Shown piece by piece: positions 1-36,648 of a DNA stretch of 36,648 nt. The position numbers were made by a program, and so were the translations under genes. Each line of letters opens with the position of its first letter. The stretch's first letter is position 1. The notes under the pieces are model-generated. The model saw nothing but the letters and a program-made list of their open reading frames with translations, was not told the origin of the DNA and made no database searches. Source of the stretch: Limisphaerales bacterium (GTDB lineage: Bacteria > Verrucomicrobiota > Verrucomicrobiia > Limisphaerales > UBA11358); the NCBI GenBank assembly GCA_025360325.1, contig JANYCI010000194.1, positions 1-36,648 on the forward strand, in the 5' to 3' direction.

Positions 1-101
1 CCAACATATTTTTCTGCAAAGAATTATGGATCAGGTTTGTCCGACAAAGGCTACAAAAGAGGCTCTAAGGGTTTCGCGTGCTTACTTGCTCGCCGCCCGG
101 T

Positions 102-785
102 TCAGTATTTCAGCGGTGACAACACCAGCGAGCGGATTTCAATTTCTGCGCCTTCGCTTTGGATGCCGATGTAGCCGCCGTCGAGGGAACATTCGGTGGT
201 CTCGTTCACAAATTTTCCGTTGATGAAAGATTCCACTTTGCCGTGGATGCAGATCGTTTCAAATTTATTCCATTCGCCGATGGGTTTTTCGGCGGATTGC
301 GCGATGAGTTCGCTGCGGAAGGGAATGGGCGTGTTGGCGTCTTTGCCTTTGTGTTCCAAACTTTCCGCGCCACCCATCAAAAATAAATCGCCTTGATGAT
401 CATGCTTGCCTTGGACTTGCACGCATTGCGGCCAGACTTTGTCGGGCGACTGGATGTGGACGAGGAGGCCGGTGTTGTCGGCCTTGGGCGCGATTTTGAC
501 GAAGCGCCATTCGACGGTGAGAAAATAATTACTGTAAACCTGCGTGGTGCGGAGATAGCCGGTGGGCGTGCCGGTGCAATGGATGACGCCGTTGGTGAGG
601 CTCCACGTTTTGAGCGGGTCGGCGTTTTCCTTCATGCAAAAGGTGAGGCCGGAAAAATCTTTGGCGTTGAAGAGTGGCACAGACATTTCACGCGAATTGG
701 CAGGCGGATAATCGCTTTCACCGTTTTGGGCGCGGAGTTGCGGCGCGGTGGAAAGGAGTAGGGCGAGGAGAAACAAAAATTTCAT
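102..785 (-). CDS. Secreted DUF1080 (3-keto-disaccharide hydrolase-like) protein
   Basis: Encodes 227 residues. It begins with a clear signal peptide (MKFLFLLALLLSTAPQLRAQ, cleavage near residue 20), so the product is exported. The body reads as one DUF1080 domain, a concanavalin-like beta-sandwich: NAKDFSGL near the N-terminus, then the family's pattern of a sugar-binding jelly roll (NTGLLVHI, a CVQVQGKHDHQGDLFLMGG segment, GEWNKFETIC, FINGKFVNE, GYIGIQSEGAEIEIRSL). The length is normal for a single-domain member. Family members are linked to carbohydrate breakdown, and some hydrolyse 3-keto-glycosides; the substrate here cannot be told. It is separated from the upstream regulator gene by a 247-base gap containing an inverted repeat, so it is probably its own transcription unit. 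No good Shine-Dalgarno is visible. The family assignment is firm, the enzymatic role only inferred. Confidence 0.85.
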   Translation of the reverse strand: MKFLFLLALLLSTAPQLRAQNGESDYPPANSREMSVPLFNAKDFSGLTFCMKENADPLKTWSLTNGVIHCTGTPTGYLRTTQVYSNYFLTVEWRFVKIAPKADNTGLLVHIQSPDKVWPQCVQVQGKHDHQGDLFLMGGAESLEHKGKDANTPIPFRSELIAQSAEKPIGEWNKFETICIHGKVESFINGKFVNETTECSLDGGYIGIQSEGAEIEIRSLVLSPLKY

Positions 786-854
786 CCGCGCACACTGCGG
801 CGGAAATTATATTTTGGCAAGGTGATTCAGGCTGGCTCAAAGCGAAGATTTTTT

Positions 855-1022
855 CAACGCAAAGGCGCAAAGGGGCAGAGGCGCAAAGATTTTTTAGCGA
901 TTGATTTTGGCTGTATCCTAGTTTGGCAGGGCGGTGCTGCCGCGACGCCCTACTAAATTCAAATTATGACACCGGCTGAGTTTTTTGGGTAGTCACTTTG
1001 CGCCTTTGCGCCTTTGCGTTGA
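855..1022. repeat. Intergenic inverted repeat of GCAAAGGC-type units
   Basis: The left arm (855-888) contains tandem GCGCAAAG-type units beginning CAACGCAAAGGCGCAAAGG. The right arm (996-1022) is its reverse complement (ACTTTGCGCC...CTTTGCGTTGA). About 107 bases lie between the arms and contain no credible gene. The transcript could fold into a long hairpin between the regulator and DUF1080 genes, both on the minus strand, so it could end or protect a message. The pattern looks like a dispersed genomic repeat; copy number cannot be judged from one window. Confidence 0.75.
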
Positions 1023-1032
1023 ATTCCCCGTT

Positions 1033-2331
1033 TCAAAACTCACCGTCGGCGAGTTGTTGTCGCCACATCTCAAAATGTTCGTCGAGATGGATGCCTTTGA
1101 GGTAGTCCATGTCCACCGGGGTGGCCACCATTTCGGGGTTGCTGGACTGGGAATACTGGAGGGCGTTGGCGACGTGGATGATGCCGGAGAGGCAGATTTC
1201 GCGGGTGCCGCAGCGTTGCGGATCATGGTGGCAGGCGACGGTCTCGACGAGCGGAATGGGCAGGCCCCAGATGGCGAGGAGATAGGCTCCGACCTCGGCG
1301 TGCGTGGTGTGGAGTCTTAGTTGCTCGACGAGATGTAACGGAGTTTTGGTGGCGTGAGATTCTTTGAGCACGGCTCTGTATTCAGCACCGAGGCTATCGG
1401 CCAGGATGAGCTTGCCTACGTCGTGCAAGATACCGGCGGCGAAGGCTTGTTCCGCGAGCTGCGGGTCGTCCATGTGCTGCCGGTATAATCTCCGGCCCAG
1501 CGCCGCGACTTGTGCGGAGTGTTCCCAAATTTGTTCGAGCGGAAAGCCGGGACATTTTTTTTGGTCGAAGGAAGAATAGAGCGGCGTGGCGAGTGCGAGC
1601 GATTGGATAATGCTGACGCCGAGCAGTTGCACGGCGTCATCCACGGAAAAAATTTTACGCCCGAAACCGAAATAGGCCGAGTTGGAAATCTGCAGTAGCT
1701 TGGCGCACAGTCCCGGATCTTTCGAGGCGATTTCGGCGATCAGCTCCGTGGTGCAATCGTCCGACTGCACGGCCTCGGCGATTTCTAAGTAGGTTTTCGG
1801 GAGGCTCGGCAAATTTTTCAACCCAGCGGTGGCGGAGCGGATTTTTTCGTGGTTGAGATGGCTCTGCACGTTGGTCACGCGGCGCAGGCAGGTTTTCAAA
1901 TCATCGAGGCTACATGGCTTTTCGAGAAACTGATGCGTGAGGCCGACGCAGTTCATCACTTCGCTCAAATCCGCATAACCCGAAAGAATGATGCGGACAG
2001 TCTTGGGATGATCGCGCAGGACGAGGTTGAGCAATTGCGCGCCGTTCATGCCCGGCATTCGCATATCGGTGATGACGACATCAAACGGCTGCTGGCTGAT
2101 GAGCTTGAGCGCCTCCTGGCCGCTCTCGGCAAAGTGCAGGTCCCATTCACTCGCCATTGAGCGCATCCCGAGCTTCATCAGGCGCAGCAACGTCACTTCG
2201 TCATCCACGATCAGGATGCGGGTGCGCGCGGTGTTGGCGGGAATCGTATTTGCGACGGCGGACGTGCCGGTGAACGCTTCGACGCGACCGTGTTCTTGTT
2301 CTGCAGTTGTGAAAGCCATTACGCCAGACAT
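1033..2331 (-). CDS. Response regulator receiver-HDOD protein
   Basis: Encodes 432 residues. An N-terminal receiver domain (about 37-152) has the acidic pair in ILIVDDE, the phosphoacceptor Asp at about residue 89 in VVITDMRMPG, and the conserved Lys at about 138 in FLEKPC. An HDOD domain follows (about 170-400). It starts with the typical LPSLPKTYLEI and DPGLCAKLLQISNSAYFG segments and keeps an HD dyad (ILHDVGK, about 303-304) with further histidines (EHSAQVA, CHHD). Such proteins relay phosphorylation to partner signalling proteins, often in motility, cyclic-di-GMP or stress circuits; many HDOD domains are non-enzymatic, although this one keeps HD-like residues. Its start lies 21 bases after the glycosyltransferase stop, so the two are likely co-transcribed. 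A second in-frame Met (residue 5) is an equally possible start. No sensor kinase is in the window. Confidence 0.9.
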   Translation of the reverse strand: MSGVMAFTTAEQEHGRVEAFTGTSAVANTIPANTARTRILIVDDEVTLLRLMKLGMRSMASEWDLHFAESGQEALKLISQQPFDVVITDMRMPGMNGAQLLNLVLRDHPKTVRIILSGYADLSEVMNCVGLTHQFLEKPCSLDDLKTCLRRVTNVQSHLNHEKIRSATAGLKNLPSLPKTYLEIAEAVQSDDCTTELIAEIASKDPGLCAKLLQISNSAYFGFGRKIFSVDDAVQLLGVSIIQSLALATPLYSSFDQKKCPGFPLEQIWEHSAQVAALGRRLYRQHMDDPQLAEQAFAAGILHDVGKLILADSLGAEYRAVLKESHATKTPLHLVEQLRLHTTHAEVGAYLLAIWGLPIPLVETVACHHDPQRCGTREICLSGIIHVANALQYSQSSNPEMVATPVDMDYLKGIHLDEHFEMWRQQLADGEF

Positions 2332-2352
2332 CGGCGGACGGCGGCGCGCGCT

Positions 2353-3387
2353 TTAAGAAATTATTTTTCCAATCCGCTCCAAAACGACGGCGGGCGAAAG
2401 TGCGCGGAGACATTCATCCGTTTTCTCAAACACGCAATCCGGTTTCATGCAGGGCGAGCAGGGGAGGTCAAGGCGTAATACATTTTGTAACTGGCCGTAA
2501 GGGCCGGTGCGGCGCGGCTCCGTTGGGCCGAACAGCGCGATCAGCGGTTTGCCGAGCGCGGCGGCGACGTGCATCGGCCCCGTATCATTTGTCACCAGCA
2601 AATCGCAGCGGCGCACCCACTCGATCATTTCTGGCAGCGACGTTGCGCCGCAGAGGTTCAAAACTTTTTCCGGCGCGGCGGCAGAAATTTTTTCGCCGAG
2701 CGGCGCATCGTCCGTGCTGCCTAGAATGGCGAAGTGCACGGCGGGAAATTTTTTTTCAAGCCGAGAAACTAACTCGGCAAAATGCGCCGCCGGCCAGTGC
2801 TTGTTTTCCCAACGCGCGCCGGGCTGCAAGAGAATCAATTTTGAATTTTGAATTTTGAATTTTGAATTCTCGCCAAACCACTTGCGTTCCACGGCGGCGG
2901 CGATTTCTTTTCGCTCCGGCAGCCACGCGAAATTTTTATGCACCGGCACGCCGAGCGGCGGCAGCACGGCGAGATACCAGTCCACCGCGTGCGTAAAATA
3001 ATTTTTGCGCGGCACCGCGAGATCGTAAAAACCGCGCGCGCCTTCGCGGACTTCATCGAGGCCCACGAGAAATTTTCCGCGCGCCAGCCACGCGAACGCG
3101 CCGCTGCGCGCGAGGCATTGCAGGTCAATCACGAGGTCGAAGTGTTGCGCGCGGAGCCAGCGGATGCTCTGGAACATTTCCGGCCAGTGCTGTGGTTTGC
3201 CCCAGCGTTTGCGCTCGAAACGCACGACGCCCGCCAGATCAGGATCGCCTTCGATGAGCGGTGCGAGTGAGGAATCAATCCACCAGAAAATTTCGGCGGT
3301 GCGAAAATGCTGCTTCAGCAAACGCAGCACCGGCAGGGCGTGAATCACGTCACCGAGCGAACTGGGTTTGAGAATTAAAATTTTCAA
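2353..3387 (-). CDS. Glycosyltransferase family 9 (heptosyltransferase-like)
   Basis: Encodes 344 residues, a normal length for LPS heptosyltransferases. The N-terminal Rossmann domain begins MKILILKPSSLGDVIHALPVL, the family signature for the acceptor-binding half. The C-terminal half has LILLQPGARWENKHWP and the nucleotide-sugar-binding segment VTNDTGPMHVAAALGKPLIALFGPTEP. The product probably adds a heptose or related sugar to lipid A core on the cytoplasmic side of the inner membrane; acceptor and donor cannot be told, so no symbol is given. A run of four AATTTTG heptamers lies inside the gene and encodes part of the interdomain linker (around residues 174-184, NSKFKIQNSK). The receiver-HDOD gene follows after 21 bases. 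WaaC-like and WaaF-like functions are both possible. Confidence 0.9.
   Translation of the reverse strand: MKILILKPSSLGDVIHALPVLRLLKQHFRTAEIFWWIDSSLAPLIEGDPDLAGVVRFERKRWGKPQHWPEMFQSIRWLRAQHFDLVIDLQCLARSGAFAWLARGKFLVGLDEVREGARGFYDLAVPRKNYFTHAVDWYLAVLPPLGVPVHKNFAWLPERKEIAAAVERKWFGENSKFKIQNSKLILLQPGARWENKHWPAAHFAELVSRLEKKFPAVHFAILGSTDDAPLGEKISAAAPEKVLNLCGATSLPEMIEWVRRCDLLVTNDTGPMHVAAALGKPLIALFGPTEPRRTGPYGQLQNVLRLDLPCSPCMKPDCVFEKTDECLRALSPAVVLERIGKIIS
2837..2864. repeat. Heptamer tandem repeat (AATTTTG x4) inside the glycosyltransferase gene
   Basis: Four perfect 7-base copies, followed by a partial AATTC. They lie in the coding sequence of the minus-strand glycosyltransferase. Read on that strand the unit is CAAAATT, giving the hydrophilic peptide NSKFKIQNSK just before the first beta-strand of the C-terminal domain. 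The tract is AT-only apart from one G/C per unit, in a gene that is otherwise GC-rich. Confidence 0.9.
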
Positions 3388-3394
3388 TCGGCTT

Positions 3395-3534
3395 TAGCCA
3401 CAGATGAACACAGATGGGAATGATTTTATCCGCTGATGACACAGATTTTTGCAGATTTAATTTTTTATCTGCGTGCATCCGCAGAAATCTGCGGATGCTT
3501 TGCTTATCTGTGTTTCCTCTGTGCCTATCTATGG
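3395..3534. repeat. Intergenic array of CACAGAT/ATCTGCG inverted repeats
   Basis: This fills nearly all of the 156-base gap between the metallophosphoesterase and glycosyltransferase genes. The left side carries CCACAGATGAACACAGATG, then GACACAGATTTTTGCAGAT. The right side carries the inverse units ATCTGCGTGCATCCGCAG, AATCTGCGGATGC and ATCTGTGTTTCCTCTGTG. The arms are imperfect and nested, so RNA from either strand could fold into a branched hairpin. It resembles short dispersed intergenic repeats of the same wording that I recall from environmental bacteria. No reading frame inside it looks coding. Confidence 0.75.
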
Positions 3535-3543
3535 CCAGAAAAA

Positions 3544-4266
3544 TCAGCGTCCAAACGCGAGCCGTTCCGCCAGCCGTTCGGGCAAACCAGCGGCGAGGAT
3601 TTTTTGCTGCGCGGTCTCGATGTCGTAGTCGAGGCGACGGAGTTCAATCGTCTGCGCGGCCATGTCGTAGAGGACATACGCGCATTTGGGATTGTTGTCG
3701 CGCGGCTGGCCGACGGCGCCAACGTTGATGAAATATTTTTTTGCCGGATCCACTTTGAACTTCGAGTAAGTTCCGCCGCGCACCATCGTGTCGCGCATGA
3801 ACGCCACCGGAACGTGCGTGTGGCCGAAGAAACACATCTGCGTATTTTGATACGGAAAACTCGCAGCGGCGGCGAGCTTGTCAAAGACATAGCCCCAACG
3901 ATCCGGCGCGTCGAGCGTGGAGTGAACCATCGTGAAATTCGCCACCATGCGGGTGAATTTCAAATCGCGCAGCCACTGCTTTTCCTCGGCGGAAAGTTGA
4001 TCACGCGTCCAGTGAACGGCCTGTGCCGCATGGGGATTGAAACCATCCAGCGCATTGTCCGTGGAGCAATACTCATCGTGATTACCCTTCACACACGGGA
4101 TGTTCATGTCGCGCACGATCTGGAGACATTCCTTGGGATTGGCGTTGTAGCCCACGACATCGCCGAGGCAAACGATGTGGTCGGCGTTCTGCGCGCGGAT
4201 GTCCTCCAGAACCACCTGAAAGGCTTCCAGATTTCCGTGAATGTCGGCGATGATGGCGTATTTCAT
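3544..4266 (-). CDS. Calcineurin-like metallophosphoesterase (YfcE-type)
   Basis: Encodes 240 residues. The complete two-metal phosphoesterase signature is visible: D8-x-H10 in ADIHGN, GD36 in CLGDVVGYN, GNH63DE, a His at 115 in TMVHS, and GH149TH151 near the middle. The glycine-rich DIHGNLEA start and the GDVVGYNANP segment are typical of the small bacterial branch that acts on phosphodiesters or phosphoproteins. The true substrate cannot be read from sequence. There is no signal peptide, so it is cytoplasmic. It lies 17 bases after the acylphosphatase gene and is probably co-transcribed with it. The start ATG encodes MKYAIIADIHGN, exactly where the first beta-strand of the fold should begin. 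Confidence 0.92.
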   Translation of the reverse strand: MKYAIIADIHGNLEAFQVVLEDIRAQNADHIVCLGDVVGYNANPKECLQIVRDMNIPCVKGNHDEYCSTDNALDGFNPHAAQAVHWTRDQLSAEEKQWLRDLKFTRMVANFTMVHSTLDAPDRWGYVFDKLAAAASFPYQNTQMCFFGHTHVPVAFMRDTMVRGGTYSKFKVDPAKKYFINVGAVGQPRDNNPKCAYVLYDMAAQTIELRRLDYDIETAQQKILAAGLPERLAERLAFGR

Positions 4267-4283
4267 TGACTGCGAACTAAATC

Positions 4284-4544
4284 TTATCGGACGATTTCAA
4301 AACCGCGAAACTCATTTTTTACGTCCGCCCAAAATACTTGTTCGTCGCGGACAAAGCCAGCAAGACCTGCATCTAAAATGGCCGCGCGAAATTCTTCCAG
4401 CTCCGCGCGCAAACCCTCCGCCATAAGTTCCACGCGACCATCCGGGAGGTTGCGAATGGTGCCCGCAATTTCAAACCCCGTGGCCACCGTCTTGACCGTG
4501 TAGCGGAAGCCGACGCCCTGCACGCGACCCGAATAAAAAATCAT
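4284..4544 (-). CDS. Acylphosphatase
   Basis: About 86 residues from the ATG chosen here. The family fingerprint GRVQGVGFR (catalytic Arg about 14) is followed by IRNLPDGRVELMAEG with the catalytic Asn (about 32). The enzyme hydrolyses carboxyl-phosphate bonds of acylphosphates in the cytoplasm. The reading frame stays open upstream to 4772, but that extension would overlap the pilM-like gene on the other strand, and its residues look like random translation. The chosen start leaves a slightly short first strand (MIFYS); a GTG at 4583 would give about 99 residues and a more usual N-terminus. Neither has a clear Shine-Dalgarno. The metallophosphoesterase gene follows closely. Confidence 0.85.
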   Translation of the reverse strand: MIFYSGRVQGVGFRYTVKTVATGFEIAGTIRNLPDGRVELMAEGLRAELEEFRAAILDAGLAGFVRDEQVFWADVKNEFRGFEIVR

Positions 4545-4753
4545 CAGGCGGCGGCGAGCGGAGGTAGCGGCAGTGGGCGGCACGCGCGCATGAAGCCAGA
4601 GGCGCGCGGACGATGCAATGATTTTTGACGGCAACGAAATGTAATTTTTTTTGCTTTCTGTTTGACCCGTGCGAAGATTTGCCCTAATCAAATGCGGCGC
4701 GTTTCCCTGAAAAAACTTTTTTTCGCGGTTTCGTGCATCCAGACGCAAACGAC
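4545..4753. promoter_or_regulatory. Divergent intergenic region before the pilus-like cluster
   Basis: This stretch separates the minus-strand acylphosphatase operon from the plus-strand PilM-like gene and should contain promoters for both. On the plus strand TTGACC (4662-4667) could be a -35 element, but the possible -10 elements (CCTAAT at 4683 or TAATCA at 4685) are poor or badly spaced. A T-rich run lies at 4641-4652. No clear operator palindrome was seen. Confidence 0.3.
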
Positions 4754-6616
4754 ATGCTGAATACCAAGTCATTTTTGACCGTTGATTTCGGAGCGGGGAG
4801 CCTCAAGCTCGCCGAGTTTGAAACCAACGACGCGGGCGGGTTGACGCTGACTAATTTTTCCATCAAGCCGCTCGGCCTGGAAGGTTCGCAGGAGGCCACG
4901 CGTGAAAAGGCGATGCTCACGGCGCTCACGGAAACGCTAGTGGAGAAAGGTATCAAGTCCAAGTCGGTCAATGTCTGCGCACCGGGCTTCCACGTTTTTT
5001 CCAAGTTCGTAAAATTGCCGCCGGTGGATGCTTCCAAGGTCGGCCAGATCATCCAATACGAGGCGCAGCAAAATGTGCCGTTCCCGTTGGCGGAGGTCGT
5101 TTGGGATTATCAAATCCTCGGCTCGGCAGCGAGTGGCGAACTCGAAGTGTTGCTCGTGGCGGTGAAGTCGGACATCGTCGAAGGACTCTTTCGCGTGGTG
5201 GAGCAGGCGAAGTTGAAATTGAATTTGTGCGATGCCTCGCCCGCCGCGCTGTGCAACGCGTTTCGCTATAATTATTCTGACTTGGAAGATTGCACGATGC
5301 TCTTGGACATCGGCGCGAAGACGAGCAATCTGTTGTTCTTCGAGAAGGGGAAAGTTTTTTCACGCAGCATCAATCTCGGTGCGAACACCATCACGCAGGA
5401 TTTTTCCACGGAAGCGAAATTGAAATTTGACGAGGCCGAGAAGATAAAGATTCAGGAAGGTTTCGTGAGTTTGGGCGGCGCGTATGAGGAGCCGGAGAAT
5501 CCGCATCAGGCGGCGATCTCGAAGATTGCGCGGCAGTTCATGACGAAGCTGCACATTCAGGTGAACCAGACCTTGCAGTTTTATCGCGGGCAGCAGGGCG
5601 GGTCGGCACCGCAACGTTTGTTTCTGTCGGGCGGCGCGAGCATCATGCCTTACACGGCGCAATTTTTTGCGGAGAAATTGAATGTGCCGGTGGAATACTT
5701 TAATCCGTTCCGCAATTTGCAGATTGACCCGTCGGTGAACTTGGAAGATTTGTCGCGCGTGGCGCACGGGCTGGGCGAAGTCGTCGGGCTGGGGCTGCGG
5801 AATTTGGACAATTGCCCGGTGGAAATGAATTTGATGCCGGAGAGCACGTTGCGCTGGCGGTCGTTCAATCAGAAGAAGCCGTATCTCATCGCCACGGTGT
5901 TCAGCCTTGCGCTCGTTGCGGGCGCGGTGGGGCTGATGTTCAGCAAGCTCGCCTCGAACAAGCAGGCAGAGGTGGACCGGTTACAGACGCCGGTGGCTGA
6001 ACTGACGACGAAGACGGACAAGTTCAAGCAGGCATATTCCAAATTGAAAAAGACGCGCGAGGAGGCGGACTTGGCGTCGAAGTGGCTAGGGCAGCGTTAT
6101 TACTGGGGCGATTTTATCACGGAAATGCGCGCGGCGATGTTGCGTTCGGAAAGCGACGTGAAGAAAAAACTTTCCGCGCAAAAGTCGGGCGTGGACACGG
6201 GTATATGGATTGAACAGATGATTTCTTCCACGACAGTCGGCACGGCCAGCATGGTTACGCCAATCTCGACCGAGCGCTCTCCTGGCTATCCCACTGGTTA
6301 TCCCACGGAAGGTTTGCGCCGTCCGACATCGCCAGACCAAGTGGCAACAGCGCCGGTTGATCCGGCCATCGCACCGCCCGCCGGTCCGATTGTAAATACC
6401 AATCTCATCACGTTAGTCTGCCGGGCGGTCAGCCTGACGAGCATTGATGCCTCGGCGAACCGCGACATCGCCTACGCGGTGGAAAATGAAATCAAGGCGT
6501 CGCCGCTGGTAGATCCGAAGGCGACGTCGCTGGACGGTAATATTTTGACGGATGAATCCACCGGCACCTTCACCTTCACCTTGAAAGTGGCGCCACTCAA
6601 CCCGTTGACTTTTTAA
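4754..6616 (+). CDS. PilM-like ATPase fused to a PilN-like segment (Amuc_1101-like)
   Basis: Encodes 620 residues from ATG 4754; a GTG at 4733 would add seven residues. Residues 1-350 read as the actin/FtsA-like fold of PilM: FLTVDFGAGSLKLAEF (phosphate-1 loop), VNVCAPGFHVFSKFVKLPP, the IQYEAQQNVPFPL segment typical of PilM, MLLDIGAKTSNLL (phosphate-2) and RLFLSGGASIMP (adenosine loop). A single membrane helix follows (about 376-396, YLIATVFSLALVAGAVGLMF), then a coiled-coil and a periplasmic part with a Pro/Gly/Tyr-rich stretch. In most type IV pilus operons PilM is cytoplasmic and binds the N-terminus of PilN; here both appear to be one chain. The next gene begins one base after the stop. 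It should anchor the inner-membrane platform of the secretin machine. The PilM assignment is strong and the PilN assignment inferred from topology. Confidence 0.88.
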   Translation: MLNTKSFLTVDFGAGSLKLAEFETNDAGGLTLTNFSIKPLGLEGSQEATREKAMLTALTETLVEKGIKSKSVNVCAPGFHVFSKFVKLPPVDASKVGQIIQYEAQQNVPFPLAEVVWDYQILGSAASGELEVLLVAVKSDIVEGLFRVVEQAKLKLNLCDASPAALCNAFRYNYSDLEDCTMLLDIGAKTSNLLFFEKGKVFSRSINLGANTITQDFSTEAKLKFDEAEKIKIQEGFVSLGGAYEEPENPHQAAISKIARQFMTKLHIQVNQTLQFYRGQQGGSAPQRLFLSGGASIMPYTAQFFAEKLNVPVEYFNPFRNLQIDPSVNLEDLSRVAHGLGEVVGLGLRNLDNCPVEMNLMPESTLRWRSFNQKKPYLIATVFSLALVAGAVGLMFSKLASNKQAEVDRLQTPVAELTTKTDKFKQAYSKLKKTREEADLASKWLGQRYYWGDFITEMRAAMLRSESDVKKKLSAQKSGVDTGIWIEQMISSTTVGTASMVTPISTERSPGYPTGYPTEGLRRPTSPDQVATAPVDPAIAPPAGPIVNTNLITLVCRAVSLTSIDASANRDIAYAVENEIKASPLVDPKATSLDGNILTDESTGTFTFTLKVAPLNPLTF

Positions 6617-6617
6617 T

Positions 6618-7601
6618 ATGGGCTGGATCAAGCGAAATTTATTTTTTGTCGTCGGCGGCGTGGTGTCACTCGTGCTGCTGGGCGGCGCGGGCTATTACAT
6701 CTGGTCGGAAAACGCCCGCAACGCGAAGGCGAGCGAAGATTTAACTGCGGTTTATGACACGCTCGACAAACTGGCCAAAGCTGAACCCAAACCGGGCAAT
6801 GATAAGGTGAACAACACGGCCATTGCCAAAGAGCAAGAACAGGAATTGCGCGCGTGGATCAGTGCGGCGGCGGGTTATTTCCAGCCGGTGCCCGGCATCC
6901 CGCCCGGCCTGAATGTCAGCAGCAAAGATTATGGCACTGCGTTGAGCCGCACCGTGGATCAGATGCAGCACGCCGCAGACAGCGCAGGTATCAGCGTTCC
7001 GCCGAAGTATGGTTTTTCCTTTGAGGCGCAACGGGCGCGCATGACGTTCGCCTCTGGTAGCGTGGATTTGCTGGCGCAGCAACTTGGCGAAGTGAAGGCG
7101 ATCACGGACATTTTATTTGCCACACGCATCAATGCGCTCGACAGCATCCAGCGCGTGCGCGTTTCGGAAGATGATGCCCAAGGCTCGGCGGCGGATTATC
7201 TGGACGACCATCCGATCACGAACGATCTGGCGATTATCACGCCGTATGTCGTGACCTTCCGTTGTTTCACGCCGGAGTTGGCACGCGTGCTGGCAGCTAT
7301 TTCCAAAGGCTCAAGCACGCTCATCGTGAAAACCATTAACGTCGTCCCCGCCAGCTCGGCAGGAACGTTGCCGGTCGGTGCGATGGGCGAAAGTGGTTAT
7401 CCGCCTCAATATCCGCCCCAGCGGATTCCCGGTGAAGGTGCGACGGGCTACCCACCGGGCGGTGGCTATCCTCCCGGCGGAATGCCGCCTACTGCCGCCA
7501 CGCCAGTTCCCGGTAAAGGCGGGTTGCAGACAATGCTGAAAGAACAATTGCTGCGCGTCGTCATCGAAGTTGACTTGGTGAAACTGCTGCCCAAAAGTTA
7601 A
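6618..7601 (+). CDS. Amuc_1100-like bitopic pilus-platform protein
   Basis: Encodes 327 residues: a short cytoplasmic start (MGWIKRN), one membrane helix (about 8-28), then a large periplasmic part. From memory, the layout parallels Amuc_1100 of Akkermansia (about 317 residues): an initial W-I plus membrane helix, an alpha-helical linker, a GF...EAQ segment followed by a helix ending near INALDSIQRVRV, a second small alpha/beta unit (VVTFRCFTPELARVLAAISKGSSTLIVKTINVVP), a low-complexity insert, and a final strand (LLRVVIEVDLVKLLPK). That is two ferredoxin-like units as in PilO/GspM. The insert (about 252-298) is rich in GYPP and PPGG. The gene starts one base after the PilM-like stop and abuts the next gene directly, so it belongs to the same complex. 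The PilO-like role is inferred, and the homology needs a profile search. Confidence 0.75.
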   Translation: MGWIKRNLFFVVGGVVSLVLLGGAGYYIWSENARNAKASEDLTAVYDTLDKLAKAEPKPGNDKVNNTAIAKEQEQELRAWISAAAGYFQPVPGIPPGLNVSSKDYGTALSRTVDQMQHAADSAGISVPPKYGFSFEAQRARMTFASGSVDLLAQQLGEVKAITDILFATRINALDSIQRVRVSEDDAQGSAADYLDDHPITNDLAIITPYVVTFRCFTPELARVLAAISKGSSTLIVKTINVVPASSAGTLPVGAMGESGYPPQYPPQRIPGEGATGYPPGGGYPPGGMPPTAATPVPGKGGLQTMLKEQLLRVVIEVDLVKLLPKS

Positions 7602-8396
7602 ATGGACTTCCTGAAAAAAAATTACGAGAAGATCGTGCTCGGCCTCGTGCTCGCCGGACTGGTGGGCGCCTTGGTGTTCATGCTATTCTACATCAACGCC
7701 GACCGGCAGCAGATGGAGGAGAAAACCAGCAGCGTGATCAATCCCAAGGTGAATCAGTTGACGAACCTCGACCTAACCATTCAGAACAATGCGCTCGCGC
7801 GTTTGAAAGCACCGTATGTCCTCGATTTCGAGACCGGCAACAAAGTTTTCAACCCGATGGAATGGCAGAAGAATCCCGCCGATGGCAGCCTCATTCGCGC
7901 CGCGAAAGTCGGCCCGCAGGTATGCGTCGTCACTAACATCACTCCGCTTTTCCTCATCATCACGCTGGAGGCGTCGGTGACGAATGAGCTGGGAGCACGT
8001 TATACATTGGGCGTGGAAAAGCAGGGAGCCACCACCGCTACCAAGCGCCACAAAACCCAGCGCTTTGTTTCCATCGGCGACAAGGCCAACGATGTGTTCG
8101 CACTGCTCGAAGTGAAGGGCACGGCGGAAAATCCAGATTTTGTTTCCATCAAGCTCGTGGATTCCGGCGAGACGGTTTCGGTTTCCAAGGACAATCCGTA
8201 TCGCCGCGTGGACGCGTATTCAGCAGGTTTCCGCTATGACTTGGAACGAAAAGGTTTTGCGAACCGGCGCGTGGGCGACAAGGTCACCTTTGGCGGCACG
8301 GATTACGTCATGTCGGAAATTAATCAGAATGAATTAATTTTGGCCGACCAGACGAACCAGAAAAAAACAATCCTGCCGTTTACGCCCGCGCCGTGA
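7602..8396 (+). CDS. Bitopic pilus-cluster protein in the Amuc_1099 position (PilP-like role)
   Basis: Encodes 264 residues. A positively charged N-terminus (MDFLKKNYEK) precedes one membrane helix (about 11-30, IVLGLVLAGLVGALVFMLFY). A helical linker follows, then beta-rich periplasmic segments (VCVVTNITPLFLIITLEASVT; RFVSIGDKANDVFALLEVKG; FVSIKLVDSGETVSVSKDNPY; GDKVTFGGTDYVMSEINQNELILADQ). The small beta units resemble the HR or homology region that PilP and GspC use to bind secretin N-domains, but sequence identity is not obvious. The gene starts immediately after the previous stop and is followed 61 bases later by the secretin. By position it should link the inner-membrane platform to the outer-membrane secretin. 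Its function is inferred from context. Confidence 0.65.
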   Translation: MDFLKKNYEKIVLGLVLAGLVGALVFMLFYINADRQQMEEKTSSVINPKVNQLTNLDLTIQNNALARLKAPYVLDFETGNKVFNPMEWQKNPADGSLIRAAKVGPQVCVVTNITPLFLIITLEASVTNELGARYTLGVEKQGATTATKRHKTQRFVSIGDKANDVFALLEVKGTAENPDFVSIKLVDSGETVSVSKDNPYRRVDAYSAGFRYDLERKGFANRRVGDKVTFGGTDYVMSEINQNELILADQTNQKKTILPFTPAP

Positions 8397-8457
8397 AGTG
8401 TGCCGCCAGAAATAATTATTGAATTTCACCAGATTTCGACCAACCTCAATTTTAGCC

Positions 8458-11433
8458 ATGAAGAAAGTATTTACCCTCTCCCTCGCCTGCGCCGGTTTGC
8501 TGGCGCTTGATCTGAATGTCACCGCGCAAAACAGCGCCAAGGATGCCGCCGTGCAACAGGCCATTCTTAACCAGCAGGACACGATCCTACTGCGCCAGAA
8601 ACTCATCGAGGCCAAGGCGGCGATAGCGCGCAAGGACACCGCCGGTGCCGCAAAATTTTATCAAGAGGCGTTCAATTATTCGCAGCGAATCGGCTCCGGC
8701 ATTGACGCCGAGACAGCGCAGGCCAAGGCTGGATTATCCATGACGATCCTTGCGCTCGCCCGCGACGCCCAGAGCCGTGGCGATTATCGCGAAGCCGACA
8801 AACAGGTGAAGTTGGTTTTGAACACCGACAGAAAAAACGCGGCGGCCATTGAATTCAAAAAGCAGAATGACCAGATGATTGCGGCGTTGAAAGGCCATAT
8901 TCCATCGGCAGGCGTAGTGGAACAGATTCCGGCGATCATGAATCAAAAAGCGGATGCCGGCACGCTGGTGCAGGACGGCAAATTACTTTACGAAGCTGGC
9001 AAATTAGAGGAAGCGGAAATGAAATTGAAAGCCGCTCTCAGTCTTGATCCTGACAACTCGGGTGCATACACCTATTTGAATCTCATCAAGCAATCAAAAT
9101 TGCTGCGTGAGTCCGCGCAACATTCCGTTGACACCCAAGATCGCATGGCGCAAGTGGAAAAACAGTGGGTGCTCCCGAGGCCCACCGCTACGCTGCCACA
9201 ATACGGAAATCCCTACGCTACGAACACGCTCACCTACACCGGCCCGGGCCGTCAGGTTATTTTGGAAAAGCTGAACCGCATCCGGTTGGAGAACATCAGT
9301 TATGATGGCGTGCCATTGAACGTGGTGCTCGCGGAACTTTCCAAAAAATCGCAACTCGCCGATCCTGATCGCCGGGGCATCAATTTTCTTATCAACCCGA
9401 ATCCAGACCAGTCTGGTCAAGCCGTGGCCGCACTCGCTGGTGGTGGCTTGGGTGGTGGTTTTGGTGGACCGTTCGGTGCCGGTGGTGCTCCGGCAGGTAT
9501 TCCGGCGGCGGTAGATCCGGCCACTGGATTGCCGGCGATAGCTCCGCCCGGTGGCGGTGGCGGTGGCGGAAATTCTGGCGAGGCTTTGGATGCGGGCGCG
9601 TTTCAAGTGAAATTGAACCTGACCGATGTGCGACTCGCCGATGTGTTGGCGGCCATCATGGACGTGGCGCAAAATCCGAATCCGGGCGACCCGCGCACCA
9701 TCAAATACACGATCAAAGAATACGGCATCGTGTTTCAGGCCAAGGGCGCAGAAACGCCGCAGCTCTTCACCCGCGAATTCAAAGTGGATCCTAATACGTT
9801 TTACTCCGGCCTTGAAAGCGTCAGCGCCACGAGCTTCGGCGGCAGCGGTCAGTCGAGCGGCGGCGGCAGCAGCGGTGGCGGCGGTGGCAGCCGAGGTGGC
9901 GGCGGCGGCGGTGGCGGTGGCGGCGGTGGTGGTCAGCAAGGCAGCGGTGCTGTCGTCGGTGTTGTCAATCCATTCGCCGGTGGCGGTGCCCTTCGTAATC
10001 AAGGCGGTCAGGGCGGCGGCGGCGGTGGCGGTGGTGGCGGCAGTCAAGGTGGCGGTAGCTTGTTGAACTCCACCGGCGGCGGTGCTGGCGGTGCTCAAGG
10101 CGGTGGTGGCCAAGGCCAAAATCAAGGCGGGCTGAATTACATTACCACGCAAACTTCGGCGGCGACCCCGAGTTCACTGGCAATCCAATTTTTCACGACG
10201 CTCGGAGTCAATCTTTCCGCGCCTCCCGGTAAATCAGTTTTCTTCAATGACCGTAGCGGCAAATTACTCGTCCGTGCCACGGAGCAGGACTTGGACACGA
10301 TTGAGCAAGCCATCCATGCGTTGAATGAAGTCTCACCGCAAGTTCACATCAAGACACGTTTCATTGAAGTGCAGCAAAAAGATAACAAAGCGCTCGGCTT
10401 CGACTGGTATCTCGGTGATTTTGTTAACGGCAATCTCATCGCCAACGGCGGTAGCTCGCCTTCAAAATTTGTTCCCGCCTCGGTTGCCAACCCCGACACC
10501 GGCAACGGACTCGGCCAGTTTCCCGGCCTCGGCAGCAGCGTTCCGGCTTCGCCCAATGACCAGTTGATCACCAGCGGAATCCGCAATTCCGGCCCCGCAC
10601 TGGCGACGTTGACCGGCATTTTGACGGATCCAAATTTCCGTGTCGTTCTCCGTGCGCTCGAACAGCGTGGCGGATTTGAATCGCTCGGCGAACCCGAAGT
10701 CACCACGACCAGCGGACGCCAGACCCAGATGCGTGCCACGGCCATCATCAACGTCGTTACTGGCTTCAGTTTTGATAACGGAACGGGCGGCGGCAACGCC
10801 AGTCAGGGAACGGTTGGTGGCACCACCGGCGGCACCACGGTCAACCAAGCGGGCACTTCTTCTGTGCAGCCTTCAACCCAGCCGGTGGAAACGGGACCCA
10901 TCTTGGACGTGGTTCCCTACGTTCTCTCGGACGGTTACACCATCAACATGGCGCTGATTCCCTCGCTCACCGATTTCAACGGCTATGACACTATCGCAGC
11001 AGGTGAAATTCCCGGCTACAATCCGGGAACCGCGACGGCGGGTGCTGCCAATAGCACCACGCTGCCGGTGGCACTCCCGAAATTCACCGTCCGTCAAGTC
11101 GTCACCACGGTGAACGTGTGGGACAACCAGACGGTAGCGCTGGGCGGTTTGATTACCTCCACGGTTCAGAGCACCAAAGACAAGGTGCCGGTCATAGGCG
11201 ATGTGCCGTTACTTGGTCGCCTGTTTCAAAGCCAGAGCAAAATCACGATCAAAAATAACCTGATGATTTTTGTGACGGCCACTATCGTGGATCCCGCTGG
11301 CAACCGCGTTCATTCCGACGACGATCTGCCGTTTGCACAACAGAACACGCCCGTTCAGGCACCGGGATACGGCAAGGTGATCGAAAAAGGTTCGCAACCG
11401 GTCAGCGCGGAATCGTTGATGGTGAAGCCGTGA
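8458..11433 (+). CDS. Secretin of the pilus-like system (PilQ/GspD family, Amuc_1098-like)
   Basis: Encodes 991 residues from ATG 8458, preferred to an upstream TTG because a clean signal peptide starts there (MKKVFTLSLACAGLLALDLNVTAQ). Helical TPR-like repeats follow (GKLEEAEMKLKAALSLDPDN, about 165-218), then small N-domains (ENISYDGVPLNVVLAELSKK; LNLTDVRLADVLAAIMDV; GKLLVRATEQDLDTIEQAIHAL). The C-terminal secretin domain carries FRVVLRALEQRGGFESLGEPEVTT (about 728 on), the barrel strands and VPVIGDVPLLGRLF (about 911), the family hallmark. Between the N-domains is a glycine-rich tract (about 460-560) with a run of 13 Gly. It is long for a secretin because of the TPR and glycine regions. 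It would form the outer-membrane channel for the three preceding proteins. The exonuclease gene overlaps its stop by four bases. Confidence 0.93.
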   Translation: MKKVFTLSLACAGLLALDLNVTAQNSAKDAAVQQAILNQQDTILLRQKLIEAKAAIARKDTAGAAKFYQEAFNYSQRIGSGIDAETAQAKAGLSMTILALARDAQSRGDYREADKQVKLVLNTDRKNAAAIEFKKQNDQMIAALKGHIPSAGVVEQIPAIMNQKADAGTLVQDGKLLYEAGKLEEAEMKLKAALSLDPDNSGAYTYLNLIKQSKLLRESAQHSVDTQDRMAQVEKQWVLPRPTATLPQYGNPYATNTLTYTGPGRQVILEKLNRIRLENISYDGVPLNVVLAELSKKSQLADPDRRGINFLINPNPDQSGQAVAALAGGGLGGGFGGPFGAGGAPAGIPAAVDPATGLPAIAPPGGGGGGGNSGEALDAGAFQVKLNLTDVRLADVLAAIMDVAQNPNPGDPRTIKYTIKEYGIVFQAKGAETPQLFTREFKVDPNTFYSGLESVSATSFGGSGQSSGGGSSGGGGGSRGGGGGGGGGGGGGQQGSGAVVGVVNPFAGGGALRNQGGQGGGGGGGGGGSQGGGSLLNSTGGGAGGAQGGGGQGQNQGGLNYITTQTSAATPSSLAIQFFTTLGVNLSAPPGKSVFFNDRSGKLLVRATEQDLDTIEQAIHALNEVSPQVHIKTRFIEVQQKDNKALGFDWYLGDFVNGNLIANGGSSPSKFVPASVANPDTGNGLGQFPGLGSSVPASPNDQLITSGIRNSGPALATLTGILTDPNFRVVLRALEQRGGFESLGEPEVTTTSGRQTQMRATAIINVVTGFSFDNGTGGGNASQGTVGGTTGGTTVNQAGTSSVQPSTQPVETGPILDVVPYVLSDGYTINMALIPSLTDFNGYDTIAAGEIPGYNPGTATAGAANSTTLPVALPKFTVRQVVTTVNVWDNQTVALGGLITSTVQSTKDKVPVIGDVPLLGRLFQSQSKITIKNNLMIFVTATIVDPAGNRVHSDDDLPFAQQNTPVQAPGYGKVIEKGSQPVSAESLMVKP
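9835..10135 (+). repeat. GGC/GGT trinucleotide-rich tract inside the secretin gene
   Basis: Imperfect GGC/GGT codon repeats encode glycine-rich blocks (SGGGGGSRGGG, then 13 consecutive Gly, later another ten or so) separated by a short hydrophobic segment VVGVVNPFAGGGAL. Long trinucleotide tracts are prone to slippage, and any change in units of three keeps the frame, so length could vary between strains. Confidence 0.8.
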
Positions 11434-12305
11434 GGCGGCTGCTGGTCATTGACGGCCACGCCTACGCTTACCGCGCCTTTCACGCCATCCGCGAACTTCG
11501 CGGGCCGCAAGGACAGCCGACGAACGCGATTTTCGGTTTCATCAAGATGCTGGAAAAAATGCGCGCGGCACTGGCGCCGGATTTGTTGATAGTCGTATGG
11601 GACGGCGGTTTGAGTGCGGAACGCATGGCCGCATTGCCAGATTACAAAGCGCAACGGCCAGAGATGCCGGGTGAACTGCGGCCGCAGTTTGATGAAATTT
11701 CGAGTTACCTGTCGGCGGCGGGCATCGCGGAATTTTGCGGCGAAGGTGTTGAGGCGGATGATTACATAGGCTGCCTTGCACAACAGGCAGCAGCAGCGGG
11801 TGTCGCGGTGGTGATTGCTAGTTCGGATAAAGATTTTATGCAACTCGTCACGGAGCGGATTGGGTTGTTGAACCCAAACGATAAGTCCGGGACGATTTGG
11901 GGACGCTCGGAAGTGTTCGCGAAAGCCGGTGTCGAACCAGAACAGGTTGTGGACTGGCTGGCGCTGATGGGCGATGCGGTGGATAACATCCCCGGCGTGC
12001 CAGGGGTCGGACCGAAGACCGCCGCCGCACTGCTGGCGCAGTTCCGTTCGGTAGAAAAAATGTTTTTGCGGCTGTCGGAAGTGAAGTCGGAAAAAACGCG
12101 CGCGGCCTTGCAAACGGCAGCGGCTGACGTGCGCCGGAATTTGGAACTGGTGCGGTTGCAATCCGTGCCGTGCGATTTTGCGCCGGAAAAACTAGTGGGG
12201 TGTCCGGCGGACAAAGAGAAATTGCGCAGCCTGTTTGCGCGCTGGGGATTTAACGGAATGTTGGCTGCGCTGGGGAAACAACCGCAGCAGACGGAGTTGA
12301 TTTGA
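11430..12305 (+). CDS. Stand-alone 5'-3' exonuclease (DNA polymerase I N-domain/FEN type)
   Basis: Encodes 291 residues from a GTG that overlaps the secretin stop (GTGA), suggesting translational coupling. It contains the whole flap-nuclease domain and no polymerase domain: LLVIDGHAYAYRAFHA (metal-binding Asp), DLLIVVWDG, YKAQRPEMP (helical arch), VEADDYIG (acidic pair), SSDKDFMQL, and the helix-three-turn-helix DNA-binding segment LMGDAVDNIPGVPGVGPKTA. Such enzymes remove RNA primers and 5' flaps. It has no signal peptide and is cytoplasmic. Its place in a secretion cluster looks coincidental, although coupling would tie its level to secretin translation. Stand-alone versions occur beside full-length PolA in many bacteria, so this may be accessory. 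Confidence 0.92.
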   Translation: MRRLLVIDGHAYAYRAFHAIRELRGPQGQPTNAIFGFIKMLEKMRAALAPDLLIVVWDGGLSAERMAALPDYKAQRPEMPGELRPQFDEISSYLSAAGIAEFCGEGVEADDYIGCLAQQAAAAGVAVVIASSDKDFMQLVTERIGLLNPNDKSGTIWGRSEVFAKAGVEPEQVVDWLALMGDAVDNIPGVPGVGPKTAAALLAQFRSVEKMFLRLSEVKSEKTRAALQTAAADVRRNLELVRLQSVPCDFAPEKLVGCPADKEKLRSLFARWGFNGMLAALGKQPQQTELI

Positions 12306-12381
12306 AGAACATGAATTTGCCCAATAAGACCAATGGAATGGCCGGCGAAAATACTATCGCTCCGGTCACGTCAGGATTTTT

Positions 12382-12408
12382 TCGACAAATGCGCGAGCAT
12401 GGTATAAT
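12382..12408 (+). promoter_or_regulatory. Candidate sigma-70-type promoter for the secreted-protein operon
   Basis: A perfect TATAAT (12403-12408) is preceded by TCGACA (12382-12387), five of six matches to TTGACA, with a 15-base spacer, shorter than ideal. Transcription would begin near 12415, about ten bases before the ATG at 12425. It lies in the 119-base gap after the exonuclease gene, the widest gap between here and the 2762-residue protein, so it could give the exported-protein genes their own expression. Confidence 0.4.
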
Positions 12409-12424
12409 TTGCGCGCGACTCAAA

Positions 12425-14425
12425 ATGCAACTTATACGCCGTGCTGGAAATCTAGCATTCTTTTTTACTGTGGTGGCTCTGTGCCTGATGCTGAATCAGG
12501 CCAGTGCCCAGACCAATGTGTATTCCACCAATGGCACCGAATACGCCTTTGTCGGCGCGATTCCGGGCGATCAGGTCAGCCCCGATGTTTCAGTTTCCAC
12601 CAACGGCGGTTATCTCGTTTGGGCGGACAACGCGACTGATGGTGATAATTGGGGCATCAGTGCTCGCAAGCTGGACGCGACACTTTCTGGCACCTTGAGT
12701 TCGTTTCGCGTGAACGTGAACGGTGTCGGTGCCCAGGAAAATCCCCATGTGGCTCGCCTGCAAAACGGTGGCGCGGTGTTTGTCTGGCAGGGTGGCAAGC
12801 CTGGCTTCCCGCACATCTATGCCCGCTTTATGAATTCCAGCGGCATCTTCATCGGCACCACCGACACCTTGGTAAATTCGTCCACAAATTATTACCAGTT
12901 GGAACCGTCCGTGACGGTTTTGAACAATGGTAACGTCATTGTCGTCTGGTCGAGTTACGACCAAGCGGGCGTGGGTTCCATGCAGGATGTCTATGGCCAG
13001 ATGTTCGCCTCGGATGGCACCAAGCTTGGCAGCGAATTTTTGGTCAATCAGTTCACCACCTACAATCAGCGCTCGGCCGCAATCGCCGCGCAGCCCAATG
13101 GCGGGTTCATCGTCGCTTGGGTTACGGAGCAGCAGCGCCTCCTGGCTCCCAACACGAGTTCAAATTCGCTGACGGTGTCCTACTCCTCCATGCCCAGGCC
13201 GAGCGTGGATATTTACGCACGCTATTTCAACTCCGCTGCGACGCCGCTCGCGGCTGAATTTCTCGTGAACGCCGATAGTAATCCTTGTTCGGCTCCTTCC
13301 CTGAAAGTCGCGACGGACGGCAGCTTTTTGGTCGTGTGGTGCGCGCGGGACATGGCGAACCAACTGAACAGTCTAGACATCCGTGGTCGCACTTATAACA
13401 GCTCCGGCACTGCTGGCGCTGTCTTCTATGTCAATTCCACTCTTTATGGCGATCAGTATTTACCCAAGGTCAGCAGCATCGGCCTAGACTACTTTGTTAC
13501 TTGGACGAGCCTTGGACAGGACGGCTCGCGGGAAGGTGTTTTTGGACGTTTAATCCATAACAACGGTGTTTATAACAGCGGCGAATTTCTGGTCAACACC
13601 ACCACTGCCGGTCAGCAGATGAACGCCGCCGTGACCAGCGACGGCAGCAGCCAATTCCTCGTTGTCTGGCGCAGCTTCAACAATTTAGCCAATGGCTTTG
13701 ACCTCTATGTGCAGCGCTACCTGAATATGCAGATCGGCCTGCCGGCGATGTCACCGCCCATTGTCTGGGCACCTTTCGTCGTCAGTAACAACGTCTATCA
13801 ACCCCAGTTGATGGTTAGTTGGGCACCCCAGCTTGGCCTTTCTATTTCCAATTACGAAGTCTATGTGGATGGTTCATCCATCGCTGCCACGAACATTACT
13901 ACTAATGTCTGGGTGATGAAGGCGAACAACGTGCCTTCCATTCCCTTGACCGCCAATAGCACCCACTCTTTCCGAATTGACTATGTCACCCCCGATGGCC
14001 GCCGTCCGCCATTATCACCCTCCAGCAGCGGCACCACTTGGGGCGGAGGCAACTGGGGCGGCATTCCCTACGAATGGATGGCGCAATACTTCGGCGGCTA
14101 TTACGGCGGTATCTATCACACCAATGCTTGGTGGCCGGCGTCCCTATTGCTGGATTCGGGGCACATGACACTCTACCGGGTTTACTTAAGTGGTGGCGAC
14201 CCGTTTGACCCGACGACTTGGCTTCGGCTCAACACCACGCGAACGGTGCAGGGAATGTCTATCAACTGGAACACCATGCCGGGAGCACTTTACCAAGTTC
14301 AGCAATCAACTAATTTGAAAACCTACAGCAACTTTGGGGCACCCCGGTTTGCCGCTGGCACCAACGACTCTATCAACGTGAGCGGAAGCACCGGCGGTTA
14401 CTATCAGGTGATTTTGCTGCGCTGA
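12425..14425 (+). CDS. Secreted protein with propeller-like repeats, Fn3-like domain and STNL C-terminal module
   Basis: Encodes 666 residues from ATG 12425, chosen because MQLIRRAGNLAFFFTVVALCLMLNQASAQ is a clear signal peptide; the frame is open further upstream to 12302, but that part lacks any recognisable domain. The main body repeats about every 50-60 residues with the pattern NGGxxVxW...D..GQxF...G...G.EFLVN, seen for example as NGGYLVWADN, NGGAVFVWQGG, NGNVIVVWSSYDQ, NGGFIVAWVTEQ and DGSFLVVWCAR. This suggests a beta-propeller. A fibronectin-III-like domain follows (YEVYVDGSSIA), then a region starting WGGIPYEWMAQYFG and a C-terminal module ALYQVQQSTNLKTYSNFGAP...YYQV. I do not recognise a specific function; a surface or matrix protein is likely. 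The next gene starts 13 bases downstream. Confidence 0.75.
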   Translation: MQLIRRAGNLAFFFTVVALCLMLNQASAQTNVYSTNGTEYAFVGAIPGDQVSPDVSVSTNGGYLVWADNATDGDNWGISARKLDATLSGTLSSFRVNVNGVGAQENPHVARLQNGGAVFVWQGGKPGFPHIYARFMNSSGIFIGTTDTLVNSSTNYYQLEPSVTVLNNGNVIVVWSSYDQAGVGSMQDVYGQMFASDGTKLGSEFLVNQFTTYNQRSAAIAAQPNGGFIVAWVTEQQRLLAPNTSSNSLTVSYSSMPRPSVDIYARYFNSAATPLAAEFLVNADSNPCSAPSLKVATDGSFLVVWCARDMANQLNSLDIRGRTYNSSGTAGAVFYVNSTLYGDQYLPKVSSIGLDYFVTWTSLGQDGSREGVFGRLIHNNGVYNSGEFLVNTTTAGQQMNAAVTSDGSSQFLVVWRSFNNLANGFDLYVQRYLNMQIGLPAMSPPIVWAPFVVSNNVYQPQLMVSWAPQLGLSISNYEVYVDGSSIAATNITTNVWVMKANNVPSIPLTANSTHSFRIDYVTPDGRRPPLSPSSSGTTWGGGNWGGIPYEWMAQYFGGYYGGIYHTNAWWPASLLLDSGHMTLYRVYLSGGDPFDPTTWLRLNTTRTVQGMSINWNTMPGALYQVQQSTNLKTYSNFGAPRFAAGTNDSINVSGSTGGYYQVILLR

Positions 14426-14438
14426 TTATTATTTTTGT

Positions 14439-17400
14439 ATGCGGAAAACGATTCATCTTATCTTATTGGTTGCACTGCTGGCCGTTGGCTTGCCTTCAGC
14501 GTGGGGCTTCTCCTTGCTTGGCCCCTTGCAAGGTGCCGCCGGTGGCGAACCTTGGGCGCAACCTGTCATCGGCCATAAATTACTCGGTGACATCGGCGAT
14601 GCGCATAATTTGGATGAAGAATACCGGCGGGTGACCCCGATCATGTATTATGCCTACGATGCCAACTTTCTGGGTTATTTCGGTCTGGCTGGCACCACCA
14701 ATTGTGATCTGGCCTTTTCCATGCTGAATTCAGTCATTGGCACGAATAATATTGTAGGAACCGACAAAGTCTCCTCTTATAGCCCGGCACTGGATGAGTT
14801 CCCGTTCGATTCCCAATCCCATAACCCGTCCGCCGAGACTTTGTTTCTGACCGATATCAAGTCTGTTACTTTAGGATTGTTAATGGAACAAATGGGGTTG
14901 GCAGACCCGGCTCGCTACGCTTGGACCTTGCATGACCGGTTGCCGGGATCCGGTTCCCCTTGTTACATCACTGTGACTTACTTGGTTGTCATGCGAAACT
15001 TTAACATCATTGATACGCCCCTAAATCAACTTCAATATTCGCCTTACGTCAACGATATCCTTTATAGTTATTACATTCAGGAGAATTGCACCGGTCCCGA
15101 CCCGTTGGCTTATACAGTTCCGTTTCCAGTCACTGCCTCTGATACTGCGGCTTTCACTTCCGTAGCCGGGTTTTCTCCTATTTTTGGCACTATCAATAGT
15201 CTTGGACTTAAGCGTGGCGGTTTCTATACCGGATTAACCAAGGACGATGTGGCGGGCCTTCGCTATTTGATGAATTCCAATAACGTCAATTGGGAAGCGA
15301 CAGCTTCTGCGGGCGGGCGGTTGCTGTCGAGCAACGCCATCGCTCAGGTCGCGATCACCACTCTGCCGTTGAACCTACTTTACGGTCAAGCTTCGGTCAC
15401 GGATCCAGCCACCTTGTTGGCTATCTATCCCGGTCTGACGTATGTCTCCGTCCAGACCAACATTGTCAATCGGATCGCCACGAACGTTATCGCCTATTAT
15501 ACCAACTTGGTGGCACCGTTCACCAATTCCAGCCCGAACTTTCCTGGCTGGACGCCAGTGCAATATGGTGCCTTCCAAACTAATGCCACCTTATCGCTGT
15601 TTGATTTCATCGCGGCCACCACTAATCCGCCGGCCGTCTTGCAAGGACTCTATCCTGATTTGATCATCACCTTTGCCGGGACGAATTCGCTGGCGGTGCA
15701 AGTGGCCACTAACGTCACGCCGACCTTCACCAACCTGTTCGCTCCGTTCACTAATTTTGTGGCCGGCTTCCCGACCAACGTCAACTTTCCCGGTTGGCAG
15801 CCGCTGCAATACGGAAGTTTCCTGACGGTCTCCACCTTGTCGTTGGCAGATTTCCTAGCTGCCGCTAAGACGAACGACCCCGCCACATTGCAGTCGGCCT
15901 ATCCCGACTTGATCATCACTTCCGCCGTCACTAACTCTTTGGCCGTGCTGGTCACCACCAATACTGCGCCTTATTTCACCAACCAAACGGTCTTGCCCAT
16001 CTATACTAACAATGTGCCGGGAGGTTTGGTTTTGAATAACTACTATTTCACCAACCAGCCGGGGCCGACCATCATCAATTATCCGCTCACCTCGCAGTTG
16101 TTCACCAACGTTGACTTGTTCCAGTTCACCCTGCAGGCTCGGACCAGTTCCCCCGCCGCTTTGCTGACCCTCTATCCAAGCTTGGTCATCTTGAGTTACT
16201 ATTCAACGCCGACGAATCAGGATATTCCGAATATTTTCACCTATTTCACGAACAGCATCGGGGAGAACATTGGGACGCCACCACACGTGGTTACCGTCTC
16301 CAACGGGATAACTCGTGTTTTTTACGACCTCTATTATTACCAATTTGGCAACGTGGTGACCAATCATGTGTATAACTCGCAGCTGGTGACCATTGTCACG
16401 ACCAGCATCACTAACCATGTTGGGGCAAACGTGGGCAGTCCAAACGTGACGAATGTCTCGACCACTTCTTATTACACCAACATCCTGGGTTATCCATCCG
16501 GGGACATCCTGATCATCCCGACCAACTGGTGCGGTTTCCAAGTGACCGCCGCCTACCCCTTGCTGCCGGTCATAGGGGTCAGTAATACTGTGGCCTCGGC
16601 TACTGCCACCCGTGGCACTAATTCGTTTTTCTACTCGCAGTCCATCTATTATACGTTCACCAACCGGACCTATAACGTCACGCCGGGGGTCTGTAACCCG
16701 AAGCTAGTCTTTAGCACAACCTATTCTACCAACATCGCCAACGTGTATCAGTATTCGTTCGGCAATGTGCTGACGAACCATTACTACACCAACACGCTGG
16801 TCAAGGTCTATACCAACTATATCTATTCCACGGGCGGAGTGGGAACCAACCTGGCGACCAACATGACGGTCATTCCAAATTCCTATTACACCAACATTCC
16901 CTCCGGTGATATTTTCATCGTGCCGTCAAGTTGGTGCGGTTACACCTACACCACGCTGCTGACCAATTTGAACTTTGCCACCAACGTGATCACGGCGGGC
17001 GGCGTCCCCACCAGCGGTCAGTTCTTTGCCCAGACTAACATCAGCTTTTTCACCAATTACACACTGGCCATGCGGCCCGCCTTCTGTGAACCAAGGGTGG
17101 CAAACTTCACGAATTACTCCACCAACATTGCGGGCATATACCAGTATTCTTTTGGAAACATAGTCACCAACCATTTCTACACGAACACCGTTGTCCGGGT
17201 AGTGACGACGAACGTGCTTTTTGTATCTGGAGGCAGCGTCGGCGCGGTTTCCAACAGCGTCACGGTGACCACCAACCTTCTGAATAAGCCGTCGGGTGAC
17301 ATCTTCATCGTCCCGTCGGCATGGTGTGGCTACAAATACACCGTCCTGCTGACCAACTATAACGCGTTCACCAATACCGTATTCGGCTCCGGGGCGGCGG

Positions 17401-18671
17401 GGCCAAACCAGTTCTACTCCGAGACGACCACCAGTTTCCTGACTAATTATCTTTGGTCCATTCAGCCCGGCTTCTGCGAGCCAGCGCTGGGCTTTGGAAC
17501 TAATTACAACACCAATCTGGTGACGACCTACACTTATGTCTTTGGCGGCATCATCGCCAATCGTTATCTGCCTATCACGCCGGTCGTGTCGGTCATCACT
17601 AATCGGATGTTGGTGCCCTTTGGTTTGGTGGGTGACCTGACTAACAAACTCACGCTGGTCACTAACTATGCCGGGCCGAGCGGAGATTTCTATATTTTGT
17701 CTCCGGCTTGGTGTTACTTTAAGTCCAACTCACTCGTTTCCACGTTCGTCAACACCGTGACCAATCAATTGGACTCGACCAATATTGTCGGCCCAGATTT
17801 GGGCCAGCATTATTCGGAGACAAGCCGGAGCAGCTTTACCAACATCACGTTTTTGGGCACGCCCTACATTTGTAGCACCGCCCCGCCGTCGCCGACTCTG
17901 CGGCGCGGCATCGAACACGTCCAGTTTGTGCGGGCCAACTTTGACTCATTGCTCGGCCAATTTTTCCAGCCGCTCACTAACGTCTACACGATGACCGTGA
18001 TCACCAACAGCCAGCAGGTCACGGAAATTTATCAGCGCGCAGTATTCGCGCCGGACATTTTATTAAGCGCGCAGGATTTGGCCACGAGTCCGTCTGACGG
18101 GATTATAGGAAATTCCCGGGCTGCTCGCGGGATTGTATTTGATGCCAGCCAAATTCTATCAGGGTTGGAAGGCCCTGGCACCATTCATGGTCCGACTACT
18201 TTTATTTACAACAAAGTAGGGCCGGCGTTTCTAAATGGGCCGTTCTTAAACACCAATGCGTTCCTGTTTAACAGTATTTTGATTTCGACGGTGAACGAGT
18301 TTAGCCAGAGCATAAATACGTTGCAGTGGGCGTCGTTCAACACGGATACCAATTCAATTATTCTTTATCCGAATGGAACCAGCTTGGCCAACCTAGCCAA
18401 CTCCCTCTACATTCAGGTGACGCCGGCGGCGGCGGTGGATGGCAACGTGGGTAGCTACTACGCCCAGCAATTTGATGCCACCGGCGGACAGCCGCCTTAC
18501 ACTTGGTCGGCTCCAGATTTGAGCAGTGTTGCTCCGTTCTTTAGTTTCAATGTCGGCACGCGAACCATATTCGGCACGCCGAATATGACGGGCACATTCA
18601 ATTTTATCATCCGGTTGACGGATTCCGTCAATCGCACGGCTGACTATAATTACAGCATCACCATTCATTGA
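14439..18671 (+). CDS. Giant secreted Thr/Asn-rich tandem-repeat protein with C-terminal Ig-like domain
   Basis: Encodes 1410 residues with a signal peptide (MRKTIHLILLVALLAVGLPSAWG). The N-terminal 280 residues look like a degenerate matrixin-like fold (MYYAYDANFLGYFG; LTKDDVAGLRYLMNSNNVNW) but no HExxH is present. Two repeat families follow. The first has about four copies between residues 320 and 600, marked by DPATLLAIYPGL, PPAVLQGLYPDLIIT, DPATLQSAYPDLIIT and SPAALLTLYPSLVIL. The second has about four copies spaced 128-135 residues apart (starting near 687, 822, 953 and 1081), each with GDIxIxPxxWCGx and later PxFCEP, YQYSFGN and VTNHxYTN, so two Cys per unit may form disulfides. Residues about 1155-1340 form a separate region. 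The final 68 residues match a putative Ig domain (GGQPPYTW...FGTPNMTGTFNFIIRLTDS). Thr-Asn pairs are extremely frequent. Function is not recognised; a structural surface protein or adhesin is the simplest view. Confidence 0.8.
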   Translation: MRKTIHLILLVALLAVGLPSAWGFSLLGPLQGAAGGEPWAQPVIGHKLLGDIGDAHNLDEEYRRVTPIMYYAYDANFLGYFGLAGTTNCDLAFSMLNSVIGTNNIVGTDKVSSYSPALDEFPFDSQSHNPSAETLFLTDIKSVTLGLLMEQMGLADPARYAWTLHDRLPGSGSPCYITVTYLVVMRNFNIIDTPLNQLQYSPYVNDILYSYYIQENCTGPDPLAYTVPFPVTASDTAAFTSVAGFSPIFGTINSLGLKRGGFYTGLTKDDVAGLRYLMNSNNVNWEATASAGGRLLSSNAIAQVAITTLPLNLLYGQASVTDPATLLAIYPGLTYVSVQTNIVNRIATNVIAYYTNLVAPFTNSSPNFPGWTPVQYGAFQTNATLSLFDFIAATTNPPAVLQGLYPDLIITFAGTNSLAVQVATNVTPTFTNLFAPFTNFVAGFPTNVNFPGWQPLQYGSFLTVSTLSLADFLAAAKTNDPATLQSAYPDLIITSAVTNSLAVLVTTNTAPYFTNQTVLPIYTNNVPGGLVLNNYYFTNQPGPTIINYPLTSQLFTNVDLFQFTLQARTSSPAALLTLYPSLVILSYYSTPTNQDIPNIFTYFTNSIGENIGTPPHVVTVSNGITRVFYDLYYYQFGNVVTNHVYNSQLVTIVTTSITNHVGANVGSPNVTNVSTTSYYTNILGYPSGDILIIPTNWCGFQVTAAYPLLPVIGVSNTVASATATRGTNSFFYSQSIYYTFTNRTYNVTPGVCNPKLVFSTTYSTNIANVYQYSFGNVLTNHYYTNTLVKVYTNYIYSTGGVGTNLATNMTVIPNSYYTNIPSGDIFIVPSSWCGYTYTTLLTNLNFATNVITAGGVPTSGQFFAQTNISFFTNYTLAMRPAFCEPRVANFTNYSTNIAGIYQYSFGNIVTNHFYTNTVVRVVTTNVLFVSGGSVGAVSNSVTVTTNLLNKPSGDIFIVPSAWCGYKYTVLLTNYNAFTNTVFGSGAAGPNQFYSETTTSFLTNYLWSIQPGFCEPALGFGTNYNTNLVTTYTYVFGGIIANRYLPITPVVSVITNRMLVPFGLVGDLTNKLTLVTNYAGPSGDFYILSPAWCYFKSNSLVSTFVNTVTNQLDSTNIVGPDLGQHYSETSRSSFTNITFLGTPYICSTAPPSPTLRRGIEHVQFVRANFDSLLGQFFQPLTNVYTMTVITNSQQVTEIYQRAVFAPDILLSAQDLATSPSDGIIGNSRAARGIVFDASQILSGLEGPGTIHGPTTFIYNKVGPAFLNGPFLNTNAFLFNSILISTVNEFSQSINTLQWASFNTDTNSIILYPNGTSLANLANSLYIQVTPAAAVDGNVGSYYAQQFDATGGQPPYTWSAPDLSSVAPFFSFNVGTRTIFGTPNMTGTFNFIIRLTDSVNRTADYNYSITIH
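15400..16200 (+). repeat. Protein-level repeats, YPDLIIT family (about four copies)
   Basis: Within the 1410-residue protein, units of 70-90 codons carry the motif DPAxLxxxYPxLxI followed by TNSLAVxVxTN, PxFTN and FPGWxPxQYGxF. Copies are recognisable near 15405, 15620, 15880 and 16150. The DNA has diverged, so this is old duplication rather than a recent expansion. Confidence 0.75.
16480..17860 (+). repeat. Protein-level repeats, GDIFIVPSxWCGY family (about four copies)
   Basis: Units of about 130 codons begin with SGDILIIPTNWCGF (near 16497), SGDIFIVPSSWCGY (16902), SGDIFIVPSAWCGY (17296) and SGDFYILSPAWCYF (17680). Each has a second conserved Cys in PGVCNP, PAFCEP, PGFCEP or PYICST about 45-50 codons later. 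The middle copies are the most alike. Confidence 0.8.
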
Positions 18672-18679
18672 TTGAGCAC

Positions 18680-21655
18680 ATGAAGCGCATATTTCAGCAA
18701 AGTAATCGGTGGATCGGGTGGCGGATGTTGTCGGCACTGGCCGTGCTGGCATTGGCCGGGGCGGCGCAGGCTACTAGTCCGCTGTTCCAAAACAACTCGT
18801 CTCTCTATTTCACAGTGCCGGGCAACTCGCCGCCCATTTATGACGTGACCGCCTTCGATAACGAGAACGTGTTCAGCGTGACGTATAACACCACGCCGGT
18901 ATTGTATCAGCCGTTGAACACTTATTATTACACGAACAACGGCACGATGATTTACAATGGCTTTTTGAGCAGCCAGAGCGGATACAGGTTCGATTTACAG
19001 ACGACCAATGTCATCCCGCACACGATGGCGGGGACGATCTATAACCCGGGTGACATCCGTTGCAACTCTACCATTGACGGATTTGGCTTTGGCCCGGGTA
19101 AGTGCATTTTCAACGCGACCAACATCATCAACTCGGGCACCATTACGGTTGGCGTGGGTGGCGACATTACTTTTGATAGTAAATTTACCGACCTGTCATT
19201 TGCCGCCTTGACGGTGGAAACGGCTGCTTCCAAGTTCAGTGCTCCAACGGCTGCCATTGGAATCGGAGGGGCTTGGGATCCAACGCAAAACCTATTTAAC
19301 AATTCCGCGAGCTCTTCTACGCCCAACCAATTTACGGCATTTAATTCAAAGTCCTATTTTCAAGTGGTGAACCCAGGATCACCCAATGTGACGGTGCGCG
19401 CGGTTTTCATTGCCAATGACAGCCCGGATGTTCCCTACAATGTTTATTTCGGCTCGCCGGCCAACCCGGTGCTGGGAAACGGGACGGCGTTGATTGAATG
19501 GGCCGGTGCTAATCAGGATTCGGCGACGTGCAATCCCTATACCAACTACCTTTCTTTGTATAACCAATTTGATTTGGTAGGCAGCACCAATAACCGGGTG
19601 CAGGGAAACGGTCTCCCCAGCAATTTCCAGATTATTCAGAGTAGTGCGTCGCTGGTGCCGGGGGCGACTCCGGCGGTTCAGAGTTTTCAGAATGTGTTTC
19701 AACCAGCAGCCAGCATCACCCCCAGCAACGCCTACATTAGCGTGCTGCTTCAGTCCACCACGGTGGCTACCAACGCGAGCGGGGCTAATCCGAGCGGGGC
19801 TTTGACCAATTTGCCCGGAAAAATATCCATCACGGCCAGCAATAAACTTAACCTTGCGAATGTGCAGTTGAGTGGTGAAAACTATCTGGCGTTGATAGCG
19901 CCCAATCAGTTCGACGGCAGCCAAAATTCCACCATTGTGGCTCCTTACTCGGATATCAATCTAGGGGTAACTAATGGTCGGTTGAATATTGCCAACTTAA
20001 TTTCGTCTGGCGTGGCCACGGTGGGCGGCAACCTGCAAGCTTGGAGTGCCCGGTGGAATTATACCGATGCGGGTGGCATTAACTTCGATTTTAGCGTCGT
20101 CATTGTCACCAGCCAGCTAACTGCGCAGTCGCCATCCTGGATCCAAAACCTGAAGCTGCACGCTACGAATAGCTTGGTCATCAATGACGTGATGAACGTC
20201 TTTAACTCCCTTTACATTGATGCTACAAACCTCACGCTCGCCACCAATTCTTGCGGCAATGGTTTCACCTCACTCGATGGTGAACTGAACTGGTATAACT
20301 CCCTGACCTTCGGTCCCACACAGATTCCAAATGTGTTATGGCTGACGAACAGCGGTGCGATCCGCGCGCTGAATGATTCGATCTTCGGCACCTCGGCTCA
20401 ACGTTATGTCGCCTTCATCAACAATGGGTTGGTGAGTGACAAAGGCACGACGATTTGGACAACGAACTTCGTGAATGCTGGCTCTTTCACGAATGGTTCC
20501 GGCGGCTTCACTTTGACCTCGCAACGTTCCGTGATGACGAATGGTTCTATCTATGCCAACGGCAGTGTTTCATTGACCACGTCTAATTTGACAGTAACGA
20601 ATGAAACTATGGTGGTCGGTCGTTCGCTGACCATCGTGTCGCCCAATTTTCTGACGGATGTGCCGACGAATCTACCGCCGAACAGCGCCTTCAGCAGTAA
20701 TAACTGGGTGGTGGGTTCTTTTGCCTTGAGTGGCGACGGAATTAGTCTGCCGGTCTTGCCAGCGCGCGGCGATTTGTTAGGCACGACGATTACTTCCATG
20801 GCACCGACTAACAAAGGGATTGTTCACCTATGGGCGGGACAAGATCGTGGTTACTCGGTGGCTGGATTCTCGAACAACACCGCCATCGGTCATTTGGTGC
20901 TGGATGCGCTTGGGGCGGCGCCCTTGAACGGCCGCTTCACCTTCAACGGAGCGAGTGCCAGTAATGCTATGTATGTGGATGAAATCGAGTTTAAGGATTA
21001 CTCGACCAACACGAGTCCGGGTGGTGGCAGCCTTAATATGAATGGCATCACCTTTAACCCGAATCTGGTCATCTATTACGCGCAGGCCATCCTGAATGGC
21101 GCTTCCATTGCCGAAAGGTTGAATAAAGGAAACACCAATAACGGGGTAAATAACTTGACGAGCCATTTCCGCTGGGTGCCAGCTTATGCTGGCTACTTCA
21201 GTTCCACCAATCTTATCAATCCTGATGGCACCACCAATACGGTGAACAAGGCGCTGGCCGAGAGTGGTTCTATTGATTCCGATGGTGATGGCATAGTAAA
21301 TAACGCCGATTCGACACCGTTTTTCCAGTCGAGCCAGATTAACCTCACGGCCTTCCTGACTAATGTGCCGCCGCAAAAGGTGAAGATCGTGTTTCAGACT
21401 ATTCCGGGTGCCACCAATTTTGTCTATTACGCGACGAATCTGAACACGCCGAACTGGCAACCGTTCACCAATTTTAATAATTATTACTGGAACTCTGCCA
21501 ATCTGGCGGTTTCCAACTACGCTCACGCCAACTGGTTTCCCGCGCCGCAAGCGTATGGCAACCAGGCGACCAACGTGTGGGTGTTTGACACGGTCACGAA
21601 CGTGCAGCGGTTTTACCGAGTGTCGGTGCTGCCGTGGTTGACTTATCCGAACTGA
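18680..21655 (+). CDS. Large secreted beta-rich protein with calcium-loop and STNL-like C-terminal module
   Basis: Encodes 991 residues from ATG 18680, eight bases after the previous stop; a TTG at 18668 overlapping that stop is less likely. The signal peptide spans about 1-31 (ending ALAGAAQA). The body has many short hydrophobic beta-strands in steps of about 20 residues (GTITVGVGGDITFDSKF; SLVINDVMNVFNSLYIDATNLTLAT; GSIYANGSVSLTTSNLTVTNETMVV), suggesting a right-handed beta-helix as in adhesins or polysaccharide-binding proteins. Near 866-881 is a calcium-binding DSDGDGIVNNAD loop. The C-terminus carries the module IPGATNFVYYATNLNTPNWQP...RFYRVSVLPW. No catalytic motif was recognised. A surface structural role is inferred only from fold impression and neighbours. 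Confidence 0.78.
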   Translation: MKRIFQQSNRWIGWRMLSALAVLALAGAAQATSPLFQNNSSLYFTVPGNSPPIYDVTAFDNENVFSVTYNTTPVLYQPLNTYYYTNNGTMIYNGFLSSQSGYRFDLQTTNVIPHTMAGTIYNPGDIRCNSTIDGFGFGPGKCIFNATNIINSGTITVGVGGDITFDSKFTDLSFAALTVETAASKFSAPTAAIGIGGAWDPTQNLFNNSASSSTPNQFTAFNSKSYFQVVNPGSPNVTVRAVFIANDSPDVPYNVYFGSPANPVLGNGTALIEWAGANQDSATCNPYTNYLSLYNQFDLVGSTNNRVQGNGLPSNFQIIQSSASLVPGATPAVQSFQNVFQPAASITPSNAYISVLLQSTTVATNASGANPSGALTNLPGKISITASNKLNLANVQLSGENYLALIAPNQFDGSQNSTIVAPYSDINLGVTNGRLNIANLISSGVATVGGNLQAWSARWNYTDAGGINFDFSVVIVTSQLTAQSPSWIQNLKLHATNSLVINDVMNVFNSLYIDATNLTLATNSCGNGFTSLDGELNWYNSLTFGPTQIPNVLWLTNSGAIRALNDSIFGTSAQRYVAFINNGLVSDKGTTIWTTNFVNAGSFTNGSGGFTLTSQRSVMTNGSIYANGSVSLTTSNLTVTNETMVVGRSLTIVSPNFLTDVPTNLPPNSAFSSNNWVVGSFALSGDGISLPVLPARGDLLGTTITSMAPTNKGIVHLWAGQDRGYSVAGFSNNTAIGHLVLDALGAAPLNGRFTFNGASASNAMYVDEIEFKDYSTNTSPGGGSLNMNGITFNPNLVIYYAQAILNGASIAERLNKGNTNNGVNNLTSHFRWVPAYAGYFSSTNLINPDGTTNTVNKALAESGSIDSDGDGIVNNADSTPFFQSSQINLTAFLTNVPPQKVKIVFQTIPGATNFVYYATNLNTPNWQPFTNFNNYYWNSANLAVSNYAHANWFPAPQAYGNQATNVWVFDTVTNVQRFYRVSVLPWLTYPN

Positions 21656-21703
21656 TATTTTCTGAAAGCTAAAAACGCCTGGCATATTGTCGGCGAAGCG
21701 AAT

Positions 21704-21707
21704 GGAG
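21704..21707 (+). promoter_or_regulatory. Shine-Dalgarno deciding the GTG start of the 2762-residue gene
   Basis: GGAG lies seven bases before the GTG at 21715, good spacing. This supports GTG over the later in-frame ATG at 21733. It is one of the few clear ribosome binding sites in the window. Confidence 0.55.
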
Positions 21708-21714
21708 CAATGTT

Positions 21715-24700
21715 GTGAAAACGATTCTTAATATGTTTAGTTACTCGATCCGGCTCGGTTGCCGCCCGTTGGCTGACGGCCTGAAACTGGCAGCGGTGTT
21801 TGGCCTAGTCCTGCTGGCTGGCGCGGCCGCGGCGCAGACCAACGCGTCGGGAACTTTCCAGTTCACCACCGACACTTACAAGGTGAGTGAGTTTGAGCAG
21901 ACCTCCCCGCTGCAGCCGGGTATAAATCTCGCCCCGAGTTTGCTGGGCGCGCGGGTTACGGTGACGCGCACCAGCGGATCCAGCGGACGGGTGTTGGTTC
22001 CAATCCTAACCACTTCGTTCACAAATTATTTTCTGGTCACCAACGTGTTTGATATCAGCAACAATCTGGTCTTTTTGTCGCAGGTTAGGCCGTTGTTCCC
22101 TCCGGATGCCGGGCCGAATTTGACGAATAGCATCACGTTCGATGACTATCAGATGAGTGCTTCGAGTTTGATGACGAGTTACGGGGACCAGGCCACTTTG
22201 GTTCCCGGTTCGTCGGTCACCAACACCCCTTATTACCTCACCAACATAGTCAATACGACGACCAACATCAGCACGAACACTTTGGTTGTCTTCACCATTT
22301 CTGTGGTCTCAACGGGCGTTGGACTGTTGACACCGGTATTGGACGCGCTGGAGTCGACGAATCTGCTGCTGCCGCAACTCGGATCCACGGTGCAACAGTC
22401 CATCACCGTTGCCAAGTCCGTTCCCAACCAGTTTTCAGGTTCCTATTACACCAATTCGGTAATCAACCTCGAACGGTCAACGTTCCGTATATCGAAAGGG
22501 AAGAGCCCGGCCATCATCTATCTGCATCGAACAGGTGGAGCTGGAGATAAGGCCGTGACTGTGAGTTATGCCATCAACCAGTCATTGCCGCACCCGGTGA
22601 AGAGCGGCATGGACGGCAATCCCGCTCCCGGCAACACCTTTGCCCTTGAGGCGGGTTCGGACTATGCGGTGGCGGGAACCGACTTCCAGAATGTTTCCGG
22701 CACGGTGACTTGGGCGGCCAATGACAATAATGATAAGACGATCTCCATTACGTTGCTTAATCCCGGGACGCCGGCTTTTAACTTGGATCTTCAACTGCAA
22801 ATCTTCGTTCCTGTCGGCTCCACAGAACCGGTAATCATTGGCGGGATTGATCGAGCGACCCTCACAATTCTTGGAGACGAACAGCCAGCTGGTGCGGTGG
22901 ATCGCACTTGGAACAAGGACAATGGGGATGGTTTTGATTCCAACCCGCCTTACCTGAAATTTCCCGGCACCAAGGGCGGGGCGAGCGACAGCGCGAATGG
23001 CAACGGCGGCACAGTCAACGCGGTGGTGGAACAGGCAGATGGCAAGGCCATCATCGCGGGGAGTTTTAATTCCTACGATTCCAATCCGTATAACTACATC
23101 GTCCGGTTGTTGAGCAACGGCTATCAAGACCCCACGTTTTTAGTATCCCCCAACAGCGGGGCGAATGATGTCATCGCGGCGATGGCGTTGCAGACCGATG
23201 GCAAGATTGTCATTGGCGGCAACTTTACGTCCTTCAATGGCGAAAGCCGGCCACACATCGCCCGCTTGAACAGTGATGGCACGGTGGATGGCAGCTTCAA
23301 TCCCGGTCTCGGTGCGGATGGCACGGTGCAAGCGGTGGCTGTGAATCCGGAAGATGGAACCATTCTGATTGGTGGCAGCTTTACTAACTACGGCGGCGTG
23401 GCCTCTAGCTATGTGGCGCGTTTGAACCCGGACGGTTCACGCGATACCAATTTCAATGTAGGAAACACGGTGAATGGGGCAGTAAATGCCATTGCTATTA
23501 ACGGCGTGCAAACGATTAATTTGGACATTACTCCATCCGGCACCGAAACGGAAGATGTGCAGCGGCTCAACCTTGGCGTTTCTACTTCTGGTATTTTGCA
23601 GGTGGCCTTTGATATGTTTTTTGTGCCGGATAGAATGACGATTTACTATGGCGGCACTAACGATGTAAGAATTTATGATTCGGGTTCGGTTGCTGGCTAT
23701 ACTAATTTTGCGCTGCCGTTCGGCCCTACCAACGGATTTACCACCAATGTCATCACCATTGTCATGAATCAGGGTGGTGGACTGCTCGGAACTGTTTGGA
23801 TTTACAATGCTGTCATCAACACCTATGGCGACAAGACGGTCTATATCGGTGGTGAGTTCACGGCGGTGAACGGCCAGCCTTCCGGCGGCGTGGCAAAATT
23901 ACAGGCAAATGGAATTTTGGATTCGACCTTTAACCCCGGGATCGGCACTTACAATCCTGACACTGGATTTACTGATCCGGTTAAGGCTTTGGCCATTCAA
24001 AATGGCAAACTGCTGGTGGCCGGCGGGTTTTCCTACATGGAATTGGCGGACTATAATGGCATTGTGCGCTTGAATACGGATGGGACGATTGATCTGACCT
24101 TTAATCCCGGAGCCGATGCTCAAAACGGCACTTACAATCCGTTGAGCGGAAAAGTAGATACCATTTACGCGCTAACGCTACAAACGGACGGAAAAATTTT
24201 GATTGGCGGCAATTTCACCACTTACAACCAGACCCGGCGCGTGGGCATCGCGCGTTTGTTTGACAACGGCAGTCTGGACACGAGTTTCATGGATACGGCC
24301 TATAACCAGTTCGCCGGGCTGATCAACCACTATTACAAATCGGATGCGGTGAACACGAACGACTATCCGGCGGGCAACCATCGTAATGCCGTGCGGGCGA
24401 TCGCCGTGGAGCCATCATCGCCGAACAACGTGATTATCGGCGGCGACTTTCTGCGCGTGGGCGGCGGCTCGGTGGATCACGATGGCATCAATATGCCGGC
24501 ATATACGAATGTGGTTTTTCAGAACGCGCGCATGGACAGCCACCCACGGAGTAATGTGGCGAGGTTGATCGGTGGTTCGACGACCGGGCCGGGCAACATT
24601 TCGCTTTTGTATAACACTTACTCGGTGGATAAGACGGCGGGAACTTTATATGTGTCCATGGCGCGCACAAACGGCACGCTCGGAACCATTGCGGCGACGG

Positions 24701-27700
24701 TAAAGCCGCAATTTGCCGAACCCGGGCCGGGGATTGCAACGACCAACAATGTGACTGGGGGGGCAACACCCACTTGGCCGACACTCTATCAAATCAGTAC
24801 GAATGATTTCTGGCCCAAGGCTCCGGGGACTTATGGGCCGAACTTCAGCCCGCAGCCGCAGCCGCCGTTGGGGATTCATGGGACTGCTTTGGCGGACGTG
24901 TATTTCAGCATCATCAATAATACCAATATCACAGGGAATTTGAACGCGAACATCGCTTTGAACAGTCCAGACGGCAGTAGCTTTAAACTTGGCGGGGAAG
25001 TGGTTCCGCTCGGTGCCGCGTTGGGGCAGATTAACTTGTCGCCGCTGACGGTGATTGATAACAACTTCAAACCCGGCGTGCTGGGCTTCAGTTCACCCAC
25101 TTACACGGTCAACCAAAATGGCGGCACGGCGACCATCACCGTGGTTCGCACCAACGGCACGGATGGGATTGTCTCCGTGAATTATGACACCGCCAATGGC
25201 ACGGCGACGAATGGAATTAATTTCAACAACGTGAGCGGAACGTTGACGTTTAATCCGGGTGAATCCAGCCATACATTTACCATTCCGATCATCAGTGGTT
25301 CCACGGTGTCACCGGATAAGACGGTGAATTTGTTGCTATCTACGGTCACGGGCGGAGCCATGATTGGTCTGACGAACGCGGTGCTGACGATCATCAATAA
25401 TAACTTTACTCCGGGCCATGTCAGCTTTACGTCACTCACATTCACAACGAACGAACCGAACACCACGGGCGCAGCGGCGATCACGATCAACCGGCTCGGC
25501 GGTAGCAGCGGCACTTTAGCGGTGACGTTTGCCGCGACGAATGGCACGGCCACCAACGGTGTCCAGTTCACCGGCCTCACGAACTCGCTAACGTGGAACA
25601 ACGGGGATGTCTCTACCAAAACTGCTTTGGTGCCGCTCTTGCACGACGGCATTTCTACTACCCCCGACTTGAATGTGAACGTCCGGTTGTATAACCCGCT
25701 CGTGAACACCAAGCTGAACACGAACGCGCTAGGCTTAAATACGAACGCGCTGTTGACCATCGGCAACATAGACTTCCCCGGCACGGTGCAGTTCACCTCC
25801 GGCCGTTACTCGGTGAAAAAATATGCCGGCTACGCGCTGGTGCCGGTGGTGCGGGTCGGCGGCTCGGCGCAGGCGATTTCTGTGACCTATAATACGGCGG
25901 ACGGCACGGCAATAGCTCCGGCGGATTATACCGCGACCAACAATACGCTCACTTTCGCCAACGGTGAAGTCAGCAAATACATTCAGGTGCCGATCGTGGA
26001 CAACGCCGCCAGCATTGGCTTGAAGACGCTCACGGTGCAATTGACCGGCGCGGTGGGCAGCCCGGCCTTGGCTACCTTGAACATTATTGACACGGACGAG
26101 GTGGATGAAACGCCCGGTAGCGATGATCCGACTTACAGCCCTACCGCTGGCTTCAACAATGCCGTGTTTGCACTGGCGTTGCAGACGAACAATAACAAGC
26201 TCGTGGTCGGCGGTGATTTCACGCAGGCCGATGGCGTGCCGCGTCGCCGCATCGCGCGCTTGAACGCCAACGGCACACTCGATGCCTCCTTCTCGCTGCC
26301 ATCCTCGACGATGGGTGTGGACGCCAGTGTGCGTGCCGTCGTGGTGCAGTCTGATGGCCGCATCGTCATTGGCGGTCAGTTCACCAACTGCAATAGTTTC
26401 GTCAATCGCCATATCGCCCGTTTGAATCAAGACGGTGCGCTGGACAGCCTTTTCAACGTGGGTGCCGGTGCGGATAACACGGTCTTTGCGCTCGCCGAAA
26501 CGTTCGCGGGCGGCGCCCGGAAAATCATCGTTGGCGGCAGTTTTGCAACGCTCAACGGCACGACCTTTCACGGCATCGGGCGGTTGAACGACAACGGCGC
26601 GGCGGACACCAGCTTTAATCCGGGCGGACTCGGAGCGAATGCCGAAGTCTATGCGGTGGCGGTGCAGACCGATGGCAAAATAGTTATCGGCGGCAATTTC
26701 ACCAGTGTTAACGGCGTGACGGCAAATCACCTCGCCCGACTCAACGTGAATGGCACGGTGGACACTACCTTCACTGGCTCCGGTGCGAATGATTCAGTGC
26801 TGGCGCTCGCGGTTCAGCTTGATGGAAAAATTCTTCTCGGCGGCGCGTTCACGAATGTGAATGGCTCCGTCCAGAACCACCTCGCGCGCTTGAACAGCAA
26901 CGGCTCGACGGATCTCGGCTTCACGTCGGGCGTGGGTGCGGATGATCTGGTTACCACCATCGCGTTGCAGACGGATACGCGCATCGTGCTGGGCGGCCAG
27001 TTCACGCATTGCAGCGGCGTGACGCGCAGCCGGATCACGCGCTTGAATCCTGACGGCACCGTGGATCCGACCATTAACTTTGGCTCCGGTGCGGACGGTT
27101 TCGTATCGGCCATGGTCATCCAACAGGACAATATTACCGGCTACCCGACGAATGTGCCGGATGAAAAAATCATCATCGGCGGCGGCTTCGCGCATTACAA
27201 CGGCGAGGTGCGCCAGCGCGTGGCTCGGATTCAAGGCGGCTCCATCAGCGGCGTGGGTGCGTTTGAATTTTCCACCTCGGATTTTTATCAGGATGAAAGC
27301 GTCTTGAGCGCGGTCATCACGGTGATTCGCACCGGCGGCACGATGGGCACCAACGCCAACGGCTCCGGCAACATCAGCGTGCCGTTCACCACCAGTGATG
27401 GCAGTGCGATTGCGGGCGTCAATTATCAGACCGTCGTCACGAACATCATCTTCCCGATGGGCGAAGTGCAGCAGACTGTGAACATTCCGCTCATCCGCGA
27501 TTTTGTCATCACGAATGACTTGGATGTGAATCTGGCGCTGGATCCCATCTTGCCGGCGAGCTACGGCGACCAGCCCACCGCGAAGCTGCATATTGTCAAC
27601 GACGACGCAGCAGTTAATTTTTCCGCGCCGACCTATCAAGTGACGAAGAACGTTATCAACGGCGTGGCGACCATCAATGTTCTCCGCCTCGGCACCAGCT

Positions 27701-30003
27701 ACGGCACGGCCTCGGTGATTTTCAACACGACCACGAATGGCTCGGCCACGCCAGGGCTGGATTACACGCCGGTGACGAATTATCTTGTGACCTTCAATCC
27801 GGGCGTGACGAATGTGGCAGTGAACATTCCCATTACCAATAACGCCGTGCCGGAAGGATTCCGCACCGTGGAGATTCAACTGACCAATCCGGTCAACACG
27901 GTTTTGTATTCGCCCTCCAACGCGGTGCTGACGATTATTGACACGGTGTATTCGGCGGGACAGATCAGCTTCTCGGCGACGAACTATAATGTCACGCCGA
28001 GCGATGGTAGTGCGGTCTTGAAAGTGATACGCACTAATGGTTCATCTGGGACTATCTCCGTGGATTACCATACGATTGCGCAGACGGCGGTGCCGGGAAA
28101 TGACTATGTCGCCAGCAGCGGCCAGTTGACATTTATTGCTGGGGTGGTGAGCCAGAATATTAACGTGCCGCTGTTGTCGCAGACGTTGGTGCAGCCCCCC
28201 GTAACCTTCTCGGTCGTGCTGTCGAATTTGGTTGGTGGGGCGCAGATGATTGCTCCGACCAACGCCACGGTTAACATCATCAGTTCGATTGCTGGCATCA
28301 GTTTCGTTGCGGCCACGAATACCGCGCCGGAAAATTCAGGAGCGGTGAACGTCCTCGTGCAACGCCTGTTCAACACGAACAACGTGGTGTCCGTGAATTA
28401 CGCCACCGCGCCCGACACCGCGTTGGCCAATGTGAATTACCTCACCACCGCTGGCACGCTCTCCTTCACCAACGGCGAGAGCACCAAGGTCTTGAGCATC
28501 GCGCTCGTCAACCGCACCAATGTCACCGGCGATTTGAAATTCTCCGTCAAGCTCTCGTCCCCGGTCGGTGCCCAGTTGCTCGCGCAGAGCAACACGGTAG
28601 TTGTCATTCAGGATGCGGATGCGGGCATCAGCTTCACCAACTCCACCGTGCGCGTGCTGAAAAATTCCGGCAGCGCGACTATCACCGTCGTCTGCTCCAA
28701 CCCACGCGTGGAGCCGATCGTGACCGATACGAACAGCGTGCCGTTGTCGGTGCGTTATTACACGGCCGATGGCACGGCCTTGGCCGGGACGGACTATCAA
28801 GCGGTGAGCGGCACGTTGGTATTCACCAACGGCATTGCGACGAACACCTTCGACGTTCCGATTTTCAATAACGCGGCGGTGAGCGGCGACCATGCCTTCT
28901 CGGTCATCCTCACCAATGTCACCGCGCCCGGTCAGATCACGCCGTATGGCACGCAGACCGTGGTGATCAGCGAGAGTAACCCCGGCTTCCGATTCTCATC
29001 ACCGACTTACACGGTGTTTGAAAATGCGGTGCAGGCCGGCATCACCGTCTATCGCACCGGCTTCACGGACACCGTGGCCTCGGTCAATTTCACCGCCACC
29101 AACGGCACGGCGGTGAACGGCGCAAACTTCTTCGCCACGAACGGCACGCTGGTATTTACTAACGGCGAGACAGTGAAGTCGTTCAACGTTCCGATCATTG
29201 CCAACATCGCGGTGCAGCCGAATCTCACCGTGCTGCTGCAATTATTGAACCCCACCAACGGCACGCTCGTCGCGCCCAGTGCGGCTATCTTGAACATTCT
29301 GGAAAACGGCGGCAGCTACGTTGTCCCGGCGGGAGCCACGCTGGTGAGCGAATCCGGCCCGGTTAACGGTATCATCGAAAATGGTGAAACGGTTCAAGTG
29401 TTATTTGCCTTCCGCGATGCCGCCGGTTTGAACGTCACCAACCTCATCGCCTATTTACTCGCCACCAACGGCGTCACTGCTCCCAGCCCCGCCTCACAGG
29501 TTTATAGTAACTTGAGGGTTTATGGTCACTCCGTCTCACGGCCATTCACCTTCACCGCTTCCGGCACAAATGCGTTACCCATTGCCGCGACCTTCCGGTT
29601 GTATGACAACGGAAGTTTTATCGGCACGGCGCTATTCGGTTTCACCCTCGGTTCTTGGACAACCACGTTTAGCAACGCGGCGGCCATCATCATCAACGAC
29701 AACACCAACGCCTCGCCGTATCCGTCCGTCATCAATGTCAGCGGCGTCGGCGGCACGCTGATCAAGGCCACGGCCACGCTCAATGGTCTGTCCCATACCA
29801 CATCGGCCGACGTGGATGCTCTGGTCGTTTCACCTGCTGGTTCGAACACCTTGATCATGGCCCATGCTGGCGGCCAGAACACGGTCACGAACATCGTGCT
29901 GACCTTTGACGATGCCGCCAGCAATTCGCTGTCGCACTTCAACCTGTTGTTCACCGGCACGAATAAGCCGACGGCCTTTCTGCCTGTAAGGAATTTTCCT
30001 TGA
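21715..30003 (+). CDS. Giant exported Calx-beta / delta-60 repeat protein ending mid P-domain
   Basis: Encodes 2762 residues from a GTG with a good Shine-Dalgarno. The signal peptide ends near A40 (LAAVFGLVLLAGAAAAQ). The order is: degenerate Calx-beta-like units (45-400); a first delta-60 block (about 430-925; e.g. LQTDGKIVIGGNFTSFNG, IARLNSDGTVDGSFNPG) interrupted by a 100-residue beta insert (about 600-705); four Calx-beta units (about 960-1462; e.g. GTATNGINFNNVSGTLTF); a second delta-60 block of about seven repeats (1473-1839); six Calx-beta units (1850-2540); a linker; and the first half of a P-type beta-sandwich (about 2652-2762; SPYPSVINVSG, LTFDDAASNSL). It stops after LPVRNFP, without the domain's second half or the STNL tail. 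Calx-beta domains bind calcium and are common in adhesins. The delta-60 repeats probably build propellers. A surface adhesin or scaffold is likely. Confidence 0.9.
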   Translation: MKTILNMFSYSIRLGCRPLADGLKLAAVFGLVLLAGAAAAQTNASGTFQFTTDTYKVSEFEQTSPLQPGINLAPSLLGARVTVTRTSGSSGRVLVPILTTSFTNYFLVTNVFDISNNLVFLSQVRPLFPPDAGPNLTNSITFDDYQMSASSLMTSYGDQATLVPGSSVTNTPYYLTNIVNTTTNISTNTLVVFTISVVSTGVGLLTPVLDALESTNLLLPQLGSTVQQSITVAKSVPNQFSGSYYTNSVINLERSTFRISKGKSPAIIYLHRTGGAGDKAVTVSYAINQSLPHPVKSGMDGNPAPGNTFALEAGSDYAVAGTDFQNVSGTVTWAANDNNDKTISITLLNPGTPAFNLDLQLQIFVPVGSTEPVIIGGIDRATLTILGDEQPAGAVDRTWNKDNGDGFDSNPPYLKFPGTKGGASDSANGNGGTVNAVVEQADGKAIIAGSFNSYDSNPYNYIVRLLSNGYQDPTFLVSPNSGANDVIAAMALQTDGKIVIGGNFTSFNGESRPHIARLNSDGTVDGSFNPGLGADGTVQAVAVNPEDGTILIGGSFTNYGGVASSYVARLNPDGSRDTNFNVGNTVNGAVNAIAINGVQTINLDITPSGTETEDVQRLNLGVSTSGILQVAFDMFFVPDRMTIYYGGTNDVRIYDSGSVAGYTNFALPFGPTNGFTTNVITIVMNQGGGLLGTVWIYNAVINTYGDKTVYIGGEFTAVNGQPSGGVAKLQANGILDSTFNPGIGTYNPDTGFTDPVKALAIQNGKLLVAGGFSYMELADYNGIVRLNTDGTIDLTFNPGADAQNGTYNPLSGKVDTIYALTLQTDGKILIGGNFTTYNQTRRVGIARLFDNGSLDTSFMDTAYNQFAGLINHYYKSDAVNTNDYPAGNHRNAVRAIAVEPSSPNNVIIGGDFLRVGGGSVDHDGINMPAYTNVVFQNARMDSHPRSNVARLIGGSTTGPGNISLLYNTYSVDKTAGTLYVSMARTNGTLGTIAATVKPQFAEPGPGIATTNNVTGGATPTWPTLYQISTNDFWPKAPGTYGPNFSPQPQPPLGIHGTALADVYFSIINNTNITGNLNANIALNSPDGSSFKLGGEVVPLGAALGQINLSPLTVIDNNFKPGVLGFSSPTYTVNQNGGTATITVVRTNGTDGIVSVNYDTANGTATNGINFNNVSGTLTFNPGESSHTFTIPIISGSTVSPDKTVNLLLSTVTGGAMIGLTNAVLTIINNNFTPGHVSFTSLTFTTNEPNTTGAAAITINRLGGSSGTLAVTFAATNGTATNGVQFTGLTNSLTWNNGDVSTKTALVPLLHDGISTTPDLNVNVRLYNPLVNTKLNTNALGLNTNALLTIGNIDFPGTVQFTSGRYSVKKYAGYALVPVVRVGGSAQAISVTYNTADGTAIAPADYTATNNTLTFANGEVSKYIQVPIVDNAASIGLKTLTVQLTGAVGSPALATLNIIDTDEVDETPGSDDPTYSPTAGFNNAVFALALQTNNNKLVVGGDFTQADGVPRRRIARLNANGTLDASFSLPSSTMGVDASVRAVVVQSDGRIVIGGQFTNCNSFVNRHIARLNQDGALDSLFNVGAGADNTVFALAETFAGGARKIIVGGSFATLNGTTFHGIGRLNDNGAADTSFNPGGLGANAEVYAVAVQTDGKIVIGGNFTSVNGVTANHLARLNVNGTVDTTFTGSGANDSVLALAVQLDGKILLGGAFTNVNGSVQNHLARLNSNGSTDLGFTSGVGADDLVTTIALQTDTRIVLGGQFTHCSGVTRSRITRLNPDGTVDPTINFGSGADGFVSAMVIQQDNITGYPTNVPDEKIIIGGGFAHYNGEVRQRVARIQGGSISGVGAFEFSTSDFYQDESVLSAVITVIRTGGTMGTNANGSGNISVPFTTSDGSAIAGVNYQTVVTNIIFPMGEVQQTVNIPLIRDFVITNDLDVNLALDPILPASYGDQPTAKLHIVNDDAAVNFSAPTYQVTKNVINGVATINVLRLGTSYGTASVIFNTTTNGSATPGLDYTPVTNYLVTFNPGVTNVAVNIPITNNAVPEGFRTVEIQLTNPVNTVLYSPSNAVLTIIDTVYSAGQISFSATNYNVTPSDGSAVLKVIRTNGSSGTISVDYHTIAQTAVPGNDYVASSGQLTFIAGVVSQNINVPLLSQTLVQPPVTFSVVLSNLVGGAQMIAPTNATVNIISSIAGISFVAATNTAPENSGAVNVLVQRLFNTNNVVSVNYATAPDTALANVNYLTTAGTLSFTNGESTKVLSIALVNRTNVTGDLKFSVKLSSPVGAQLLAQSNTVVVIQDADAGISFTNSTVRVLKNSGSATITVVCSNPRVEPIVTDTNSVPLSVRYYTADGTALAGTDYQAVSGTLVFTNGIATNTFDVPIFNNAAVSGDHAFSVILTNVTAPGQITPYGTQTVVISESNPGFRFSSPTYTVFENAVQAGITVYRTGFTDTVASVNFTATNGTAVNGANFFATNGTLVFTNGETVKSFNVPIIANIAVQPNLTVLLQLLNPTNGTLVAPSAAILNILENGGSYVVPAGATLVSESGPVNGIIENGETVQVLFAFRDAAGLNVTNLIAYLLATNGVTAPSPASQVYSNLRVYGHSVSRPFTFTASGTNALPIAATFRLYDNGSFIGTALFGFTLGSWTTTFSNAAAIIINDNTNASPYPSVINVSGVGGTLIKATATLNGLSHTTSADVDALVVSPAGSNTLIMAHAGGQNTVTNIVLTFDDAASNSLSHFNLLFTGTNKPTAFLPVRNFP

Positions 30004-30036
30004 GGCATGACGGCAACTTGAAGACGAAGAATTTTT

Positions 30037-32202
30037 ATGCACAACGTTTTTGTTAAGACAATTTTCGGGCTGCTGGCCGTGGCTGCGCTAACCATTGGTT
30101 TGCCGCCGGTGAAGGCTGCGTCGCCCATGCCAATTTTGGTAATAGTGCCGGGGTTGAGTGGGGAATCAGCCATCACTGCGCTCGGTGGTAATATTGATGC
30201 CGTTGCCGCACATTACGATCAGACCGCAGTGCAATTGCGGGCCTTATTCCGAAGTGATTCCTCCTTGCGTGTGGATGGCGCGGGGTATCTCTATTATGTT
30301 TGCGTTGGCATCCCGCAAAATACTCCAGCCTACACAAACATCGTCTCCCCCTTGCAGCCGCTGACGAACACATTTTTCCTGCACAGCAAGCCGGGATCAA
30401 CCAAGACTATCTATTTAGATTTTAATGGTGAAACCATTTCTGGAAGAGCTTGGAACAATAATAACACTCCTACTAGCGGTAATGATATCATAGCGCCTCC
30501 TTGGGATATCAACGGCAATCCGGGTGTGTTTAGCGCCAATGAACAGTCTATTATCCAGCAGGTGTGGTATCTAGTAGCTGAAGATTATGCCCCATTTGAC
30601 GTGGATGTGACCACTGAATACCCAGGTGAGGCAGCCATCACCCGCAGTGACGTGACGGATAATGTTTTTGGCACTCGAGCGTTGATTAGTCCGATTAACT
30701 CCCTCATTGATACCAATGCATACGGTGGGTTGGCCTATGTTGGAGTTTATAATTTGGTTGGCGATTTTTTTAAGCCCGCTTTGATTTTCCCAGAAAATTT
30801 GGGCAATAATCCCAAAAATATTGCCGAGGCTGTAAGCCACGAAGTTGGGCATAATTTAGGCCTCCACCATCAGGGCACCAGCTCGCTGGGTTATTATGCT
30901 GGGCAGGGCAACTGGGCACCCATCATGGGGGTTGGCTATTACAAACCAATCGTCCAATGGGCCAAGGGCGAGTATCAAGATGCCAACAACCACGAGGACG
31001 CACTGGCGTTGATCACGACGAAAGGCTTGGACTATCGCGCTCAAGACTTTGGTAATTCGATCGCTACTGCCAGCCTGATGCCTGGCATCAAATCCATCAC
31101 CAACGGGGTCATTTCCCGCACCGGTGAAGCCGATTATTTCTATTTTCAAACCGGCAGCGGTTCCGCGCAAGTAACCATTACTAATTGGTCAGGGAGCAGC
31201 GATTTGCACGAACGCGTCACTATCTACGATTTCAATGGCGTCCCGGTGGTCAGCTCCGAATCCGTGGATGACGCCAGTGTCGGCACACGCGGGGTGACCA
31301 TTCAATTCCCCGTCACGGCTGGAAAATATTATGTTTCTATTGTCGGAACGAACAATGGCAACGCCTTTACCACCGGTTATTCTACTTACGCCAGCCTTGG
31401 TCAATACACCCTTGCTATCACCAACCCGCTCGGAAGCGCTACCACCTTTACCGCGCCGTCTGGACCTTGGGGCACTAATCTGGCAGTGATGAACGGCAGC
31501 AATCCCAACGGCCTGTGGCTGTTGTTTGTTCAGGATGATGCGGTGCTATATACGGGCATCATTAACAATGGCTGGTATGTCACACTTACCACTGCCGATC
31601 TCGTCGGTCAGGCGTCAGACAATGCCCTCTATGCCTCGAAGACCAACATCACCATGCCTTACGCCACCAATTGCAGCTTCACGGTGTGCGTGACCAACTA
31701 TGGCCCGTCCACTTCCAGTAACGTGTTCGTCACCGACACGCTGCCAACGGATGGACTGGTGCTGGTCTCCTCCAATAGCACCGCTGGCACCGTCTCGATC
31801 ATCGGCTCGGTATTGACGTGGAGCGTAGGCACTTTGCAGACGAACGCCGGAGCCAGCCTCACGCTCGTGTTGCACAGTATCGTTAGTGGTGCGTTCACCA
31901 ACACCGCCACGGTCAGTTCCACCACCGCTGACCCGAATCCTGACGATGACACCGTGGCTACCGCCATTACTGTGACCGCGCCGCCGTTGCCGCCGTTGCT
32001 CACGAACTTTTCGCTGTCGGGCGTGACCAACGATTTTCAACTGACGGTCAACGGCGATCCAAACTTCCTGACCATCGTCCAAGCGTCCACCAATTTGGTG
32101 AACTGGGTGAATCTGTTCACTAGCACGCCACCGTTCATCTACACGAACTTCGGCACCACCAACTACCCGGTGCGCTTCTATCGCGCTGTGGTTGGGCCTT
32201 GA
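30037..32202 (+). CDS. Secreted zinc metallopeptidase joined to half P-domain, DUF11 and STNL tail
   Basis: Encodes about 721 residues. The signal peptide is MHNVFVKTIFGLLAVAALTIGLPPVKA. A zincin catalytic domain follows with HEVGHNLGLHH (H268, E269, H272, H278) and a Met-turn candidate in APIMGVGYY, as in reprolysin-like metzincins. A PPC-like beta-sandwich (about 350-465) ends LGQYTLAITNP. From about 470 there is only the second half of a P-domain (APSGPWGTNLAVMNGSNPNG, then GIINNGWYVTLTTAD). A DUF11 domain (about 527-648; TNYGPSTSSNVFVTDTLP) and a tail FLTIVQASTNLVNWVNL...FYRAV close the protein. The catalytic region uses visibly more A/T than the tail. The N-terminal part and the tail look as if they came from different genes. 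It probably acts outside the cell on proteins; substrates are unknown. Confidence 0.88.
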   Translation: MHNVFVKTIFGLLAVAALTIGLPPVKAASPMPILVIVPGLSGESAITALGGNIDAVAAHYDQTAVQLRALFRSDSSLRVDGAGYLYYVCVGIPQNTPAYTNIVSPLQPLTNTFFLHSKPGSTKTIYLDFNGETISGRAWNNNNTPTSGNDIIAPPWDINGNPGVFSANEQSIIQQVWYLVAEDYAPFDVDVTTEYPGEAAITRSDVTDNVFGTRALISPINSLIDTNAYGGLAYVGVYNLVGDFFKPALIFPENLGNNPKNIAEAVSHEVGHNLGLHHQGTSSLGYYAGQGNWAPIMGVGYYKPIVQWAKGEYQDANNHEDALALITTKGLDYRAQDFGNSIATASLMPGIKSITNGVISRTGEADYFYFQTGSGSAQVTITNWSGSSDLHERVTIYDFNGVPVVSSESVDDASVGTRGVTIQFPVTAGKYYVSIVGTNNGNAFTTGYSTYASLGQYTLAITNPLGSATTFTAPSGPWGTNLAVMNGSNPNGLWLLFVQDDAVLYTGIINNGWYVTLTTADLVGQASDNALYASKTNITMPYATNCSFTVCVTNYGPSTSSNVFVTDTLPTDGLVLVSSNSTAGTVSIIGSVLTWSVGTLQTNAGASLTLVLHSIVSGAFTNTATVSSTTADPNPDDDTVATAITVTAPPLPPLLTNFSLSGVTNDFQLTVNGDPNFLTIVQASTNLVNWVNLFTSTPPFIYTNFGTTNYPVRFYRAVVGP

Positions 32203-32204
32203 GG
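32201..32204 (+). promoter_or_regulatory. Shine-Dalgarno of coaE overlapping the peptidase stop
   Basis: GAGG lies three bases before ATG 32208 (rather close) inside GAGGAAAATG and overlaps the TGA of the peptidase gene. It favours ATG 32208 over the TTG at 32199 and suggests translational coupling. Confidence 0.45.
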
Positions 32205-32207
32205 AAA

Positions 32208-32795
32208 ATGAAATTATTCGGTTTGACCGGCGGCGTGGGGATGGGCAAATCCACTGCCGCCGGTTTTCTTTTACAAGCCGGCGTGCGCGTCGTGGATACG
32301 GATGACCTAGCTCACGCGCTAGTCCAACTCGGCCAGCCCGCGCTCGCTGAAATAAAAAAAGAATTTGGTGAAAAAATCCTCGCCGCCGATGGTTCGCTGA
32401 ACCGGGCCGCGCTTGCGGAAAACGTTTTTGCCGACGAAGCCGCGCGCAAAAAACTGGAAGCCATTTTACATCCACGCATCCGCGAATGTTGGCAAACGCA
32501 GGTCGAAAATTGGCGGAAAGAAAATTGCGCGCTGGCTGTCGTCGTGATTCCGCTGCTGTTTGAAACGACGGCGGAAAATCAGTTCGACAAAATCATCTGC
32601 ATCGCCTGCTCGCCGTCATCGCAAATGGAACGGCTCAAGGCGCGTGGGTGGACGCCGGAGCAGATCACCCAACGTATCGCTGCCCAGATGCCGGTGGAAC
32701 AAAAAATTGCCCGCGCCCATTTCGTCATTTGGACGGAAGGTATGCCGGAGAATTCCCGCCGCCAGATCGCCCAAATCACTCGTGGTGTGAGTTAG
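32208..32795 (+). CDS. coaE: Dephospho-CoA kinase
   Basis: Encodes 195 residues, the usual CoaE length. The P-loop GLTGGVGMGKST sits at the N-terminus (residues 5-16), followed by VVDTDDLAH (30-33, the CoA-site acidic motif), LNRAALAENVFAD, LEAILHPRI and VVIPLLFETTAENQFD, all CoaE hallmarks. It phosphorylates the 3'-hydroxyl of dephospho-CoA in the last step of coenzyme A synthesis, in the cytoplasm. It follows the exported peptidase by five bases, so a housekeeping enzyme appears to ride on the end of the secreted-protein operon. A strong intrinsic terminator lies about 260 bases downstream on the same strand. Confidence 0.95.
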   Translation: MKLFGLTGGVGMGKSTAAGFLLQAGVRVVDTDDLAHALVQLGQPALAEIKKEFGEKILAADGSLNRAALAENVFADEAARKKLEAILHPRIRECWQTQVENWRKENCALAVVVIPLLFETTAENQFDKIICIACSPSSQMERLKARGWTPEQITQRIAAQMPVEQKIARAHFVIWTEGMPENSRRQIAQITRGVS

Positions 32796-32835
32796 AAATA
32801 AACCTGAATTCCGAAGTCGAGTTGAAGTTGGCGGC

Positions 32836-32885
32836 GTAGCGCAGGTTGGCAACCTGCTGTGTCGCCGACTGGCAGTCGGCGCTAC
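32836..32885. repeat. Cruciform-forming intergenic repeat
   Basis: Two perfect palindromes lie side by side: CAGGTTGGCAACCTG (32842-32856) and CGCCGACTGGCAGTCGGCG (32863-32881), each with a single G in the centre. GTAGCG (32836-32841) and CGCTAC (32880-32885) can pair around them, so the element can fold like a three-way junction. It resembles short mobile or REP-like intergenic elements I recall in this phylum. No coding frame was seen. Confidence 0.8.
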
Positions 32886-32939
32886 AAAGTGAAAAGAAAA
32901 AAACGGCAAACCCCCTGTAAAACTTGACGATTCTCGTGT

Positions 32940-33090
32940 CCCCAGTTTGTTGCCAATTGTAACCACATCTGGTGACAAGCCAGAATCCCAAACTCTGTTA
33001 CTCTTTTCTTGTTGGAAGTAGTGAGCCAACAAAAAATTTAGCGTTGTTCTGTGAGAGGCCGGAGTAGTGTCCGGCCTCTTTCTTTTTTGT
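32940..33090 (+). ncRNA. Candidate structured small RNA ending in an intrinsic terminator
   Basis: In the gap between the converging coaE and HzsA-like genes, several hairpins follow one another on the plus strand. An outer AGTTTG/CAAACT pair (32944-32949 with 32989-32994) encloses TTGTAACCA-CATC-TGGTGACAA (32957-32978, one mismatch). Then comes GTTGG/CCAAC (33011-33030) and the terminator hairpin with a T-run. No open reading frame with a plausible start was seen. No clear promoter was found; TTGACG at 32924 lacks a good -10. It may instead be the 3' untranslated end of the coaE transcript. Confidence 0.3.
33054..33088 (+). terminator. Rho-independent terminator
   Basis: A perfect 9-base-pair GC-rich stem, AGAGGCCGG (33054-33062) with CCGGCCTCT (33071-33079), has an 8-base loop and is followed directly by TTCTTTTTT. 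It would end plus-strand transcripts coming from the coaE side or from a local small RNA. On the minus strand no T-run follows, so it is not a good terminator for the HzsA-like gene. Confidence 0.88.
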
Positions 33091-33150
33091 CTTGGGCCGC
33101 TGGTTCCCCGCAACTTTCCCCATAGATTTTTTTCTGCCACCTGCTTTTGT

Positions 33151-35604
33151 TCAAGGCCTCGTCACACTCACGCGTAGAAACTTCGCGACAGAATTATTCA
33201 TCGCCGCCGTGTGGCGCACAGTCACGTTTTCATTGGGCGAACCGGTGCGGGAAATTTCTGCTGCGTTCGCTGTGAGGGCGATGTTCGTTCCCGCGTAAGT
33301 CGCGATGTCCGTCCACGTCAGCAAATTCGAGGAGGATTGGATGTGATGCGTCACACCGGATTCTGCGGGACGTCGCACAAACGTGATTTGGAAAAATTTA
33401 TTTCCCAAGTTCGTGACGACGGCGGACTGCACGGTGGCGTTGGTCTTCCAGTAATTTAACAGGCTGATGAGCGCGAGCGGCGTATTCGTCGGTGCGGGTT
33501 GGCCGGATTGGGTGGTGAGATTGACGCCGTGGCAACTGGTGCAGGTGCGAATTTCTCCCGGCGCAAACGTGAGCCAGTAACGCTCGCGCACCACGCCGAT
33601 GTTGTTCGTGTCGGTCAACTGCCACGCGAGCGCGCGGCGTGCGGGCACGAGTGCCGCCGTGGAGCCGTCCGCGCCGACGCGCACGCTGGCAAGCGCGGCG
33701 GACGGCGGATTGTCTGCGGCGGGATCGTGCAAATGTTGGGCAATGACGCGGCGGCCGGCGCGCGGTGAATTGGTGTTGCCGTAATTCAAGCTGCGCAACT
33801 GGTCGGCCTGAAATAGTTGCAGCCACGCGACGTCGTAAATTTTCCCCGCCGCGCCAAGATTTTGGTGAGCGGTGCCGGCGACGCGGAGATTGAACGGTTG
33901 TTGATGATCCGCCGCGTCGCGTGTCGTCACATCGCGGCTGACAATGAGCGCAAGCTGATGCGTGCGAAGATAGTTTTGAAAATTTCCAACGCTGACATTG
34001 GCGGCGGCGAACGCAGCGAGTTCCGGCGCAGCCATCGCCCTCGCGGACGCCGCCGGGCGCGGACGCGCGACGACTTCCACGGGATCGAACTCCCACAAAA
34101 AATTCGTCTGTGTGACGAGGATGTCTGGACTCCAATACGCGGCGCGATTCGTCAGCCCTGCCGTGAGCGGCGTGCCGGGAACGTAAAGGCCATTGGAGAG
34201 CGTGAGAAATTTCAGCCGGAAATCATAGGGCGTCGTCGGAAAATCAGCGGTGCCGAGATTGGGTTCGGCGAGTTTGTAGCTGGCGTGCGCGGCGAGAAAA
34301 AATCCGTCCGCAGTCATCAGCGGATTCCGATAAAGCCCGGTGTGATCAGGAGTGATGCTGTTCGAGTTCGCGGCGGGCGTGCGCGTGGAAAGTGGCGTGA
34401 GAAAATTCACCTTCATGTAAAACGCGTTCACGTTCGTCGCGCCGGTGAGCGACACGATTTGTCCGCCGCTGTGCGAGCCGAATTCCGGCGCGTCAATGCC
34501 ATAAAAAAGTCCCGGCGTGCGCGGGTCTTCGCGCACCATCAGAAAATTATTCACGGTGTTCGTGTTGTAATTGCCGCCGAAATAATAAAGATCCTGCACG
34601 TTCGGATCATTTGTGAACGCGCCGTTCGCGTAGCTGCCGCCGAGTTCGTGACGGCCAACGTGATTCAAAGTTTCCTCCTCGGTGCCATCTTGATTGATCA
34701 TCCACGGAAAAAACTGGTTGAAGTTGTGGCCGGTCAGACCGGTGCCTGCGAGTAAGTCTGTCCGCACCGAGCGTGGTTCGGGAAAAACTTCTGTCTGATT
34801 GGTTGTCGCGACGGAGTTGGAGGACTCATCGCTCCAGTTGAACGCGCCGTAAGTGATGGAGCCGTGAACCCAATCGGTGTCCGCCTGCTGATCGCGTTGC
34901 AAATGATCCCAGCGCGCAAAAATAATCCGACCCGCGTTGTCCACCAACGGCGAGAACGCGCCGCTCGGCGTGTGATTGATCAAAAATAAATCGCCATTCG
35001 TCGGCTGCAAACTCCACAGGCCGGTGACGGTCGGCGCTTCTTCGTATTCATCGAGCTGCGGATAAAGCTGCGCCTCGCCGTTGCGCGGACGGTCGCTGGT
35101 GAAAATAATTCGGTCATCGGAACCGTAGATCGGGGAGACGTTGTTAAAATTCGTCGGTTGGTTAGGAACTTTCGTGATCACCGGCACGGCGTTGGAATCG
35201 AGGAAATTTGTAATTTCAAAAATCTGCCAGACGCCGGTGTCTGAATAGTCATATTGAAAATGCGGCGCACCGACGACCATGCTGAACACCGCCTTATTGC
35301 CGCTCCAATGCACGCACGGCTGTCTCACCGCGATGGCATTGGTGGTTTGCGCGCCCCACTGGCCGAAGCCCGCCGCACGCGTGAGATTTTTCAGCGCGCC
35401 GTTTGGATAGCGGATATAGAGATCGCCGCCGCGTCCGCACGAGTCGAGCGACGGCTGATGGTTCCCGAACGTCGAACCGATGGTGGTGAAATCCGCCGGC
35501 ACTGGAACTTGCGTGACGAAGAGGATGGCGTTCGTTGGGCCACCGACCAACTTGGCTGCGGTTGCGAGCAGCACGATCAAAGAAAATATTCTGGTAGTAT
35601 TCAT
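33151..35604 (-). CDS. HzsA-like/PD40 beta-propeller protein with one c-type heme motif
   Basis: Encodes 817 residues. A signal peptide-like start (MNTTRIFSLIVLLATAAKLVGG) sends it to the periplasm. The first 350 residues carry repeated propeller-like segments (SPIYGSDDRIIFTSDRPRNGEAQLY; SPLVDNAGRIIFARWDHLQRDQQ; GRHELGG). Near residue 685 is one CxxCH heme-attachment motif in GEIRTCTSCHGVN. This layout matches the family that includes the alpha subunit of hydrazine synthase, whose members are common in Planctomycetes and Verrucomicrobia outside anammox and have no known reaction there. The C-terminal 80 residues contain an STNL-like module (HHIQSSSNLLTWTDI...KFLRVSVTRP) shared with the secreted proteins upstream. 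It is transcribed alone, converging on coaE. A redox or structural role is possible; true hydrazine synthesis is unlikely without the beta and gamma subunits. Confidence 0.7.
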   Translation of the reverse strand: MNTTRIFSLIVLLATAAKLVGGPTNAILFVTQVPVPADFTTIGSTFGNHQPSLDSCGRGGDLYIRYPNGALKNLTRAAGFGQWGAQTTNAIAVRQPCVHWSGNKAVFSMVVGAPHFQYDYSDTGVWQIFEITNFLDSNAVPVITKVPNQPTNFNNVSPIYGSDDRIIFTSDRPRNGEAQLYPQLDEYEEAPTVTGLWSLQPTNGDLFLINHTPSGAFSPLVDNAGRIIFARWDHLQRDQQADTDWVHGSITYGAFNWSDESSNSVATTNQTEVFPEPRSVRTDLLAGTGLTGHNFNQFFPWMINQDGTEEETLNHVGRHELGGSYANGAFTNDPNVQDLYYFGGNYNTNTVNNFLMVREDPRTPGLFYGIDAPEFGSHSGGQIVSLTGATNVNAFYMKVNFLTPLSTRTPAANSNSITPDHTGLYRNPLMTADGFFLAAHASYKLAEPNLGTADFPTTPYDFRLKFLTLSNGLYVPGTPLTAGLTNRAAYWSPDILVTQTNFLWEFDPVEVVARPRPAASARAMAAPELAAFAAANVSVGNFQNYLRTHQLALIVSRDVTTRDAADHQQPFNLRVAGTAHQNLGAAGKIYDVAWLQLFQADQLRSLNYGNTNSPRAGRRVIAQHLHDPAADNPPSAALASVRVGADGSTAALVPARRALAWQLTDTNNIGVVRERYWLTFAPGEIRTCTSCHGVNLTTQSGQPAPTNTPLALISLLNYWKTNATVQSAVVTNLGNKFFQITFVRRPAESGVTHHIQSSSNLLTWTDIATYAGTNIALTANAAEISRTGSPNENVTVRHTAAMNNSVAKFLRVSVTRP

Positions 35605-36003
35605 TGGCTTGCTGGCGGGGCATCCTAGCGCACAGCGGGTGGAAGTGCAAATGCCCTACGGAGCGGGTAGTGGTATGTTTTGAAACAAACAAATATTTCC
35701 ATGCGCTCCGGCTTCCTCGCCCCCTCGGGGGAGAGGATTGAGGTGAGGGGGCGACGTGATGACTATTGACGAGAACGAATTGGCGGTAGTCTTGACCCCT
35801 CACCCTAACCCTCTCCCCTAACAAGGGAGAGGGAACCGCCGCAAACCATACGACTACTGCGGAACGCTGATTGTTTAGCTGCTTCCGCTTGCCGCCCGAA
35901 TTTTCCCGCGTAATCTTCCGCCCTGCCGAAACGGGATAAAACTTTCTGAAAGGCACTTTCCAGTTGCCTAAAAACTTCTGCGCCTTACGATTTGCCGAAC
36001 TGC
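35605..36003. promoter_or_regulatory. Divergent intergenic region between the HzsA-like gene and hsdM
   Basis: A 399-base stretch without a credible gene. It must contain promoters for both flanking genes. For hsdM a weak pair, TTGCCT (35964-35969) and TACGAT (35986-35991) with a 16-base spacer, lies just before the start. Its middle holds an inverted repeat (35720-35833, separate entry). No operator-like short palindrome stood out. Confidence 0.3.
35720..35833. repeat. Intergenic inverted repeat of CCCTCACCCTAACCCTCTCCC type
   Basis: The left arm (35720-35750) contains CCCCTCGGGGGAGAGG then GAGGTGAGGGGG. The right arm (35796-35833) contains CCCCTCACCCTAACCCTCTC and AAGGGAGAGGG, roughly the inverse. 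Each arm also folds on itself. Repeats with this wording are scattered in many environmental bacterial genomes (recalled, not searched). The 45 bases between the arms look non-coding. Confidence 0.75.
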
Positions 36004-36648
36004 ATGGCTAAGGGTAATTCACAGAAAAAATCCGATGGCTCCGCGCTCAACTTCGAGTCCCAGCTTTGGGCTGCCGCCGACAAGATGCGCGGCCACATGG
36101 ACGCCTCGGAATACAAGCACGTCGCGCTCGGCCTCATCTTCCTGAAATACATCTCCGACGCCTTCGAGGAAAAACGTGAGCAACTCCTCTTCGGCTTTTC
36201 CGATCCCAAGAGCGATTTCTTCATCAAGGACGAGCAGCAACGCGACTCAGCCGCCAACGAACGCGACGAATACCTCGCCGCGAATGTCTTCTGGCTGCCG
36301 CCCGAAGCGCGCTGGCACACCATCAACGCCAAAGCCAAGTCGCCCGAGATCGGCAAGGTCATTGACGACGCGATGGGCGCGATTGAGCGCGAGAACCCCA
36401 CGCTCAAAGGCGTGCTGCCCCGCGATTACGCCCGGCCCAGCCTCGACAAAGTCCGGCTTGGCGGCCTCGTGGACATCATTAGCAACATCGGCTTCAACCA
36501 ATCCGCTGCGAAATCCAAGGACGTCCTCGGGCGCGTCTATGAATACTTCCTCGGCAAATTCGCCAGCGCGGAAGGCAAAGGCGGCGGCGAATTCTACACC
36601 CCGCAATGCGTCGTGCAGGTGCTCGTCGAGATGCTCGAACCCTACAAA
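36004..36648 (+). CDS. hsdM: Type I restriction-modification DNA methyltransferase subunit HsdM (partial, 3' end outside window)
   Basis: The frame is open from ATG 36004 to the window edge, 215 codons. The N-terminus shows the HsdM N-domain: [30 protein letters not shown], then [13 protein letters not shown]. Later, [38 protein letters not shown] leads into the adenine-methylase domain (GEFYTP is a hallmark). The catalytic NPPF motif should lie beyond the edge. HsdM with HsdS methylates adenine in a bipartite target, and with HsdR it restricts foreign DNA; the other subunits are expected downstream. It is often horizontally acquired, and an adjacent repeat-rich intergenic region fits that view. 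Confidence 0.93.

Follow-up and report, generated by a model that had tools for sequence, protein, structure and literature searches.

A P-domain apparently divided between a giant secreted protein and an exchanged peptidase gene in Limisphaerales

Gene fission with retained split domains turns one ancestral chain into two adjacent genes. The locus described here is similar in that one ancestral chain appears to have become two adjacent genes, but differs in that the break is occupied by a peptidase gene, which seems to have been exchanged while the halves stayed in place. The divided domain is a proprotein convertase P-domain (PF01483). In the second gene of related families, P-domains follow the peptidase in one chain, as a peptidase-attached P-domain does, whereas here the domain is spread over two polypeptides and only its last part is carried by the peptidase.

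In polymorphic toxin systems, a constant body is combined with an effector module that is replaced by recombination (PMC3482391). The likeness is that a constant body stays while a module is exchanged, but in our case the variable part is an extracellular peptidase, with a constant leader ahead of it and a constant C-terminus behind it; a variable C-terminal toxin with a neighbouring immunity gene was not seen at the locus, where the next gene is coaE. The planctosome of freshwater Planctomycetes is a hypothetical complex in which peptidases are held on a large P-domain-rich surface protein (PMC6461901). Both the holding of peptidases on a large protein and the involvement of P-domains would be shared with our locus, but the planctosome uses cohesin-dockerin contacts and whole P-domains, whereas we propose contact through a split P-domain; a Pfam search of the two window proteins detected neither cohesin nor dockerin. 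A split domain acting as a joint was not found in the consulted portions of the polymorphic toxin (PMC3482391) and planctosome (PMC6461901) accounts, and no description of a split domain together with an exchangeable peptidase was found in the open-access literature searched.

Here, the window is the whole stretch of 36,648 nucleotides that was analysed. It belongs to a MAG of 4.03 Mb in 372 contigs, and the relatives used for comparison are MAGs of Limisphaerales / Verrucomicrobia subdivision 3. The features of the locus are collected in Table 1.

Table 1. Coordinates of the split P-domain locus in the window
Feature	Position	Strand	Remarks
Giant secreted protein gene	21715..30003	+	2762 aa; delta-60 repeat beta-propellers, nine Calx-beta domains, C-terminal half P-domain
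P1, first part of split P-domain	29713..30000	+	End ...VRNFP; placed by alignment to unbroken P-domains; P1 of relatives ~8-63 of PF01483
Stop codon at conserved split point and 33-base intergenic leader	30001..30036	+	Leader resembles that of relatives' S53 genes
Secreted zincin with half P-domain, DUF11 and tail	30037..32202	+	721 aa
Signal peptide of zincin gene	30037..30117	+	MHNVFVKTIFGLLAVAAL, similar to MSKTFFKMSLAVLAAVGL-type leaders of S53 genes at same locus
Putative replacement cassette: propeptide-like region and reprolysin-like zincin	30118..31053	+	61% identity to G121
PPC-like beta domain, apparently travelling with zincin	31054..31425	+	Common to G121 and zincins elsewhere in order
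P2, second part of split P-domain	31447..31602	+	PF01483 48-81 of 86, E 0.086
DUF11 domain	31645..31962	+	Pfam 71.1 bits; pLDDT ~86-96
C-terminal tail (STNLVNWV...FYRAV)	32000..32199	+	Same tail on unbroken giant of G044; pLDDT mostly 68-91
coaE, conserved neighbour	32199..32795	+	Synteny anchor

From 4733 to 32795, the window carries on one strand, with tiny gaps, a PilM-like gene, two unknown genes, a secretin, a 5'-3' exonuclease, three large unknown genes, the giant, the zincin and coaE. An exonuclease-like gene lies directly before coaE in G003 and G056, so the block of large genes before coaE looks like an accessory insert. Beyond it, on the minus strand (33151-35604), an 817 aa protein scores above the cut-off for the hydrazine synthase alpha middle domain (PF18582) and is probably a distant relative.

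The giant protein matched Calx-beta (E 9.6e-142) and DUF5122 (E 7.7e-136) in Pfam, as well as delta_60_rpt, and its C-terminus reads SPYPSVINVSG...KPTAFLPVRNFP, followed by TGA. In the ORF at 30037-32202, the order is signal peptide, zincin, PPC-like stretch, APSGPWGTNLAVMNGSNPNG...NGWYVTLTT, DUF11 and tail. The zinc motif HExxHxxGxxH is present as HEVGHNLGLHH at ~30838-30870, and the Pfam entry Reprolysin_3 was matched with 26.9 bits (cut-off 22.4), a combination of motif and Pfam match that fits a reprolysin-like zincin (M12).

Unbroken P-domains of relatives matched PF01483 (P_proprotein) above its cut-off in all eight tested, at 27-40 bits versus a cut-off of 21. Taken alone, the halves of relatives stayed below the cut-off in every case; P1 matched in 3 of 10 at ~8-63 and P2 in 9 of 10 at 48-85 of 86, with E as low as 0.0026. 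The Pfam search with the window P1 gave no PF01483 match and the window P2 reached only the E value in Table 1, so identification in the window depends on alignment to relatives.

A first-pass annotation, made from the letters of the window, had proposed a P-type domain split over two neighbouring genes, and this is confirmed, coordinates included. Its expectation that the halves would cover complementary ranges of one profile is borne out among the relatives; in the window itself, P1 is unmatched. It was right that the catalytic region is more A/T-rich than both flanks (GC3 0.51-0.54; giant 0.70, DUF11 plus tail 0.77). The PPC domain that it had placed after the zincin was not detected in the window proteins by Pfam, and the stretch can be called PPC-like only.

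The position of the split agrees to the residue in 28 genomes; 27 belong to the window's genus (the window included) and one, G121, to another family. These are the genomes in which both halves are readable, and three more (G010, G046 and G051) are cut by contig ends. All 28 have the stop of the giant directly after ...FP (once FH), and the gene order is the giant with one half P-domain, the peptidase gene with the other half, and coaE. Such a shared split residue argues that the split is not due to chance.

When the peptidase protein was used for searching, many genomes of the same genus matched its C-terminal 260 residues only, in ORFs of ~820-880 aa; the rest of the genus mostly lacked the split locus at the level searched. 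In 320 genomes of the order, searched with a P2 query that was an approximate mixture close to the window and G048 rather than an exact translation, P2 occurred in ORFs of 720-885 aa only in the window's genus and G121. The P2 matches in other families lay in long frames, mostly unbroken, except for four short ones (G169, G157, G236 and G244). As far as sequence can tell, then, one P-domain is divided by a peptidase gene, and both halves are kept in two secreted proteins across most of the genus.

The peptidase at the split site is of two kinds. In the genus, all 26 split genomes besides the window carry an S53 (sedolisin-like) peptidase, recognized by a Pro-kuma_activ match of 103 bits in the G048 protein and by a GGTS motif, of the catalytic GTSxA type, in the second-half ORFs, and the window and G121 carry a zincin. 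In the concatenated tree, the window is sister to the S53-bearing G048 (100/99), and the AU test rejects a grouping of the window (G000) with G121 on the flanks (p 4e-4); on these two results, the zincin is ruled out as the original insert. Before the split, the window and G048 share high identity; over the catalytic part, identity drops to 0.1-0.3, and from P2 it climbs once more. With G121, the window shares high identity over the zincin and less on either side, and the base composition of the cassette equals that of the flanks in G121 and is unlike it in the window. The zincin gene keeps an S53-type leader, which argues that the zincin is a later replacement; judged from these comparisons, it has replaced an S53 peptidase between the conserved leader and the half domain. 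The zincin version in G121 lies on a 3.9 kb contig (L243, G121:C466), and its presence in a genome of another family may reflect transfer or a binning error.

The S53 cassettes have apparently been exchanged among themselves as well, their trees being in strong conflict with those of the flanks. The S53 tree rejects the flank sisters G012/G058, G053/G052, G006/G013 and G015/G061, and the flank tree rejects the S53 sisters for three S53 pairs (AU, p 6.5e-4 or lower for both). Conflict between the flank tree and the S53 (or zincin) tree was found at p 6.5e-4 or lower in 8/8 AU tests, with pairs that were picked after both trees had been seen. A single clade of the S53 domains of the locus was not rejected (AU p 0.105). 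P2 was closer to the host's sister than to the cassette's sister in each of the six swap cases.

We give a probability of roughly 60% to the following account as a whole, that is, the insertion history together with the in-trans reassembly of a split P-domain as a dock for exchangeable peptidases. Trees and synteny point to an ancestral giant secreted protein that would have ended in a P-domain, DUF11 and the tail, with coaE downstream. In an ancestor of most of the genus, the P-domain would have been interrupted between its FP and AP residues by a gene for a secreted peptidase, so that the giant now closes with the first half and the peptidase with the second half, DUF11 and the tail. The peptidase part would later have been exchanged more than once with the leader and half domain held constant, a zincin taking the place of the S53 peptidase in the window genome. 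After secretion, the halves would reassemble into one P-domain, which would dock the peptidase on the giant and return the tail to it. With a constant dock, different peptidases could be plugged in by recombination.

The support for the history is strong, and the docking of the halves, taken alone, we infer at about even odds. At a little under even odds, we suggest that the split P-domain is a non-covalent plug and socket between giant scaffold and peptidase, kept across most of the genus, through which S53 could be swapped for S53 or for zincin without loss of attachment.

It is also conceivable that the same split history took place and the halves never meet, P1 being a C-terminal cap and P2 a linker to DUF11. 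We consider this unlikely, although the shortness of P2 (~50 residues) would suit it. A P1 made useless by the split should decay, and its identity is not below that of the neighbouring domain (mean pairwise identity after the split 0.577 for P1, 0.610 for P2 and 0.539 for the neighbouring domain). The consensus is kept at 41/44 conserved residues in P1 and 22/28 in P2, and 96 and 98% of the respective core positions are still hydrophobic; that both halves keep the hydrophobic core and signature residues of the unbroken domain speaks against a mere cap and linker, as does the fact that P2 stays with its own P1 through the cassette swaps. Distances in P1 correlate with those in P2 (rho 0.48 versus 0.06 with S53), and the partial Mantel test between P1 and P2 given both neighbours gave r 0.22, a value reached in 27 of 5000 permutations; this co-variation is modest, which suits the idea of halves that never meet.

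The models bear on the same question. AlphaFold predicted the unbroken L167 protein confidently throughout (mean pLDDT 95.7; unbroken domain ~93-98), and the cut position falls in a loop between strand 223-226 and strands 259-267, 274-276 and 280-287. In the model of the window zincin protein, P2 is mostly below pLDDT 50 and the adjacent DUF11, predicted from the same rows, is at ~86-96; the disorder of P2 could stem from a thin alignment or from an uninformative zincin part, the catalytic half being likewise unfolded (pLDDT under 50) in this model of the whole protein. The lack of a predicted fold for P2 alone sits poorly with a free-standing linker. Foldseek with the three-domain model returned unspecific beta-sandwich matches only (e.g., integrins and complement), and a profile of the unbroken P-domain had no match among PDB sequences. 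Taken together, retention, co-variation and models fit two halves that depend on one another.

Insertion of a peptidase gene into the giant predicts that the two halves have their origin in the domain of the giant. Other families of the order have the P-domain in one piece. The first-pass annotation had proposed a search for homologues with an unbroken P-domain-DUF11 C-terminus, and giants of this kind, with the tail, exist: the unbroken gene is followed directly by coaE in G035, G036 and L178, and G044, the one MAG from which the unbroken state is known in the same genus, has its unbroken P-domain in a 3246 aa frame with coaE next. The arrangement in two genes, whose occurrence everywhere among relatives had been named as an argument against insertion, holds inside the split clade and fails outside it.

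Several other families have two complete genes, the giant and then a peptidase gene with its own P-domains, with coaE next in G032. The second-gene peptidase may be S53, subtilase (S8), M36 or M6; in one case, a sortilin-like module is found instead. In L162, L163, L168, L176, L179 and L181, the gene after the giant starts with a subtilase, M36 fungalysin, M6 or sortilin-like propeller.

The occurrence of a peptidase gene after the giant in these families, with coaE following in G032, would also suit a two-gene locus that was rearranged, with deletions of the giant's end and of the middle of the peptidase gene leaving complementary halves and no insertion at all. The AU test with the split P2 copies constrained to the last gene-2 copies did not reject this grouping (p 0.134), which leaves room for two deletions. 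In the P2+DUF11 tree, however, the 28 split copies are united in a single clade (100/98) with G044 as sister (99/96), nested in the giant-gene copies (98/94) and apart from the gene-2 copies, and exact complementarity would be a coincidence. The P1 region also groups with the giant copies in the P1 tree; G044 has no firm placement in the P1 tree or the concatenated tree. We hold the two deletions to be quite improbable, and the insertion of a peptidase gene into the ancestral giant gene to be well supported by the sequence comparisons. Insertion had been part of the first-pass annotation, and that part stands; its choice of the zincin as the insert does not, given S53 in the 26 others. A misassembled junction, which it had also raised, or a chimeric contig, as a MAG in 372 contigs might invite, is refuted and has next to no probability, since the same split residue with coaE recurs in 27 further independent assemblies, one of which, G121, also has the zincin version.

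In two further genomes of the same genus, G042 (L213:1-1482) and G016 (L206:2-1490), the gene adjacent to coaE has a different body. The G042 tail is near-identical to that of the unbroken G044 and the G016 tail is similar; perhaps the tail stays fixed at the 3' end and the bodies are exchanged.

The locus offers a replicated case in which a single domain is shared out between two genes and retained by each. It can be compared with a relative whose domain is apparently unbroken, and makes the survival of split domains by reassembly directly testable. If our account is true, these bacteria would have a simple way of fitting a giant secreted protein with another enzyme, and a two-part protein linker of natural origin could be made from the split halves.
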